A stretch of DNA of 64,000 bases, taken from Sphingomonadales bacterium. GTDB taxonomy: Bacteria > Pseudomonadota > Alphaproteobacteria > Sphingomonadales > Sphingomonadaceae. A program made the translations under genes and the position numbers. This document shows, in pieces, positions 1 to 64,000 of this stretch. Every line of letters starts with the position of its first letter. Within the stretch, counting starts at the first letter, position 1. The notes under the pieces were generated by a model. The model was given only the letters and a program-made list of their open reading frames with translations. It searched no databases and was not told the DNA's origin. The stretch lies in assembly GCA_014763545.1 (NCBI GenBank), contig JACXVD010000027.1, forward strand, positions 1 to 64,000, in the 5' to 3' direction.

Positions 1-1411
1 GGGCAGGCGGCGAGCCGGGGGGCGGCGCGGAGCCGGGCACCACGTCGAGCGGCCCGTCGCGGAAGCGCAACACCAGCGCCGCTTCGCGCGCCGCACTCGC
101 CGCGTCGGTCAGCGTCCGGCCCGCTGCATCGGTCACGCGGACATAGCCGCGCGCCAGCACATTGTCGGGGTCCAGCGAGGTCATCACCCGTGCCAGCGCG
201 GCCAGCCGCGCCCGGCGATCGTCCAGCGGGCGGGTGAGCAGCGTTGGCACGAGCCGCGCCGCCGCCAGCCGGTCGGCGGCCCGCTGGGCCCGGTGGGCCA
301 GCACGGCGGGCGAGAGCCGCGCCGTGGCCAGCCGCTGCTGCGCCTCGCCCGCCCGGTCCTTCAGCCCGCGTCGCAGCCGCTCGGCCATCTCGTCGAGCCG
401 CTGCGCCTGCGGCTGGAGCAAAGCCTCCGGCCGGGGCAGGCGCTGCGCACGCAATTCCAGCCGCTCGCGCGCAATATCGAGTGGGCGCAGCACCGCGCGT
501 TTCTGGCGCGCGGCCAGTTCGGCCAGCTGCGCCGCCAGTTCCGCCCGCACCGGGACCGCGATTTCGGCGGCGGCGGTGGGGGTCGGCGCACGGCGATCGG
601 CGGCAAAGTCGCACAGGGTCGTATCGGTTTCGTGCCCGACGGCGGATATGACCGGGATGGTGCATTCCGCCACCGCACGCACGACGACTTCCTCGTTGAA
701 GCTCCACAGATCCTCGATCGAACCGCCGCCGCGCGCGACGATGACCAGATCGGGGCGCGGCACCGCACCGCCGGGTGTGAGCGCGGAAAAGCCCCGCACC
801 GCCGCTGCCACCTGCTCCGCCGCGCCCTGCCCCTGCACCAGCACCGGCCAGACCAGAACCTGGCTCGGGAAACGGTCGGCCAGGCGGTGGAGGATGTCGC
901 GGATCACCGCCCCGGTGGGCGAGGTGACGACCCCGATCACGCGGGGGAGGAAGGGCAGCGCGCGCTTGCGCCCCTCGTCGAACAACCCCTCGTCCGCGAG
1001 CCGGGCGCGGGTCTTCTCGAGCAGCGCAAGCAGCGCGCCCTCGCCCGCTATCTCCATCGAATCGACGACGATCTGGTATTTCGAACGGCCGGGATAGGTA
1101 GTCAGCTTGCCGGTGGCGATCACTTCCACCCCGTCTTCCGGGCGGAACGCGAGGCGCTGGGCATTGCCGCGCCACATCACCGCGTCGATCACCGCGCCTT
1201 CATCCTTCAAGCTGGCGTAGAGGTGGCCGGAGGCGGCGCGCTTCACCCCGGAAAGCTCGCCGCGCAGCCGCACGAAGCCGAACTGGTCTTCCACCGCGCG
1301 CTTCAGCCGGGCGGAAATCTCGGTGATGCTCAGCGGCTCGGCGTTGTCCCCGGCGCGCCTGCGCGCTACCAGCCCGGCTGCATCGGCATCATCGAAATCG
1401 GAGTTGGGCAT
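1..1411 (-). CDS. xseA: Exodeoxyribonuclease VII large subunit, 3' end beyond window
   Basis: XseA pairs with XseB to form exonuclease VII, which degrades single-stranded DNA in both directions. About 470 codons lie in the window and the C-terminus is cut off by the left edge. The protein opens [13 protein letters not shown], then shows the OB-fold region with [10 protein letters not shown] and [18 protein letters not shown], the segment [16 protein letters not shown], and the catalytic-domain motifs [13 protein letters not shown]-like and [19 protein letters not shown] long charged coiled-coil region rich in Arg and Ala follows. The ATG (complement of 1409-1411) has a GAGG Shine-Dalgarno about six bases upstream, inside purD. 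The start codon overlaps that of divergent purD by two bases. Recognition is firm; only the end is unseen. Confidence 0.93.
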
Positions 1412-2696
1412 GAACATCCTCTTGCTGGGATCGGGCGGGCGCGAACATGCGCTGGCGTGGAAGCTGGCGCAATCCCGGCTGCTGGCTGGAGCCGAGGATA
1501 AGTTCTACGCCGCGCCGGGCAACCCGGGGATTGCCGAACACGCGCGTTGCATCGCGCTCAACGTGACGGACCACGACAGCGTGATCGCCTTCTGCGAGGA
1601 AGAACAGATCGGGCTGGTGGTGGTCGGGCCGGAGGCGCCGCTGGTCGATGGGCTAGCGGATTCGCTGCGTGCGCGCGGCTTTGCGGTGTTCGGCCCGTCG
1701 AAACGCGCCGCACAGCTCGAAGGCAGCAAGGGTTTCACCAAGGATCTGTGCGAGCGCGCGCAAATCCCGACCGCAGGCTATGTCCGCACCGTCTCGCTCG
1801 AAGCCGCACGGGCAGCGCTCGACACTTTCGCGCCGCCCTATGTCCTCAAGGCGGACGGTCTCGCGGCAGGCAAAGGCGTGGTGATCGCCGAGACGCGCGT
1901 GGAAGCGGACGCCGCGCTGGCCGATATGTTCGGCGGAGCGTTCGGCGAAGCGGGCGCGGAAGTGGTGATCGAGGAATTCATGGAAGGCGAGGAAGCGAGC
2001 TTCTTCGCGCTAACCGACGGCTCGACCATCATGACCTTCGGCAGCGCGCAGGACCACAAGCGCGTTGGCGAGGGCGACACGGGGCCCAATACCGGCGGCA
2101 TGGGCGCCTATAGCCCGGCACGGGTGCTCGACCCGATCACGCGCGGCGAGGTGATGGAAAAGATCATCGGCCGCACGGTCAAGGCAATGGCGGACGAGGG
2201 CATGCCCTATTCGGGCGTGCTCTTTGCCGGGCTGATGCTGACCCGCGAGGGCCCCAAGCTGATCGAATACAATTGCCGCTTCGGCGACCCGGAATGCCAG
2301 GTGATGATGATGCGGCTGGAAAGCGACCTCGGCGAATTGCTCTATGCCTGCGCGACCAATTCGCTCGCCAGCGTCGAACGCGTGAAAATGCGCCGCGAAA
2401 CAGCGCTGACCGTGGTGATGGCCGCCCAGGGCTATCCCGGCACGCCCGAGAAGGGTGGGGCGATCGATCTGGGCAATGCGGAGCAAGCCGGTGCCAAGGT
2501 CTTCCACGCGGGCACGCTGCTGGCGGACGGGCATCTCGTTGCCAATGGCGGCCGCGTGCTCAACGTCACCGCGCTTGGCGGTAATGTCACCGGGGCACAG
2601 GCGGCAGCCTATGCGGCAGTGGACGCGATCGAGGCCCCGACCCTGTTCTGCCGCCGCGACATCGGCTGGCGCGAAGTGGCGCGGGAAACCGCCTAG
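1410..2696 (+). CDS. purD: Phosphoribosylamine--glycine ligase
   Basis: PurD (GARS) joins glycine to phosphoribosylamine with ATP in de novo purine synthesis. The 428-residue protein opens [20 protein letters not shown], the N-terminal nucleotide-like fold signature of the family. It carries the ATP-grasp features [36 protein letters not shown] and the family signature RFGDPECQ near residue 290. The length is normal. An in-frame ATG exists upstream at 1323, but the [10 protein letters not shown] start at 1410 is the family start and is preceded by GGAG at 1400-1403. It diverges from xseA with start codons overlapping in a CATG, so its control elements must lie inside xseA. Confidence 0.95.
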
Positions 2697-3496
2697 CCCG
2701 TCGCCGCAGCGCGCCCCGCCCGCTGCGGGACGAACAGCACCAGCAGCACGATCGCCGCGCCCAGTACCAGCGAGGCAGCGAGGCGGCTGAGTTCGAGCCC
2801 ACCGTGGCTGACCGGCTTGTCGAGGAAATCGCCGACCACCGCGCCCAGCGGGCGGGTGAGGATGAAGGCGAGCCAGAACAGCGCGACATGGCTGATGCGG
2901 GTCCAGAAATAGGCCGCTGCGACCAGCGCCAGCGCGCCCCCGAAAATCGCCGCCGCGCCCGCATAGCCGAGCGATCCGTCCGCCACCCAATCGCCCAGCG
3001 CCGTGCCCAGCGTCTGCGAGAAGGTGATCGTCAGCCAGTAATAGAGTTCGGCGCGCGGTTCATGCACCGAGGCGACCGAGATACTGCCGAGAGCGCGATG
3101 CCAGACCAGCAGCGAGGCGAGCACCAGGCCGAGCAGCAGCAGCGATCCGCCGGGGTAACCGATCCCCAGCGAGCGGGTCGCAAAGTCGGCCAGCGTCGTA
3201 CCCGCCGTGGTCGAGGCGATAATCGTTGCCCAATAGAGGAATGGGTGGAAACGCCGCGCACGGATCTGCGCCCACACCAGCACCGCCAGCAGCCCGCCGA
3301 AGATGGCCGTGCCGACGAGATAGCCATTGACCGCGCTCGCCTGCCCGCTGGTTTCGCCCAGCCAGCTCATGCTCACCGTGTCGCCCATCGTCTCACCGAA
3401 TGTGGTGGCGAGGATCTTGAGCACCCAGAACCCGAAAGTGACGGCGGGAACTTTGGTCAATGCGCCGGATAGTCGCGCCGCGCCTGCATCATCCAT
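2693..3496 (-). CDS. COG4705-type multi-pass membrane protein
   Basis: This 267-residue integral membrane protein has roughly seven to eight hydrophobic segments. It matches the conserved but poorly characterised COG4705 family as I remember it. The characteristic pattern is internally repeated: [13 protein letters not shown] near the N-terminus, [29 protein letters not shown] and [15 protein letters not shown]. Four T-x-G-x-x-x-(G)D units thus suggest a fourfold pseudo-repeat with acidic residues facing a common site. That would fit a transporter of a small ion, which is inference. An AGGAG lies seven bases before the ATG. The stop overlaps the end of convergent purD by four bases. Function unknown. 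Confidence 0.8.
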
Positions 3497-3595
3497 GGCA
3501 AACTCCTGTATGGGAAACTGCCGGGACAGCTAGGTTTTCCGGGCGCCAGGCGCCATAAGCAGCTGCTTAAACCATTCAGGACCAGCAGGAATCCC

Positions 3596-4084
3596 ATGTT
3601 CGAAGCCCGCAAGACCAGCATCGGCCTGACGATCGCCGCCATCGCCCTGCAGGTGGCCGCGACGATCTATTTCCTGATCGACGCCTTGGGCGAAAGCGGG
3701 TCGGGAGGCATCGGGCTGTTCGAAATGCTCGTTGCCGTCGCCCTGCTGGCGGGCATCGCCTATGGCGCGCTGACAGTTCGCCGCCTGCTGGCCGAGGCCG
3801 ATCGGCGCGAACGGGCGCTGGCGCTGGCGCGCGGGGCGCTCTCAGAACTGATCCGGCAACGCTTTGCCCAATGGAGCCTGTCCCGCGCAGAAGCGGAAGT
3901 GGCGCTGTTCGCGCTCAAGGGCTGCTCGATCGCAGAAATCGCGCACTTGCGGGGCGCCGCAAGCGGGACGGTGCGATCGCAGTTGAGCCAGGTCTATGCC
4001 AAGGCCGGGGTCAACGGCCAGCCCATGCTGATGAGCCTGTTCCTCGACGATTTGCTCGACCCGGATGCGCTGGCGACGGGCTGA
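3596..4084 (+). CDS. Membrane-anchored LuxR-type HTH regulator
   Basis: The 162-residue protein has two predicted membrane segments in the first 60 residues (TIAAIALQVAATIYFLI and MLVAVALLAGIAYGAL). A short Arg/Ala-rich linker follows, then a C-terminal helix-turn-helix of the LuxR/GerE type (LSRAEAEVALFALKGCSIAEIAHLRG, then ASGTVRSQLSQVYAKAGV). The layout suggests a transcription factor tethered to the inner membrane that binds DNA with its cytosolic C-terminus. No receiver domain is present, so it is not a classical response regulator. AGGA precedes the ATG. It diverges from the COG4705 gene, which could be its target; that is inference. Confidence 0.75.
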   Translation: MFEARKTSIGLTIAAIALQVAATIYFLIDALGESGSGGIGLFEMLVAVALLAGIAYGALTVRRLLAEADRRERALALARGALSELIRQRFAQWSLSRAEAEVALFALKGCSIAEIAHLRGAASGTVRSQLSQVYAKAGVNGQPMLMSLFLDDLLDPDALATG

Positions 4085-4112
4085 CCTGCCTTCCGCCTGT
4101 CCCACCGGCCAA

Positions 4113-4160
4113 TCACCCCGCCAGACAGTCACCCCGCCAGACAGTCACCCCGCCAGCCTG
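4113..4160. repeat. Three tandem copies of a 16-bp unit
   Basis: Three consecutive copies of the unit TCACCCCGCCAGACAG (the third differs at two bases) occupy the gap between the ends of the convergent LuxR-type and proline-dehydrogenase-like genes. A partial extra copy may precede. It lies directly against the stop codon at 4161. It probably has no coding role and could vary in copy number between strains. Confidence 0.85.
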
Positions 4161-4970
4161 TCATCCCACCAGATCGCGCAATGCCCACCACGGCAGGTAA
4201 GGGCGGCGCAGCGCCTGCTCGATCGCATAGGGCCACCAGCCGGGGCCGAATGGCTGGTAGAGCCGCACCGGCACCTGCCACCTGCGGGCGATCGCCATGG
4301 TGCGCCGCCGGGGCAGGCCGCGGAGCTGTTCCAGCTCCACCGGCGTGCCCGCCTGTCGCAGGAGGCCGAGTGCGGCTTCGGCAAGCGACGGATCGTGGGT
4401 CGCCACGCCAACCGTCGCGCCGCGCCCGGCCAACCGCCGCGCCAGCTGGAGATAGGCCGCGCCGACGTCAGGCGGATCGCCGCCCGGATCGGCCCATTCC
4501 CCCTTGACCAACCGGACGCGACAGGGCGCATCGCGCAGCGCGGCTGCATCGTCCATGCTGCGTGCCCAGCGCGCGGGCAGGGCAAGCCCAGCGCCCGCCG
4601 CCTGGGCCAACGCCAGCGCGCGCGACGCCTGGTCGTGCGTCAGTGCATCGACGATGAGCGGCAGGCCCTGCGCGACGATGTCTCGCACCGCCAGCTCATC
4701 GAACCCGAGCTGCGGCCCCTTGAGCGCCAGCACCGTGTCGCAGCCGCTCGCCTGCAGCCGGGCGGCAAGCGCACGATAGGCCGCGACCACCACCTCCGGC
4801 GGATCGTCATCATGCGCGAAATAGCCCGCGCTGCTGGCAATGCCGCGCCGGGCAAACGCGGCACAGGCCCGTGCCGCCGCTTCCGGCGTCATCTCGGGCA
4901 TGATCCTGCCAAGATGTCCGGGCAGGGCATAGCGCATCGTGCGCAGCCTGCCCGCCAATGCCCCGTTCAC
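4161..4970 (-). CDS. Proline-dehydrogenase-like FAD protein
   Basis: The 269-residue product resembles the TIM-barrel catalytic domain of proline dehydrogenase (PRODH). Visible matches are CRVRLVKGEW, VGVATHDPSLAE, PVELEQLRGLPRRR and, near the C-terminus, VPVRLYQPFGPGWWPYAIEQ, which corresponds to the substrate- and FAD-contacting R-x-Y-x-P-x-G region. Whether the substrate is proline is uncertain, because the protein is shorter than typical monofunctional enzymes and no P5C-dehydrogenase gene is nearby. The start is a GTG whose last two bases lie in the TGA of the upstream acyltransferase-like gene (GTGA overlap), implying translational coupling. The end lies against three tandem 16-mers. 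Confidence 0.72.
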   Translation of the reverse strand: MNGALAGRLRTMRYALPGHLGRIMPEMTPEAAARACAAFARRGIASSAGYFAHDDDPPEVVVAAYRALAARLQASGCDTVLALKGPQLGFDELAVRDIVAQGLPLIVDALTHDQASRALALAQAAGAGLALPARWARSMDDAAALRDAPCRVRLVKGEWADPGGDPPDVGAAYLQLARRLAGRGATVGVATHDPSLAEAALGLLRQAGTPVELEQLRGLPRRRTMAIARRWQVPVRLYQPFGPGWWPYAIEQALRRPYLPWWALRDLVG

Positions 4971-6085
4971 ACCATGCTCCGCCGTGCACGGGCACGCAGC
5001 CATTGCCCGCTGTCGCGCGCCAGTGCGGCCATTCCGACCAGTGAGAAGGGATAGGTGCGCAGCCGCACGCAGGGATGCTGCGACCGGGTCCACAATTCTG
5101 CGATCCAGCCTTCGGCCTCGCCCATGAATTCGAACGCGGAAAGCCCGGCACGCACAGCCTCGCCGACCGCATGGAGCATCAACAGATTGCCCGGCGAACA
5201 GCGGCTGAAGTCTTCGTCGTAACCGATCTTGTAGAGCCAGTAGTGCCCGCCCGACACAACGGCCAGCTGCATGGCGACCGGGCGGCCGTCGATCCGCATA
5301 AAGGCAATACGGCACTGGCCCGCCGCGCTGGCGGCGCGCAGATACTGGCGGAAGAACGCTTCCTTGTCCGGATTGCAGGCGATCGCCGAACCCGCCTCGC
5401 GCTTCCAGCTGCGCAGCTCGACCGCGATCGCCTCGTCGAACAGCGCGTCGAAAGCCGCGGCATCGGGGCTGTGCATGGCAAGGCTCACCCCGCCCAATTC
5501 TTCCGCGCGGCGGCGATAGCGGCGGAAATCCGAGCGGCGGCGGGCCGAGAAATGGCTGTCGGGATCGCCCCAGCTCGCATCGAGCGCCAGCCAGGGGCTT
5601 GGCGTAGCGGGGCGGATCGACAGCAGGCCGCGCCCCCGCATGGCCGCCCGCAAGGGTGGGATCAGCGCCGAACCGGCAGGAAGGCGGGCAAATTCGAGCG
5701 GCTCGTCGAGCCGCGCCAGCTGCTGAGCCAGTCGCTCCACCGCCGCACCATCGCGGCACAGCGCATCGCCGGGTTCGAAGACTTCATCATCCCCGGCCAT
5801 CCGCCACGCGGCCAAGCGCCCCGTTCCTTTGCTCAGCGCGATGCAGGCGTCCGGCCCCCCTGCACCCTCACAGGCAAGGACACGATACTGGCGGCCACGC
5901 AGCAGCGTATCCGCCAGCGCAGCCTGAAATTCGGGAGATTGCGTGGGGAGATCGGCATGGGGCGCGAGCAACTGCCACGCGAGCGCGCCCGGCCAGCCTG
6001 GCTGGTCATGGCACGCGCCGGTCGGCGGTATGGATATTGCGCGATGAAACACTGCCCGGCCTCCGACCGCGCAGTTAGCAGGCAT
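4967..6085 (-). CDS. GNAT-family (BioF2/CelD-like) acyltransferase
   Basis: The 372-residue protein looks like the acetyltransferase family often annotated as BioF2-like or CelD-like. It has a conserved arginine-rich stretch (SARRRSDFRRYRRRAEE) before the catalytic half, then FRQYLRAASAAGQCRIAFMRIDGRPVAMQLAVVSGGHYWLYKIGYDEDF, SPGNLLMLHAVGEAV and FEFMGEAEGWIAELWT, matching the GNAT core and the acyl-CoA-binding loop. Such proteins are often linked to exopolysaccharide or cell-surface modification; the substrate here is unknown. The first Met at 6085 may be too early, and no strong ribosome site decides it. It is coupled to the downstream PRODH-like gene by a 4-base overlap. Confidence 0.72.
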   Translation of the reverse strand: MPANCAVGGRAVFHRAISIPPTGACHDQPGWPGALAWQLLAPHADLPTQSPEFQAALADTLLRGRQYRVLACEGAGGPDACIALSKGTGRLAAWRMAGDDEVFEPGDALCRDGAAVERLAQQLARLDEPLEFARLPAGSALIPPLRAAMRGRGLLSIRPATPSPWLALDASWGDPDSHFSARRRSDFRRYRRRAEELGGVSLAMHSPDAAAFDALFDEAIAVELRSWKREAGSAIACNPDKEAFFRQYLRAASAAGQCRIAFMRIDGRPVAMQLAVVSGGHYWLYKIGYDEDFSRCSPGNLLMLHAVGEAVRAGLSAFEFMGEAEGWIAELWTRSQHPCVRLRTYPFSLVGMAALARDSGQWLRARARRSMV

Positions 6086-6125
6086 ATCCTAAGAAACCGC
6101 CAATTCCCGCGGCGAGCGGGTCGGT

Positions 6126-7136
6126 TCAGCCCAGCTTCTCGGCCATCAGCGCCTTGAGGTCGGCCTCGGGCCGGGCGCCGTAATGGCTGATCACTTCTGC
6201 AGCAGCGATCGCCCCGCGGCGCAGGCAGCGTTCGAGCGGTTCGCCATTGACGTGGCCATAGAGGAACCCTGCGGCGAACAGATCGCCCGCGCCGGTGGTG
6301 TCGACCACCTGTTCGATCGGCTCGGCCGCCACTTCGGCGCGTTCGCCATTGGCCACCGCAACCGCGCCTTCCGCGCTGCGGGTCACCACCAGCACCGGCA
6401 CCTTGCCATCGAGCGCGGCAATGCCGGCCTCGAAGTCGGACGTGCCGGTCAGCGCTTCCAGCTCGGTATGGTTGGCGAACAGGATATCGATCAGCCCGTC
6501 TTCGATCAGCGCACGGAAATCATCTCCGTGGCGGTCGATCACGAAGACTTCGGACAGGGTGAAGGCAACCTTGCGGCCGGCCCCGCGGGCAGCCTCGATC
6601 GCGCGGCGCATGGCAGCGCGCGGTTCCTCGGGATCCCACAGATAGCCTTCGAGATAGAGGATTTTCGCGGCCGCAACCGCTTCGGCATTCAGCGTGGCGG
6701 GCGGCAGGAACTGGCTGGCGCCGAGGAAGGTGTTCATCGTGCGCTGCGCGTCGGGGGTGACGAAGATCAGGCAGCGCGCGGTCGGCGGATCGGTGTCGGT
6801 ATTCTTGGTCGGGCGCACGGGCGTGTCGAAATCGATCCCCACCGCCCGGATATCGTGCGCGAACACCTCGCCCAGCTGGTCGTCCGCGACCTGGCCGATG
6901 AAGGCGCATTGCGCCCCCAGCGCCGACAGGCCGGCCAGCGTATTGGCCGCGCTGCCGCCCGAAATCTCGCGCGCGGGGCCCATCGCGTCGTACAGCTCGC
7001 GCGCGCGGTCGGTATCGACCAGCGTCATCCCGCCCTTGTTCAGGCCCAGTTCCTCGATCAGCTCGTCATTGCAGGGCGACATCACGTCGACGATGGCATT
7101 GCCGATGGCGATCACATCGTAGCGGGCTTCGGTCAT
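6126..7136 (-). CDS. Adenosine kinase, PfkB family
   Basis: This 336-residue PfkB/ribokinase-fold sugar kinase has the N-terminal signature DVIAIGNAIVDVMSPC, the substrate-binding GGSAANTLAGLSALG motif and the C-terminal anion-hole and catalytic motif DTTGAGDLFAAGFLYG with its catalytic Asp. The spacing and N-terminus match proteins annotated as adenosine kinase in alphaproteobacteria, which would phosphorylate adenosine to AMP in purine salvage. Substrate specificity is inferred from overall resemblance. AAGGA sits seven bases before the ATG. The 120-base gap to the divergent EI24 gene must hold its promoter. Confidence 0.88.
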   Translation of the reverse strand: MTEARYDVIAIGNAIVDVMSPCNDELIEELGLNKGGMTLVDTDRARELYDAMGPAREISGGSAANTLAGLSALGAQCAFIGQVADDQLGEVFAHDIRAVGIDFDTPVRPTKNTDTDPPTARCLIFVTPDAQRTMNTFLGASQFLPPATLNAEAVAAAKILYLEGYLWDPEEPRAAMRRAIEAARGAGRKVAFTLSEVFVIDRHGDDFRALIEDGLIDILFANHTELEALTGTSDFEAGIAALDGKVPVLVVTRSAEGAVAVANGERAEVAAEPIEQVVDTTGAGDLFAAGFLYGHVNGEPLERCLRRGAIAAAEVISHYGARPEADLKALMAEKLG

Positions 7137-7256
7137 GGGAATCCTTGTAACTTGGGGGGCTAAGCAATGACTGCGACAGTCTGTGGAGCGCGCCTAGCCG
7201 GTCGGGCCGCGCAGGCCAAGGCTTTGCGCGCGGGCAATTGTCGCTAAACTCCCCAT

Positions 7257-7946
7257 ATGACCGGTGTTCCTTCCGCATTGCTGCGCGCGATCGGCCAGTT
7301 GGGCGATCGTGCGGTGCTGGCAATCGTCGCCAAGTCGATGGCGATCACGCTGGCGATCTTCGCCGCGCTCGCGCTGGCCCTGTGGGAGCTGCTGGGCTGG
7401 GCGGCGGAGCATTATGCCGCCGGATATGGGGCGGCGGGCGCGGCGCTCGGGCTGGTGCTGGGGGTGGTCGCTGCCTGGCTGTTGTTCCGCTTCGTGGCGC
7501 TGGCGGTGGTCCAGTTCTTCGCCGACGAGATCGTGCTGGCGGTCGAGCGGCGGCATTATCCGCAAGCCGCCGCGAGCGCGCGGACCATCCCGTTTCGCGA
7601 GGAACTGGCAAACAGCCTCGCCGCGCTGGCGCGGGCGGTGCTGGTCAATCTGGTCGCCTTGCCGGTCGGGCTGGTGTTGCTGGTTACCGGCGTCGGCACT
7701 GCGCTGTGGTTCTGGGCGGTCAATGCATGGCTGCTGGGGCGCGAATTGCAGGACATGGCCTGGCTGCGCCACGCCCACAGCCCCGGTGCACCCCCGCCGA
7801 TGAGCGGTGGAACGCGCTTTTTGCTCGGCGGGGCGATTGCCGCGCTGCTGCTGGTGCCTTTCGCCAATCTGCTGGCTCCGGTAATCGGGGCGGCGGCTGC
7901 GACCCATCTGGTGCAGCGGCGCAAGGGAGTGGGGAATGGCGCGTAA
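7257..7946 (+). CDS. EI24/CysZ-like membrane protein
   Basis: The 229-residue protein has about five hydrophobic segments (for instance AITLAIFAALALALWELLG, ALGLVLGVVAAWLLFRFVAL and LVNLVALPVGLVLLVTGVG). It also has the EI24-type features FADEIVLAVERRHYP and FWAVNAWLLGRELQDM. EI24/CysZ proteins include the sulfate importer CysZ, but the substrate is not established for this branch. There is no obvious Shine-Dalgarno. The 3' end overlaps the next gene, a lipoprotein, by 11 bases, so the two are likely co-translated. Confidence 0.78.
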   Translation: MTGVPSALLRAIGQLGDRAVLAIVAKSMAITLAIFAALALALWELLGWAAEHYAAGYGAAGAALGLVLGVVAAWLLFRFVALAVVQFFADEIVLAVERRHYPQAAASARTIPFREELANSLAALARAVLVNLVALPVGLVLLVTGVGTALWFWAVNAWLLGRELQDMAWLRHAHSPGAPPPMSGGTRFLLGGAIAALLLVPFANLLAPVIGAAAATHLVQRRKGVGNGA

Positions 7947-8382
7947 CACTCTGAAACTCGTACTGGCGCTCGCGCCGGTGGCGATGTTGGCGGCCTGCGG
8001 GGCGAGCGGCACGGCACCTGTGCGCAGCGCCTCTTCCGCGCCGCCGCCCGTGCGTAGCGTCCCGATCCCGCCGACCAATCCCAAGCCGCCGGAAACCAGC
8101 GGTTTTCGCGCGGCCAAGGTGATGAGCCTGCCCGGGCTCGAAGGCGTCATCGGCGCCAACGCAGCCAGCCTGCAGCGCCAGTTCGGCCTTGCCCGGCTCG
8201 ACGTGTGGGAAGGCGATGCGCGCAAGCTGCAGTTCAGCGGCGACGCCTGCGTGCTCGACATCTATCTCTATCCGCCGGCACCGGGGAAAGAGCCGACCGC
8301 CGCCTATCTCGATGCACGCCGCGCGAGCGACGGGCTGGACGTCGACCGGGCCGCTTGCGTCCGGGCGCTCAAGGCACGCTGA
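7936..8382 (+). CDS. Small lipoprotein of unknown function
   Basis: The 148-residue product starts with a lipoprotein signal peptide, MARNTLKLVLALAPVAMLAAC, with the lipobox LAAC and Cys21 as the predicted lipidated residue. A proline-rich linker (residues 30-55) leads to a small domain with two further cysteines (GDACVLDIYLYPP and RAACVRALKAR) that could form a disulfide. It overlaps the EI24-type gene by 11 bases. I do not recognise the family. It is likely anchored in the outer or inner membrane facing the periplasm. Confidence 0.75.
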   Translation: MARNTLKLVLALAPVAMLAACGASGTAPVRSASSAPPPVRSVPIPPTNPKPPETSGFRAAKVMSLPGLEGVIGANAASLQRQFGLARLDVWEGDARKLQFSGDACVLDIYLYPPAPGKEPTAAYLDARRASDGLDVDRAACVRALKAR

Positions 8383-8485
8383 CCCCCGCCGATTGGCCGG
8401 GAAAGGCGCCGGGTAACGCGATCTTAGGCAAATTGCGGCACCAAACGCGCCATTGGACGCAGCCAATCCAATGAGGGTGCCGCAA

Positions 8486-9427
8486 ATGACGATGCAATTT
8501 CCTGAACTCGCGCGCCAGGTGGCCGAAGATGGCGCGGTCAGCGCCGACGAGATCCTGGCGCTGCGCCAGCTCGGCTGGGGCGACGGCCAGATCAGCGCCG
8601 CCGAAGCCGAAGCGATTTTTGCCATCAACCGCCAGATCGCCCAGCCGAGCGTGCAATGGGTCGATTTCTTCGTCGAGGCGCTGGGCGAATATGTGCTCAA
8701 CGGCACCCCGCCGCGTGGTTATGTCGACGATGCCGAGACCGAATGGCTGATCGGCGCGCTGGACCATGACGGCAGGCTGGAGAGCATGGCCGAGCTGGAA
8801 CTGCTGGTACGCGTGATGGAGCGCGCCACCAATGTACCCGACAGGCTGAAACATTATGCGCTGCGCCAGGTCGAAACGGCGGTGCTGACCGGCACCGGCC
8901 CGACCCGCGACGGCGGCGAATTGTCCGACAGCCACATCACCACCGCCGAGTGCCGCCTGGTGCGGCGGATGATCTTCGCCAGCGGCGGCCATGGCCCGGC
9001 TGCCGTAACCCGCTACGATGCGGAAATGCTGTTCCGGCTGAAGGACGAAACGCTGGGCGAAGCCAATGCCGCCGAATGGGACCAGCTGTTCGTCGATGGG
9101 GTGGCGAATTATCTCAAGGGATTCCAGCTGCATAACGCACAGCTGAGCCACGCCCGCGCGAAGGAGCTGGAAAGCTTCATCGCCGACAGCCGCCCCAGCG
9201 TGGGCCGGTTCATGGGCGCGATGGCGCGCGAAGTGCCGCAGGTGCGCAACCATTTCGGCAAGGTGTTCGGCAAGAATGCCTCGGCCACACGCTATTTCGA
9301 GGCCGAAGCGGCAGGCAATCTGGTGACCGACGACGAAGATGCCTGGCTCGAAAAGATGATCGACGCCGATGGCGAGGTGGACGATCTCGAACGCGCGCTG
9401 CTCGCCCGGATCGCCGCGGGCGACTGA
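8486..9427 (+). CDS. Acidic helical-repeat protein, unknown function
   Basis: The roughly 313-residue cytosolic protein has no signal peptide. It contains several repeats around an EF-hand-like acidic loop: EDGAVSADEI, GDGQISAAEAEAIF, DHDGRLESMAELEL and DADGEVDDLERALL. Each is followed by helices, and segments such as WVDFFVEALGEYVLNG and WDQLFVDGVANYLKG repeat with the same spacing. The pattern recalls TerB-like or calcium-binding helical folds, but I cannot name the family. The ATG at 8486 is chosen because GAGGG lies eight bases upstream; earlier in-frame ATGs at 8453 and 8471 lack such a site. The gene stands alone on its strand. Confidence 0.72.
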   Translation: MTMQFPELARQVAEDGAVSADEILALRQLGWGDGQISAAEAEAIFAINRQIAQPSVQWVDFFVEALGEYVLNGTPPRGYVDDAETEWLIGALDHDGRLESMAELELLVRVMERATNVPDRLKHYALRQVETAVLTGTGPTRDGGELSDSHITTAECRLVRRMIFASGGHGPAAVTRYDAEMLFRLKDETLGEANAAEWDQLFVDGVANYLKGFQLHNAQLSHARAKELESFIADSRPSVGRFMGAMAREVPQVRNHFGKVFGKNASATRYFEAEAAGNLVTDDEDAWLEKMIDADGEVDDLERALLARIAAGD

Positions 9428-9451
9428 TCCGGGCCGGTCGCGAGGCCGGTT

Positions 9452-9814
9452 TTACACCATGAAGCTTTCGCCGCAGCCGCAGCTGCCCTTGGCGTTGGGG
9501 TTTTCGAACACGAACCCTGCGGTGAAATCGTCTTCGACCCAGTCCATCGTGCTGCCCACCAGGTAGAGCACGCTGGCGCCGTCGATGTAGAAAATGCCGC
9601 CCGGCGTTGCGATCTTCTCGTCGAAGCTGGCTTCCTCGGTCACGTAATCGACCGAATAGGCGAGGCCCGAACAGCCGCGACGGGGGGTCGAAAGCTTCAC
9701 CCCGATCGCATCTGCCGGGGCCTGCGCCATCAGCGCGGCGATCCGCGCTTCGGCAGCCGGGGTCAGGATCACGGCGGCGGGCCGCTGGCGGGTGGTGGTG
9801 GTCGTGTCGCTCAT
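9452..9814 (-). CDS. sufA: SUF A-type Fe-S carrier (HesB/IscA family)
   Basis: The 120-residue A-type carrier accepts Fe-S clusters from the SufBCD scaffold and passes them to apoproteins. The three conserved ligand cysteines are present in RRGCSGLAYSV and the C-terminal SCGCGESF. A threonine-rich N-terminal tail precedes the fold. The ATG shares one base with the TGA of sufT (TGATG). A longer reading upstream in the same frame lies inside sufT and is not real. It is the last gene of the SUF operon. A second A-type gene (erpA-like) lies at 40830. Confidence 0.9.
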   Translation of the reverse strand: MSDTTTTTRQRPAAVILTPAAEARIAALMAQAPADAIGVKLSTPRRGCSGLAYSVDYVTEEASFDEKIATPGGIFYIDGASVLYLVGSTMDWVEDDFTAGFVFENPNAKGSCGCGESFMV

Positions 9815-10313
9815 CACAGCATTCCCAGTTCGAGGCGGGCCTCGTCGCTCATCTTGGCGGGATCCCATGGCGGATCCCACACCAGCACCACGCTGGCATC
9901 GCGCACACCGGGCACCGCGCCGACGCGCAATTCGACTTCTCCCGGCATCGATTCGGCGACCGGGCAATGCGGCGTGGTCAGCGTCATCATCACGCTGACA
10001 TCGCCCTCGCCGCCCACATCGACATCGTAGATCAGGCCGAGATCGTAGATATTCACCGGGATTTCCGGATCGTAGATCTCTTTCAGCGCCGCAACGACAT
10101 CCTCGTAGAGTTCCCCGCCCGGCTGGCCGGGCGCGAGGCCGGCGGGCTTCTGCTGCAGGAAACCTTCGAGATAGTCGCGCTTGCGCTCGAGCTTGGCCGC
10201 GGGGGTTTCGTCGTCCACCGCATCTTCCACGCGGGCGCGCGGCGGCTTGGCCACCGCCGTTTCCGGCAGCGGGCTCGCGGCAAAATCGCGTTCGTTGTTC
10301 GTCGACTCGTCCA

Positions 10314-10314
<1 letters not shown>
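9814..10314 (-). CDS. sufT: SUF assembly protein SufT (DUF59/MIP18)
   Basis: The 166-residue product carries a DUF59/MIP18 domain in its C-terminal 110 residues, with YEDVVAALKEIYDPEIPVNIYDLGL, VSVMMTLTTPHCPVAESMPGE and the conserved VWDPPWDPAKMSDEAR. An N-terminal extension of about 60 charged residues precedes it. SufT proteins assist Fe-S cluster maturation. It sits between sufS and sufA. Its first ATG base is the last base of the sufS gene, and its stop overlaps sufA by one base, so all three are translated in a coupled chain. Confidence 0.9.
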
Positions 10315-11524
<1,210 letters not shown>

Positions 11525-11528
<4 letters not shown>

Positions 11529-12298
11529 AGCGCCGCTTCCTCAAGATGCGCCAAGGCCCCTTCGAGCAGCGATTCGCGCAGGGCTTCATCCCCAACGGCG
11601 GCGAAGGCATCGGCGATGAAGGCACGCACCAGCAGCCTGCGCGCAGCCTGCGGCGGCAATCCGCGGGCGGCCATATAGAATGCGGTGGTTTCGTCGAGCG
11701 CGCCAATCGCCGCGCCATGGGCGCATTTCACGTCATCGGCGAAGATTTCCAGCTCGGGCTTGGTGTTGGCCGAAGCGCCCTTCTCGAGCAGGATCGCGCG
11801 GAAGTTCTGCGCTGCGTCGGTCTTCTGGGCATCGCGGACGACTTCGATCCGGCCCAGGAAATTGCCCGTCGACTGGCCCCATTGCACCGCGCGGACGACC
11901 TGGTTGCTGGTCGCGCCCGGCTCTGCATGGATCACGCGGGTGACGAATTCCTGCCGCTTGCTGTCGCCGCCCAGCGTGACGCCGCCAAATTCGAAATGCG
12001 CACCTTCTTCCAGTGTCACTTCGAGCTCGATCCGCAGATACGGCCCGCCGACGATCGTGGCGAAATATTCGAACCGCCCGCCCTTGCCGACATGGACCCG
12101 CTGGCGAACCGTCGCTCCGGGCGCGCTGGCACCGTCGCCGAGCCGGATATTGTCGCAAATCGTTTCGCCCGGCGCGACGGCAATCTCGCCCCATTCGGCG
12201 AGGTAAGCCATCGGCGCTTCGGCGAGGAACTGCGGATCGGCATAGCGCCAATCCTCGTCCCGCGTCGTCGGTCGGCGAAGGGTCGCGGCTTCGCTCAC
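11525..12298 (-). CDS. sufD: SUF scaffold component SufD
   Basis: The 257-residue SufD is a beta-helix protein of the SufBCD scaffold. Recognisable parts are RPTTRDEDWRYADPQFL near the N-terminus, the repeated beta-strand core, and the C-terminal DDVKCAHGAAIGALDETTAFYMAARGLPPQAARRLLVRAFIADAF, where the conserved His of the DVKCAHG motif lies. It is shorter than the enterobacterial protein, but this length is common in this order as I recall. It overlaps both sufC and sufS by four bases. Confidence 0.92.
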
Positions 12299-13062
12299 GC
12301 CGCCACCCCTTCTCCAAGCATCTCATAGCCTTCGCGTTCGAGTTCGAGCGCGAGGTCCGGCCCGCCCGACTTCACGATCCGCCCCTTGGCAAGGATATGG
12401 ACATGGCCCGGCTGCACGTAATCGAGCAGGCGCTGGTAATGGGTGATCAGCAGCACGCCCTTTTGCGGATCGCGCATGATCGCGTTGATCCCCTCGCCCA
12501 CGATCCGCAGCGCATCGATATCCAGCCCGCTGTCGGTTTCGTCGAGCACGGCGAATTTCGGGTCGAGAATTCCCATCTGGACCATCTCGTTGCGCTTCTT
12601 CTCTCCGCCGGAGAAACCGACGTTCACCGGACGTTTGAGCATGTCCATGTCGAGCTTGAGCAGCCCGGCCTTTTCCTTCGCCAGCTTGAGGAATTCGCCG
12701 CCCGACAGCGGTTCTTCGCCGCGCTGCTGGCGCTGCGAATTGAGCGCTTCGCGCAGGAACTGGACGTTGGAGACACCCGGGATTTCGACCGGATACTGGA
12801 AGCCCAAGAAAAAGCCCGCGGCAGCGCGTTCGTGCGGCTCCATGGCCAGCAGGTCCTGCCCACAGAAGGTCACCGAGCCTGCGGTCACTTCATAGCCCGG
12901 GCGACCGCCGAGCACATAGGCGAGCGTCGATTTGCCCGCGCCGTTCGGCCCCATGATCGCATGGACCTCGCCCGCGCCGACGCTCAGCGTCAGCCCGTTG
13001 AGGATTTGCTTGGGCCCGTCGGCAGAGGCGACCTGGGCGTGGAGATTGGTGATTTCGAGCAT
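12295..13062 (-). CDS. sufC: SUF ATPase SufC
   Basis: The 255-residue ABC-type ATPase drives conformational change of the SufB/SufD scaffold. Walker A is GPNGAGKS at residues 38-45, the signature is FSGGEKKRNE, and Walker B is AVLDETDSGLDIDAL, followed by the switch His in LLITHYQRLLDYV. No membrane segments are present, as expected. It starts three bases after the end of the 119-residue hypothetical gene and overlaps sufD by four bases. Confidence 0.96.
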   Translation of the reverse strand: MLEITNLHAQVASADGPKQILNGLTLSVGAGEVHAIMGPNGAGKSTLAYVLGGRPGYEVTAGSVTFCGQDLLAMEPHERAAAGFFLGFQYPVEIPGVSNVQFLREALNSQRQQRGEEPLSGGEFLKLAKEKAGLLKLDMDMLKRPVNVGFSGGEKKRNEMVQMGILDPKFAVLDETDSGLDIDALRIVGEGINAIMRDPQKGVLLITHYQRLLDYVQPGHVHILAKGRIVKSGGPDLALELEREGYEMLGEGVAA

Positions 13063-13065
13063 GGG

Positions 13066-13425
13066 TCAGTTCGTACGTCCGGTGAAATTGGCGATGGCCT
13101 GCGCGATCTCGTCGTTCAGGTGGAGAATGGCTTGTTTTTCGGCTTGCTCGGCGGCTTCGCCGGTCAGGCCTGCGGTCGCGGCGGCCACGCGGATGTCCTG
13201 CACCCGGCGGATTTGCGCGCCGCAGAAGGCGCGGATCGAGATGATCGCTTCGTGCAGTCCGCCCTCCGGCGCGCTTCCCGCTCCGGCCAGCAGGCACCCG
13301 CGCAGGCGCGATTCGGCCAGTTTGTCATCGAAATCGTCCTGCGCGGCGAGCGGAGCCGTTGTTGCCGCAAGGAGCGCGGGCGCCAGCACCGGCGCGAGAG
13401 TTGCCAGGGTGAGTTTACGGATCAT
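13066..13425 (-). CDS. Small secreted protein in the SUF operon
   Basis: The 119-residue protein starts [29 protein letters not shown], a cleavable signal peptide with a likely cut after LAA or AQ. The mature part is largely helical with two cysteines (RGCLLAG, IRAFCGAQIRRVQ). It is a periplasmic protein of unknown function, overlapping the DUF559 gene by four bases and sitting three bases before sufC. A secreted product inside the Fe-S assembly operon is unexpected; a role in SUF function is unproven. Confidence 0.7.
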   Translation of the reverse strand: MIRKLTLATLAPVLAPALLAATTAPLAAQDDFDDKLAESRLRGCLLAGAGSAPEGGLHEAIISIRAFCGAQIRRVQDIRVAAATAGLTGEAAEQAEKQAILHLNDEIAQAIANFTGRTN

Positions 13426-13931
13426 CGTGTCCCGTCCTTGCCGCGCGGCTTGCTATTGCGGTGGTGTTCGCGGCGCGCATCCTGCTTGTGCGCGATGCGC
13501 ATGCGCATCCCGGCAGTGATCCGCTGGAGCACGGCGTCGATATTTTCGAGAATGTCCGACGCCTTGATCCGCATCACGCGGATGCCGACCGATTCGAGGC
13601 TCTTGTCGCGCCGCCGGGCGAGCGCATCGTTCTGCCCTTCCTCGTCGATGGCGATCGCCATGCCGAGATTGTGGCAGTTGAAATCGACGATCGCGCTGCC
13701 GACCACCGCGTGGCGGGTAAATTTGTAACGCCCGAGATCGGCCTTGGCGAACCGCTCAGCCAGCGCCTTGTGCGCCGGCGAGGAATCGCGCCGCATCTCG
13801 CGCGCCTGCTCGTGCAGCACATCGAGCCGCTTGTCCGAGATTTCCCACCCGCGACCCTTCTTCTTGAGCGCGGGGGCGGCGTCGGGGGCCTCATCGGGCG
13901 AGCGGAGCTGGAGGGTTTTGCGGGTGGTCAT
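13422..13931 (-). CDS. DUF559 (endonuclease-fold) domain protein
   Basis: The 169-residue product contains a DUF559 domain (restriction-endonuclease-like fold, VSR-related). [22 protein letters not shown] is followed by [37 protein letters not shown] and [19 protein letters not shown]. The acidic residues in IVDF and AIDEEG would form the metal site. A basic tail of about 35 residues ends the protein. Such genes are common in alphaproteobacteria, but their substrate is unknown. It overlaps pemK by four bases upstream and the secreted-protein gene by four bases downstream. Confidence 0.82.
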
Positions 13932-14301
13932 TTCAATCCAACGCTGACTGCCAATGCCCGATCAACCCGCTTTAAAGCAGCAGAGCTAATGGTGCCCAAA
14001 TGCGCTTTCACTCGAGCGTCGCCATCGATGGTTCTAACGTGGCCGCACTCTACTACCGAGTCCTTCGACCCGTTGAAGCCCAACTCATCGGCTTTGACAG
14101 CTACCTGAACCGGCAAAAGCTTATTCTGTTTCGAATCTGTCAAGGGCACCACAATTGTCATCGGTGAGTGCTGATTGCCTTTATCATTCTGCACAACGAG
14201 GCACGGGCGCGTTCCGGAGTATTGATCATTCGCCTTTTCTACACCCGTCGATCCAGAGAGGTCGACCTGCACGATATCACCGCGCTTGACCGGGATTTTC
14301 A

Positions 14302-14302
<1 letters not shown>
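13928..14302 (-). CDS. PemK/MazF-family toxin-like protein inside SUF operon
   Basis: The 124-residue product has the PemK/MazF endoribonuclease signatures: [12 protein letters not shown] at the start, [31 protein letters not shown] and [16 protein letters not shown]. Family members cut mRNA and are normally paired with an antitoxin. None is seen here: the gene before it is sufB and the one after is DUF559. The ATG shares one base with the original sufB stop (TGATG). A hand count gives 196 G/C in 375 bases (52%), well below its neighbours, which suggests recent transfer. Because sufB is damaged, its reading frame now runs open into this gene; the natural start is inferred from the family N-terminus. 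Confidence 0.85.
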
Positions 14303-15621
<1,319 letters not shown>

Positions 15622-15625
<4 letters not shown>

Positions 15626-16035
15626 GCCATTTCCATCTGCGCGAGCCGCGACAGGGGCACCCCTGCCAGCGCGCCGCGCAATGCCTCATTCACCACGCCC
15701 CAGTGCGGGCGCACCGAACAGGCGCCCTCGATCGCGCAATCGTGGCTGCCATTCTCCACGCAGCTGGTAAGTGCAATCGGCCCTTCCACCGCTTCCACGA
15801 TGTCGGCCAGGCTGATCGCCGCCGCCGGACGCGCCAGTTGCAGCCCGCCATGCGCGCCGCGCACCGAGCGCAGCAGGCCCGCCGCGACCAGCCGGCTGAC
15901 CAGCTTCTGCACGGTGGGCGCCGGAAGCCCGGTTTCCTGCGCCAGTTCCGCCGCCGAAACGCGCGCGCCGCCGCAATGGCGCGCAGCAGCGCTCATCGTG
16001 ACGACGGCATAATCGGCCAGGTTGGACAGTCGCAT
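15622..16035 (-). CDS. Rrf2-family SUF regulator (IscR/SufR-like)
   Basis: The 137-residue winged-helix regulator starts [14 protein letters not shown], typical of Rrf2 proteins found at the head of alphaproteobacterial SUF operons. Its recognition helix region is [22 protein letters not shown], with the wing [12 protein letters not shown]. Three cysteines follow ([19 protein letters not shown]), suited to hold an Fe-S cluster as in IscR. A GTG nine bases further upstream is an alternative start. It is the first gene of the operon, four bases overlapping sufB, with a palindromic site 17-41 bases upstream, so autoregulation is likely. Confidence 0.92.
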
Positions 16036-16051
16036 TGCGGGCACTTCGCCT

Positions 16052-16076
16052 AATTCGGACCAATTTGTTCCGAATT
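16052..16076 (-). promoter_or_regulatory. Palindromic operator before the SUF operon
   Basis: A perfect 8-bp inverted repeat, AATTCGGA (16052-16059) and TCCGAATT (16069-16076), is separated by nine bases. It begins 17 bases upstream of the rrf2 ATG. The length and symmetry suit an Rrf2/IscR-type dimer and the position suits repression of the whole operon. The protein-site pairing is inference. Confidence 0.7.
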
Positions 16077-16182
16077 CACCTATGCATCAGCTCTCGCTAA
16101 TTCAAACGAAATCCCATTGTTGCGAGTCGTTTGCAGTTTGGCGTGAATATTACCGGCGCGAAGAGCGCATGGCAGCGGCCAG

Positions 16183-16218
16183 AAAAAAAGGGCGGCACCC
16201 GGGTTTCGGGTACCGCCC
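16183..16218 (-). terminator. Rho-independent terminator of the candidate sRNA
   Basis: Stem of 12 bp with one mismatch (16190-16201 with 16207-16218, five-base loop), followed on the minus strand by seven consecutive T residues (16189-16183). The T tract is on one side only, so it terminates minus-strand transcription. Confidence 0.75.
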
Positions 16219-16294
16219 TCAGAAGTTGAGGAACTCGTTGCATTGCTGCCTCGAGCCCTTCGGGTCGCAAACCCGCGATAGGCCCAAGCGTGAA
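16183..16294 (-). ncRNA. Candidate small RNA of about 110 nt
   Basis: No convincing protein is encoded here, yet the minus strand shows a complete small-transcript layout. There is a -10-like TACAAT at 16306-16301, a perfect small hairpin (CCTCA/TGAGG, 16231-16217), and then a strong terminator stem with a seven-T run ending at 16183. There is no minus-strand gene upstream that this terminator could serve. It does not look like tRNA, 6S or SRP RNA to me. An 84-codon frame across the region ignores these signals and looks non-coding. Confidence 0.5.
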
Positions 16295-16300
16295 AAACGA

Positions 16301-16329
16301 ATTGTATGGAATCGACACCGCAATTCGAA
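16301..16329 (-). promoter_or_regulatory. Possible promoter of the candidate small RNA
   Basis: On the minus strand, TTCGAA (16329-16324) and TACAAT (16306-16301) are separated by 17 bases. The -10 fits the sigma-70 consensus in five of six positions; the -35 is weak. Transcription would start near 16294. Confidence 0.4.
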
Positions 16330-16332
16330 TTT

Positions 16333-16370
16333 TCATGACGAATTCTGTCATGAATGGCCCAAATCATGAC
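16333..16370. promoter_or_regulatory. Triple TCATGAC operator-like cluster
   Basis: Three copies of TCATGAC or its complement GTCATGA occur at 16333-16339, 16347-16353 and 16364-16370. The last two form a perfect 7-bp inverted repeat with a ten-base spacer. The cluster abuts the putative sRNA promoter and lies about 95 bases before pyrD, so it could serve either direction. The binding protein is unknown. Confidence 0.5.
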
Positions 16371-16463
16371 ATTTTCGCCTATTTTCGGCCAATCCGGGCC
16401 GTTCGCACCCCCGGCTGCACAAGACGATTCTCGACAGGGTGGAGAGCCGTTGCCATAGGCGGG

Positions 16464-17492
16464 ATGATGCTTTTTTCCCTGTTCCGCCCCGCGATTTTCG
16501 CCTTCGCGCCCGAGGACGCGCACCGAATCAGCCTGGCGGCGATGCGCCTGATGCCGACCGGTCAGCCACCCGAAGCCGGCCCGCTGGCGGTGGAGGTTGC
16601 GGGCATCGCCTTCCCCAACCCGCTGGGAATGGCCGCCGGATACGACAAGGATGCCGAGGTTCCCGACGCGCTGCTCGGCCTCGGTTTCGGCTTTGCGGAG
16701 GTCGGGTCGATCACGCCGCTGCCGCAAGCGGGCAACCCCAAACCGCGCCTGTTCCGGCTGGCCGAGGACCGCGCGGTGATCAACCGCATGGGGTTCAACA
16801 ACGGCGGGATCGCAGCGGCGCACCGCCGATTGGCCGCCCGGCCGCGGCACGGGGTGGTCGGTGTCAATGTGGGGGCGAACAAGGAATCGGTCGACCGCGT
16901 GGCGGATTACCTCAAGGGCATTACCGCCTTCTCCAGCGTCGCCGACTATATCACGGTCAACATCAGTTCGCCCAACACGCCGGGTCTGCGCAATTTGCAG
17001 GCCAAGGGCGAATTGGAGCTGCTGCTTGAAGCGATCGCGGCGCAGCGCAGTGCGGGTGACCCGCCGATATTCCTCAAGGTCGCACCCGATCTCGAGGATG
17101 GCGACCACGAGCGGATCGTGCGCGCGGCGCTCGACAATGGCATTGCGGCGCTGATCGTCTCCAATACCACCATCAGCCGCCCGCCGCTCAAATCGCGCGA
17201 TGCGGGCGAGGCGGGCGGGCTGTCGGGCGCGCCGCTCAAGCCGCTGGCGCTGGCGCAATTGCGCCGCTTCCGTGCGATTGCAGGCGACAGCTTGCCGTTG
17301 GTCGGGGTCGGCGGGATTGCGACCGCGCAAGACGCCTGGGAACGCATCCGCGCCGGTGCGAGCCTGGTGCAGCTCTACAGCGCCATGGTCTATGAAGGGC
17401 CGGGGATCGCGAAGCGGATCATATGCGGGCTCGAAAAGCTGATGCAGCGCGACGGCTTCGCCTCCATTGCCGAAGCGGTCGGGACGGAGTAG
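16464..17492 (+). CDS. pyrD: Dihydroorotate dehydrogenase (quinone), class 2
   Basis: PyrD oxidises dihydroorotate to orotate at the inner membrane, passing electrons to quinone in pyrimidine synthesis. The roughly 342-residue product starts MMLFSLFRPAIFAFAPEDAHRISLAAM, the amphipathic N-terminal helices of class 2 enzymes. It has NPLGMAAGYDKD, FAEVGSITPLPQ, NRMGFNNGG, VNISSPNTPGLR (catalytic Ser region), VSNTTI and VGVGGI. ATG at 16464 or 16467 can start it; frames from 16290 are too early. The ggt gene follows after nine bases, suggesting joint transcription. Confidence 0.95.
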   Translation: MMLFSLFRPAIFAFAPEDAHRISLAAMRLMPTGQPPEAGPLAVEVAGIAFPNPLGMAAGYDKDAEVPDALLGLGFGFAEVGSITPLPQAGNPKPRLFRLAEDRAVINRMGFNNGGIAAAHRRLAARPRHGVVGVNVGANKESVDRVADYLKGITAFSSVADYITVNISSPNTPGLRNLQAKGELELLLEAIAAQRSAGDPPIFLKVAPDLEDGDHERIVRAALDNGIAALIVSNTTISRPPLKSRDAGEAGGLSGAPLKPLALAQLRRFRAIAGDSLPLVGVGGIATAQDAWERIRAGASLVQLYSAMVYEGPGIAKRIICGLEKLMQRDGFASIAEAVGTE

Positions 17493-17501
17493 CGCTGGGA
17501 A

Positions 17502-19304
17502 ATGCTCAAGCACCTGGTCGCACCGCTCGCCCTCGTCCTCTCTCTCGGTGCCTGCGCCACCGACAGCCAGACCGCACTGCGACCGGCGGCAGCGCCGAGT
17601 GAAACGACCCGGTACGAACGCGGTATCGTCAGCGCCGCCGATCCGCGCGCGGCGGAAGCGGGCGCGGCGATGCTGCGCAAGGGCGGATCGGCCACCGACG
17701 CGGCGATCGCGGTCATGCTGGCGCTGACCGTGGTCGAACCGCAAAGCTCCGGCCTCGGTGGCGGCGGGTTCTATCTCCATACCACTCCGGATGGCCGCAT
17801 CGACACGATCGACGGGCGCGAAACCGCGCCGGCCGCTGCGACACCGGGCCGGTTCCTGACCCCCGACGGCAAGCCGATGGAATTCCGCTCGGCAGTCGAG
17901 ACGGGGCTCAGCATCGGGGTGCCCGGCAGCCTGCGCCTGGCCGAACTGGCGATGAAGCGTGACGGCAAATTGCCGTGGGCCGAGGTTTTCCAGCCCGCGA
18001 TCCGGCTGGCCCGCGATGGTTTCGCCATCACGCCGCGGCTGCACGATGCGCTCGGCTATGCGAAAAGCACTGCGGGGCGCACGCCGGAAGGGCTTGCATT
18101 GTTTTACGGGCCGGATGGAAATCCGCTGCCGGTGGGTACGGTCGTGCGCAATCCGGCTTTGGCCGATACGCTGCAGCAGATGGCCGACAAAGGGCCCGAC
18201 TGGCTCTACAGCGGGCAAAATGCTGCGGAGCTGGCAGCCAAAGTCGCTGCCGACACCCCCAGCGATGGCAAGATGACCGCAGCCGACATCGCGGGCTATC
18301 AGGCGAAAGACCGCGCGCCCGTGTGCGGCACCTATCGTGCCTACCGGGTTTGCGGGATGGGCCCGCCTTCCTCCGGCGCGACCACCGTGCTCGCCATCCT
18401 GGGGGAACTCGAACCCTTCGACCTTTCGCGCCTTGGGCCTCAATCGCCGACCTTCTGGCATCTCTTTGCCGAGGCCCAGCGGCTGGCCTACGCCGATCGC
18501 GAGCGGTTCCTGGCGGATCCGGATTTCGTGTCCGTCCCGGTCGATAAGCTGGTCGATCACGCCTATCTCCTGCGGCGCGGGGCGCTGATCGATCCGGGCA
18601 AGACGATGGCGCATGCCATGCCCGGCCTGCCCCTGCCTCCGCCCGATGGAGCGGAGCCCGACGAACACGGCACGTCGCATTTCGTCACCGTCGATCGCTG
18701 GGGCAATGCCGTGTCCTATACATCGACGATCGAAAGCTCGTTCGGATCGGGCAACATGTTCCGCGGCTTCTACCTCAACAACGAGCTGACCGATTTCAGC
18801 TTCGTCCCGCAGGAAGATTGTTCGGCGCGAGTCGGCGGCGGTACCGATGCGCGGATGGGCGACATCGCCGAAGGGAAGCTGGAGATGGCGGTGGGCAGCG
18901 ACTGCCGCCCGGTCGCCAACCGCGTGCAGGGCGGCAAACGCCCGCGCAGTTCGATGTCGCCGACACTGGTCTTTGCACCCGACGGCAAGCTGCTGATGGT
19001 GGTCGGGGCGGCCGGTGGCGCGACCATTCCGGTGCAGACGACCCGCGCGATCATCGGCGTGGTCGATTTCCACCTGCCGGTTGACCAGGCGCTGGCCCTG
19101 CCCATGCTGTTTTCGCCCGGGGATACGATCGCGATCGAGCCGGGCACGTCGCTGGTCGCGATGATTCCCGCCCTCAAGCAGCTCGGACATTCCGATATCG
19201 TGGTGCGGGCCTTGCCGCTCAAGACGAACGCCGCATTGTTGACCAGCGACGGCTGGAGCGGCGCGGGCGATCCGCGCAGCGAAGGTGTTGCGATCACCGA
19301 ATAG
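17502..19304 (+). CDS. ggt: Gamma-glutamyltransferase, lipoprotein form
   Basis: The 600-residue enzyme cleaves gamma-glutamyl bonds of glutathione and related peptides. The N-terminus MLKHLVAPLALVLSLGAC is a lipoprotein signal, with Cys18 as the predicted lipid anchor. Core motifs are GGSATDAAIAVMLALTVVEPQSSGLGGGGF and the autoprocessing nucleophile Thr391 in DEHGTSHFVTVD, then NNELTDFS, RPRSSMSPTLVF and AAGGATIP of the small subunit. The proenzyme splits before Thr391 in this family. It is expected in the periplasm or at the membrane surface. Confidence 0.93.
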   Translation: MLKHLVAPLALVLSLGACATDSQTALRPAAAPSETTRYERGIVSAADPRAAEAGAAMLRKGGSATDAAIAVMLALTVVEPQSSGLGGGGFYLHTTPDGRIDTIDGRETAPAAATPGRFLTPDGKPMEFRSAVETGLSIGVPGSLRLAELAMKRDGKLPWAEVFQPAIRLARDGFAITPRLHDALGYAKSTAGRTPEGLALFYGPDGNPLPVGTVVRNPALADTLQQMADKGPDWLYSGQNAAELAAKVAADTPSDGKMTAADIAGYQAKDRAPVCGTYRAYRVCGMGPPSSGATTVLAILGELEPFDLSRLGPQSPTFWHLFAEAQRLAYADRERFLADPDFVSVPVDKLVDHAYLLRRGALIDPGKTMAHAMPGLPLPPPDGAEPDEHGTSHFVTVDRWGNAVSYTSTIESSFGSGNMFRGFYLNNELTDFSFVPQEDCSARVGGGTDARMGDIAEGKLEMAVGSDCRPVANRVQGGKRPRSSMSPTLVFAPDGKLLMVVGAAGGATIPVQTTRAIIGVVDFHLPVDQALALPMLFSPGDTIAIEPGTSLVAMIPALKQLGHSDIVVRALPLKTNAALLTSDGWSGAGDPRSEGVAITE

Positions 19305-19384
19305 GCCGCTTGCAGCCATCGCGTGAGCCGCCTAATTCGAAGGTCGACGCCGACAACGGCACTGAATTGGGAACAGGATCAGCC

Positions 19385-21187
19385 TTGCAACTGAGCGACA
19401 TCGATTCCGCGCAGAACCTAGTCCAGCTTTTCCTGTCGCGTGCCGACGAGCGTGGCGACGCGCCCTTCCTCGGCGCCAAGCGCGACGGAAGCTGGCAGAC
19501 GATCAGCTGGAAAGTCGCGGCAGAGCGGGTCTGCAAGCTGGCCGAATCGCTGCGCGGGCTGGGCCTGAACAGCGGCGACCGGGTCGTGCTGGTCAGTGAA
19601 AACCGCCCCGAATGGTGCATTGCCGACCTGGCGATCATGGCCGCAGGCTGCGTGACCGTGCCCGCCTACACCACCAATACCGAGCGCGACCACCAGCATA
19701 TCCTCGACGATTCGGGTGCCCGCGCGGTGATCGTATCGACCGACAAGCTGTCGCGGCCGCTGATCCCGGCGATCATGCGCACCGGGAATGTCGACCATGT
19801 GATCGGCATAGAACCCCTCAAGGTCCAGCAGAGCGGCAGCTTCGCCTTCCATCGCTGCGAGGAGATGATGCAGGGCGACGCGGCCGAGGCGCGGCGAGCG
19901 GTCGATGAGCGTATTGCGGGGATCGCGCGCGACGATACCGCCTGCATCATCTACACCAGCGGCACCGGCGGCGCCCCGCGCGGCGTGCTGCAGCACCACG
20001 GCGCGATCCTGTGCAACGCAGTCGGCGCGGCGTCGATCATCGCGGAGGATTTCGGCTGGGACGAGGAACGCTTCCTCTCCTTCCTCCCGCTCAGCCACGC
20101 CTATGAACATTCCGGCGGCCAGTACCTGCCGATCTCTCTAGGCGCGGAAATCTATTATGCGGAGGGGCTGGAAAAGCTCGCCAGCAATATCGAGGAAGTG
20201 CGCCCGACCATCATGGTCGTGGTGCCGCGGCTGTTCGAAGTGCTGCGCACGCGGATCATGAAGCAGGTGGAAAAGCAGGGCAAACTGCCGAACTATCTGA
20301 TGAGGCAGGCAATGGCGATTGGCGAACGCCGCGCCGAAGGGCGGCGACGGCTGGCCGACCTGCCGATGAATCTGCTGCTCAATCGCACGCTGCGCCCCAA
20401 GATCCGCCAGCGCTTCGGCGGACGGATCAAGGCACTGGTTTCGGGCGGCGCACCGCTCAATCCCGACGTTGGCGTGTTTTTCGAAACCATGGGGCTGACC
20501 TTGCTGCAAGGCTATGGCCAGACCGAAGCCGGGCCGGTGATCAGCTGCAATCGCCCTGCGGCGGGCATCGCGATGGACACGGTCGGCCCGCCGATGCGCG
20601 GAGTCGAGGTGAAGATCGCCGAGGATGGCGAAATCCTGGTGCGCGGCGAACTGGTGATGAAGGGCTATTGGCGCAACGAGGCCGAAACCGCGCGCACCGT
20701 GGTCGATGGCTGGCTGCACACGGGCGATATCGGCCATCTCGACGATCGCGGGCGGATCATGATCACCGACCGCAAGAAGGACATGATCGTCAACGACAAG
20801 GGCGACAATGTCGCACCGCAGAAGATCGAAGGCATGCTGACCTTGCAGCCCGAGATCGCGCAGGCGATGGTGAGCGGCGACAAGCGCCCCTATGTCGTCG
20901 CTCTGGTGGTGCCCGATGCCGAATGGGCGCTGGAATGGGCCCGCCAGAACGGCGAGAAGTTCGACCTGCGGGTGTTGCAGGATTTCCCGCCGTTCCGCAC
21001 TGCGGTGCGCGAGGCGATCGACCGGGTAAACCAGGACCTGAGCGTAATCGAGAAGGTGCGGCAATTCGCCTTTGCCGACGAAGCCTTCGCCATCGAAAAC
21101 GAGGAAATGACCCCTTCGATGAAGATCCGCCGCCACAAGATCCGCGCGCGTTACGGCGAGCGGCTCGACGCGTTGTATCGCAGCTAG
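19385..21187 (+). CDS. AMP-forming long-chain acyl-CoA synthetase
   Basis: The roughly 600-residue ANL-superfamily ligase activates fatty acids to acyl-CoA through an acyl-AMP. Motifs are IIYTSGTGGAPRGV (P-loop-like), FLSFLPLSHAYEHSGG, SGGAPLNPDVGVFFETMGLTLLQGYGQTEAGP, DGWLHTGDIGHLDDRGRIMITDRKKDMIV and a C-terminal PSMKIRRHKIRARY lysine region. It resembles the FadD15-type synthetases. No in-frame ATG is available. The TTG at 19385 is preceded by AGGA at proper spacing and fits the family N-terminus; TTG at 19310 or 19367 are alternatives. Its substrate length is unknown. Confidence 0.88.
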   Translation: MQLSDIDSAQNLVQLFLSRADERGDAPFLGAKRDGSWQTISWKVAAERVCKLAESLRGLGLNSGDRVVLVSENRPEWCIADLAIMAAGCVTVPAYTTNTERDHQHILDDSGARAVIVSTDKLSRPLIPAIMRTGNVDHVIGIEPLKVQQSGSFAFHRCEEMMQGDAAEARRAVDERIAGIARDDTACIIYTSGTGGAPRGVLQHHGAILCNAVGAASIIAEDFGWDEERFLSFLPLSHAYEHSGGQYLPISLGAEIYYAEGLEKLASNIEEVRPTIMVVVPRLFEVLRTRIMKQVEKQGKLPNYLMRQAMAIGERRAEGRRRLADLPMNLLLNRTLRPKIRQRFGGRIKALVSGGAPLNPDVGVFFETMGLTLLQGYGQTEAGPVISCNRPAAGIAMDTVGPPMRGVEVKIAEDGEILVRGELVMKGYWRNEAETARTVVDGWLHTGDIGHLDDRGRIMITDRKKDMIVNDKGDNVAPQKIEGMLTLQPEIAQAMVSGDKRPYVVALVVPDAEWALEWARQNGEKFDLRVLQDFPPFRTAVREAIDRVNQDLSVIEKVRQFAFADEAFAIENEEMTPSMKIRRHKIRARYGERLDALYRS

Positions 21188-21190
21188 GCC

Positions 21191-21700
21191 CTAGCGTCCC
21201 GGTCGGCGGCAGGCCGCGCGTATCTGGCCCAGCTGGCCGTGCAATTCCCGCGCGCCCACGTCCAGCCGGTGGAGCAGGGCGAGCATGTCGAGCCGCGAAT
21301 AATATCGCGCGGGCATCTGTTCTCGGCAGCCTTCGCGGTAGCATATCTGTTCGATCCGCACCCCGCCCGCATCCTTCCTGAACAATCCGTGCGCCAGCGC
21401 GGTGCGTTCGTCGCACAATGCCGTCCATTGCTCGACCAGTCGTGCAGCGCGGCGTTCATGGCCCCCGAATGTCTGGGCCGAAAGGACTTTGCCCAGGCTG
21501 CGCAGCCGCGCCAGCGCGCCGGGATGGCTGGCTTCCTTGTCGAGCGCGACGCCCGCATCGGCAAGCACGGCGAGCGTTTGGCCGACGTCCACCTCCACCG
21601 CGGCGAAAATATCGAGGCACAGACCGCGCCAGGCAAAGGTGGCGATGGCGGTTTCGTGATCCGAGGCGGCGCTTTGACCAAGGGGGAACGGGGCATTCAT
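21191..21700 (-). CDS. Hypothetical protein, 169 residues
   Basis: The protein is mostly helical with no signal peptide or membrane segment. It has four cysteines scattered (LCLDIF, ALCDER, QICYREGCRE) and Arg-rich segments near residues 85-100 and at the C-terminus. I do not recognise the family. The ATG at 21700 gives MNAPFPLGQSA; an open extension upstream to 21964 has no comparable start. The stop lies only four bases from the end of the convergent acyl-CoA synthetase gene. Codon use looks like its neighbours, which supports a real gene, though not strongly. Confidence 0.55.
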   Translation of the reverse strand: MNAPFPLGQSAASDHETAIATFAWRGLCLDIFAAVEVDVGQTLAVLADAGVALDKEASHPGALARLRSLGKVLSAQTFGGHERRAARLVEQWTALCDERTALAHGLFRKDAGGVRIEQICYREGCREQMPARYYSRLDMLALLHRLDVGARELHGQLGQIRAACRRPGR

Positions 21701-22009
21701 CGCCCCAGCTAACCCGGCGAAGGTAAAGGAAGTTTTGGCAATCGCGAAGACAGGCCGCACGCTGTAGTCAGGGGGCAGCCAAGTGCCTTCAGGGCACAAT
21801 CGTCGGCGTCGGGATCGTAGCTTAGGAAATGATCGTGATGGCGCCGCCCCCGGCTTGCCCGTCAGCGAAGCAGCCAGCGCGAGCAGCGGCAACAGGGCCG
21901 ACCAGGGTGCAAGGCCCATGAACAGGCGCGAAATCGGGCTGGCGGCAGGGGGCGCAATCATCACGCCGCGATATCGGATAATCCCGCCTGTCAGACCGAA
22001 TACGTGGGC
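21701..22009. other. Intergenic stretch without an assignable feature
   Basis: This 309-base gap separates two minus-strand hypothetical genes. The minus strand stays open across part of it and would encode a hydrophobic run (LAPWSALLPLLALAASL), but it has no good start or ribosome site. I see no tRNA, terminator or clear promoter. It may hold the promoter of the gene ending at 21191. Confidence 0.5.
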
Positions 22010-22537
22010 TCAGGCGGCCTCTTTCTCGATGAATTCCGGGTAGAAGCTGGGTTTGCGGTCGCTCCAGCCCGGTGCAGTGGCCGCGGCTTCGCTGAGGCTC
22101 TGGAGCAGGAGCTTGCGGCGGCTCGGCTTGATCTGCGGCAGCGCAGCGGCGGCGCAGAAGGCGCTGGGCAGCCAGGGCCGGACTTCGGCGCCAAGCAGTC
22201 GCTCATAGAGGAAGCGGAAGGCCGAGAAGCCTTCGATCCGGTCCTGCGCAAGGTCGAATGCGGCCACGCGGGTCAGCTTGCCGATGAAGGCTTCAAGCTG
22301 TTCGAAGCCGGTTTCGGACGGGAGCGAACCGCGCAGCAGCTTCAATTCCTGATAGGCGACATATTGGCTGCGGATTGCAGCATTTTCTTCCGCGTCGCGC
22401 GCCCAGAGTTTGAAGGCATCCTGGCGACCCAGCCCGATGTCGAGGCTGCGGCGGATGTAACGCTGTTCGGCGGCGGTAAAGCCGGCGAATTCGCGCATTT
22501 CGGCGATGGTCAGCGAAGCAGTCCCGATATTCGGCAT
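22010..22537 (-). CDS. Hypothetical cytosolic protein, 175 residues
   Basis: The product starts MPNIGTASLTIAEMREFAGFTAAEQRYIRRSLDIGLGRQDAF. It is predominantly helical with no signal or membrane segment, and has a basic region KPSRRKLLLQSL near residue 140. I cannot assign a family. Its upstream region carries TTAACCAT on the minus strand (22598-22591), like the CtrA half-site of alphaproteobacteria, plus other GGTTAA-type motifs to 22634. Cell-cycle control by CtrA is a possibility, inferred only from these motifs. Confidence 0.65.
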   Translation of the reverse strand: MPNIGTASLTIAEMREFAGFTAAEQRYIRRSLDIGLGRQDAFKLWARDAEENAAIRSQYVAYQELKLLRGSLPSETGFEQLEAFIGKLTRVAAFDLAQDRIEGFSAFRFLYERLLGAEVRPWLPSAFCAAAALPQIKPSRRKLLLQSLSEAAATAPGWSDRKPSFYPEFIEKEAA

Positions 22538-22647
22538 GGCGCGTATCCCCTGTTGCCGGGTTGGCCCCGACAGACGCAGGTTCGCGCAGCATGGTTAATT
22601 TCCGGTAACCACGACTAACGCGGTTAACCGGGGCGGAATCGCGATAC

Positions 22648-22681
22648 AAAAAAGGCCGCAGCGGGTTGCTGCGGCCTTTTT
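22648..22681 (-). terminator. Strong terminator downstream of csbD
   Basis: An 11-13 bp perfect stem (about 22650-22662 with 22668-22680, five-base loop) is flanked by A and T runs, so it could work in both directions. On the minus strand it lies just after the csbD-like stop. Confidence 0.85.
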
Positions 22682-22699
22682 CGAGGGACGGGGTGGCGA

Positions 22700-22882
22700 T
22701 CAGATGTCGTTGCCCAGCGCGCCCTTCACCTTGCCCATGGCCTGCTGCGCTTCGCCCTTGGCTTCCTGCGCGCGACCTTCGGCTTCGAGGCTGGTGTTGT
22801 CGGTGGCATCGCCCACCGCCTGCTTCACATTGCCGGCAGCTTCGTTGGCGAGGCCCTTGGTGCGGTCTTTCAGTTCACCCAT
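22700..22882 (-). CDS. CsbD-family small stress protein
   Basis: The 60-residue hydrophilic protein MGELKDRTKGLANEAAGNVK... has the CsbD-like pattern of short Gly/Ala/Lys helices (AGNVKQAVG, EGRAQEAKGEAQQAMGKVKGALG). CsbD-like proteins are small, abundant and general-stress induced in many bacteria; their biochemical role is not known. AAAGGAA precedes the ATG. A longer in-frame extension to 22951 is not family-like. It is followed by a strong terminator, consistent with a monocistronic, highly expressed transcript. Confidence 0.85.
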   Translation of the reverse strand: MGELKDRTKGLANEAAGNVKQAVGDATDNTSLEAEGRAQEAKGEAQQAMGKVKGALGNDI

Positions 22883-23011
22883 GACAGATTCCTTTCCTTT
22901 GTCGTGCGTCGCCGGAAGGGAGGGGGATGATCCCGGCGACTTACCCAACAAACGATTGGATTTGCGGCATTGTTCCTTCGCCCCGGACGAACCGAGGCAG
23001 GGCTGCGACGA

Positions 23012-24001
23012 TCAAATAAGTCCGGCGAGCGGCGAGCTGGGATCGGCGTATTTGCGGGTCGCCATGCGCCCGGCGAGATAAGCTTCGCGCCCCGCCTCCA
23101 CCGCCAGTTTCATCGCGCGGGCCATGCGGATCGGGTCCTTCGCCTCGGCAATGGCGGTGTTCATCAACACCCCGTCGCAGCCCAGCTCCATCGCCACCGC
23201 CGCATCGCTCGCGGTGCCGACGCCGGCATCGACCAGCACGGGCACATTGGCCCCCTCGACGATCAGGCGGACGGTGACACGGTTCTGGATGCCCAGCCCC
23301 GAGCCGATCGGCGCGCCGAGCGGCATGATCGCCACCGCGCCCGCATCTTCCAGCTGTTTCGCGGCAATCGGATCGTCGGTGCAATAGACCATCGGTGCGA
23401 AGCCTTCCTTGGCCAGCACTTCGCAGGCGCGCAGGGTTTCGACCATATTGGGATAGAGCGTGCGCGCTTCGCCCAGCACTTCCAGCTTGACCAGATCCCA
23501 GCCCCCCGCTTCGCGCGCCAGCCGCAGCGTGCGGATCGCATCTTCGGCGGTAAAGCAGCCTGCAGTGTTGGGCAGGTAGGTGATCTTTTTGGGGTCGATG
23601 AAGTCGGTCAGCATCGGCGCCTTGGGGTCGGTCACATTGACCCGGCGCACCGCGACGGTGACGATTTCCGCGCCCGATGCCTCCACCGCGGCGGCGTTCT
23701 GCGCAAAATCCTTGTATTTGCCGGTGCCGACGATCAGGCGGCTGCGGAAGGTGCGCCCTGCAACGGTCCAGCTGTCGTCGGCCGGCTGGTGGTCGCCCCC
23801 GCCAACGAAATGGACGATTTCGAGCACGTCGCCGTCTGCCAGCGGCGCGGCACCCAGCGTCGAGCGGGGCGCGATTTCGCCATTATGCTCGACTGCGACC
23901 TTCGCCGGATCGAGTTCGAGTTCGCGCACGAGGGCGGCGATGGTGGCGGCGGAAGTCCGGCGCGGATCGCCGTTGACGGTGATGCTGAGGCTTGCGGTCA
24001 T
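23012..24001 (-). CDS. thiG: ThiS-ThiG fusion: sulfur carrier plus thiazole synthase
   Basis: Residues 1-69 form ThiS ([16 protein letters not shown]... [14 protein letters not shown]). Residues 78-329 form ThiG ([22 protein letters not shown]), with Lys172 in [10 protein letters not shown] as the Schiff-base residue and GSGLGIQN and [31 protein letters not shown] downstream. Together they make the thiazole ring of thiamine. In free ThiS the C-terminal Gly-Gly is thiocarboxylated. Here Gly67-Gly69 is internal and followed by DHQPADD, so cleavage or another mechanism must expose it. Such fusions are known in this order. I see no TPP riboswitch upstream. It overlaps the MerC-like gene by four bases. 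Confidence 0.9.
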
Positions 24002-24390
24002 TCCCGCGCAGATAGCGCGCAGGAAGAATGGCGCAAGTTGAGGATGTGCCCGAGCGACACCAGTGCCACCCCGATGATGGTCAGCACCGCCTCTTCAACG
24101 CCATGCGGCACGGCCAGCGCGCCGCCCATGAAGGTCAGCCCCATCATCGCCACGACGAAGGGCGCGGCGCGGCGGTGGCGCAGCGCACCCCAGCCGATCG
24201 CCACCGCGGCAATCACCAGCGCCAGCGCCAGGCCGACGCGATGGATCACCGGGGAAAGCAGGAACTGGCCGCCGATTCCCAGGGCCGACACGATCACGAT
24301 ACTCGCCAGGCAATGGATCGCACACAGGCCCGACAACATCAGGCCGGCACGGTCGAGCCGCCGGCGAATCATGGGGAGGGCAGAGCGCAT
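23998..24390 (-). CDS. MerC-domain membrane protein
   Basis: The 130-residue protein has four membrane segments and the MerC hallmark [12 protein letters not shown] near residue 20, with paired cysteines in the first helix. MerC proteins move mercury or other soft metals; chromosomal copies in alphaproteobacteria often have an unknown or zinc-linked role. No mer operon genes are nearby. It starts just upstream of the ThiS-ThiG gene (four-base overlap), so it leads that transcript. A palindrome lies 14-32 bases upstream of its ATG. Confidence 0.8.
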
Positions 24391-24403
24391 GGTGGGTGCG
24401 ATG

Positions 24404-24422
24404 TATGTGACGTTGTAACATA
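24404..24422 (-). promoter_or_regulatory. Palindrome before merC-like gene
   Basis: TATGT (24404-24408) and ACATA (24418-24422) form a short inverted repeat with a nine-base spacer, close to the start of the MerC-like gene and facing the divergent ctaA. It could be an operator, for instance for a Zur/Fur-type metal regulator, but the match is weak. Confidence 0.3.
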
Positions 24423-24493
24423 GTTCAACCCTTGGCGGGTAAATTCAATGCTTTTGGCTTGCGCTTGCGCGAGGCTCCCCGCATTTGTGCGCC

Positions 24494-25585
24494 ATGGTTA
24501 CCGCAGCGGATATGAACCCCGGCATGTCGCATGCGATCGGCGGCAGGGCGCGACCGGGGGTGCTCGCCGCATGGTTGATGGTCGTCGCCGCGCTGGTGGT
24601 GATGATTGTGGCGGTCGGCGGGATCACCCGGCTGACCGAATCCGGCGTGTCGATCACCGAATGGAAGCCGGTCACCGGTGCCATCCCGCCGTTGACACAG
24701 GCACAGTGGCAGGCCGAATTCGACGCCTATCGCCAGACGCCGCAATTCCTCGAGGTCAATGGCCCGGCGGGGATGACGCTGGCGACGTACAAATTCATCT
24801 ATTTCTGGGAATGGGTGCACCGCCTGCTGGCGCGCGGGATCGGGCTGGTGCTGATCGCGGCGACCGCGTGGATGTGGGCAAAGCGGCAAATCCCGGCGGG
24901 ATACAAGCCGCGGCTGCTGGCGCTGATCGCACTGATCGGGCTGCAGGGCGCGATTGGGTGGTGGATGGTCGAATCGGGCATCGTCAACGATGTGCGGGTC
25001 AGCCACTTCCGGCTGGCGGTCCACCTGCTGACCGCGCTGTTCTTCCTCGGCGGGCTCGTCTGGACCGCGCTCGACCTGCTGGTTCTGGCGCGCGAGCCGG
25101 GAGCCCGGCCGGTTCGGCTGACCGGTTTCGGCACCATGGTTCTGGGCGCGCTCGCCATCCAGCTGCTGTTCGGGGCCTGGCTGGCCGGTCTGCGCGCGGG
25201 CGTGGTGGCAGGGGGCGGCTGGTTCAACTGGGAAGCCTGGCCGCTGATGCAGGGCGCATTCTTCCCCGATGGCGTCGACTGGTCAGGCGGGCTGCTGCAC
25301 GCGATCGCCAACGATCCCTTCCTCGTCCATTTCGACCATCGCTGGTGGGCCTGGGTGGTGGTGGCCTTGCTGGTCGTGCTGGCGCGCCGGATTCGCGGCG
25401 TCAGCCGCAAGGCATCGATTGCCCTACATAGCGCTTTCGGCACGCAGATCCTGCTCGGAATCGCCACGGTCTGGAGCGGTGTCGCGCTGTGGCTGGCGGT
25501 GGCCCACCAACTGGTCGGCGCGCTGTTGGTGGCGGCGACCGTATGGGCCACGCATCTCCTCGGCAGGGTGCAATGGCGGCGCTGA
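24494..25585 (+). CDS. ctaA: Heme A synthase (COX15/CtaA type 2)
   Basis: The enzyme converts heme O to heme A for cytochrome aa3 oxidase. The roughly 363-residue protein has eight membrane segments, with the family motifs GGITRLTESGVSITEWKPV in the first loop and EWVHRLLARGIG, VSHFRLAVHLLTALFF, FDHRWWAWVVV and LAVAHQLVGALLV. These carry the four heme-ligand histidines. The start is uncertain: ATG at 24494 or 24512, neither with a clear Shine-Dalgarno. The 3' end overlaps cutA by 13 bases. Confidence 0.94.
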   Translation: MVTAADMNPGMSHAIGGRARPGVLAAWLMVVAALVVMIVAVGGITRLTESGVSITEWKPVTGAIPPLTQAQWQAEFDAYRQTPQFLEVNGPAGMTLATYKFIYFWEWVHRLLARGIGLVLIAATAWMWAKRQIPAGYKPRLLALIALIGLQGAIGWWMVESGIVNDVRVSHFRLAVHLLTALFFLGGLVWTALDLLVLAREPGARPVRLTGFGTMVLGALAIQLLFGAWLAGLRAGVVAGGGWFNWEAWPLMQGAFFPDGVDWSGGLLHAIANDPFLVHFDHRWWAWVVVALLVVLARRIRGVSRKASIALHSAFGTQILLGIATVWSGVALWLAVAHQLVGALLVAATVWATHLLGRVQWRR

Positions 25586-25893
25586 TCTGGTGCCCCTTCC
25601 CCGATGAAGCCAGCGCCGAATCGGCGGCCACTACCCTGCTGGACGAGCGGCTGGTAGCCTGTGCGAACATGATCGCGGGTGTGCGCTCGCTGTTTACATG
25701 GCAAGGCGAGCGGGGCCAGGGTGACGAGGTCGGGGTGTTGTTCAAGACCGACGCGCGCGTGCTCGACCAGGCAGTCGCCCGGCTGGAGATGCTGCATCCC
25801 TATGATGCGCCGGCGATCATGGGCTGGCGCTGCGATGCGGCAGGCGTGGCGACGGCGCAATGGCTTGGCGAGCTGGCGGAGACTACACAGTGA
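25573..25893 (+). CDS. cutA: CutA1 divalent-ion tolerance family protein
   Basis: The 106-residue protein starts MAALIWCPFPDEASAESAATTLLDERLVACANMI and has VRSLFTWQGE and LHPYDAPAIM, matching the trimeric CutA1 ferredoxin-like fold (normally 100-112 residues). CutA1 is linked to copper/divalent-ion tolerance, but its exact role is unsettled. The ATG lies within the end of ctaA (13-base overlap) and its stop shares GTGA with the next gene, giving a coupled three-gene unit. Confidence 0.88.
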   Translation: MAALIWCPFPDEASAESAATTLLDERLVACANMIAGVRSLFTWQGERGQGDEVGVLFKTDARVLDQAVARLEMLHPYDAPAIMGWRCDAAGVATAQWLGELAETTQ

Positions 25894-26633
25894 ACGGGGC
25901 CGCGCGCCGTGACGCTTTGCGCCTTGCGGCGGGCTTCCTGCTCGCACCGCTGGCGATTTCCGCCGTGGCCGCGCGGGCGGCAGGCGCCCTGTCGGTGGCC
26001 TTGCCTGGCGACCCGATGAAGCTGGCCCGCCGCCTGACCCGCGAGTTGGGCGACGGGGCGCAGATTTCGCTCGATCGCTGCTGGCAGGTGCGTTTCGTGC
26101 CAAGCGGGGCTGGCTATCGCGTCGAGGGCAGGCAGCTGTCCGCCGCAGTCGACGCACCGCCTGCGCTTGCCGGCCTCGCGCGGATCGAGCAAGCGCGGCG
26201 CGACGACGCCCGCTTTCCGATGCTGCTCGACACCAGCGGAATGATTGTCGGCACCGCCCCGGCCACATCGGCCGATGATGTGCATGCCGCCCTTATCGAA
26301 GCCGAGCGCATGATCGGTGCCGCGCGGATCGACCCTGGCCAGCGCAATGATGTGTTGCGCATGGTGTCCGCCATCGAAGCCTCGACGATCCAGCTGATGG
26401 GCAAGACGCCGCCCGATTTCTTCGTCCCGCGAAGCGGCGCGTGGGACGAGACAAAGGCTCTCCAGCTGCCCGGCGGATTGCGCGGTTCGGTGCATGTCAG
26501 CTTCTTTGCACAAGCTGCAGGCGATTCCCCGTTGTTGCATCACTCTCAGCGCACAATCGAAACCACCATCGGCGATTCACACCGGCGTTCGCTCGAGCAA
26601 TGGGAACTGGGTCCGATCTCATCCCCCATCTAG
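25890..26633 (+). CDS. Exported protein with Tat-like signal, unknown function
   Basis: Starting from the GTG in the GTGA overlap with cutA, the 247-residue product begins with ARRDALRLAAGFLLAPLAISAVAARAAG, a twin-arginine-like signal peptide. The mature part has WQVRFVPSGAGYRVEGRQLSA, a segment with VPPALAGLARIEQARRD-like helices, and a long alpha/beta stretch (LLDTSGMIVGTAPATSADDVHAALIEAERMIG). I do not recognise a domain. Co-location with ctaA and cutA hints at envelope or metalloprotein biology only loosely. Confidence 0.65.
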   Translation: MNGAARRDALRLAAGFLLAPLAISAVAARAAGALSVALPGDPMKLARRLTRELGDGAQISLDRCWQVRFVPSGAGYRVEGRQLSAAVDAPPALAGLARIEQARRDDARFPMLLDTSGMIVGTAPATSADDVHAALIEAERMIGAARIDPGQRNDVLRMVSAIEASTIQLMGKTPPDFFVPRSGAWDETKALQLPGGLRGSVHVSFFAQAAGDSPLLHHSQRTIETTIGDSHRRSLEQWELGPISSPI

Positions 26634-26795
26634 CTCCACGGTATTATTTTACCTCCATGCGAAGCCCCGGATTTGCTTGACTTTGGACAGGCAAGCGAAC
26701 AAATGCGCCGCTCTTCGCGCGTCCGGGAATCCGGATTCGCGACAGGATTCGCTTAACGGCCCCAAGGGCCACCTTACAAACGGGAAGTCCAAGCC

Positions 26796-27275
26796 ATGAA
26801 GGCTCTCACCAAGGCCACCCGGTCGATCAAGCCGGCCGAAGTGGAAAAGAACTGGCACCTGATCGATGCCGACGGGCTGGTCGTAGGCCGCCTCGCCACG
26901 ATCGTTGCCAATATCCTGCGCGGCAAGCACAAGCCGAGCTACACCCCGCACGTCGACTGCGGCGATCACGTGATCGTGATCAACGCCGACAAGGTGAAGT
27001 TCACCGGCAAGAAGCTGCAGGACAAGCGCTATTACAAGCACACCGGCTATGCCGGCGGCATCAAGGAAACTTCGCCGGCCAAGGTGCTGGGCGGCCGTTT
27101 CCCCGAACGCGTGCTGGAAAAGGCGGTTGAGCGGATGGTTCCGCGCGGCCCCCTCGGCCGGGCGCAGATGAAGGCGCTGCACCTCTATGCCGGCACCGAG
27201 CACCCGCATGACGGCCAGCAGCCGGCAGTGCTCGACGTCGCCTCGATGAACCGCAAGAACAAGGCTACCGTGTAA
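26796..27275 (+). CDS. rplM: 50S ribosomal protein L13
   Basis: The 159-residue L13 has [65 protein letters not shown] and [30 protein letters not shown], all L13 landmarks. It binds 23S rRNA early in large-subunit assembly. Its TAA shares a base with the rpsI ATG (TAATG), as is usual for this pair. A TTGACT about 120 bases upstream may be part of its promoter. Confidence 0.98.
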
Positions 27276-27790
27276 TGGCCGACACCAACGAAACCGTCAC
27301 CGATCTCGCCGATCTGAAGGACATCGCCGGCGAAACCGCCGCTGTCGACACCGTCGCCCCGGCTGCCCCCACGGCACCGCTGCGCGAACAGGAACTCGAC
27401 CAGCACGGTCGCGCCTATGCCACCGGTCGCCGCAAGGATGCGGTCGCCCGCGTCTGGCTGAAGCCCGGCACCGGCAAGATCACCGTCAATGGCCGCGACC
27501 AGGAAGTCTATTTCGCGCGTCCGACGCTGCGCCTCGTCATCAACCAGCCCTTCGGCATTGCCGACCGGGACGGCCAGTATGACGTTGTCGCCACCGTCAA
27601 GGGCGGCGGGCTTTCGGGCCAGGCCGGCGCTGTGAAGCACGGCATCGCCCAGGCACTCGCGAAGTTCGAGCCGGCGCTGCGCACCACGGTCAAGGCCGCT
27701 GGCTTCCTGACCCGCGACAGCCGCGTGGTCGAGCGCAAGAAGTACGGCCGGGCCAAGGCTCGCCGCAGCTTCCAGTTCTCGAAGCGCTGA
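27275..27790 (+). CDS. rpsI: 30S ribosomal protein S9 with N-terminal extension
   Basis: The 171-residue S9 contains the usual core from about residue 45 ([30 protein letters not shown]) to the C-terminal [17 protein letters not shown] tail that reaches the P-site tRNA. Compared with the 130-residue E. coli protein, it has about 40 extra, acidic and Ala/Pro-rich residues at the N-terminus. Long S9 N-termini are seen in related alphaproteobacteria. It is co-transcribed with rplM and followed by a terminator. Confidence 0.97.
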
Positions 27791-27812
27791 TCTACCCGAT
27801 CAACGGAACACG

Positions 27813-27845
27813 AAAGGGCGGCCCGGAAACGGGTCGCCCTTTTCG
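27813..27845 (+). terminator. Terminator of rplM-rpsI
   Basis: A GC-rich stem (27816-27825 with 27830-27839, GAAA tetraloop) with one G-T pair is followed by TTTT, 23 bases after the rpsI stop. A-rich bases before it extend the pairing. Confidence 0.85.
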
Positions 27846-27859
27846 TTTGTGCAGCTTGA

Positions 27860-28072
27860 TCAGTTGCCGGTGCGGCTGCGCTGTTTTTCCTGCAGCGCCA
27901 GCACCTGCTTTGCCACGAACCAGCTGAACGGGATCGACAGCACGAAACCTGCCGCCGCTGCCAGAATGATCAACTTCGGCGTTCCCATGCCTGCGGCGAG
28001 CACGGCGGTGATCCCCATGCCCATCAGCATGGTGGAAATGACAAGATGAAGGATGAGTGCAAGGCGCATCAT
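27860..28072 (-). CDS. Small two-helix membrane protein
   Basis: The 70-residue protein (MMRLALILHLVISTMLMGMGITAVLAAGMG...) has two membrane helices and a basic C-terminal tail (EKQRSRTGN). AAGGGGG lies seven bases before the ATG at 28072, so an earlier in-frame start is unlikely. Function unknown. It sits between the rpsI terminator and the metallophosphoesterase gene. Confidence 0.65.
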   Translation of the reverse strand: MMRLALILHLVISTMLMGMGITAVLAAGMGTPKLIILAAAAGFVLSIPFSWFVAKQVLALQEKQRSRTGN

Positions 28073-28175
28073 GAGGCGGCCCCCTTTTGCCTGGAATACC
28101 GCGCTCCGATAGGCGCGCCGCGCAGGCAAGTCCTTGCGCGGGGTCAAATTCCCGAAGCTACGGCCAGCCCCCGGG

Positions 28176-29039
28176 TCAATGCACCGGAGGATCGACCTCC
28201 GGAACCGCCGCAACCGGGGCGACCGGCTCACCCGGCGTCCGCGGCGGCATCGCATCGGGCGGGATATCGTCGATTTTCATGTCCTCGGTCGGCACGTGTT
28301 CGAGATTGCGGACCTCGACTTCGATCGCGCCATCGGCGCGCAGCGTCAGGGCGTTGAAACTGGGCGGGGTTGAGCGGATCCGCTGCGACAGGGTGCCCGC
28401 ACCGATCATCCGGATCGGCCCCTCCGGCGTGTCGCGCATCATGTCGAACGGATCATGGACATGGCCGCTCAGCACCGCGGCGACCTCGCGCTGTGCCAGC
28501 ATTGCCAGCGCCCGGTCGCCCCCGTGGGTCAGCGCCGTGCCGCGCGTGCCGACCTCGACCAGCGGGTGATGGGTTGCCACCAGCACACGCGTGCCGGAAG
28601 GAAGCGCGTCTATGGCTGCGAGGCACTCGGCGAGCGCCTCATCGGTAATCCAGCCCTTCGACCAGTTGAGCCGGGGTTGCCAGCGGCGCACCGATTTGAG
28701 CGGCACGATTGCGGTGCCCGGCAATTCGATTTCGCGCTCGACCAGGTCGCGCATGCCGCGAAACCGCTTGTAGGGTGTGAGAAAGCGTTCGACCGGGTTG
28801 AAATAGGGCATGTCGTGATTGCCGATGCCGACCGTCACCCGCCCGTCGAGCGAGTTGATCCAGCGCGTCGCGGCCGCAAATTCGCGGTGGCGTGCGCGCA
28901 TCGTCAGATCGCCCGTGATGGCGATCGCATCGGGGCGCAGGCGTGCGATCTCGCGCTCCACCCAGCCGATCGCCGCGCGATCCTCCAGCCCGAAGTGAAT
29001 GTCAGAAAGGTGGAAGATCAGCTTGCTGTCAGTCGCCAT
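28176..29039 (-). CDS. Calcineurin-like metallophosphoesterase
   Basis: The 287-residue phosphoesterase has all metal-site motifs in order: HLSDIHFG (residues 10-17), AITGDLTMRA, VGIGNHDMP, VATHHPL and VLSGHVHDPF. The C-terminal 40 residues are proline- and acid-rich. The family hydrolyses phosphodiesters such as cyclic nucleotides or lipid pyrophosphates; the substrate is unknown. It overlaps the upstream lipid-kinase-like gene by 11 bases, so a shared lipid or nucleotide pathway is possible. Confidence 0.88.
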   Translation of the reverse strand: MATDSKLIFHLSDIHFGLEDRAAIGWVEREIARLRPDAIAITGDLTMRARHREFAAATRWINSLDGRVTVGIGNHDMPYFNPVERFLTPYKRFRGMRDLVEREIELPGTAIVPLKSVRRWQPRLNWSKGWITDEALAECLAAIDALPSGTRVLVATHHPLVEVGTRGTALTHGGDRALAMLAQREVAAVLSGHVHDPFDMMRDTPEGPIRMIGAGTLSQRIRSTPPSFNALTLRADGAIEVEVRNLEHVPTEDMKIDDIPPDAMPPRTPGEPVAPVAAVPEVDPPVH

Positions 29040-29883
29040 GACCGGTCGCTAGCAAATCGACCCCGCAAGGCGCCACCGTGAATCGCTCGCGCGGCAATCC
29101 TGTCACAGGCTCGCCGTCGAGCAGCATTTCGACCGCCGCACCGCCATCGCTGGCAATCTCGACCTCGTCGACCAAACCCAGGCTGTCGTGCGGGCCTTCG
29201 CGGAAATTGCGCCGCAGCAGCGCGAAACCCTGCCGCGCAAGGTCACCGGCGGTTTCGGCGTAATAGCCGTGCAGCGCGATGCCATTGGCACCGGGGGTGA
29301 GCTGCAGCAGCGGGTAACCTTCCGCCCGCCCAAGCCGGGGAGCGACGGCATGGACCGGCTCGTCCTGGGTGGTGCGCCCGATCGCATCGACCGCGTCGCT
29401 GGCGATGCCCGCTATATCGCCCGCGCGCATGGCTTCGCGGACGCTGGCCCAGCTGGTACCTGGCCCCGCGAGCAACCCGGCCAGCGCGATGCCGTGATCC
29501 GAACGGATTACCGGCGGGCGGCAACGCAATGCGGCACCGCTCGCGACGATGCGGAGAATTGTCGCAACATCGCTTTCGCCATGCAGGCGCCTGCCGAGCA
29601 GGTTCATCGTCCCACCGGGCAGGAACAGCACCGCACCGCGCCAATCCTGCAGCTTCGAGATTGCCGCATTCGCAGTGCCATCCCCGGTGTAGATGATCGC
29701 CAGCGGCACATCGGCGGCGTCCAGCTCATCGGGCGTCGGCAGCGGATCGTCGGGAAACCTGCTGGTCCCCGCCAGCTCAATCACCGCGTTTTCGAGTGCA
29801 TCATGCAGGGCCGCGAGCGCCGCCTCGTCATTGCTGCCGCTGGCAGGATTGTGGATCAGCCAGGCACGTGAGAAATGCTCCAT
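29029..29883 (-). CDS. Diacylglycerol-kinase-like (DAGK catalytic) protein
   Basis: The 284-residue product resembles lipid kinases of the DAGK/sphingosine kinase-like type. It has NPASGSNDEAAL at the N-terminus, the nucleotide-binding IIYTGDGTANAAIS and the LFLPGGTMNLLGRRLHG motif (GGTxN), plus the C-terminal beta-sandwich with GYYAETAGDLARQG. It could phosphorylate a membrane lipid, but the substrate is not evident. It leads a two-gene unit with the metallophosphoesterase (11-base overlap). Confidence 0.82.
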   Translation of the reverse strand: MEHFSRAWLIHNPASGSNDEAALAALHDALENAVIELAGTSRFPDDPLPTPDELDAADVPLAIIYTGDGTANAAISKLQDWRGAVLFLPGGTMNLLGRRLHGESDVATILRIVASGAALRCRPPVIRSDHGIALAGLLAGPGTSWASVREAMRAGDIAGIASDAVDAIGRTTQDEPVHAVAPRLGRAEGYPLLQLTPGANGIALHGYYAETAGDLARQGFALLRRNFREGPHDSLGLVDEVEIASDGGAAVEMLLDGEPVTGLPRERFTVAPCGVDLLATGHGD

Positions 29884-29934
29884 GCCACTGCAAAGCCGCA
29901 GTTGGCTGGCGGTTCCCGAACGGGCGTCACACGA

Positions 29935-30201
29935 TCAGACGCGGCGGGTCAGGATCAGCCACGCTGCCGTTGCATTGAACAGGCTGTAGGCGAAATAGGC
30001 CCAGCCGAGCTCGGGCGAGCCGTTGGCCGCGAACCACAGGGCGGCGAGCAGCAGCAGGAACTCGCTGGCAAAGGAAATTCGTACCCCCAGCCCGCCGGGC
30101 AACCATGCCTCGCGCCCGAACAACGGGTGCTGGCTCTCCAGCACCGCCCTGTTGAGCGCAAAATTGCCGATTCCGAGCAAGGTGATGATGAAAATTGCCA
30201 T
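29935..30201 (-). CDS. Small membrane protein, 88 residues
   Basis: The protein (MAIFIITLLGIGNFALNRAVLESQHPLF...) has three hydrophobic segments (residues 1-12, about 36-56 and 64-84). It ends LTRRV. I do not recognise a family. The ATG at 30201 gives a compact product; longer readings upstream run into the urcA control region. Confidence 0.6.
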   Translation of the reverse strand: MAIFIITLLGIGNFALNRAVLESQHPLFGREAWLPGGLGVRISFASEFLLLLAALWFAANGSPELGWAYFAYSLFNATAAWLILTRRV

Positions 30202-30408
30202 TGATGACGGTTTTGCGAAATCCTTCGTCGGTTCGCAATGTGCATTGATCCGACGCCGGATACCATCCGTCCGACAGCTGCTCCGCCGGTCGAGGGCCGC
30301 GCGGGGCTGGTCGAGCATCGCGTGATGCGCACGGCCCACGCGCCTATTTCCATGACTGCGAGACGCCTTCGCCCCCCTTCGAAGGCCCGCACCACGGAGG
30401 AATGAGAG

Positions 30409-30717
30409 ATGATGCGCCCCCTTTTGACCCGCTCGCTGGCTGCCGCCGCGATGATCGGTTCGATCGCCCTGGCCGGCCCGGCCTATGCCGAGACGATGTC
30501 CATCCAGTACAAGGACCTCAACCTGGCCACTGCCAAGGGCCAGAAGATTCTCGAGGCCCGGATCGACCAGGCTGCCCGCGAAGTCTGCGGCGCCAATGAT
30601 CTTCGTACCGGCACCCGCGTGCGCAGTGCCGCCGAGCGAGCCTGCGTCGCCGATGCCAAGGCGAAGGCGAAGGAACAATTCGCCGCGCTGATCGAAGACA
30701 AGCAACTCGGCGGCTGA
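30409..30717 (+). CDS. UrcA family secreted protein
   Basis: The 102-residue protein has a signal peptide (RSLAAAAMIGSIALAGPAYA) and the UrcA pattern: MSIQYKDLNLATAKGQKILEARIDQAAREVCG, then an Arg-rich stretch, RACVADAKAKAKEQF, with two conserved cysteines likely disulfide-bonded. UrcA-type proteins are periplasmic, common in sphingomonads, and of unknown function. GGAGG lies eight bases before the ATG. A clear terminator follows, so it is likely expressed alone. Confidence 0.88.
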   Translation: MMRPLLTRSLAAAAMIGSIALAGPAYAETMSIQYKDLNLATAKGQKILEARIDQAAREVCGANDLRTGTRVRSAAERACVADAKAKAKEQFAALIEDKQLGG

Positions 30718-30738
30718 AAACCCCAGCAGCCGTCGTTA

Positions 30739-30782
30739 GGCCCGGACCGGATCCAGTCCCCCGGTCCGGGCCCTCTTTTTTA
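30739..30782 (+). terminator. Terminator of urcA-like gene
   Basis: A perfect 12-bp GC-rich stem (30739-30750 with 30761-30772, ten-base loop) is followed by CTTTTTTT-type T run (30775-30782). Confidence 0.9.
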
Positions 30783-30832
30783 CAATGGCGAATAATCCGC
30801 GACAGGCGGAGTTACGAAAATGCAGGCGGGCC

Positions 30833-31603
30833 TCAGCGCCCGGCCATCGCCTTGACCTTGGGCAGATAGGTTCGCCCGATCCGCAGCGCCTCGCCATCGT
30901 CGAGCTCGACCGACCAAACCCCCAGCCCATCGTGCCGCAGCCCGCGGATGCGGTCGCGCCGCAGGATGGTCGAACGGTGGATGCGGATGAACTGCGCCGG
31001 GTCGAGCCGCTGCTCGAGCCCGGCGATGGTCTGCAGCAGCAGGTAGTTGCGACCGCCCGGCCCGCCTTCGCCGACATGCAGCCGGACGTAGTCACGCTCC
31101 GCGTCGATCCGCCCGACCTGCGCGACTTCGATGCGCAGCAGTTCGGAACGATGGGGCACCCACAATTCCTCCAGCCATTCGCTGTTACCGCCGACGGGTG
31201 CAGCACCATGTTCGCCGCGGCGGGCCAGCGCGCGGGCGATGGCCCGGCCCAGCCGCTCGGGCGTGACGGGCTTGAGCACGTAATCGACCGCATCGAGGTC
31301 GAAGGCTTCGACCGCGAATTCATCATGCGCGGTCACGAAGACCACCGCCGGGCGGTGCGCGGCCTTGGCCAGCTTGCGCGCGACCGAGAGCCCGTCGACT
31401 TCGGGCATGGTCATGTCGAGCAGGACAAGGTCCGGCCCCAGCGCCTCGACCAGCCGCAGGGCGGCCGCACCGTCGCTGGCGGTCCCGACAACGGCAAGCT
31501 GGGCCAAGCCGGCGCAGATCACCTGCATCCGTTCGACCGCGAGCGGCTCGTCGTCGACGATCAGCGTCCGCAGCGGGGCTTCGGCCTCGGTATCAAAGGG
31601 CAT
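30833..31603 (-). CDS. LytTR-family response regulator
   Basis: The 256-residue regulator has an N-terminal receiver domain (TLIVDDEPLAVERMQ; phospho-acceptor Asp63 in DLVLLDMTMPEVDG; conserved FVTAHDEFAVEAFDLDAVDYVLKP). A C-terminal LytTR DNA-binding domain follows (EVAQVGRIDAERDYVRLHV, RIHRSTILRRDRIRGL, DDGEALRIGRTYLPKVK). It is encoded next to, and overlaps by 11 bases, a LytS-type sensor kinase. Targets are unknown; no LytTR box pair is evident nearby. Confidence 0.93.
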   Translation of the reverse strand: MPFDTEAEAPLRTLIVDDEPLAVERMQVICAGLAQLAVVGTASDGAAALRLVEALGPDLVLLDMTMPEVDGLSVARKLAKAAHRPAVVFVTAHDEFAVEAFDLDAVDYVLKPVTPERLGRAIARALARRGEHGAAPVGGNSEWLEELWVPHRSELLRIEVAQVGRIDAERDYVRLHVGEGGPGGRNYLLLQTIAGLEQRLDPAQFIRIHRSTILRRDRIRGLRHDGLGVWSVELDDGEALRIGRTYLPKVKAMAGR

Positions 31604-32843
31604 ATTTCACCATCGGGAGCCGCAATTCGGTGCGGTAACCGCCCGGCACCGGGCCGGATGTGATCATCGCGTCCTGACCGAAGCGCGCCTCGATCCGGTC
31701 GCGGACATTGGCGAGGCCGATGCCGAACCCGTTGGGCGCCTTGGCCTCCGCACCCGGTCCGTCGTCGCTGACGCTGACCACCAGCCGACCGAATTCCTCG
31801 CGCGCGGCGATGGTGATGGTCACCGCACGGCGTACCGGGGCAACGGCATATTTGACCGAATTTTCCACCAGCGGCTGCAGGATCATGCCTGGCACGCGCG
31901 CTTCGACAAGGTCATCGGGCAAATCGAAGATAACCCGCAGCCGATCGGGGAAGCGCACCGCCTCGATATCGAGATAGTGACGCTGGAGCTCCATCTCCTC
32001 GGCCAGCGAGACATCCGAAGTGGGGTCTTCGGCCAGCGAATGGCGGTAGAAGTTGGAGATGTTCTGGATCATCTCCTCCGCCCGCGCCGCCTTGCCGGTC
32101 ATCACCAGCGCGCTGAGCGAATTGAGCGTGTTGAACAGGAAATGCGGGTTCACCTGGTAACGCAGGCTGCGCAGTTCCGCTGCCTTGGCCGCGCGGCGGA
32201 ACTCGCCCTCGCGCCGTTCCGCCAGCCGCGCCTGTGCGCCCGCCAGCAGCGCCAGATAGAGCGCGGCCCAGGCCAGCAGCAGGAAATAGCGGCCCAGCGC
32301 AATGTCGGTCAGCTGGCGCCAGCGTTCGAAGCCCACCGGCGCCTTGGCCAGGGTCAGCGTCTTGGGCGGCGGCCCATCGTCTTCCAGCGCACCGGGATCG
32401 TCGACATTGCCGTCGAGCGGCGATCCGTTGACGCTGGGCACGTCCACCAGCACATTGCCCGCTTCGTCGCGCCGCAGCTTGACGCCCTGCTTCTCGCCGA
32501 TCTTCTCGATCACCTTGCCTTCGATATCCCAGAAGACCATTTCATTGACCTGGGCGATCAACACCGATGCGGGCAATGCCAGCAGCAATGCGGCAACGAT
32601 CTTGATCCACAGCGGCCGTGCGTCGACCAGGCGCAGCACCAGCCACATGATGAAGGTGATCACCGCGCCCGCCAAAGTCACAACCGCCCGGCGGCTGAGC
32701 ATTTCGACCTGCAAATCCAGCCCGACCAGCGCGCCGCGCGCGGTGGTCAGCAGGAAATAGCATAGCCACAGGCCGACGATCGACATCACGACCGTCTTGG
32801 CGGGCACCCGCGCGGGGGCGTTATTCAGCAAAAGAGCGCTCAT
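31593..32843 (-). CDS. LytS/YehU-type sensor histidine kinase
   Basis: The 416-residue kinase has three to four membrane segments in the first 100 residues, a periplasmic or linker region (residues 100-180) and another membrane segment near 185-203. The His_kinase domain follows, with His234 in RYQVNPHFLFNTLNSLSALV, then MILQPLVENSVKYAVAP and an HATPase_c region (SDDGPGAEAKAPNGFGIGLANVRDRIEARFG). It works with the LytTR regulator encoded downstream. The signal is unknown. Confidence 0.92.
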   Translation of the reverse strand: MSALLLNNAPARVPAKTVVMSIVGLWLCYFLLTTARGALVGLDLQVEMLSRRAVVTLAGAVITFIMWLVLRLVDARPLWIKIVAALLLALPASVLIAQVNEMVFWDIEGKVIEKIGEKQGVKLRRDEAGNVLVDVPSVNGSPLDGNVDDPGALEDDGPPPKTLTLAKAPVGFERWRQLTDIALGRYFLLLAWAALYLALLAGAQARLAERREGEFRRAAKAAELRSLRYQVNPHFLFNTLNSLSALVMTGKAARAEEMIQNISNFYRHSLAEDPTSDVSLAEEMELQRHYLDIEAVRFPDRLRVIFDLPDDLVEARVPGMILQPLVENSVKYAVAPVRRAVTITIAAREEFGRLVVSVSDDGPGAEAKAPNGFGIGLANVRDRIEARFGQDAMITSGPVPGGYRTELRLPMVKYAL

Positions 32844-32924
32844 TCTGGCTGCTGCCTTAGCCTCCGTGCGCTTGGGTCCGCCAGAACGGTGGTCGAGGGA
32901 CTGCGGCGGTTGGTCGAGAAGCGC

Positions 32925-34451
32925 TCAACTGCCCGCCAGCAGGTGTTCCTTCGCGATCTTGTCCTTCCAATGGGCAGGCGCGAGCGTGTGGACATTGTTC
33001 CCGCGGCTATCCACCGCCACCGTCACCGGCATGTCCTTGACGGTGAATTCGTAGATCGCCTCCATGCCCAGGTCCTCGAAGCCGACGACCCGCGATTCCT
33101 TGATCGCGCGGGCGACGAGATAGGCCGCACCGCCGGTCGCCATCAGATACGCGACCTTGAAGCGGCTGATGACCTCCACCGCATTGGCGCCGCGTTCGGC
33201 CTTGCCGATCATGGCGAGCAGGCCGAGGTCGAGCATCATTTCGGTGAACTTGTCCATCCGCGTGGCGGTGGTCGGGCCGGCCGGGCCGACCACCTCACCC
33301 ATTACCGGATCGACCGGGCCGACATAATAGATCGCCCGCCCGCGGAAATCGACCGGCAGCTCCTCGCCCTTCGCCAGCATGTCCTGGATCCGCTTGTGCG
33401 CCGCATCGCGCCCGGTGAGCATCTTGCCCGACAGCAGCAGCCGGTCGCCATTTTCCCAGCTGGCGACTTCTTCGGGCGTCAGATTGTCGAGATCGACCTT
33501 CTTCGCCTGTGCATCCGGCTGCCAGTGGACATCGGGCCACTGGTCGAGATCGGGTGCCGGGATGTAGCTGGGCCCCGAGCCGTCGAGGGTGAAATGCGCG
33601 TGGCGGGTGGCGGCGCAATTGGGGATCATCGCCACCGGCTTGCCCGCGGCATGGCAGGGCCAGTCGAGAATCTTGACGTCGAGCACGGTGGACAGCCCGC
33701 CCAGCCCCTGCGCACCGACGCCCTGGGCATTGACCTTGTCGTAAATCTCGATGCGCAGCTTCTCGATATCGTTCTGCGGCCCGCGCGCCTTCAGCTGGGC
33801 CATGTCGATCGGTTCCATCAGGCTCTGCTTGGCGAGCTTGACGCAATGTTCCGCCGTGCCGCCGATGCCGATGCCCAGCATGCCCGGCGGGCACCAGCCC
33901 GCACCCATCGAGGGAATCTGTTCGATCACCCAGTCGACGATATTGTCCGACGGGTTCATCATCTTGAACTTGCTCTTGTTTTCGCTGCCGCCGCCCTTGG
34001 CCGCGACGTCGATCGAAACGGTGCGGCCGGGGACCATGGTGACCGACAGGACGCAGGGCGTGTTGTCCCTGGTGTTGCGGCGGGTGAAGGCGGGGTCGGC
34101 CAGGATCGAGGCGCGCAGCTTGTTTTCCGGCAGATTATAGGCGCGCCGCACGCCTTCATCGACCACATCCTGCAGCGAGCGTTGCGATTCGAGCCGGCAT
34201 TCCTGGCCCCATTCGACGAACACGTTGACGATGCCCGTATCCTGGCAGATCGGCCGGTGGCCTTCGGCGCACATCCGGCTGTTGGTGAGGATCTGCGCGA
34301 TGGCATCCTTCGCCGCCGGGCCCTGTTCCGCCTTGTAGGCTTCGCCCAGCGCCAGGATGTAATCCATCGGATGATAATAGGAGATGTACTGGAGCGCATC
34401 GGCGACGCTCTCGATCAGGTCTTCCTCGCGGATTGTCACCATGTCGCTCAT
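32925..34451 (-). CDS. Class I fumarate hydratase (4Fe-4S)
   Basis: The 508-residue enzyme interconverts fumarate and malate in the citric acid cycle. It has both class I halves: HRPICQDTGIVNVFVEWG, GWCPPGMLGIGIGGTAEHC and IPNCAATRHAHF, which supply the [4Fe-4S] cysteines, and, in the C-terminal half, SGKMLTGRDAAHKRI, PVDFRGRAIYYVGPVDP and AGPTTATRMDKFTEMML. The start at 34451 (MSDMVTIREED) fits the family; a longer open frame upstream is not expected. It depends on an Fe-S cluster and thus on SUF, which is damaged in this sequence. Confidence 0.94.
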   Translation of the reverse strand: MSDMVTIREEDLIESVADALQYISYYHPMDYILALGEAYKAEQGPAAKDAIAQILTNSRMCAEGHRPICQDTGIVNVFVEWGQECRLESQRSLQDVVDEGVRRAYNLPENKLRASILADPAFTRRNTRDNTPCVLSVTMVPGRTVSIDVAAKGGGSENKSKFKMMNPSDNIVDWVIEQIPSMGAGWCPPGMLGIGIGGTAEHCVKLAKQSLMEPIDMAQLKARGPQNDIEKLRIEIYDKVNAQGVGAQGLGGLSTVLDVKILDWPCHAAGKPVAMIPNCAATRHAHFTLDGSGPSYIPAPDLDQWPDVHWQPDAQAKKVDLDNLTPEEVASWENGDRLLLSGKMLTGRDAAHKRIQDMLAKGEELPVDFRGRAIYYVGPVDPVMGEVVGPAGPTTATRMDKFTEMMLDLGLLAMIGKAERGANAVEVISRFKVAYLMATGGAAYLVARAIKESRVVGFEDLGMEAIYEFTVKDMPVTVAVDSRGNNVHTLAPAHWKDKIAKEHLLAGS

Positions 34452-34604
34452 CGAAGCTGTGTTCCTTCCTGTCGATTCCCCGTCGCTCCATAGGCGCGGG
34501 GTAGCCAACGCGTCAAAGCGCTTGGCGTGCCGCACGCTTCCGCCTAAAGCCGAGGCCGTTGACGATGCGTGTTGTTTGAGTAATACAGTAGTTCGGAAAC
34601 CCCT

Positions 34605-35234
34605 ATGACCCTGACCGAAACCTCCTCCGCATCGCAAGGCATGGCGCCTGAGTTCACCCCCGATTTCGGGATCGCGCGCAAGGCGATGATCGACAGCCAG
34701 CTGCGCACCAGCGGCGTCAACGAACCCTTCGTGCTGGCACGCATGGGCGCAGTCCCGCGCGAGGATTTCGTGCCCCCCGCCGCCCGCGCCGCCGCCTATA
34801 TGGACCGCGCGGTCGCCCTGGGTGACGGTCGGTTCCTCGCTGCCCCGCTGGTGCAGGGCCGGATGCTGGCCGAAGCCGCCCCGCGCGCCGACGATGTGGC
34901 GCTGGTGGTCGATGGCGGCAGCGGCTACCTCGCCGAACTGCTCCTTCCGATGGTCGGCAAGCTGGAGGTGACGACACCTGCAGACGCACTGGCCAAGGGC
35001 AGCGACGGCGGATTTTCGCTGCTCGTGATCGATGGCGCGATCGAGGCATTGCCCGATACGCTCGCCAACCAGCTGGAAGAAGGCGGGCGCGTGGTGACCG
35101 GGCTGGTCCAGCGCGGCGTGACCCGGCTGGCCGCAGGCCGCAAGATCGGCGGCGAAGTTGCCCTGCTGCCGCTCGCCGAAATCGGCATGCCCCGGCTGGC
35201 CGAATTCGACCTACCCAAGGGCTGGAGCTTCTGA
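34605..35234 (+). CDS. PCMT-like SAM methyltransferase homologue
   Basis: The 209-residue protein resembles protein-L-isoaspartate O-methyltransferase: MIDSQLRTSGVNEPFVLARMGAVPREDFVP at the N-terminus, RFLAAPLVQGRML, a SAM-site-like VVDGGSGYLAELL and LLVIDGAIEALPDTLANQLEEGGRVVTGL. The middle is shorter than in classic PCMT, and the motif for isoaspartyl substrate binding is diverged, so activity is uncertain. Such proteins sit before tolC in related genomes. A TTGACG and TAATAC pair about 45 bases upstream may form the promoter. Confidence 0.8.
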   Translation: MTLTETSSASQGMAPEFTPDFGIARKAMIDSQLRTSGVNEPFVLARMGAVPREDFVPPAARAAAYMDRAVALGDGRFLAAPLVQGRMLAEAAPRADDVALVVDGGSGYLAELLLPMVGKLEVTTPADALAKGSDGGFSLLVIDGAIEALPDTLANQLEEGGRVVTGLVQRGVTRLAAGRKIGGEVALLPLAEIGMPRLAEFDLPKGWSF

Positions 35235-35236
35235 GC

Positions 35237-36715
35237 ATGACGCCACGTATTCTCGTGGGCGTGCTGCTGGGCGGCGCGGCCCTGCTTGCTGTGCCGGCGC
35301 AGGCGGACACGCTGCGCGATGCGCTGGTCGAAGCCTACAAGACCAACCCGACGCTGCAGGCCGCCCGGGCACAACAGCGCGCGACCGACGAGACGGTGCC
35401 GATCCAGAAAGCTTCGGGCCGTCCGAACGTGTCCGCGACGGGCCAGTATGTCGAATATGTCAAGCAGAGCTCGACAAGCTTCACGGCGCCCGAACGTGCC
35501 GTGGCCGGCCAGGTCGACCTCGGCGTGCCGGTCTATTCGGGCGGTGCGGTGAAGAATGCCATCCGCGCGGCGGAAGTACGCGTGGGTGCCGGACAGGCCG
35601 ATTTGCGCGGCACCGAAAGCGCGATCTTCAGCCAGGTCGTCGCCGCCTATATGGATGTCATCCGGGCGGAGGCCATCGTCGGGCTTTCCGCCAACCAGGT
35701 CGGCGTGCTCGAAGTCAATTTGCAGGCGACCAGCGACCGGTTTGAAATCGGCGATTTGACGCGCACCGACGTGGCCCAGTCGGAAGCGCGCCTCGCGGTC
35801 GCGCGGAGCGACTTGCGCTCTGCCCAGGCCAACCTCGTGGGCGCGCGCGAACGCTATATCGCGCTGGTCGGCAAGGCGCCGGACAATCTCCAGCCGCCCC
35901 CGCCGCTGCCCGACATGCCGGCAACGGTGGACGAGGCGCTCGCAGTCGCGCTGGACAACAACCCCGACCTGATCGCGGCGCGCGAACGGGCCCGCGCGGC
36001 CGGTTACGATATCGACGTTGCCGGGGCGGGCCGTTCGCCGAAGCTCTCGGTCTTCGCCAACAGCGCCTATTCGAATTATCTCGGCACGCTGGGCAGCGGC
36101 ACGGTCGTGGCGCCGCCGCAGGATTCAACCACCGCGCAGGCAGGTTTGCGCCTGTCGATCCCGCTGTTCCAGGGTGGGCTTCCCGCCGCGCAGCAGCGCC
36201 AGGCGCAGGCCCGCGCGGCAGCCTTGCTCGAGCAGGAAATCGGCGCCGAGCGCGATGTAATCGTGCAGGTCCGCTCTGCCTGGTCGAGCTGGAAAGCGGC
36301 CAATGCCATCGTCGTGTCGAGCCAGCAGGCGGTCGAAGCCGCGCAGCTCAGCCTCGAAGGCGTGCGCGCGGAAAACACCGTCGGCAACCGCACCATCCTC
36401 GACATCCTCAATGCCGAGCAGGAATTGCTCTCCGCCCAGGTGACGCTGGTGACCGCGCGGCGCGACGCCTATGTCGCCGGATTCACGCTGCTGGCCGCCA
36501 TGGGACGCGCCGAAGCGCGCGATCTGGGGCTGGAGGACGAGGGCCTGCTGTACGACCCGCAGGTCAATTACGATCGGGTCGACGGCAAGTGGAACGACTG
36601 GTCGCGCGACCCCGATCCGGTCGCCCAATCGACGAGAACAATTGACATTCCCGCCGCCGACGCGGAAATTCCCGCTGCTTCGCCAAGTGATTCACCCACT
36701 GGCGGATCGAATTAG
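35237..36715 (+). CDS. tolC: TolC-family outer membrane channel
   Basis: The 492-residue outer membrane factor has a signal peptide (RILVGVLLGGAALLAVPAQA), two OEP repeats (TLRDALVEAYKTNPTLQAARAQQRATDE... and TVDEALAVALDNNPDLIAARERARAAGYD) and the usual AANAIVVSSQQAVEAAQLSLEGVRAENTVGNRTILDILNAEQELLSAQ segment. It would form the trimeric exit duct of type I secretion or drug efflux pumps. It begins two bases after the PCMT-like stop and is followed by a PopZ-like gene, a gene order frequent in alphaproteobacteria. Confidence 0.93.
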   Translation: MTPRILVGVLLGGAALLAVPAQADTLRDALVEAYKTNPTLQAARAQQRATDETVPIQKASGRPNVSATGQYVEYVKQSSTSFTAPERAVAGQVDLGVPVYSGGAVKNAIRAAEVRVGAGQADLRGTESAIFSQVVAAYMDVIRAEAIVGLSANQVGVLEVNLQATSDRFEIGDLTRTDVAQSEARLAVARSDLRSAQANLVGARERYIALVGKAPDNLQPPPPLPDMPATVDEALAVALDNNPDLIAARERARAAGYDIDVAGAGRSPKLSVFANSAYSNYLGTLGSGTVVAPPQDSTTAQAGLRLSIPLFQGGLPAAQQRQAQARAAALLEQEIGAERDVIVQVRSAWSSWKAANAIVVSSQQAVEAAQLSLEGVRAENTVGNRTILDILNAEQELLSAQVTLVTARRDAYVAGFTLLAAMGRAEARDLGLEDEGLLYDPQVNYDRVDGKWNDWSRDPDPVAQSTRTIDIPAADAEIPAASPSDSPTGGSN

Positions 36716-36758
36716 GCGTAATTTCGGCGTAGCTCGCCAGTAACGGGGACCGGGGGCA

Positions 36759-37241
36759 ATGGCACAACAGGGCGAAGCATCGGTCGAGGAAATCCTCGAA
36801 TCGATCAAGAAGGTGATCGCGCGCGACAATCGCGCCGGTGCCATCGAAGAACGCCGCCGCCGCGCCAGCGAAGGGCTGCGCGACCGCGAAATCGACGAGT
36901 TCGAAGCCGAGGAAGTGCTCGACCTCGGTGCGGCCGCCTTCGTGTCCGAAGCGCCGCTGGACGCGGATCTGGATGGGGATGCCGACGAAGGCGAGGAATC
37001 GGCCCCGCTGACCAGCGAGACCGCGCGCGCATCGATGCGCGACAACCTCGCCGCGCTCGCCATGCTCGCCGAACCGGGTGTGCCGCCGCAGATCGTGCGC
37101 TCGGGCGAGACTTCGCTCGAAGGGCTGGTGCGCGAAATGCTGCGCCCGATGCTGTCCGACTGGCTCGACAAGAACCTGCCCGGCATGGTCGAAAAGCTGG
37201 TGCGCGACGAAATCGCGCGGATCGCACACAAACGGGGCTGA
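36759..37241 (+). CDS. PopZ-like DUF2497 protein
   Basis: The 160-residue protein has the DUF2497/PopZ ends: an N-terminal EASVEEILESIKKVIARDN helix and a C-terminal EGLVREMLRPMLSDWLDKNLPGMVEKLVRDEIARI oligomerisation helix bundle. An acidic, disordered-looking middle (residues 40-95) joins them. In Caulobacter PopZ gathers at cell poles and tethers the ParB-parS centromere. A parAB-parS system lies 20 kb away in this window, so a polar anchoring role is a reasonable inference. Confidence 0.85.
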   Translation: MAQQGEASVEEILESIKKVIARDNRAGAIEERRRRASEGLRDREIDEFEAEEVLDLGAAAFVSEAPLDADLDGDADEGEESAPLTSETARASMRDNLAALAMLAEPGVPPQIVRSGETSLEGLVREMLRPMLSDWLDKNLPGMVEKLVRDEIARIAHKRG

Positions 37242-37344
37242 ACGGCCCCCAGGCGGGACACAACCTGCGCAACGCGCCGCCCGCCGAGCGGATAATAACA
37301 CGCGCAACTTGATTGCCCGGCGCGAGCGGCTAATCCTTGCCGCC

Positions 37345-39537
37345 ATGTTGAAGCACATCGGGTACGCAACCCTCGCCGCCATGCTGGCCAGCGCCAGCCC
37401 CGCCCTCGCCGCGCCGGACGCAGAGGGCAGCGCCGCTCCCGCCGACGAACGCGCGCCGATGAGCCCGCAAGATCTCGTCACCCTGCCGCGCCTCGGCGGG
37501 GCGACCGCGACCAAGGATGGGCGGCTCGCCGTCTGGACGGTCACCGTGACCGACCCCGCCAGCTACGCGCGCAGCACGCAGGTGTGGCTGCGCGATCTGG
37601 CCCGGCGCGATGCCGTGCCGGTGCAGCTCGACCTTGGTGGCAGTGCATCCAGCCCGGCCTTCGGCGACGATGGCTGGCTCTATTTCCTGTCCGACCGCAA
37701 GCCGGCGGATGCGGACAAGGACGCGGCGGCGACGAGCCAGGTGTGGCGCGTGAAGCCGGACGCAGAGGGCAAGGTTTCGGCGATCGAGCAGGTCACCGCC
37801 CTGCCCGCCGATGTCGACGGGTTCATCGTGTCGCCCGGCGCAGCGAAAATCCTCGTGTTCGGGGCGATGCCGCGCAGCTGCACCAGCTATGGCTGCACCG
37901 CGCCCGCCGCCCACCTGCCCGGGCCGGGCACCGGCCGCCTCTACCGCGCGGAAGACGGCTTCGTGCGCCATTGGGACAAATGGGAGACGCCGGGCAGCTA
38001 CAGCCGCGCCTTCGCCTTTGCACTGGTCGGCGGCAAGGCCAGCGGCGATGGCGTCGCGCTCGACGGACCGGACGGCGCCGGGGCGCTGGTCGGCGATACG
38101 CCCACCCAGCCCTTCGGCGGCAATGAGGATCTCGCATGGGCGCCGGATGCCTCGGGCGTCTATTTCGTCGCCCGCCGCGCCGATGCGGAAGAGCCGATGT
38201 CGACCAATCTCGACATCTGGTGGAACGATCTGTCGGGCAAGGCCCCGACCAACCTGACCGCCGCGAACCAGGCGACCGACGCGCTGCCCGCGCCCTCGCC
38301 CGACGGCAAGTGGCTCGCCTGGGCGGCGATGGCGCGGCCGGGTTACGAATCCGACCGGATGGTGATCCACCTGCGCAATGTCGCGACCGGCGAGACGCGC
38401 GAGCTGACCGGCGCGTTCGACCGCAGCTTCGGCTCGCTCGCCTGGACCCCCGATTCGCGCTGGATCATCGGCACCGCGGGCGATGTGCTCGACGTGCCCG
38501 TGTTCCGCGTCGATCCGAAAAGCGGCGCGGTGCAGAAGCTCGACCTGATGGCCGGCAACGAAGCGCATATCGGCAATGTCGTGCCGCTGCCGGGCAACGG
38601 CCTGCTGTTCACCCGCGATTCGATCGGCGCGCCGGCGGAACTCTATCTCTCGCGCGGCTGGGAGCAGGCGCGCCCGCTGAGCGATGCCGCCATGTCGATC
38701 CTCGGCACGCGCGCGTCCATCGTCACCCGCCGGTTCAGCTTCATCGGCGCCGATGGCGACACGGTGTGGGGCCAGATCACCCGGCTGGAAGGGCAGAAGG
38801 GCCCCATCCCCGCGATCCTCTACGTCCATGGCGGCCCGCAGGGCAGCTTCAACGATGGCTGGTCGAGCCGCTGGAACCCGCGCGTGGTGGCCAGTCAGGG
38901 TTTCGCGGTGATCTCGGTCGATTTCCACGGCAGCACCGGTTACGGCCAGGCCTTCACCGATTCGATCAACAAGGACTGGGGCGGCAAGCCGCTGGAAGAC
39001 CTCCAGCTCGGCCTCGCCGCCGCGCTCAAACTCGACAGCCAGATCGACGGCGCCAATGCCTGCGCCATGGGCGCCAGCTATGGCGGCTACATGATGAACT
39101 GGATCGCGGGCAAATGGCCCGACCGGTTCAAATGCCTCGTGCAGCACGATGGCGTGTTCGATGCCCGCGCGATGGGCTACGAAACCGAGGAATTGTGGTT
39201 CGACACCTGGGAACACGGCGGAAACACCTATTTCCAGGCGCCCGAGGAATATGAACGCTGGAATCCGGTGAACCATGTCGACCAGTGGAAGACGCCGATG
39301 CTGGTGATCACCAGCGAAAAGGACTTCCGCATCCCCTATACCCAGGGAATCGCCGCCTTCACGGCACTGCAAATGCGCAAGGTGCCGGCCGAGCTGCTGG
39401 TCTTCCCCGATGAGAACCACTGGGTGCTCAAGCCGAAGAATTCGCTGCAATGGCACCAGACCGTGTTCGGCTGGCTGCATCGCTGGCTGGGCGGCGCCGA
39501 GGCGGAAAACGCCAAGCCGGAAGATGGGGGCCAATGA
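37345..39537 (+). CDS. S9-family (prolyl oligopeptidase-type) peptidase
   Basis: The 730-residue exported peptidase has a signal peptide ([23 protein letters not shown]), an N-terminal beta-propeller (about residues 40-450) and a C-terminal alpha/beta-hydrolase domain. The catalytic triad is Ser578 in GASYGGYM, Asp660 in [12 protein letters not shown] and His692 in ENHWVLKP. This resembles dipeptidyl-peptidase or acylaminoacyl-peptidase members of S9C, acting in the periplasm on short peptides. The ATG at 37345 is chosen because it opens the signal peptide. Its TGA overlaps the next ATG (ATGA). Confidence 0.92.
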
Positions 39538-39923
39538 GCCACGCCGGCGACCTCGCCAAGGCCGAACGCGCGCTCGCCAAGATCGGCGGGGAGCATATCG
39601 AGCGCCACATCTTCCTCTGCGCGATATCGGAAAAGCAGAAATGCTGCCGCCGCGAGGAGGGTGAGCGCGCGTGGAAGTACCTCAAGAAGCGGCTCAAGGA
39701 GCTGGGGCTGGCCGGGCACGGGGTGCAGCGGACCAAGGCCGATTGCCTGCAGATTTGCGAAGCGGGGCCGGTCGCGGTCGTCTGGCCCGATGGGGTCTGG
39801 TACCATTCCTGCAACGAGGAAGTGCTGGAACAGATCATCCAGCAACATTTGATCGGCGGCGCGGTGGTGGAGCAATTCCGCTTGCGCGCAGCGGGCGAGG
39901 GGGCCGACCGGGATTGCGACTAG
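39534..39923 (+). CDS. Thioredoxin-fold [2Fe-2S] ferredoxin-like protein
   Basis: The 129-residue protein has the cysteine pattern of thioredoxin-like [2Fe-2S] ferredoxins: Cys29 in [14 protein letters not shown] (with Cys37/Cys38), then Cys71 and Cys75 in [11 protein letters not shown], followed by [22 protein letters not shown]. Such ferredoxins carry single electrons or act in Fe-S metabolism; partners are unknown. It is coupled to the S9 peptidase by an ATGA overlap. Its stop and that of the convergent next gene share CTAG. Confidence 0.85.
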
Positions 39924-40216
39924 GGGCGGTTGCGCTCGTCTTCCAGCCGGTCGTGGATGCTCGCATCGTGGCCGGTGCCGTGCGAGAGGAACACCAGCCC
40001 CATCAGCGCAGAGGCCAGCAGCATCATCGCCCCGATGCCCAGCGCGGCGGCGATGTAATAATGCACCGAGACCATGCCGTTCTGCTTGTAGAGCACAGCG
40101 ACGGCCAGCACGACGGTGCCCACCGTCAATCCCATCATCAGGCGCATGGCACGGCGAAAACGCGCCCAGGCGTGGGCGGCGGTTTCCGGGTCGTCGAGTG
40201 GGGATTTCGGGACCAT
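39920..40216 (-). CDS. Two-helix membrane protein, unknown function
   Basis: The 98-residue product from the ATG at 40216 has membrane helices at [22 protein letters not shown] and [22 protein letters not shown], and a hydrophilic tail. GGAG lies six bases before this ATG; a GTG further upstream is less likely. I cannot name the family. Its TAG overlaps the TAG of the convergent ferredoxin-like gene in a shared CTAG. Confidence 0.68.
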
Positions 40217-40325
40217 GTCCGCTCCATGGCGGGACACGCGGCGTGACGCAACGCATTAGCGCCTGCCGGATTGGCATTTGCGCTGCATTCGTGGCACACT
40301 CCGCCCGAAGACAAGGGGAGAGGCC

Positions 40326-40757
40326 ATGCAGATTGCGCAACTGATCGCCAGCCGTCCGAGTGCGGACATCGTCACCTGCCATCCCGACATGCAATTGCGC
40401 GAGGCCGTGGCGCTGATCGCGCAGAAACGCATCGGCGCGCTGCCGGTGGTCGATGGCGGGCAGGTGGTCGGGATATTTTCCGAACGCGACGTGCTCTATC
40501 GCCTCGCAGCCGAGGGCGAAGCCTGCCTGTCGCGCAGCGTGGGCGAGGTGATGACCGCGCCCGCGATCAGCGTCGACCCGTCCTCCAGCGTGCTGCAGGC
40601 ACTGGCGCTGATGACCCGGCGGCGCATCCGCCATTTGCCGGTGGTCGATGGCACCGCGATGTGCGGCTTCATCTCGATCGGCGACCTCGTGAAATCGCGG
40701 ATCGACGAGATCGAGAGCGAGGCCGAGGCGATGCGCGAATATATCAGCATGGCCTGA
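40326..40757 (+). CDS. Two-CBS-domain protein
   Basis: The 143-residue protein consists of a tandem CBS pair: IVTCHPDMQLREAVALIAQKRIGALPVVDGGQVVGIFSERDVLYRL and AISVDPSSSVLQALALMTRRRIRHLPVVDGTAMCGFISIGDLVKSRI, ending with a helix ESEAEAMREYIS. CBS pairs bind adenine nucleotides and act as energy sensors, but a standalone pair has no assigned partner. A purine-rich Shine-Dalgarno (AGGGGAGAGG) precedes the ATG. Confidence 0.9.
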   Translation: MQIAQLIASRPSADIVTCHPDMQLREAVALIAQKRIGALPVVDGGQVVGIFSERDVLYRLAAEGEACLSRSVGEVMTAPAISVDPSSSVLQALALMTRRRIRHLPVVDGTAMCGFISIGDLVKSRIDEIESEAEAMREYISMA

Positions 40758-40829
40758 GGTGTTGGGGCCGATCCACCCCACTGCGACAGGCGACTTGAGA
40801 CAGGTGGGGCGAATCCCTAGATCATAGCT

Positions 40830-41159
40830 ATGAGCGAAGCCCTGACCCTGACCCAAGCCGCCGCCAGGCGCGTGGCGCTGATTGCCCAAAAACAGGCCAA
40901 GCCTGCGATCCTGCGGCTGTCGGTCGAAGGCGGGGGCTGTTCGGGCTTCCAGTACAAATTCGACCTCGCCGAAGCGGCGGAAGGCGACGACACGGTGAGC
41001 GAGACCGAAGGCGTCAAGCTGGTGGTCGATCCGGTCAGCCTCGATCTCGTCTCCGGCGCGACGGTGGATTTCGTCGAATCGCTGGGCGGCGCAGCCTTCC
41101 GGGTGGAAAATCCGCAGGCGGCATCGGGCTGCGGCTGCGGATCGAGCTTCGGTATCTAG
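40830..41159 (+). CDS. erpA: A-type Fe-S carrier, ErpA-like
   Basis: The 109-residue A-type carrier has cysteines in GGGCSGFQYKFDLAE and the C-terminal SGCGCGSSFGI, with LTQAAARRVALIAQKQ at the N-terminus. It differs from the sufA product at 9452 and is closer in pattern to ErpA, which delivers clusters to respiratory and isoprenoid enzymes. It stands alone outside the SUF operon. The symbol is by similarity of pattern only. Confidence 0.85.
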   Translation: MSEALTLTQAAARRVALIAQKQAKPAILRLSVEGGGCSGFQYKFDLAEAAEGDDTVSETEGVKLVVDPVSLDLVSGATVDFVESLGGAAFRVENPQAASGCGCGSSFGI

Positions 41160-41254
41160 CGGCTTTATCCCCTTTCGCCTGCGCCGAGCTTGTCGAAGGG
41201 CTGCATTTTCTTCTAGCGCTGGGATCCGGTAGAAAGCCGGGCTCCGACGGACCC

Positions 41255-41293
41255 GGCCCAAACGGATGGCCCGAACGGATGGCCCAAACGGAT
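41255..41293. repeat. Three tandem 13-bp repeats before xthA
   Basis: Three copies of GGCCCAAACGGAT (the second has G for the first A) lie head to tail at 41255-41267, 41268-41280 and 41281-41293. They end 12 bases before the xthA GTG, in its leader, and create two spurious ATGs. Confidence 0.9.
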
Positions 41294-41305
41294 AGGGTAT
41301 CACAG

Positions 41306-42079
41306 GTGAAGATCGCCAGCTTCAACATCAACGGGATCAAGGCGCGGCTGCCGCGGCTGCTCGAATGGCTCGAAGAAACCCGCCCCGCAGTCGCCTGCCT
41401 GCAGGAAATCAAGACCCAGGACGAAGGCTTCCCCGCCGAGGAATTCGAGAAGATCGGCTATCACGCGATCTGGCACGGGCAGAAGAGCTTCAACGGCGTG
41501 GCGATCCTGGCCGACGGGGTGCAGCCGGTAGAAGTGCAGCGCGGTTTGCCGGGCGAGCCGGAGGACGATCATTCGCGCTATCTCGAAGCCGATGTGAACG
41601 GCGTGCGCGTGGCGTGCATCTACCTGCCCAACGGCAACCCGCAGCCGGGGCCGAAATTCGATTACAAGCTGCGCTGGATGGAGCGGCTGCGCGGCCGCAT
41701 GGCGCAGGTATGGGTGGAGGAAGTTCCCGCCGCCTTCGTCGGCGATTACAATGTCATCCCGACGGACAAGGATGTCTGGGCAGTCAAGGCGATGGCCGAC
41801 GACGCGCTGATGCAGCCCGAAACGCGCGATGCCTATATGCGGCTGCTGGGCGATGGGTGGACCGATGCGCTGGCCACGCTCAACCCGCGCGGCGGCGTGT
41901 GGACCTATTGGGACTATCAGGCGGGCGCCTGGCAGAAGGACCACGGCTTCCGCATCGACCACATGCTCCTCTCGCCCGAACTGGCCGACCGGATGGTCGC
42001 CGCCGGGGTCGACAAGGAATATCGCGGCCGCGAGAAGGCCAGCGATCACGCGCCCGTCTGGGTCGATCTGCGCGCCTGA
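41306..42079 (+). CDS. xthA: Exodeoxyribonuclease III
   Basis: The 257-residue AP endonuclease/3' exonuclease repairs abasic sites. It opens VKIASFNINGIKARL and has LQEIKTQDEGFP (metal-binding Glu), FVGDYNVIPTDKDVW, YWDYQAGAWQKDHGFRIDHMLLS and the catalytic SDHAPVWVDL near the C-terminus. The GTG at 41306 matches the conserved family start (MKIASFNING). ATG at 41279 lies inside the tandem repeats and would add nine residues. Confidence 0.93.
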   Translation: MKIASFNINGIKARLPRLLEWLEETRPAVACLQEIKTQDEGFPAEEFEKIGYHAIWHGQKSFNGVAILADGVQPVEVQRGLPGEPEDDHSRYLEADVNGVRVACIYLPNGNPQPGPKFDYKLRWMERLRGRMAQVWVEEVPAAFVGDYNVIPTDKDVWAVKAMADDALMQPETRDAYMRLLGDGWTDALATLNPRGGVWTYWDYQAGAWQKDHGFRIDHMLLSPELADRMVAAGVDKEYRGREKASDHAPVWVDLRA

Positions 42080-42127
42080 GCCGCCTGGATGGCCCCCACC
42101 GCGCCGCGCGCGGCAGGGGCAATCGGG

Positions 42128-42793
42128 TCAACGATAGAAGATGTGGCTGGAGATGGTCGCGGTGGCGACCTTGCGATAGCTCCACGCCGGGCGCACGTAG
42201 CGTGCGTGGAAATACAGCGCATCCTGCGCCTTGCTATCCCAGCTGCCGTCATGCGCGATGCGCGCCACCGCCTTGGCCTGCAGCCAGGCGGGCGAGCTGC
42301 GGTTGATGCGGGGCATGTGCCCGCCGCGCACGAAGCTGAACTGCTTGCGCTGCATCACCACCCCGCAATAGCTCGACGGGAAGGAATCGGATTCGGTGCG
42401 ATTGACGATCACCTGCCCGACAGCCAGCTGGCCTTCGAGCGGTTCGCCGCGCGCTTCGAAATAGATCGCGCCCGCCAGGCATTCCATCTGGTCGGACAGA
42501 GCGCCGCCGGTCGGCGTGCTGGCGACCAGTTCGCGCAGCGATGATGCCTGTCGGGGGGATACCGCCTCGACATCGGCTTCCGCCTCGGCGGCTGCCTGCG
42601 GGGCGACGGGCAGCGGCTGAACCACTTCCCGGGAGGTGAACTGCGGCACCACTTCTTCGGCTGCCGCATCGGTTTCGACCTGCTGGTTCTCGCCCTGCTG
42701 GGCATTGGCACCGGAACCTTCGGCGCTGGCAAAAGTTACCACCATGGCCACCGCGAGTGCGGCCACGCCGGCCTTGTAAGTCTTGCGACTCAT
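42128..42793 (-). CDS. SleB-type cell wall hydrolase
   Basis: The 221-residue exported protein has a signal-anchor or signal peptide (YKAGVAALAVAMVVTFASA), a Gln/Glu/Ala-rich linker of about 80 residues and a C-terminal hydrolase_2 (SleB-like) domain, MECLAGAIYFEARGEPLEGQLAVGQVIVNRTESDSFP... QFSFVRGG... DALYFHARYVRPAW. The invariant Glu lies in YFEARGE. These enzymes cut peptidoglycan; in alphaproteobacteria the natural role is poorly known. The start is at 42793, not the in-frame ATG at 42967. Confidence 0.88.
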   Translation of the reverse strand: MSRKTYKAGVAALAVAMVVTFASAEGSGANAQQGENQQVETDAAAEEVVPQFTSREVVQPLPVAPQAAAEAEADVEAVSPRQASSLRELVASTPTGGALSDQMECLAGAIYFEARGEPLEGQLAVGQVIVNRTESDSFPSSYCGVVMQRKQFSFVRGGHMPRINRSSPAWLQAKAVARIAHDGSWDSKAQDALYFHARYVRPAWSYRKVATATISSHIFYR

Positions 42794-42993
42794 ATTTTCA
42801 GTCACTTGGGCGGTGAACGGGCCTGGCGCAGGCTGGGACCGTTGCGCGATATTCGCGCAACCGAATAGGGGTCCGTTGCAGGCCTGCCGGCCGTTCCCCG
42901 ACTGCGCGCTAGCCCACCGGCCGAATTGCCGGAAACGCCGCCTGCGCATCTCGAAGTCGGCGGCCACATAGGCCGGGAACTTTTCAGGTCAAC

Positions 42994-43329
42994 CTATTTT
43001 TGCTGCAGTGCGGCAAAGTGTTCCGGATCTGCGACGTCCAGCTCGACGATCCAGACATCGCTGTCCTGGCGCTTCCGACGGGCGAGATATTCGTCCAGTT
43101 CCTGCGGTTTTTCAGGGTCTTGCCGTCGGGTTACGGTCCATCGACGGGTGCCGTCGAGCTGGGGCATGCGTTCGTGGACTGCGGCATTCATGCCACGGTT
43201 TGTCAGCAATATCAGGATGGTGCCCGCATCACGTTCACCTTTTGCGATAACCGTACCGAAGCCACCTGCCGCCTGGGCTGCGCGGAGCAGGCCGGAGACC
43301 TCGACATGCGCAGGCAGGCGCTCGTCCAT
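42994..43329 (-). CDS. DUF1491 family protein
   Basis: The 111-residue protein starts MDERLPAHVEVSGLLRAAQAAGGFGTVIAKGERDAGTILILLTNRG and continues WTVTRRQDPEKPQELDEYLARRKRQDSDVWIVELDVAD, matching the alphaproteobacterial DUF1491 family. The function is unknown. The ATG at 43329 follows the thioesterase gene by four bases, so they are probably one transcript with ptsN. Confidence 0.85.
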   Translation of the reverse strand: MDERLPAHVEVSGLLRAAQAAGGFGTVIAKGERDAGTILILLTNRGMNAAVHERMPQLDGTRRWTVTRRQDPEKPQELDEYLARRKRQDSDVWIVELDVADPEHFAALQQK

Positions 43330-43333
43330 CGGG

Positions 43334-43807
43334 CTAGCCCGCGGGGGCGGCGTAGCCGGGCAGGCCCGACAGCGCGATATGCGAACGCATGAAGGTACCG
43401 GTGCCGCGGCCGATCTCGTCGCCTTCGGCATCGACCAGTCGCGCTTCGGCGACGAAGACGCGCCTCCGCCCGCTGATCCAGCGCCCCTCGGCAACCACCT
43501 CGCCCGCGCGCACCGGCTTGGTGAAATGCAGGTTGAACGAGGTGGTCAGCAGGAAGCGGTCGCTCACCAGCGTGTTGGCGGCGTAGAAGGCGGCATCGTC
43601 GAGCATCTTGAAATAGACCGTGCCATGCGCCGCGCCGCCGGCATGATAGACTTCATGCCCGATGGTGAAACGGATGCGCGCATGGCCCGCAGCGGGGATT
43701 TCGAGGCGGGACGCGAACAGCGAATTGACCGGCGCTGCGGCATAGAGCCGTTCGAGCGCGCGGTGGTGCAGCTCCGCACCCGCTCCGTCGCTCTCCTCAG
43801 GCAGCAT
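43334..43807 (-). CDS. PaaI-type hotdog thioesterase
   Basis: The 157-residue hotdog-fold protein has VYHAGGAAHGTVYFKMLDDAAFYAANTLV and LLTTSFNLHFTKPVRAGEVVAEGRWIS, the PaaI/thioesterase signatures, with His-Gly and Asp in the active-site helix. It hydrolyses an acyl-CoA of unknown type. It overlaps ptsN by 11 bases and is followed by DUF1491. Confidence 0.86.
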   Translation of the reverse strand: MLPEESDGAGAELHHRALERLYAAAPVNSLFASRLEIPAAGHARIRFTIGHEVYHAGGAAHGTVYFKMLDDAAFYAANTLVSDRFLLTTSFNLHFTKPVRAGEVVAEGRWISGRRRVFVAEARLVDAEGDEIGRGTGTFMRSHIALSGLPGYAAPAG

Positions 43808-44258
43808 CGCGCTCCGTCGCGTTGGTCAGCAGGGCGAACAGCGCCTCCTGATCCGGCGCGGCGAGCAACGCCTCGCGGATATCCTCGTCGCGCACCAGCC
43901 GCGAGATCGCGGCGAGGGCGTGGAGATGCGAGATCCCGGCATTGGACGGCGACAGCAGGCCGAACACCAGGTCCACCGGCATGCCGTCGGCGGCGGCGAA
44001 ATCGGCCGGCTGCTCGAGCCGCAGCAGCGCCGCACAGGGGCGGCTGAGCCCGTCGATGCGGGCATGCGGGATCGCCACGCCGCGCCCGAAACCGGTGCTA
44101 CCCAGCGCCTCGCGCTCTTCGAGCCCTTCGAGCACCGGCACGGAATCGAGCCCGTAGGCTTCGGCAAAGCGTGCCGCGAGCGCCTCGAGGATCGCCTGCT
44201 TGCTGTCTGCCCGGCAGTCACCCACTGCCTCGGGCAAAAGGTTGAAATTGGGGTTCAT
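43797..44258 (-). CDS. ptsN: Nitrogen PTS enzyme IIA (PtsN-like)
   Basis: The 153-residue EIIA(Ntr) has the phosphorylated His65 in GRGVAIPHARIDGL and the surrounding LGSTGFG pattern, and LVFGLLSPSNAGISHLHALAAISRLVRD. It is a regulatory phosphoprotein of the nitrogen PTS, tied to potassium and carbon/nitrogen balance. Its gene lies downstream of hpf, a frequent arrangement, though rpoN is not present here. Confidence 0.93.
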   Translation of the reverse strand: MNPNFNLLPEAVGDCRADSKQAILEALAARFAEAYGLDSVPVLEGLEEREALGSTGFGRGVAIPHARIDGLSRPCAALLRLEQPADFAAADGMPVDLVFGLLSPSNAGISHLHALAAISRLVRDEDIREALLAAPDQEALFALLTNATERDAA

Positions 44259-44382
44259 TCCTGTTGCACTTCACAATTGATCCGCTTGGGCCCGCATGGC
44301 TCGCGATGCACGCGCACAGCGCGTCGGGGCATCGCGAGGATGTCGCGGGGAAAGCCCTGGGCCGCCAAGCTTGCCAAAGGCT

Positions 44383-44961
44383 TTAGCGCGGTTCGACCCA
44401 GCCGATCGTTCCATCGCGGCGGCGGTAAACCATATTATGGCGTCCGGTGCCAGCGTTTTTGAAGAACAGCGCGCCGGTGTGGCGCAGGTCGAGCATCATC
44501 ACCGCGTCGGCCACGCTCGCTTCGGGGATGTCGGCGGTGGTTTCGGCGATGATCGGCGGCGCGTCATATTCCACTTCCTCGACATCGTCGGCCTGCGGTT
44601 CGGGCAGGGCGGCGAAGATCGTGTAGGCGGCCTCTTCTTCCTTCAGCGCATGGGCGGCCTGTTCGTGGCGATCCTTGATCCGCCGCTTGTAACGGCGCAG
44701 CTGCTTGTCGATCTTCTCCGCCGCCTGGTCGAAGGCCTGGTGGGCATCCTGCGCTTCGGCATGGCTCTTGAGGATCAGCCCCTGCATCACATGGGTCACG
44801 ATGTCGCAGCTGAAGGCACCGGCGGGCGCCTTGCCGAAAGTGACCGCTGAGGAGAGCGCGCGACTGAAATATTTCTCGACGATCGCGTTCAGGCGGTCCC
44901 CAACATGTTCCTGCAACGCATTGCCGGTTTCGATCTGGTGGCCCGAGACACGAATGTCCAT
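44383..44961 (-). CDS. hpf: Long-form ribosome hibernation-promoting factor
   Basis: The 192-residue HPF has the N-terminal S30AE domain (MDIRVSGHQIETGNALQEHVGDRLNAIVEKYF..., Lys/Arg-rich helix RRYKRRIKDRHEQ) and a C-terminal dimerisation domain (ASVADAVMMLDLRHTGALFFKNAGTGRHNMVYRRRDGTIGWVEP). It binds 30S subunits and pairs ribosomes into 100S dimers in resting cells. GGAGAGA precedes the ATG. An in-frame open stretch upstream belongs to dnaQ in another frame. Confidence 0.95.
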   Translation of the reverse strand: MDIRVSGHQIETGNALQEHVGDRLNAIVEKYFSRALSSAVTFGKAPAGAFSCDIVTHVMQGLILKSHAEAQDAHQAFDQAAEKIDKQLRRYKRRIKDRHEQAAHALKEEEAAYTIFAALPEPQADDVEEVEYDAPPIIAETTADIPEASVADAVMMLDLRHTGALFFKNAGTGRHNMVYRRRDGTIGWVEPR

Positions 44962-44996
44962 GATATTCTCTCCTTTTTGGCGCAGAATTGGCAGCG

Positions 44997-45698
44997 TCAG
45001 CTGCCCCAGATGGGCGCGTCCATCCGGTCGATAAATTTCTGGTGCCGCGCGAGTTCCTCCGCGCTGGCCGAATGCGGGCGCGGTTCGCGCCTCTCGCGCG
45101 TCGCCGCCGGGTTGGCGTGGAGCTCGACGACGGTTTGCGACGATACTTCGCCGCCAAGGCTTGCCAGTTCGAGCCCGATCTGCCGCCCGCCGGTCAGCTC
45201 GACATAGACCTGTGCGAGCAATTCGGCGTCGAGCAGCGCGCCGTGCTTGACCCGGTGGCTGCGGTCGACGCCGTAACGGGTGCACAGCGCATCGAGCGAC
45301 AACTTGGCGCCGGGATGTTTCTTGCGCGCGATGGCGACCGTATCGACCATCCGGTCGAGCGAAATCTCGGCCAGCCCGACCATCGCCAGTTCATTGTTGA
45401 GGAAGCCGAAGTCGAAGCCGGCATTATGCGCGACCAGCGGCGAATCGCCGAGGAAGGCGAGCAGATCCTCGGCCAGTTCGCCAAACAGCGGCTTGTCCGA
45501 CAGGAAGGCGCTCGACAGGCCGTGCACCGCCTCGGCAGCTTCGGGCATGTCGCGCTGGGGATTGCAATAAGCGTGGAAGGTCGCCCCGCTGGGCACCCGG
45601 TTGAGCAGTTCGATACAGCCGATTTCTACAAGCCTGTCCCCACTCCGGGGGTCGAGTCCTGTCGTTTCGGTGTCGAACACGATCTCGCGCATCCCCAT
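44997..45698 (-). CDS. dnaQ: DNA polymerase III epsilon subunit (proofreading)
   Basis: The 233-residue exonuclease has the DnaQ motifs: REIVFDTETTGLDPRSGDRLVEIG (ExoI), VAHNAGFDFGFLNNEL (ExoII) and HRVKHGALLDAELLAQVYVELTGG (ExoIII with HxAxxDA). It removes mismatched 3' bases during replication. It ends the leftward ppsR-maf-aroE-coaE-dnaQ run, 85 bases after coaE. Confidence 0.95.
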   Translation of the reverse strand: MGMREIVFDTETTGLDPRSGDRLVEIGCIELLNRVPSGATFHAYCNPQRDMPEAAEAVHGLSSAFLSDKPLFGELAEDLLAFLGDSPLVAHNAGFDFGFLNNELAMVGLAEISLDRMVDTVAIARKKHPGAKLSLDALCTRYGVDRSHRVKHGALLDAELLAQVYVELTGGRQIGLELASLGGEVSSQTVVELHANPAATRERREPRPHSASAEELARHQKFIDRMDAPIWGS

Positions 45699-45783
45699 TC
45701 ATATCGGACTCTCTCCGCGCGGTGGCAAGGGGTGCGAGCACGAAAATTGCGAGATGCGGCTCCGGGGCGCAATCGCGCTGCGG

Positions 45784-46374
45784 TCAGGCAGTGAGGCGCG
45801 CGATCAGCGCGCGCACCGCGGCATCGGTGGCGGCCAGCGTCGTGCCGGTGTCGATGACATGATTTGCCCGCGCCCGCTTGTCCGCATCGGGCACCTGCCG
45901 GGCGAGGATCTGGGCGAATTTCTCCCCGGTCATCCCCGGCCGCCCAAGGACGCGGGCGCGCTGCACCGCGGCAGGCGCGGACACGACCGCAACCGCATCG
46001 ACCTGTTGCCAGCCGCCCTTTTCGAACAACAACGGGATGTCGAACACGACCAGCGGCGCGCCCCCATGTTCGATCAGGAATTCCTGCCGCCGCGCGGCCA
46101 CGGCGGGGTGGACGATCGCTTCCAGCCGCGCCAGCGCCGCATCGTCGCCGAACACCAGCGCGCCCAGTGCCCCGCGGTCGACCCCCTGCGGCCCGGTGGT
46201 GCCGGGAAAGGCCGCTTCGATCGCCGGCAGCAATGCGCCGCCCGGGCCCTGCAGGCGATGCACTTCGGCATCGGCATCGAACACCGGCACGCCCGCGCCG
46301 CGAAACATCGCCGCGACGGTCGATTTGCCCATCCCGATCGAACCGGTGAGGCCAAGGATGACCGGACGGGTCAC
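45784..46374 (-). CDS. coaE: Dephospho-CoA kinase
   Basis: The 196-residue kinase adds the last phosphate in CoA synthesis. It has the P-loop [14 protein letters not shown] (residues 6-19), [23 protein letters not shown] and [26 protein letters not shown]. The start is a GTG sharing GTGA with the end of aroE. A much longer open frame continuing upstream belongs to the shadow of aroE and maf. Confidence 0.93.
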
Positions 46375-47231
46375 GCTGCCAGCATTCGGCGCAAACCCGC
46401 ATCGCGATCGTCGCGCGGCGGGGCGGTGCCGTAGAATTTTTCGAAGGCCAGCGCGGCCTGGCCGATCAGCATAGCCAGCCCGTCCACGGTCTCGAACCCG
46501 GCGGCGCGCGCGGCTTGCAGCAGCGGCGTGTCGAGCGGGTGGGTGACGATGTCGTAGATCACGCTGCCCGGCGGCACGTGGCTCAGATCGAGTGCCAGCG
46601 GCTTCTGCCCGGCCATGCCCAGCGGGCTGGCGTTGACCACCAGGTCGAAGCAGCCCTCGCGGTCGTCGAACGGGAAATCGGTCGGGTCGGCGAAATGATC
46701 GAGCGCGATGGCGTGATGATCGCCCTGCGGAGCCAGCTCGTCGAGCAGCGCGCCCGCCTTGGCCGGATCGCGCCCGGCGAGGACGAGGACGAAATTTTCC
46801 CCGGCGAGCGCGGACACGATGGCCCGCGCCGCACCGCCCGTACCCATGATCCGCGCCATCCGGAACAGGTGGCGCTGCGCCAGAGCGGGTCGCAAAGGTT
46901 CGAGGAAGCCGCCGGCATCGGTGTTGTATCCCGCCAGCATGCCGCCGCCCTCGGGCACGATCGTGTTGACCGCGCCGATCGCCTGCGCCTGGCGGTCGAG
47001 CCGGTCGAGCAGCGGCATCACCGCCTGCTTGTGCGGCATGGTGACATTGCACCCGCGCCAGTGCGGATCGCGGCGGCGCGCGGCGAGATAATCCGCCAGC
47101 CCCTCCGCCGTGACATGGCAGGCGCGATAATCCGCCGCGATGCCCAGCTTGCCCAGCCAGTAAGTGTGGATCGCAGGCGATTTCGACTGCGCAATGGGGT
47201 CGCCGATCACTTCGGCATAGGGCCGGGTCAC
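46371..47231 (-). CDS. aroE: Shikimate dehydrogenase
   Basis: The 286-residue enzyme reduces dehydroshikimate with NADPH for aromatic amino acids. It has [40 protein letters not shown] (catalytic Lys), [25 protein letters not shown] and [15 protein letters not shown]. The start is GTG, overlapping the maf stop (GTGA). It lies in the overlapping ppsR-maf-aroE-coaE series typical of alphaproteobacteria near the origin. Confidence 0.95.
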
Positions 47232-47809
47232 GCGGGCAGCTCCCCCAATTCGCGCAATGCGCCGAGCACCTGGAGGAGCGGCATCCCGAGCACGGTGAAC
47301 TGGTCGCCCTCGATCGCCTCGAACAGCAGCGGCCCGCGCGCCTCGATGCGGAACACGCCCACGCAATGGCCCACTTCGGGCCATTCGGCGTCGAGATAAT
47401 CGGCGATGAAGCCATCCGACAGCTGCCGCACATGCAGCCGGGCCAGCGCCGCGCCCGACCAGACGATGCCACCTGCGCGCTGCAGCGCCGCGGCAGAGTG
47501 AAGCTCCATCGCCTTGCCGGAGAAGAACCGCAGATGGGCCGCCGCTTCGGCGCGGTCGGCAGGCTTGTCGAACCGGCGCCCGTCGACGACGACCAGCGAA
47601 TCGCTGCCCAGCACGATGTCACCCACCGCTTCGACGGCGAGCGCCTTCGCCTCGGCCAGCGCGCGCGCGATCTCGGCGGGGGGCGCGTCGCCCAGCGCAG
47701 ATTCGAGCGCGCGTTCGTCGATCCCCGCCGGTTCGCAGCGATAGGGGACGCCCACGGCATCGAGCATGGCGCGGCGCGAGGCGCTCTTGGAGGCGAGGAC
47801 CAGGCTCAT
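47228..47809 (-). CDS. maf: Maf-type nucleotide pyrophosphatase
   Basis: The 193-residue Maf protein begins [23 protein letters not shown], with the SASRR phosphate-binding loop, and has [36 protein letters not shown] and the [17 protein letters not shown]-like segment ([29 protein letters not shown]). Maf enzymes hydrolyse modified or canonical NTPs. It overlaps ppsR by four bases and aroE by four bases. Confidence 0.93.
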
Positions 47810-48651
47810 ATCGGCTTGGGTCCCACCACCGGCGGGACATCGCGTTTCTCGCGGTCGTTCATCAGCTTCAGCACCGCAGCCGCCGTTTCCTCGATCGAGC
47901 GGCGGGTTACGTCGATCACCGGCCAACCGTTGTCGGCGAACATGCGCCGGGCGAAGGCAAGCTCGGCCTTGACCCGGTCATTGTCGACATAGGCGGTTTC
48001 GGTCGCCTCGTTGAGGCTGAGCAGGCGATTGCGCCGCACCTGCACCAGCCGTTCGGGCGCGGTGGTCAGCCCCACCACCAATGGGCGGCGCAAGCTGAAC
48101 AGGACCGGCGGCGGCGGGCTTTCGACCACCAATGGAATATTGGCGACCTTGTAACCGCGATTGGCGAGATAGATGCTGGTCGGCGTCTTCGACGTGCGCG
48201 ACACCCCGGCGAGCACGATATCGGCCGCTTCCCAGTTTTCCCAGCCAACCCCGTCGTCATGCGCGATCGTGTACTGGATCGCCTCGACCCGATCGAAATA
48301 GGCTTCGTCCATCGAATGCTGCCGCCCCGGCCGCCCGCGCGCCTGCTGGCCCAGTTGTGCCTCGAGCGCGGCGGTCACTTCGTCGAGCACCGCGACAGCG
48401 GGCAGCGCCAGGGTGCGGACATGTTCTTCCAGCCGCTTGCGTGTATCGGCATTGACCAGCGTATAGAGCACCAGACCGGGGTTTCCGGCGATTTCCTCCA
48501 TGATCCGGTCGAGATGCTGTTGCGAGCGGACCATGGGCCAGAAATGCCGTATCACGTCGGCATTCTCGAACTGGGCGAGCGCCGCCTTGGCGATCATCTC
48601 CAGCGTCTCGCCGGTCGAATCCGACAGGAGGTGGAGGTGGATGCGGCTCAT
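47806..48651 (-). CDS. ppsR: PEP synthase/PPDK regulatory protein (kinase/pyrophosphorylase)
   Basis: The 281-residue DUF299-family protein regulates pyruvate phosphate dikinase or PEP synthase by phosphorylation and phosphorolysis of a threonine. It has HLHLLSDSTGETLEMIAKAALAQF, DIVLAGVSRTSKTPTSIYLANRGYKVANIPLV (P-loop-like nucleotide site) and VGLTTAPERLVQVRRNRL. The start is ATG at 48651. This gene borders the putative origin on the left, opposite hemE, as in other alphaproteobacteria. Confidence 0.93.
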   Translation of the reverse strand: MSRIHLHLLSDSTGETLEMIAKAALAQFENADVIRHFWPMVRSQQHLDRIMEEIAGNPGLVLYTLVNADTRKRLEEHVRTLALPAVAVLDEVTAALEAQLGQQARGRPGRQHSMDEAYFDRVEAIQYTIAHDDGVGWENWEAADIVLAGVSRTSKTPTSIYLANRGYKVANIPLVVESPPPPVLFSLRRPLVVGLTTAPERLVQVRRNRLLSLNEATETAYVDNDRVKAELAFARRMFADNGWPVIDVTRRSIEETAAAVLKLMNDREKRDVPPVVGPKPI

Positions 48652-48978
48652 GGGCGCGGGAATGCCTTTCGCTCGGGCTGTGGACAACCCAAGGCATAAA
48701 CCACGGGAGGGAAGGGCGGACAAGTTCGGGAGAGGATTGTCTCCCCATTACCCGCCCGCAACCTGCCCGCTTGTGGACAGGCAGACCCGGTTTTCGACAG
48801 GCTGGGGATAGCGTGGACAAGCTTCGTTTGACGCACCGGCTGCGCGAGTCGCGTGCGGCATTCGCCCTGTTCATGCCGGGAGAAATCGGGCAGAGGCGCG
48901 CTGTCCCCGATATCCACAGGGCCAACAGACTCCATCATCTCTATTAAATTACTTTATTTATTGGATAGGACCCCTTCG
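48652..48978. other. Putative chromosomal replication origin between ppsR and hemE
   Basis: This 327-base gap contains DnaA-box-like 9-mers: TGTGGACAA (48679-48687), TGTGGACAG (48772-48780), CGTGGACAA (48812-48820), the related TGGGGATAG (48803-48811), and ATATCCACA (48910-48918), which matches the consensus in 8 of 9. A 28-base AT-rich run (about 48937-48964), in an otherwise GC-rich genome, would suit a DNA-unwinding element. Genes diverge from it (left run leftward, hemE onward mostly rightward), and parAB with parS sites lie 8-12 kb away. In Caulobacter the origin also lies beside hemE. No experiment supports it here. Confidence 0.65.
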
Positions 48979-50004
48979 ATGCCCGGCCTCCTGCTCGATA
49001 CGCTGAACGGCAAGCGCGCCGACAAGGTGCCCATGTGGCTCATGCGCCAGGCGGGGCGCTACCTGCCCGAATATCGCGAACTACGGGCACAGAAGGGTGG
49101 CTTCCTCGAACTGGCCTATGACAGCGAGGCCGCGGCCGAGGTCACGCTGCAGCCCATCCGGCGCTTCGGCTTCGACGGGGCGATCCTCTTTTCCGACATC
49201 CTGGTGATCCCGCATGCGATGGGGCAGGATCTGTGGTTCGAGGCGGGCGAAGGGCCGCGCCTTGCGCCCAGGCTGCTCGATGCCGCCTGGCAGGCCCTGC
49301 AACCGGCCGTGGAGCGCCTGGAGCCGGTGTATGAGACGGTTCGCCGCTGCCGGGCTGCCCTGGGGCCTGAAACGACCATGCTGGGCTTTGCCGGCTCTCC
49401 CTGGACCGTGGCGACCTATATGGTGGCCGGGCAAGGGTCGAAGGATCATGCCGAGACGCGCGGGCTTGCCTATCGCGATCCGGCTGCCTTTGCGTCGCTA
49501 ATCGCCGCGATCGAGGAAGCGACCGCGGATTATCTGATCGGCCAGATCGATGCGGGCGTGGAAGCGGTGCAATTGTTCGACAGCTGGGCGGGCAGCCTCG
49601 CGCCCGACGAATTCGAACGCTGGGTAATCGCACCCAATGCGCGGCTGGCGGCGAAACTGCATGAGGCGAGGCCGGGAATCCCGGTGATCGGCTTTCCCAA
49701 GGGAGCGGGGGCCAAGCTGCCCGCCTATGCCCGCGAAACCGGGGTCGATGCGGTGGGCGTGGACGAAACGGTCGATCCGGCCTGGGCCGACCGCGAATTG
49801 CCCGCCGGCCTGCCGGTGCAGGGCAATCTCGACCCGCTGTTGCTGCTGGCGGGCGGCGACCGGCTGGTCGAGCGGACCGGGTTCATCCTGCGCGCCTTCG
49901 CCGGACGGCCGCATGTGTTCAACCTCGGCCACGGGATCGGCCAGCACACGCCGATCGAACATGTCGAGGCGCTGGTTGCCTGCGTGCGCGGCTGGCAGGG
50001 ATGA
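48979..50004 (+). CDS. hemE: Uroporphyrinogen decarboxylase
   Basis: The 341-residue enzyme makes coproporphyrinogen III in heme synthesis. It has VPMWLMRQAGRYLPEYRELRAQKGGFLEL (active-site arginines), GAILFSDILVIPHAMG, MLGFAGSPWTVATYMVAGQGSKDH and HVFNLGHGIGQHTPIEHVEALV. ATG at 48979 follows GGATAGGA. An in-frame start at 48853 would lie inside the putative origin and lacks family residues. The AT-rich element at 48937-48964 sits just before it and may also hold its promoter. Confidence 0.96.
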   Translation: MPGLLLDTLNGKRADKVPMWLMRQAGRYLPEYRELRAQKGGFLELAYDSEAAAEVTLQPIRRFGFDGAILFSDILVIPHAMGQDLWFEAGEGPRLAPRLLDAAWQALQPAVERLEPVYETVRRCRAALGPETTMLGFAGSPWTVATYMVAGQGSKDHAETRGLAYRDPAAFASLIAAIEEATADYLIGQIDAGVEAVQLFDSWAGSLAPDEFERWVIAPNARLAAKLHEARPGIPVIGFPKGAGAKLPAYARETGVDAVGVDETVDPAWADRELPAGLPVQGNLDPLLLLAGGDRLVERTGFILRAFAGRPHVFNLGHGIGQHTPIEHVEALVACVRGWQG

Positions 50005-50035
50005 CATCGGCGCCCCGCTACCCTAAATGGCCCCC

Positions 50036-50479
50036 ATGCAGGACGTGCTTTCCATGACCTATCTCTGGCTCAAGGCCGGCCACATCATCTTCGTGATCTT
50101 TTGGATGGCCGGGCTGTTCATGCTGCCGCGCTATTTCGTCTATCACCAGGAAGCAGCGCCCGGCTCGCCCGAGGAAGCGCAATGGATCGACCGCGAGCGC
50201 AAGCTGCTCAAGATCATCCTCAACCCCTCGATCGTGGTGGTCTGGGTGCTCGGCCTGCTGCTGGCATGGAATATCGGCGCCTTCAGCCAGGGCTGGTTCC
50301 ATTTCAAGCTGCTGCTGGTGCTGCTGCTGTCGGCCTATCACGGCTATATGGCGGCCTATGCCAAGAAGCTCGCGCGCGGCGAACGCGGCATGTCGGGCAA
50401 GCAATTGCGGTTGATCAACGAAGTGCCCGGTATCGCGGCCGCGCTGATCGTGGTGCTGGTGGTGCTCAAACCCTTCTGA
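50036..50479 (+). CDS. hemJ: HemJ-type protoporphyrinogen oxidase
   Basis: The roughly 147-residue membrane protein has four helices and the HemJ features LWLKAGHIIFVIFWMAGLFMLPRYFVYHQ, with the conserved His, and HFKLLLVLLLSAYHGYMAAYAKKLARGER and LRLINEVPGIAAALIVVLVVLKPF. HemJ oxidises protoporphyrinogen IX in bacteria lacking HemG/HemY. The start may be ATG 50027, 50036 or 50054. Placement after hemE supports the heme role. Confidence 0.9.
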   Translation: MQDVLSMTYLWLKAGHIIFVIFWMAGLFMLPRYFVYHQEAAPGSPEEAQWIDRERKLLKIILNPSIVVVWVLGLLLAWNIGAFSQGWFHFKLLLVLLLSAYHGYMAAYAKKLARGERGMSGKQLRLINEVPGIAAALIVVLVVLKPF

Positions 50480-50670
50480 TCCCGGTTCCGGCTGGCAGGA
50501 ATTCCCGACCGGCGCGGCGCGCGGTTCGCCGCAATCCGAATTGACGCTGGGCCGGGCCGCGCTTATGTCTGCGCCCGTATCCGGCTGAGGCGGCGCATTT
50601 CCCTGCCGCCGGTCTGCTTTCTCCAAGCCCCGACGACCTGCCGGCCATCCAAACTCTCGGAACACACACA

Positions 50671-51669
50671 ATGCACCTGAAAGAACTCAAGAAGAAAACC
50701 CCCGCCGAACTGGTCGAGATGGCCGAGGAGCTGGGCGTCGAAGGCGCGAGCACGATGCGCCGGCAGGATTTGATGTTCTGCATCCTGCGCGAACTCGCCG
50801 AAGACGAGGAATATAACGAAAAGATCATGGGCGTCGGCACCATCGAGGTGCTGCAGGACGGTTTCGGCTTCCTGCGCAGCCCGGAGGCGAACTACCTCGC
50901 CGGGCCCGACGACATCTATGTTTCGCCCAACCAGGTTCGCAAATGGGGCCTGCGGACCGGCGATACGGTGGAAGGCGAAATCCGCGCGCCCAAGGATGGC
51001 GAACGCTATTTCGCGCTGACCAGCCTGACGAGCGTCAATTTCGACGATCCCGACAGCGTCCGCCACCGGACCAATTTCGACAATCTCACCCCGCTCTATC
51101 CCGACGAACGGCTGGTGCTCGATTCGAGCGATCCCACGGTCAAGGACAAGAGCGCGCGGGTGATCGACCTGATCAGCCCGCAGGGCAAGGGCCAGCGCGC
51201 GCTGATCGTCGCCCCGCCGCGCACCGGCAAGACCGTGCTGCTGCAGAACATCGCCAAGGCGATCACCGACAACCATCCGGAAGTCTTCCTGATCGTGCTG
51301 CTGGTCGACGAGCGGCCCGAAGAAGTCACCGACATGCAGCGCAGCGTGAATGGCGAGGTCATTTCCTCGACCTTCGACGAACCGGCCAACCGCCACGTGC
51401 AAGTGGCCGAAATGGTGATCGAGAAGGCCAAGCGGCTCGTCGAGCACAAGAAGGACGTGGTGATCCTGCTCGATTCGATCACCCGCCTCGGCCGCGCCTA
51501 CAACACCGTCGTGCCGAGCTCGGGCAAGGTGCTGACCGGCGGTGTCGATGCCAACGCGCTGCAGCGGCCCAAGCGCTTCTTCGGCGCGGCCCGCAATATC
51601 GAGGAAGGCGGATCGCTCTCGATCATCGCCACCGCGCTGATCGACACCGGCAGCCGCATGGACGAGGTG
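50671..51669 (+). pseudogene. rho: Transcription terminator Rho lacking its C-terminal ~86 residues
   Basis: Rho is a hexameric RNA helicase that ends transcription. Residues 1-333 are normal: a cold-shock-like RNA-binding domain ([17 protein letters not shown]), Walker [10 protein letters not shown] (181-189), the [12 protein letters not shown] region, and [19 protein letters not shown]. The family then continues with the R-loop (KGTGN) and the arginine finger (SGTRKEE), but here the sequence passes in frame into an unrelated ATPase. About 86 codons are missing by comparison with E. coli Rho, so ATP hydrolysis should fail. Junction bases are GACGAGGTG followed by TCGCCC. Real lesion or assembly error is undecided. 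Confidence 0.88.
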
Positions 51670-52206
51670 TCGCCCGCATTGCCCCGGCACGCGGTTCTCA
51701 CCGGTGCGCCGGGGGCGGGCAAGTCCACCCTGCTCCAGGCTGCGGCCCATGCGGGCCTTGCCACCTCGCCCGAAATTGCCCGCCAGATCCTGCGTGACGA
51801 GGGCGGGATGGCGCTGCGCGAGGGCGACCCGCTGGCCTTTGCCGAGGCAATGCTGGAAGGTCATCTGCGCGAATTCGAGCGGGCGCGGGCAGGCGCCGGC
51901 CCGGTGGTGTTCGATCGCGGTTTCGCCGATGTCGTGGGCTTTCTCGACGTATCGGGGCTCTCGGTCCCCGGATCGGTCGACCGCGCCTGCCGCGAGGTGC
52001 GTTATGCCGGTCCGATCCTGCGCGCCCCTGCGTGGCAGGCAATCTACGCGCAGGATGACCAGCGCATCCAGGACTGGGACGAGGCCGTCGCCAGCGACGA
52101 GGCGGTCACCGCGGCCTGGCGGCGCTATGGCTACGACCCGGTCGACCTGCCCTTCGCCCCGGTCGCCGAGCGTCTCGCCTTCCTGCGCGACCGGCTGGGG
52201 CTATGA
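51667..52206 (+). CDS. P-loop AAA-type ATPase/kinase-like protein
   Basis: Starting from the GTG at 51667, the 179-residue protein reads [30 protein letters not shown], with a Walker A at residues 13-20 (GAPGAGKS). It continues [22 protein letters not shown], then [30 protein letters not shown] and the C-terminal [20 protein letters not shown], typical of the AAA_28-type small ATPase/kinase-like proteins. Substrate unknown. It is now fused in frame behind the truncated Rho; the GTG is inferred from the family N-terminus and may not be the natural start. Its end abuts the convergent NTF2-like gene. Confidence 0.78.
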
Positions 52207-52593
52207 TTGCGCCAATTGCGCGCCCATCATTTCCCATACTTTGTTGATCGCCTTGAGCGGGCGGATCATCACCTTGAAATCCTTGATCATTCCGGCTTCA
52301 TCGAAGGTGATGATGTCGACCCCGTTGATATGGATACCATCGAGTTCGGTCTCGAATTCCAGCAGGGCATGATCGCCTGCGCTGAATTCGCGGACATAGC
52401 GGAACTTGTCGGTATTGAGCACCACACCCGCCGCAGCGAGATAGGCGACGACGAGATCGCGGCCCACCTGCGGGCGGTGGACTACGGGGGAATGGAACAC
52501 CGCGTCTTCGGCGATGATGGCGGCCAGCTGTGCGGGCTGGTTTCCCGCCTGCACGACCCCATGCCATGCCGCGATGCCGTGTTGCGCGCTCAT
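52201..52593 (-). CDS. NTF2/SnoaL-like protein
   Basis: The 130-residue protein ([38 protein letters not shown]...) has the NTF2-like cone fold pattern with [40 protein letters not shown] near the C-terminus. Many such proteins are small enzymes or ligand binders of unknown role. Its TAG overlaps the end of the convergent ATPase gene, and its ATG overlaps the stop of the glutamate-synthase-like gene upstream, so it is translated with that gene. Confidence 0.84.
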
Positions 52594-54170
52594 CCTGCCA
52601 CCCTGAAGCTGCCGGCCTGCGCTGCCTTCCAGTAGCGGCCATATTGGGTCGCATCGGGATCGGACAGCAGCACGCCTTCGTCCACGAAATGATAGATCCG
52701 GTCGACCGTATCCGCGCGCGCGCCGTCGAGCCGTTCGCTGATATGGTGCGGGCGCAATTGCCACGGATCGTCGAGCGCCATGGCGCGGATCATTTCGGCA
52801 AAGCTTTTCAGCGTCTTGGACTGGAAGCGGGCGACGCGCTCGGCCTTGTCCTCGACCACCAGCCCGCGCTGGCGCGATTGCGACTGGGTCGCGATCCCGG
52901 TCGGGCAGCGATCGGTATGGCATTGCATCGACTGGACGCAGCCGAGGCTGAACATGAAGGCGCGGGCGGCGTTGCACCAGTCCGCGCCCATGGCCATGTT
53001 GAACGCCATCCCGGCGCCGGAATGGACCTTGCCCGATGCGCCGAGCTTCACATCGCCCTTCAGTCCGCAGCCGACCAGCGCGTTGCGGGTGAGGATCAGC
53101 CCTTCGCGCAGCGGCATGCCAATGCGGTTGGAAAATTCCACCGGGGCGGCGCCGGTGCCGCCCTCGGCCCCGTCGACCACGAGGAAGTCGAGGCGGATGC
53201 CGGTTTCGAGCATCGCCTTCATCAGCGCGAACACCTCGTGCGGCTGGCCGACGCAGAATTTCGCGCCGACTGGCTTGCCGCCCGATAATTCGCGCAATTG
53301 CGCGGCCCATTCGAGCAGCTCGATCGGGGTGGAGAAGGCCGAATGCGCGGCGGGGGAAACGCAATCCTGGTGCGCCGGAACTCCGCGTGTTCGGGCAATT
53401 TCCTCGCTCACCTTCGGCCCGGGCAATACCCCGCCGTGCCCCGGCTTGGCCCCCTGGCTCAGCTTGATCTCGACCATCCTGACCTGGTCGAGCTGCGCGG
53501 TCTCGGCGAAGCGTGCGGGATCGAATTTGCCGTCGTCGTCACGGCAGCCGAAATAGCCGCTGCCCAATTCCCACACCAGGTCGCCGCCGTGTTCGCGGTG
53601 ATAGTGCGACAGGCCGCCTTCGCCCGTATCGTGGTAGAAATTGCCGATCTTCGCGCCCTTGTTGAGCGCGCGGATCGCATTGGCCGACAGCGAGCCGAAG
53701 CTCATCGCGGAGATATTCAGCAGCGCCGCGTCATACGGCTTGCCGCATCGGCCATTGCCGATCCGCAGCCGCCAGGGATTGTCGCTGTGGGTGCTGGGCG
53801 CCATCGAATGCGCCAGCCATTCATATTCCTGCGAATAGACATCGAGTTCGGTCCCGAACGGGTGCTCGTCCAGCTCGCCCTTGGCCCGGGCATAGACCAG
53901 CGAACGCTCATCCTGGCTGTAGGGCCGCCCTTCGAGATCGCCTTCGACGATGTAGCTGCGCAGGAAGGGGCGCAGATCCTCCATGATCCAGCGAATCCGC
54001 GCGATCAGGGGATAGTTGCGGCGCAGGCTGTGTTTCGTCTGCACCATGTCCCACAGCGCAATCAGCAGCAGCGGGACGGTGACGAGCAGCAGCCACAGCA
54101 GGTGGGGCACCAGCAGCGCCAGTCCGCTCAGCAGGGCAAGGACGACGGGCGCGGCGAAGCGGGTCAGCAC
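52590..54170 (-). CDS. FMN-binding glutamate-synthase-family membrane protein
   Basis: The 526-residue protein has two N-terminal membrane helices (VVLALLSGLALLVPHLLWLLLVTVPLLLIALW) and a glutamate-synthase GltB-type alpha/beta-barrel: ALLNISAMSFGSLSANAIRALNKGAKIGNF, GEGGLSHYH, GAKPGHGGVLPGPKVSEEIARTRG, VVDGAEGGTGAAP, GADWCNAARAFMFSLGCVQSMQCHTDRCPTGIATQ. It lacks the N-terminal amidotransferase of GltB, so it is probably not the classical enzyme. The GTG at 54170, just past the upstream gene, is chosen; earlier ATGs lie inside that gene. Confidence 0.85.
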   Translation of the reverse strand: MLTRFAAPVVLALLSGLALLVPHLLWLLLVTVPLLLIALWDMVQTKHSLRRNYPLIARIRWIMEDLRPFLRSYIVEGDLEGRPYSQDERSLVYARAKGELDEHPFGTELDVYSQEYEWLAHSMAPSTHSDNPWRLRIGNGRCGKPYDAALLNISAMSFGSLSANAIRALNKGAKIGNFYHDTGEGGLSHYHREHGGDLVWELGSGYFGCRDDDGKFDPARFAETAQLDQVRMVEIKLSQGAKPGHGGVLPGPKVSEEIARTRGVPAHQDCVSPAAHSAFSTPIELLEWAAQLRELSGGKPVGAKFCVGQPHEVFALMKAMLETGIRLDFLVVDGAEGGTGAAPVEFSNRIGMPLREGLILTRNALVGCGLKGDVKLGASGKVHSGAGMAFNMAMGADWCNAARAFMFSLGCVQSMQCHTDRCPTGIATQSQSRQRGLVVEDKAERVARFQSKTLKSFAEMIRAMALDDPWQLRPHHISERLDGARADTVDRIYHFVDEGVLLSDPDATQYGRYWKAAQAGSFRVAG

Positions 54171-54180
54171 GGCCGCGATC

Positions 54181-54897
54181 TCAGGCGAGGTTTGCGGCGA
54201 AGAAGTCTGCGGTGCGCCCATCGGCCAGCTGCGCCCCGGCCTCGTCACGGCGATTGCCATGGGTCGTGGCGAAGCCGTGGTCGAGCCCGGGATAATCGTG
54301 CAGGGTGCAGTGCGGATTGGGGTCGAGCGCCTCGTGCATCGCCCGTTGCGCCTCGGGCGAAACGAAATGGTCCGCGGTGGGGATGTGCAGCATCAGCGGC
54401 TTGGCGATTGCATGCGATTCGCCCAGCGCCTGGTCGATCATCACCCCGTAATAGCCGACCGTCGCATCCATATTGGTCCGCGTGGCGACGAGATAGGCGA
54501 TGCGCCCCCCGAGGCAGAAGCCGACCAGCCCGACTTTCGCAATCCCCTGCTCGTGGCGGAGCCAGTTGGCGATGGCCTGCGCATCGTCGACGCTCTGGCT
54601 ATGGCCCTCGCTTTGGGCGGCGACATAGGTATTCATGTTGGCGAAGGCTTGCTCCAGCTGCTCGGGCACGTCGGGGTCGAGCTCGACCCCCGGGGCGAAG
54701 CGCCAGAAGATGTCCGGCGCGACCGAGAGATAGCCCTTCGCCGCCCAATCGTCGCATTTCTCGCGAATCCCGGCATTGACCCCGAAGATCTCCGGTATGA
54801 CGATAATTGCCGCGCGCGGGGTGCCTGCGGGTCGGGCGACATAGGTCGGGATCGCCCCGTTTCCGTCATAGGCGGGGACCTGGACCATTTCGGTCAT
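54181..54897 (-). CDS. Dienelactone-hydrolase-family protein
   Basis: The 238-residue alpha/beta hydrolase has VIPEIFGVNAGIREKCDDWAAKGY, the nucleophile Cys128 in LVGFCLGGRIAY, the catalytic Asp in TADHFVSP and His in YPGLDHGFATTH. Dienelactone hydrolases act in aromatic ring cleavage, but this broad family includes many other esterases; the substrate is unknown. GAGGAG lies nine bases before its ATG. The following glutamate-synthase-like gene begins ten bases after its stop. Confidence 0.9.
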   Translation of the reverse strand: MTEMVQVPAYDGNGAIPTYVARPAGTPRAAIIVIPEIFGVNAGIREKCDDWAAKGYLSVAPDIFWRFAPGVELDPDVPEQLEQAFANMNTYVAAQSEGHSQSVDDAQAIANWLRHEQGIAKVGLVGFCLGGRIAYLVATRTNMDATVGYYGVMIDQALGESHAIAKPLMLHIPTADHFVSPEAQRAMHEALDPNPHCTLHDYPGLDHGFATTHGNRRDEAGAQLADGRTADFFAANLA

Positions 54898-55021
54898 GCG
54901 GCGTTCTCCTCGTTCTCAGGCTGGCCGGCAGCTTGTCGGCCCGGGTGGGTTACCTATCGGCTGGCGATGGACTTTGCCAATGCCGTATGACAGGCTTGCC
55001 ACATAGAACGGAGAAATGCCG

Positions 55022-55282
55022 ATGAAGGTCCACATCGAAATCGACTGCACACCGCAGGAAGCCCGCGATTTCATGGGTTTGCCCGATGTTGCCAAGGCGA
55101 ATGACATCTATATCGACACGATGTCGAAGGCGATGAAGGGAGTGACGGACCCCGAACAGCTCGGCGACATTGCCAAGCAGCTGGCGCCGATGGGCCAGTT
55201 CGGGCTCAAGATGTTCCAGAATTTCATCGAAGGCAGCCTCGCCGCAGGCGGTTCGGCCGCGAAGGGCAAGAGCAAGGACTGA
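55022..55282 (+). CDS. DUF6489 family protein
   Basis: The 86-residue protein starts MKVHIEIDCTPQEARDFMGLPDVAKANDIYIDTMSKAMKG and matches the small alphaproteobacterial DUF6489 family as I recall it. GGAG lies eight bases before this ATG; ATG at 55016 is too close to it. Function unknown. It is followed by mnmE after 26 bases. Confidence 0.78.
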   Translation: MKVHIEIDCTPQEARDFMGLPDVAKANDIYIDTMSKAMKGVTDPEQLGDIAKQLAPMGQFGLKMFQNFIEGSLAAGGSAAKGKSKD

Positions 55283-55308
55283 CCGCTCCGCGGGGGCACT
55301 TTCCGGCA

Positions 55309-56583
55309 ATGGATACGATTTTCGCCCTGTCGAGCGGTGCGCCGCCCGCCGGAATTGCGGTCGTCCGCGTGAGCGGGCCTGCGGCAGGGGCGGCGCTGGA
55401 GGGGCTGGCGGGCAAGCTGCCGCCACCCCGCATGGCGCGGCTCGCGCAGCTCAGGGATGGCGCAGGCGCCTTGCTCGACGAGGCGCTGGTGCTGTGGTTT
55501 CCCGGCCCGGCCAGCGCGACCGGCGAGGATCTGGCCGAATTTCATCTCCACGGTGGCCGCGCGGTGGTTGCAGCGGTCGAACGCGCGCTGGCTGACATGC
55601 CGGGTCTGCGCCGGGCCGAGGGCGGTGAATTCACCCGCCGCGCTTTTGCCAATGGGCGGATCGACCTCGCCGAAGCGGAAGGGCTGGCCGAGCTGCTCGG
55701 CGCGGAGAGCGAGTTGCAGCGGTTGATGGCACTGGAACGGGCAGGGGGCACCTTCTCGCGGCAGGTGAACGATTGGCGGGAGCGGGTGTTGTTGCTCGGC
55801 GCCGAACTCGAGGCCGAGCTCGACTTCGCCGATGAAGACGATGTGCTGGCGTTGGGCGACGCCTATTTCGCCGATATTGCGGCGCTCGCGCGGGATCTGG
55901 GGGATTGGTTGGCGAGGCCGCGCATCGAGCGGCTGGGGGAAGGGTTCCGGGTGGTGATCGCCGGACCGCCCAATGCCGGGAAGTCCACCTTATTCAACGC
56001 TTTAGTTGAAAGCGATGCGGCGATCACCTCGCCGACCGCCGGGACCACGCGCGATGTGCTGGAGCGGACGGTAGCGATCGGCGGGGTTCCCTTCACCCTG
56101 GCCGATACGGCCGGGCTGCGCGCAGACCATGGCGACGAGATCGAGGCGATCGGCATTGCCCGCGCGCAGGCCGCACTCGAACGGGCCGATCTCGTGCTGT
56201 GGCTCGGCCCGGAGGGTGAGGGGCCGCTGGGCGCGTGGGAGATCGAGGCGCAATGCGACCTCCCCGCCCACAGCGCCAAGGCGGCTGCCGACCACCGGCT
56301 GTCGGCGGTGACGGGGGAGGGGTTGGCCCGGTTGCAGGCCGCCCTGGTCGCGCATGCGCGGGCATCGCTACCCAAGCCGGGGGAGGGCGCCCTGAACGCG
56401 CGCCAGGCGCAGCTGGTAGGAGAGGCAGAGGGGGCATTGGGCGCGATTTCACCGCAGCTCGACCCGCTGCTGGTAGCGGAGAATTTGCGGGTGGCACGGC
56501 AGGCATTCGATCGCCTGACCGGCCACGCCTCGACCGAAGACATGCTCGACACCTTGTTTGCGCGGTTTTGCATCGGAAAATAG
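55309..56583 (+). CDS. mnmE: tRNA modification GTPase MnmE
   Basis: MnmE works with MnmG to modify uridine 34 of certain tRNAs. The 424-residue protein has the N-terminal folate-binding domain ([27 protein letters not shown]), a helical domain and an inserted G domain: Walker A GPPNAGKS at residues 219-226, [22 protein letters not shown]. It ends [12 protein letters not shown], with the conserved C-terminal Cys. A parS-like site lies five bases after its stop. Confidence 0.97.
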
Positions 56584-56587
56584 CCGA

Positions 56588-56603
56588 TGTTCCACGTGGA
56601 ACA
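56588..56603. promoter_or_regulatory. parS-like site 1
   Basis: TGTTCCACGTGGAACA, a perfect 16-bp palindrome between mnmE and mnmG, differs from the universal parS by the central T/A pair only. It is one of five such sites. Confidence 0.9.
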
Positions 56604-56628
56604 TGGACCGTCCGCCGTGCAGTGCGGG

Positions 56629-56644
56629 CGTTCCACGTGAAACT
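56629..56644. promoter_or_regulatory. parS-like site 2
   Basis: CGTTCCACGTGAAACT, between mnmE and mnmG, 41 bases after site 1. The inner 14 bases match the parS pattern. Confidence 0.85.
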
Positions 56645-56683
56645 CCTTTGACCGGCTCCGGTGCTGCGTATATCGCGGCGGGC

Positions 56684-58543
56684 ATGCGCAGTTTCGATAT
56701 CATCGTGATCGGCGGCGGCCACGCCGGCGTCGAGGCGGCAGCCGTCGCCGCGCGCATGGGCGCACACGTCGCGCTGGTGAGTTTCGACCTCGATGCGATC
56801 GGCGCGATGAGCTGCAATCCTGCCATCGGCGGGCTGGGGAAGGGCCATCTCGTGCGCGAAGTGGACGCGCTCGATGGATTGATCGGGCGTGCTGCCGATG
56901 CGGCTGCGATCCATTACCGCATGCTCAACCGGTCCAAGGGTAGTGCGGTCTGGGGGCCACGCATCCAGGCCGATCGCCGCTTGTTCAAGGCGGCCATCCA
57001 GCGCGCGCTCGCAGCGCAGGATGGGCTTGAGCTGGTAGAGGGGGAAGCGGCTGCGCTCCGCCTCGCCGGTGAGCGCGTGGTTGGCGTGACCTTGGCCGAC
57101 GGCAGTGCGTTGCAAGGCCAAGCGGTGATCCTGTGCACCGGCACGTTCCTTGGCGGCACCTTGTTCCGCGGCGAGGAGCGTTTCGAGGGCGGGCGTATTG
57201 GGGAAGATTCGGCCCAGCAGCTTGCGGTGCAATTGCGCGCGGCCGACTTGCCGATGGCACGTTTGAAAACGGGTACGCCGCCACGGCTCGATGGGCGGTC
57301 GATCGACTGGTCGCGCCTGGAGGAGCAGCCTTCGGACGTAGAGCAATGGACCATGTCGCCGCTCACGCCGCACCGGGTGAATCCCCAGCTGTTCTGTGCG
57401 ATTACCCGCACGAATGCGCGCAGCCACGCGATCATTCGCGAAAATCTGCACCGTTCGCCGCTGTTTACCGGCGCAATCGATGCGCGCGGGCCGCGCTATT
57501 GCCCTTCGATCGAGGACAAGATCCACCGCTTTGCCGATCGCGACGGGCACCAGGTGTTCCTCGAGCCCGAAGGGCTGGACACAGCGCTGGTATACCCCAA
57601 CGGGATCAGCACTTCGCTGCCCGCCGATGTCCAGCTGGCAATGCTCCGCACGATGGACGGGCTGGAGCGTGTCGAAATGGCAGTGCCCGGCTATGCAGTC
57701 GAATATGATCACATCGATCCACGCGCTTTGACCCCGACGCTCGAACTGCGCACCATTCCCGGACTCTATTGCGCCGGACAGATCAACGGCACCACGGGAT
57801 ATGAGGAGGCGGCTGCGCAAGGGCTGGTCGCAGGGATGCACGCCGCGGCAGTTGTCACCGGCAAGCAGGCGGTGCCGCTCGACCGGGCCAATTCCTACAT
57901 TGCAGTGATGGTGGATGACCTGACGCTCCATGGTGTGAGCGAGCCGTACCGCATGCTGACCGCCCGCGCCGAATACCGCTTGCGCCTGCGCGCGAACAAC
58001 GCCGCGACGCGGCTGACGGCGCTCGGCATCGCAGCTGGCTGCATCGGCCCGGAGCGCAGCGAGTGGCTGGCGCGGCGGGAGGAGGAACGTTCCACGTGGA
58101 ACCGCGCACTGGCGCACGAGGTCGCGGCGACCGAGCTGGCCGATGCCGGGTTGGCGGTGCGGCGCGACGGTGGACGGCGGCCGCTGTCCGAGTGGCTGCG
58201 GTTCGACCAGGTGGACATCGGCGCTCTCGCACCGTGGCTGGCACCGAGCCTCGACCCGCGCAGCGAGCTTGCCCTCGAACTGGCGGAAGACGCGGCCTAT
58301 GCGCCCTATCTGGCGCGCCAGGACGCCGAATTGCGCGATTTGCGGGCGAGCGAGGCCGTTGCGCTCGATCCGCACTTCCCCTTCGCAGAGGTTCCCGGCT
58401 TGTCGAACGAAATGATCGAGCGTCTCGGCGCAGCGCAGCCGCGAAATCTCGCCGCAGCGGGCCGCGTGCCCGGGATAACTCCGGCGGCCCTTGCCGCGCT
58501 GCTGGTGCACGCACGGCGCCGCGAACGGGCGAATGCGGCATGA
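56684..58543 (+). CDS. mnmG: tRNA modification FAD enzyme MnmG
   Basis: MnmG (GidA) is the FAD/NADH partner of MnmE. The 619-residue protein starts [31 protein letters not shown], the FAD-binding dinucleotide motif. It continues with [53 protein letters not shown] and [20 protein letters not shown]. The length is normal. The region after codon 450 carries a parS-like site (58087-58102). Its TGA overlaps the rsmG ATG. Confidence 0.97.
58087..58102. promoter_or_regulatory. parS-like site 3, inside mnmG
   Basis: CGTTCCACGTGGAACC lies in the 3' half of mnmG and encodes RSTWNR in its frame. The inner 14 bases are a perfect palindrome. Confidence 0.85.
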
Positions 58544-59181
58544 TCGCGACCGAGCAGGAGGCCCGGCAGTTCGTCGCCGAGCTATGCGACGCCGGGGCGA
58601 TGGAGCGCCTGGAAGTATTCGTGGCCGCCTTGCGGGAGGAGAACGAACGGCAGAATCTCGTCGCCGCGGCCACGCTCGATATCGCCTGGCAGCGGCACAT
58701 TGCCGATAGTGCGCAATTGCTGGCGCATGTTCCACGTGAAACAGCAGGGCCCTGGCTCGACCTCGGGACGGGGGCAGGGCTGCCTGGGCTGGTCATCGCC
58801 GCCATGCGACCGGATATGCCCGTCAAGCTGGTTGAATCGCGCAAGCGCCGGGTGGAATGGCTCGAAACGATACGAATGCGGTTGAAGCTGCCGCATTGCG
58901 AGGTGATCGGCAGTCGGCTCGAGCTGGTGGAGAGCTTCCCGGCCAGTGTCATTTCGGCACGCGCCTTTGCGCCATTGCCGCGCCTGCTCGACTTGTCCGC
59001 ACGTTTCTCCACAAGCGACACCCTCTGGCTGTTGCCCAAAGGGCGCTCGGCAGCGCAGGAATTGTCCGAATTGCCGAATCGCATGCGCGGCATGTTCCAC
59101 GTGGAACATTCGCAAACCGACGCCGAAGCCGGTATCATCGTCGGCAGGCTGGCTACCAAGGCCGCGAAAGGGAAAGCATGA
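58540..59181 (+). CDS. rsmG: 16S rRNA G527 methyltransferase RsmG
   Basis: RsmG (GidB) methylates guanosine 527 of 16S rRNA with SAM. The 213-residue protein has [23 protein letters not shown], the SAM motif [39 protein letters not shown] and [18 protein letters not shown]. Two parS-like sites fall inside it, encoding VPRET and MFHVEH, so part of its sequence serves DNA segregation. It overlaps mnmG by ATGA and parA by four bases. Confidence 0.95.
58728..58743. promoter_or_regulatory. parS-like site 4, inside rsmG
   Basis: TGTTCCACGTGAAACA within rsmG, encoding VPRET in frame; 15 of 16 bases fit the parS consensus. Confidence 0.9.
59093..59108. promoter_or_regulatory. parS-like site 5, inside rsmG
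   Basis: TGTTCCACGTGGAACA near the 3' end of rsmG, encoding MFHVEH in frame; a perfect palindrome identical to site 1, about 70 bases before parA. Confidence 0.9.
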
Positions 59182-59954
59182 TCCGTATCGCTATCGCGAA
59201 CCAGAAGGGCGGGGTGGGCAAGACGACCACCGCGATCAACATCGCGACTGCCATGGCCGCAACGGGCTGGAAGACGCTGCTGATCGACCTCGATCCACAG
59301 GGTAACGCCTCCACCGGGATGGGAATCGGCAACGATGCGCGCGAATCCTCCAGCTACGATCTGCTGGTGAACGGCGCGACGCTGGCGGAATGCGTGCAGC
59401 CGACGGAAATCCCCGGGCTGGATATCATCCCGGCCACGCAGGATCTCAGCGGGGCGGAGGTCGAGCTCGTTTCGGTCGAGGATCGCACCGACCGCCTGCG
59501 CGCGGCTCTGGCGGGCCATACGGGGCACGATATCTGCTTCATCGACTGCCCGCCCTCGCTTGGCCTGCTGACGCTGAACGCGCTGGGCGCTGCCGACACG
59601 CTGCTGGTGCCGCTGCAGTGCGAATTCTTCGCGCTGGAGGGGCTCAGCCAGCTGCTGCAGACGGTCGAACGGGTTCAGCAGCGCTTCAACCCCGATCTGG
59701 GCATCGTCGGTATCGTTCTGACCATGTTCGACCGGCGCAACCGGCTGACCGACCAGGTGGCCGACGATGTGCGCGATTGCCTGGGCAATCTGGTGTTCGA
59801 ATCGGTGATTCCCCGCAATGTCCGGCTGTCCGAGGCGCCCAGCCACGGGATGCCGGCGTTGGTCTACGATCATCAATGCCCCGGCAGCCGCGCCTATATT
59901 GCGCTGGCCCGCGAATTGATCGCCCGCCTGCCCGAGAAGAGGAAAGCCGCATGA
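59178..59954 (+). CDS. parA: Chromosome partitioning ATPase ParA
   Basis: The 258-residue ParA starts [27 protein letters not shown] with the deviant Walker A KGGVGKTT at residues 10-17. It has LLIDLDPQGNASTGMGI, ICFIDCPPSLGLLTLNALGAAD and VLTMFDRRNRLTDQV. It moves the ParB-parS complex of the origin region to the poles. It lies between rsmG and parB with four-base overlaps on both sides. Confidence 0.97.
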   Translation: MIRIAIANQKGGVGKTTTAINIATAMAATGWKTLLIDLDPQGNASTGMGIGNDARESSSYDLLVNGATLAECVQPTEIPGLDIIPATQDLSGAEVELVSVEDRTDRLRAALAGHTGHDICFIDCPPSLGLLTLNALGAADTLLVPLQCEFFALEGLSQLLQTVERVQQRFNPDLGIVGIVLTMFDRRNRLTDQVADDVRDCLGNLVFESVIPRNVRLSEAPSHGMPALVYDHQCPGSRAYIALARELIARLPEKRKAA

Positions 59955-60925
59955 GCGAGACCACCGACCCGATTCGCTTCTCGGTCCCCACGCGGCCTCA
60001 TGCGGACAAGAAGAAGAAGCTCGGCAAGGGGCTGGGGGCATTGCTCGGCGAGACGCGCCGTGAAGAACCGCTGGTGCGCCAGGATCCGGCAGAGGATGGC
60101 GAGCGTGCCGCGCCGCGCGTGGCCGAAGCGCCGCGAGGGGGGCTGGCCCAGCTCGCCGTCGCCGCGATCGAGCCGCTGCCCGGCCAGCCGCGTACGCATT
60201 TCGACGAGGATGCACTGGCTGAACTCGCCGCATCGATCGCCCAACGCGGGGTGATCCAGCCGGTCATCGTGCGCCCGCTGGCGGGCGGGCGCTACCAGCT
60301 GGTCGCCGGCGAACGGCGCTGGCGAGCGGCGCAGAAGGCACAACTGCATGAAATCCCTGCACTTGTCCGCGAACTGGACGAGCGCGAGGTGATGGCGCTG
60401 GCGCTGATCGAGAACATCCAGCGCGAAGATCTCAACCCGATCGAAGAGGCGCGGGCCTATCACCGCCTCGCCGAAGACGAAGAGCTGACCCAGGCGGAAA
60501 TCGCCAAGATGGTCGACAAATCGCGCAGTCACGTCGCCAATCTGCAGCGATTGCTGACCCTGCCCGAAGACGTCGTCGCGATGGTCGAGCGCGGAACGCT
60601 CACCATGGGCCACGCGCGCGCGCTGATCGGTAATGACAATGCCTCCGAACTCGCCCGGCGGGCGGCCGCGCAGAAACTCTCGGTTCGTGAAGTCGAGAAA
60701 CTCGTCCGCACCGGAGACAAACCGCGTCGAGAGCCGCGCACCGCGCGCAGCCCCGCGAACGATTCGGACATTGCCGCGGTGCAAGCGCATCTCGAGGAGT
60801 TTCTCGGCCTGCAGGTGCGTATTCGCGCCGATGCCGACCCGCGCTCGGGCGAGGTGACGATTCGCTACCGCACGCTCGACCAGCTCGACCTGATCTGCCA
60901 GCGACTAACCGGCGGAGACATCTAA
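59951..60925 (+). CDS. parB: Centromere-binding protein ParB
   Basis: The 324-residue ParB has a basic N-terminal segment (DKKKKLGKGLGALLGE, typical of the ParA-contact region), the CTP-binding core (IEPLPGQPRTHFDEDALAELAASIAQRGVIQPVIVRPL, YQLVAGERRWRAAQ, LIENIQREDLNPIEEARAY), the helix-turn-helix LTQAEIAKMVDKSRSHVANLQRLLTL that reads parS, and a C-terminal dimer domain. The five parS-like sites at 56.6-59.1 kb are its likely loading sites. Confidence 0.97.
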   Translation: MSETTDPIRFSVPTRPHADKKKKLGKGLGALLGETRREEPLVRQDPAEDGERAAPRVAEAPRGGLAQLAVAAIEPLPGQPRTHFDEDALAELAASIAQRGVIQPVIVRPLAGGRYQLVAGERRWRAAQKAQLHEIPALVRELDEREVMALALIENIQREDLNPIEEARAYHRLAEDEELTQAEIAKMVDKSRSHVANLQRLLTLPEDVVAMVERGTLTMGHARALIGNDNASELARRAAAQKLSVREVEKLVRTGDKPRREPRTARSPANDSDIAAVQAHLEEFLGLQVRIRADADPRSGEVTIRYRTLDQLDLICQRLTGGDI

Positions 60926-60991
60926 GTGCCTGCAAACAGACGTTTGTCCTGCCATGTTCGGGTGGAAAGTTAACAAAACACCGTGAAGGCA

Positions 60992-60999
60992 TTAACCAT
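60992..60999 (+). promoter_or_regulatory. CtrA-like half-site before the pilin gene
   Basis: TTAACCAT, identical to the alphaproteobacterial CtrA half-site motif, lies about 130 bases before the DUF4402 ATG, with a TTAAC at 60970-60974. The lack of a second well-placed half-site makes this a weak call. Confidence 0.35.
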
Positions 61000-61034
61000 A
61001 GAAACAAGTAAAGCCTGAACTCCGTAGAACTACA

Positions 61035-61120
61035 TGGTCCCTCCAGAACGGGTCGCTAACCCCGTTCGGCGGGTTACTCGATGGGTCCCGCCAGGGTTTG
61101 AATACGCTTGGAAGGGACCA
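61035..61120 (+). promoter_or_regulatory. Structured mRNA leader of DUF4402 gene
   Basis: TGGTCCCT (61035-61042) is complementary to AGGGACCA (61113-61120), which adjoins the Shine-Dalgarno AGGAC (61119-61123 region) of the gene. A second GGTCCC at 61084-61089 can also pair with the same 61114-61119 segment. Inside, AACGGG/CCCGTT (61047-61052, 61061-61066) and CCCG/CGGG (61061-61064, 61070-61073) are mutually exclusive. This arrangement could switch translation; no known riboswitch class was recognised. Confidence 0.45.
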
Positions 61121-61127
61121 GGACCAC

Positions 61128-61727
61128 ATGACCAATAAATTCCGTTTCGGCGCTGCTGGCGTCGCACTCGCTGCCGCCTTCGCAATGAGCACTGCCGCGC
61201 AGGCTGCCGATTCCGCCACTGCCACCGCCACCGCGGAAGTCGTGCAGGCCCTCACGCTGGTGAAGGACACCGACATGGACTTCGGCAAGGTCGTGGTTGC
61301 CGGTGCCGGCACCGTGGACGTTGCCACCGATGGTTCGGCCACCTGCAGCGCCAACATCACCTGCTACAGCACCACCAGCGCCGCTGACTTCTCGATCACC
61401 ACGGGTTCGATCGGCAAGTCGGTGACCGTCAACCTGCCGACCGGCCCGATCGACCTGATCCGCGCCGGCGCGGTTGACCCGGGCACGGGCTTTGCCGCTG
61501 CCGACAAGATCGAACTCGACGGTTTCGTAACCGACGCGACCTCGAACGACATCCTCGACACCGATGGCGTGACCGTTCTTGGCCAGTATTACACCGTGAC
61601 GCTGGTCGATGATGGTTCCGGCAACGGTTCGGCTGCCTTCAGCATCGGCGGCACGATCACGCTCGACGGCTCGGAAGTCGAAGGCGTCTATTCGAACACC
61701 TTCGACGTTTCGGTGGAATACACCTGA
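61128..61727 (+). CDS. DUF4402 pilin-like secreted protein
   Basis: The 199-residue protein has a signal peptide (RFGAAGVALAAAFAMSTAAQA) and a DUF4402 beta-sandwich: ATATATAEVVQALTLVKDTDMDFGKVVV, two cysteines in ATCSANITCYSTTSA, and a C-terminal strand GVYSNTFDVSVEYT. DUF4402 proteins are candidate fimbrial subunits, encoded with chaperone and usher genes as here. A second pilin is not in view. AGGAC precedes the ATG at 61128. Confidence 0.88.
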   Translation: MTNKFRFGAAGVALAAAFAMSTAAQAADSATATATAEVVQALTLVKDTDMDFGKVVVAGAGTVDVATDGSATCSANITCYSTTSAADFSITTGSIGKSVTVNLPTGPIDLIRAGAVDPGTGFAAADKIELDGFVTDATSNDILDTDGVTVLGQYYTVTLVDDGSGNGSAAFSIGGTITLDGSEVEGVYSNTFDVSVEYT

Positions 61728-61776
61728 TCACAGGCTGATCCACCCGGCCTGACCCTGGCCGGGGAATCCAAGGCGG

Positions 61777-61806
61777 GGGCCGTGTCCGTAAGGGCGCGGC
61801 CCTTTG
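61777..61806 (+). terminator. Weak terminator or attenuator after the pilin gene
   Basis: An 8-bp stem (61777-61784 with 61795-61802, one G-T pair) is followed by CTTTGCC-type weak T run. It may reduce read-through into the chaperone gene, giving more pilin than chaperone. Confidence 0.5.
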
Positions 61807-61831
61807 CCTTATGTGCCGCCGCCGATCATGG

Positions 61832-61848
61832 TTTAGGCGATTTTAACC
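61832..61848 (+). promoter_or_regulatory. CtrA-like box before the chaperone gene
   Basis: TTTA, seven bases, then TTAACC resembles the CtrA consensus TTAA-N7-TTAAC with one mismatch. It is about 75 bases before the chaperone ATG and could drive an internal promoter. Confidence 0.35.
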
Positions 61849-61918
61849 CTGTTTGCCTAAGCATTGCTTCGACGCTGCGTAGTTGCACGTAGCCCGCTGC
61901 AGACAGGATCGCTTCCCC

Positions 61919-62755
61919 ATGAAATTCGACGCAATTCCGCGATTTGCCACACTTGCGGCCGGCGTTGCCGCGCTGGCCACGGCGATCGCCGCGCAGCCCG
62001 CAGCCGCTCAGGGCGATCTGCTGGTCGCGCCGACCCGGGTGATTCTGGACGGTCGCCGCGGCACGGAAGTGATCCTCAGCAACATCGGCAGCGATGAAGC
62101 GACCTATCGCATCGGCCTCGAGCTGCGGCGCATGATGCCCGATGGCAGCCTGGTCGACGTCGACGAAGCCGACGCCAATGTGAAGGAACGCGCTGCGCTC
62201 GATATGGTCCGCTACGCGCCGCGCCGCATTTTGCTGCCCCCGGGGCAGCCGCAGGCTGTGCGCCTCGCCGCCCGGCCGGCCGCCGATCTGCCCGATGGCG
62301 AATACCGCGTGCACATGTCGTTCCGTGCGATTCCCAAGCCGACCCCGGTGACCGAAGCAGCCCAGGCCCAGCAGGGCGTGAGCGTAAGGCTGATCCCCGT
62401 CTATGGCGTGACTATCCCGATCATCGTGCGCCAAGGCAGGATCTCCGCCCAGGTCGCGATCGCCAATCCGAAAATCGTGCAATCTCCCAAGGGCCCGCAG
62501 CTTCACTTGCAACTCACCCGCACCGGCGAAAGCTCGACCTATGGCGAGATCCGGGTAATGGCCCAGGGCAGCAAGGAGCCGATCTACCAGGTGCGCGGCC
62601 TCGCGATTTATCCCGAGGTGACCGATCGCGAAGTGTCCCTGCCGCTGAGTGCCGAACAGGCCGCCGCGATGCATGGCGCGATGCGGATCGAATATCGCGA
62701 AGTGCCTGAAGCCGGCGGCGGACTGATCGCCGCGCTGGATACGTCCATCGGCTGA
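61919..62755 (+). CDS. PapD-like pilus assembly chaperone
   Basis: The 278-residue periplasmic chaperone has a signal peptide (FATLAAGVAALATAIAAQPAAA) and the two-domain PapD-type fold: LLVAPTRVILDGRRGTEVILSNIGSDEATYRIGLELRRMM, VRYAPRRILLPPGQPQAVRLAARP, then the second domain VTIPIIVRQGRISAQVAIANPKIV. A basic residue in the first strand would hold the subunit end. It presumably carries the DUF4402 pilin to the usher encoded next. Confidence 0.88.
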   Translation: MKFDAIPRFATLAAGVAALATAIAAQPAAAQGDLLVAPTRVILDGRRGTEVILSNIGSDEATYRIGLELRRMMPDGSLVDVDEADANVKERAALDMVRYAPRRILLPPGQPQAVRLAARPAADLPDGEYRVHMSFRAIPKPTPVTEAAQAQQGVSVRLIPVYGVTIPIIVRQGRISAQVAIANPKIVQSPKGPQLHLQLTRTGESSTYGEIRVMAQGSKEPIYQVRGLAIYPEVTDREVSLPLSAEQAAAMHGAMRIEYREVPEAGGGLIAALDTSIG

Positions 62756-62786
62756 ACCGGCGCGTTTCCGACAGCGAATCAAGACC

Positions 62787-64000
62787 ATGAACTGGCGTAA
62801 CCGCAAATTGCCCGGCGCCGTCGCGATTATCGCGGCGGCGCTTGGCGTTGTGGCGCCGGTTTCCGCACAGGCGCAGTCGGGGTGGCAGCCGAACGAGGAT
62901 GATTTCCTGCTGCTGCAGTTCACGCTGGGCAAATATCAGTTCAACACCGAAGTGCGCGGATACCAGACCGACAAGGGCGTTTGCCTCGATCTCGCGGACG
63001 TCATACAGTCGCTCGACCTGCCGATCCGGCTCGACAAGAAGTCGCGCCGCGCAACCGGCTGGTTGTTCGCGGAAGACCAGACCTTCACCATCGACCGCGA
63101 AGCCAATACGGTACAAAACGTGAACATTGGCAAGGCGCCGGTCAATAACGAGATTTATGACACGCCCGAAGGCTGGTGCGTCGATTCGAAAGCACTGTCG
63201 CGCTGGTTCGGGATCGACATGAAGCCCGACCTCTACAATTCCGCGATCCGCCTCGACGAACACGCGAAACTGCCGTTTATCGAGGCGCTCGAGCGTAAAA
63301 GTCGCGCCGCGCGACTTCGCAAGCCCAAACAGGCCTTCGACCTCTCCGCCTATCCGACGGCGCAGACCGAATACCGCATGTGGCGCACGCCCTCGGTCGA
63401 CACGATTGTACGGGCCGGGTTCAACGGCGGCACCGGGCAAAGCCGGGCAACGATGCGGTACGAGACCTATGCCTCGGGCGAAATGCTGGGCGCCAGCTAT
63501 TCGGCGCGCCTGGCCTCCGACGATTCGCTGACCCCCCGCTCCTTGCGCTTCACCGCGTTCCGGCAGGATCCCGCCGGTGGCCTGCTCGGCCCGCTCGGCG
63601 CGACCGAGGTTTCCGCGGGCGATGTGGAAATGCCCGCCGGGCAGTTGACCGGGCGGTCGTCGGTCGGGCGCGGAGCCTATATCTCGAACCAGCCGCTCAG
63701 CCGCAACTCGCGCTATTCGACCACCGAATTGCGCGGGACGATGCCGGGCGGCTGGGACGCCGAGCTTTATCGCAACGGCCAGCTCATCGCCTATCAGGGC
63801 GACGGGATCGACGGCCGCTATGAATTCCTCGACATCGCGCTCTATTTCGGGCGCAACGATTTCGAGATCGTCCTCTACGGCCCGCAAGGCCAAGTCCGCC
63901 GCATTCGCGAAAGCGTCCCGGTAGGGACCAATGCGGTCGAACCCGGCAAGACCTATTACTGGGCCGGCTTCCTGCAGGAAGATCGCGACCTGGTGGAGAT
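62787..64000 (+). CDS. Usher-like outer membrane protein, cut by window end
   Basis: The visible ~404 residues start with a signal peptide (MNWRNRKLPGAVAIIAAALGVVAPVSAQA). They include an N-terminal domain with DDFLLLQFTLGKYQFNTEVRGYQTDKGVCLDLADVI, and TVQNVNIGKAPVN, then the barrel with repeated strands: RATMRYETYASGEMLGASYSARLASDDSL, ELRGTMPGGWDAELYRNGQLIAYQGDGIDGRYEFLDI. This pattern is usher-like (fimbrial export pore), as in the alternative chaperone-usher families. The 3' end and plug domain are not in view. Confidence 0.8.
   Translation, partial: MNWRNRKLPGAVAIIAAALGVVAPVSAQAQSGWQPNEDDFLLLQFTLGKYQFNTEVRGYQTDKGVCLDLADVIQSLDLPIRLDKKSRRATGWLFAEDQTFTIDREANTVQNVNIGKAPVNNEIYDTPEGWCVDSKALSRWFGIDMKPDLYNSAIRLDEHAKLPFIEALERKSRAARLRKPKQAFDLSAYPTAQTEYRMWRTPSVDTIVRAGFNGGTGQSRATMRYETYASGEMLGASYSARLASDDSLTPRSLRFTAFRQDPAGGLLGPLGATEVSAGDVEMPAGQLTGRSSVGRGAYISNQPLSRNSRYSTTELRGTMPGGWDAELYRNGQLIAYQGDGIDGRYEFLDIALYFGRNDFEIVLYGPQGQVRRIRESVPVGTNAVEPGKTYYWAGFLQEDRDLVE

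Follow-up and report, generated by a model that had tools for sequence, protein, structure and literature searches.

Cori, the chromosomal origin of Caulobacter crescentus, adjoins hemE and has parAB near it. According to PMC2217572, Cori carries five CtrA sites, with dnaA very close. Within the Sphingomonadaceae, PMC4741004 places the origin near hemE, as predicted for most members of the family in DoriC; it notes that DnaA boxes are conserved in Sphingopyxis, where a putative DUE is also present, and traces the conserved gene cluster to Brassinga et al. Because this location is already in print for the family, a hemE-side origin is a correct and ordinary instance of it, apart from a 12-mer confined mostly to this spot. 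Here, we analyse such a locus in a draft genome and, on computed evidence, hold with high confidence that the gap at 48652-48978 serves a sphingomonad as its chromosomal oriC.

The window, the whole stretch of DNA analysed, covers positions 1 to 64,000 of contig 47 in a draft of 3.07 Mb and 123 contigs; gene limits within it come from a home-made caller, and the features are collected in Table 1. Leftwards from the gap, the minus strand carries PPSR, maf, aroE, coaE and a dnaQ-type exonuclease gene; rightwards, the plus strand carries hemE (whose closest matches mark the organism as a probable sphingomonad, the best of those listed, at 89%, being a Sphingomonadaceae record), a UPF0093 gene that we take to be hemJ-like, and rho. 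The preliminary description was right to place hemE beside the gap, as the TIGR01464 match with its start at 48979 demonstrates. Its statement that the genes diverge from the gap holds from PPSR to the exonuclease gene on the minus strand and from hemE to rho on the plus strand; further right, three minus-strand genes (SnoaL-like, glutamate-synthase-like and dienelactone-hydrolase-like) interrupt the series beyond rho and precede mnmE, which is followed, likewise on the plus strand, by mnmG, rsmG, parA and parB. parAB-parS had been noted within 12 kb, and indeed perfect parS sites and parAB lie 7.6-12 kb away; parS matches with at most two mismatches number five in all, three of them perfect, against 0.06 expected. 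Several features of a DnaA-dependent oriC of the alphaproteobacterial hemE type are present, namely the divergent hemE/PPSR pair, DnaA boxes above chance, an AT-rich run by a box, and parABS near.

Table 1. Coordinates of the candidate origin and of the features around it in the window
Feature	Position	Strand	Remarks
PPSR, pyruvate phosphate dikinase/PEP synthase regulator	47806-48651	-	NF003742, over cut-off; start codon 48651
Candidate oriC, PPSR/hemE gap (327 bp)	48652-48978		Between two divergent genes
DnaA box TTGTCCACA	48679-48687	-	1 mismatch; aligned site with at most 1 mismatch in 52/76 gaps
Clade-conserved 12-mer TAAACCACGGGA	48697-48708	+	Mostly confined to the hemE gap
Weak DnaA box CTGTCCACA	48772-48780	-	2 mismatches; poorly conserved, at most 2 in 11/76
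Weak DnaA box TTTTCGACA	48791-48799	+	2 mismatches; aligned site with at most 2 in 47/76, perfect in 12
Weak DnaA box CTATCCCCA	48803-48811	-	2 mismatches; inverted to the 48791 box; at most 2 in 51/76, perfect in 12
Weak DnaA box TTGTCCACG	48812-48820	-	2 mismatches; at most 2 in 23/76
GANTC (GAGTC), CcrM-type site	48846-48850		A GANTC starts at this aligned column in 42/76
DnaA box ATATCCACA	48910-48918	+	1 mismatch; adjoins the AT-rich run; at most 2 in 39/76
GANTC (GACTC), CcrM-type site	48928-48932		Same aligned column in 24/76
AT-rich run, candidate unwinding element (DUE)	48934-48967		Richest 28-mers of the window; composition only
hemE, uroporphyrinogen decarboxylase	48979-50004	+	TIGR01464, over cut-off
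parS	56588-56603		Perfect match
parS	58728-58743		Perfect match
parS	59093-59108		Perfect match
parA	59178-59954	+	ParA-type matches, none shown over a curated cut-off; position before parB
parB	59951-60925	+	TIGR00180, over cut-off

One gene of this neighbourhood is irregular. In the window (50671-52206), rho stops at residue 333, where the reading frame passes without a break into the gene of an AAA_28 ATPase. The end of rho is reached in 66 of the 71 sequences with a rho match (the window included), four others ending at contig ends, and no second rho scores over the rho cut-off anywhere in the draft. The break stems either from faulty assembly or from a genuine deletion.

DnaA boxes were scored as 9-mers by their mismatch count to the reference TTATCCACA. 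The gap holds six with at most two mismatches, two of them with at most one, and no perfect box. Neither two boxes at the stricter threshold nor six at the looser one (shuffle mean 0.56) turned up in any of 2000 shuffles that preserved the dinucleotides of the gap; elsewhere in the window, a stretch of 350 bp has at most three boxes against the six here. The cluster reported earlier is therefore real, the count of four to five given for it being slightly low. The inverted pair at 48791 and 48803 has two mismatches in each box of the window, though each site is perfect in 12 aligned rows.

The same arrangement recurs in the order. From at least 594 relatives with a confirmed hemE (GTDB genomes), the best 80 were taken; PPSR and hemE are divergent in 75 of these loci, across gaps of 280-436 bases. 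A PPSR match is absent in the other five, one of which (L015) starts 140 bases before hemE, and these five were left out of the gap counts, so that the 76 gaps are the 75 loci plus the window. Over the 76 gaps, 172 boxes with at most one mismatch are found, whereas 20 shuffled sets give 4.25 on average and never more than 8; per gap, the figure is 2.26 against 0.037 in equal lengths of flank; 71 gaps have at least one such box and 53 at least two. Where 220-230 kb were read in two relatives (G028 and G116), one other place in each ties the gap in boxes with at most two mismatches. Two loci of the sample, those recorded as Bacillus sp. 2B10 (L077) and Microvirga sp. SRT01 (L067), are sphingomonad-like hemE-PPSR loci, and their record titles look wrong. 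A further motif, GTCAANNTGTTGGC, is present in 31 of the 76 gaps (Sphingomonas-like, among L016-L082) and absent from the gap of the window; the order perhaps has two origin layouts, these gaps showing the second.

At the level of the class, 81 of 95 genomes have a hemE match and 69 of 95 a PPSR match. Both occur in 67, a count that leaves out our own genome and, in four genomes, additional matches that were weaker or partial; the pair is divergent and less than 8 kb apart in 62 of them (less than 1 kb in 59), and in 5 the two genes are apart or on different contigs. A box with at most one mismatch is present in 37 of the 40 shortest gaps among the 58 eligible, with a mean of 2.15 per gap against 0.09 in mononucleotide shuffles.

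The AT-rich 28-base run noted earlier in the gap stands up well, since the top 28-mers of the whole 64 kb, with 24 of 28 bases A or T, start at 48934, 48935 and 48940, between the last box (48910) and hemE. This placement is common: in 70 of the 76 gaps, no more than 60 bases separate the end of the richest 28-mer from hemE. As described in PMC8287927, a BUS-type origin consists of a box, a spacer and DnaA-trios, and we applied as the criterion at least three strict trios after a box. With strict pattern scoring the longest run in the gap of the window is 2, and runs of at least three occur in 10 of the 76 gaps (13%) against 3.2% of shuffles. A strict DnaA-trio array was not seen in the window; the signal is weak, and we make no claim of one.

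GC skew was sampled in four single-contig relatives (G028, G116, G042 and G094), our own draft being in 123 contigs, with stretches of 20 kb, excluding any that lay 15 kb or less from the point under test. Split at the hemE gap, the mean skew to the left and right is -0.019 (9/9 negative) and +0.015 (8/10 positive) in G028 (one-sided p 3.5e-4), -0.011 (9/10 negative) and +0.015 (9/9 positive) in G116 (p 2.6e-4), -0.010 (11/14 negative) and +0.009 (12/15 positive) in G042 (p 4.7e-5), and -0.009 (8/14 negative) and +0.013 (12/15 positive) in G094 (p 5.7e-4), all one-sided. For G042 and G094, these p-values follow a second look, the first 10 stretches each having given an unclear skew (p 0.095 and 0.63) before 20 more each were added. 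The cumulative minimum of contiguous stretches lies 9 kb (G028) and 14 kb (G116) from the gap on the PPSR side, G116 having a near-equal minimum 65 kb from the gap. The best balanced splits fall at 320-470 kb in G028 (gap at 331), 1780-1830 kb in G116 (1789), 620 kb in G042 (510, thus 110 kb off) and 1330 kb in G094 (1306, 24 kb off). Coarse cumulative minima, each at the end of one sample (the one that starts at 750 kb in G042 and at 920 kb in G094), are about 0.39 Mb and 0.26 Mb, respectively, from hemE and fit the gap poorly. In short, the minima are close in two relatives, and the other two place them only roughly. Within the window taken by itself, the cumulative skew reaches its minimum at 34-39.5 kb and is almost as low at 16.5-17 kb; 48.6 kb is not the minimum. 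The local minima share a side, lying 9-15 kb towards PPSR (34000-39500 in the window, 340 kb in G028, 1803 kb in G116), perhaps owing to gene direction.

These data bear on three other readings of the gap. First, it could be no more than the region that holds the promoters of the divergent genes PPSR and hemE, its DnaA boxes regulating these genes and the origin being elsewhere nearby. Two divergent genes do require promoters in the gap, the 12-mer just upstream of PPSR could by eye be part of one, and the local skew minima sit on the PPSR side. Such a region, however, would not account for a box density of 6.74 per kb in the 75 hemE gaps against 0.10 in the remaining intergenic gaps of these loci, 297 in number (about 70-fold), nor for an AT-rich run adjoining hemE in nearly all gaps, nor for the differing skew across the neighbourhood in relatives; we therefore consider it very improbable.

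Second, an origin beside dnaA is a common arrangement in other bacteria. Among six single-contig relatives, three (G028, G042 and G145) have a dnaA domain starting within 0.9 kb of base 1, and the arms of G028 also differ significantly when split at dnaA (p 0.0019). In G028, however, dnaA is merely 0.33 Mb from hemE and the hemE split is the better one, and the dnaA split is not significant in G116 (p 0.22), G042 (p 0.56) or G094 (p 0.30). The distance from dnaA to hemE is 0.33-0.52 Mb in these four genomes; in our draft, dnaA is on a different contig from the hemE gap, and its locus (2.7 kb) has no box with at most one mismatch. We give an origin at dnaA almost no weight. Since dnaA is 0.33-0.53 Mb from hemE in G028, G042 and G145, base 1 of these records is not the likely origin. 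Third, clusters that titrate or reload DnaA (datA/DARS-like) occur in other bacteria, and the boxes might be one of these, near but not at the origin; such a cluster has no need for an AT-rich run, a parS neighbourhood or a class-wide divergent pair, which makes this reading scarcely credible.

An origin in the hemE gap is thus the reading that we retain, and the candidate named in the preliminary description is supported by synteny, the box cluster and the AT-rich stretch, together with conservation in the order and class and the sampled skew of the four relatives. From the layout of the sequence, we infer DnaA binding, melting, bidirectional firing and a part for ParB. DnaA would bind the inverted group of boxes (48791-48820) together with the two outer ones (48679 and 48910), and would melt the AT-rich run beside hemE. 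Two forks would then depart in opposite directions, and ParB, bound to parS 7.6-10.1 kb off, would then move the new origin.

The regulation of such an origin requires a separate consideration. With the pattern TTAA-N7-TTAA, no CtrA site with at most two mismatches is found in the gap of the window, and CtrA control as in Cori was rejected on this ground. Over the 76 gaps, the pattern occurs 8 times with at most one mismatch (4.85 in shuffles, maximum 9) and 94 times with at most two (57.6, maximum 73); the 40 class gaps have 0.43 per gap against 0.48 in shuffles. Other gaps of the order may hold weak CtrA sites.

Two further elements of the gap are conserved. The 12-mer TAAACCACGGGA is found in 24 of the 76 gaps and nowhere in 1.39 Mb of flanks. 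Across 149 genomes there are 60 copies in 58 genomes, of which 50 lie 266-297 bases upstream of hemE in one orientation and 10 elsewhere. The copy at 48697 is 46-57 bases upstream of the PPSR start. By eye, the alignment shows a GACAAG resembling a -35 element and a block resembling a -10 element, and a consensus scan found no promoter. The 12-mer may be a fixed block of the PPSR promoter, or else a protein that binds the origin may recognise it. In the literature listing, the sole match for the 12-mer concerns Parkinson's disease.

The second element is GANTC, the target of CcrM. The 76 gaps contain 345 sites, or 13.6 per kb against 2.0 in the flanks (6.7-fold) and 2.66 in other intergenic gaps, and shuffled gaps have a mean of 110 sites. 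At least two sites are present in 74 of the 76 gaps, and in 51 of the 69 loci of at least 8 kb the gap equals or beats all other windows of the same length tested; AGNCT, a palindrome of the same letters, is raised 3.5-fold. In the 40 class gaps, GANTC stands at 2.4 against 1.45. Because 774 of 2000 shuffles reach the two sites of the window's gap, which is unremarkable alone, we claim the enrichment for the order only. The genome encodes a methylase with N6_N4_Mtase and RAMA domains, the domain pair of CcrM; among 14 control genomes, only Caulobacter has a RAMA match. PMC3973325 reports GANTC in Caulobacter origins and its over-representation in intergenic DNA generally, and states that Caulobacter without ccrM retains normal initiation control. 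To the contrary, PMC2217572, a modelling paper citing others, holds that a fully methylated Cori is required. The titles and abstract beginnings listed contain nothing on GANTC at sphingomonad origins, which may still be in print. It is conceivable, though we regard it as rather unlikely, that sphingomonad origins are gated by a regulator binding TAAACCACGGGA, by the GANTC methylation state (CcrM), or by both, instead of by CtrA.

The origin of a draft genome can thus be fixed by a rule that holds in most of the order and class loci checked. The family records that start at dnaA (three of the six looked at) do not start at the likely origin. Where CtrA seems not to control replication, the gate can be sought concretely at the conserved 12-mer and in the cluster of GANTC sites.

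Compared with known systems, the locus resembles Caulobacter Cori in having hemE on one side, parAB near and DnaA as the presumed initiator. Unlike Cori, the gap of the window has no CtrA site with at most two mismatches, and dnaA lies on another contig (0.33-0.52 Mb off in the four relatives). The closer likeness is to the origins of Sphingopyxis granuli TFA and other Sphingomonadaceae as given in PMC4741004. These belong to other strains and are likened here by place and layout: they too are near hemE with a conserved gene order, and they too have DnaA boxes and a putative DUE in an intergenic gap.
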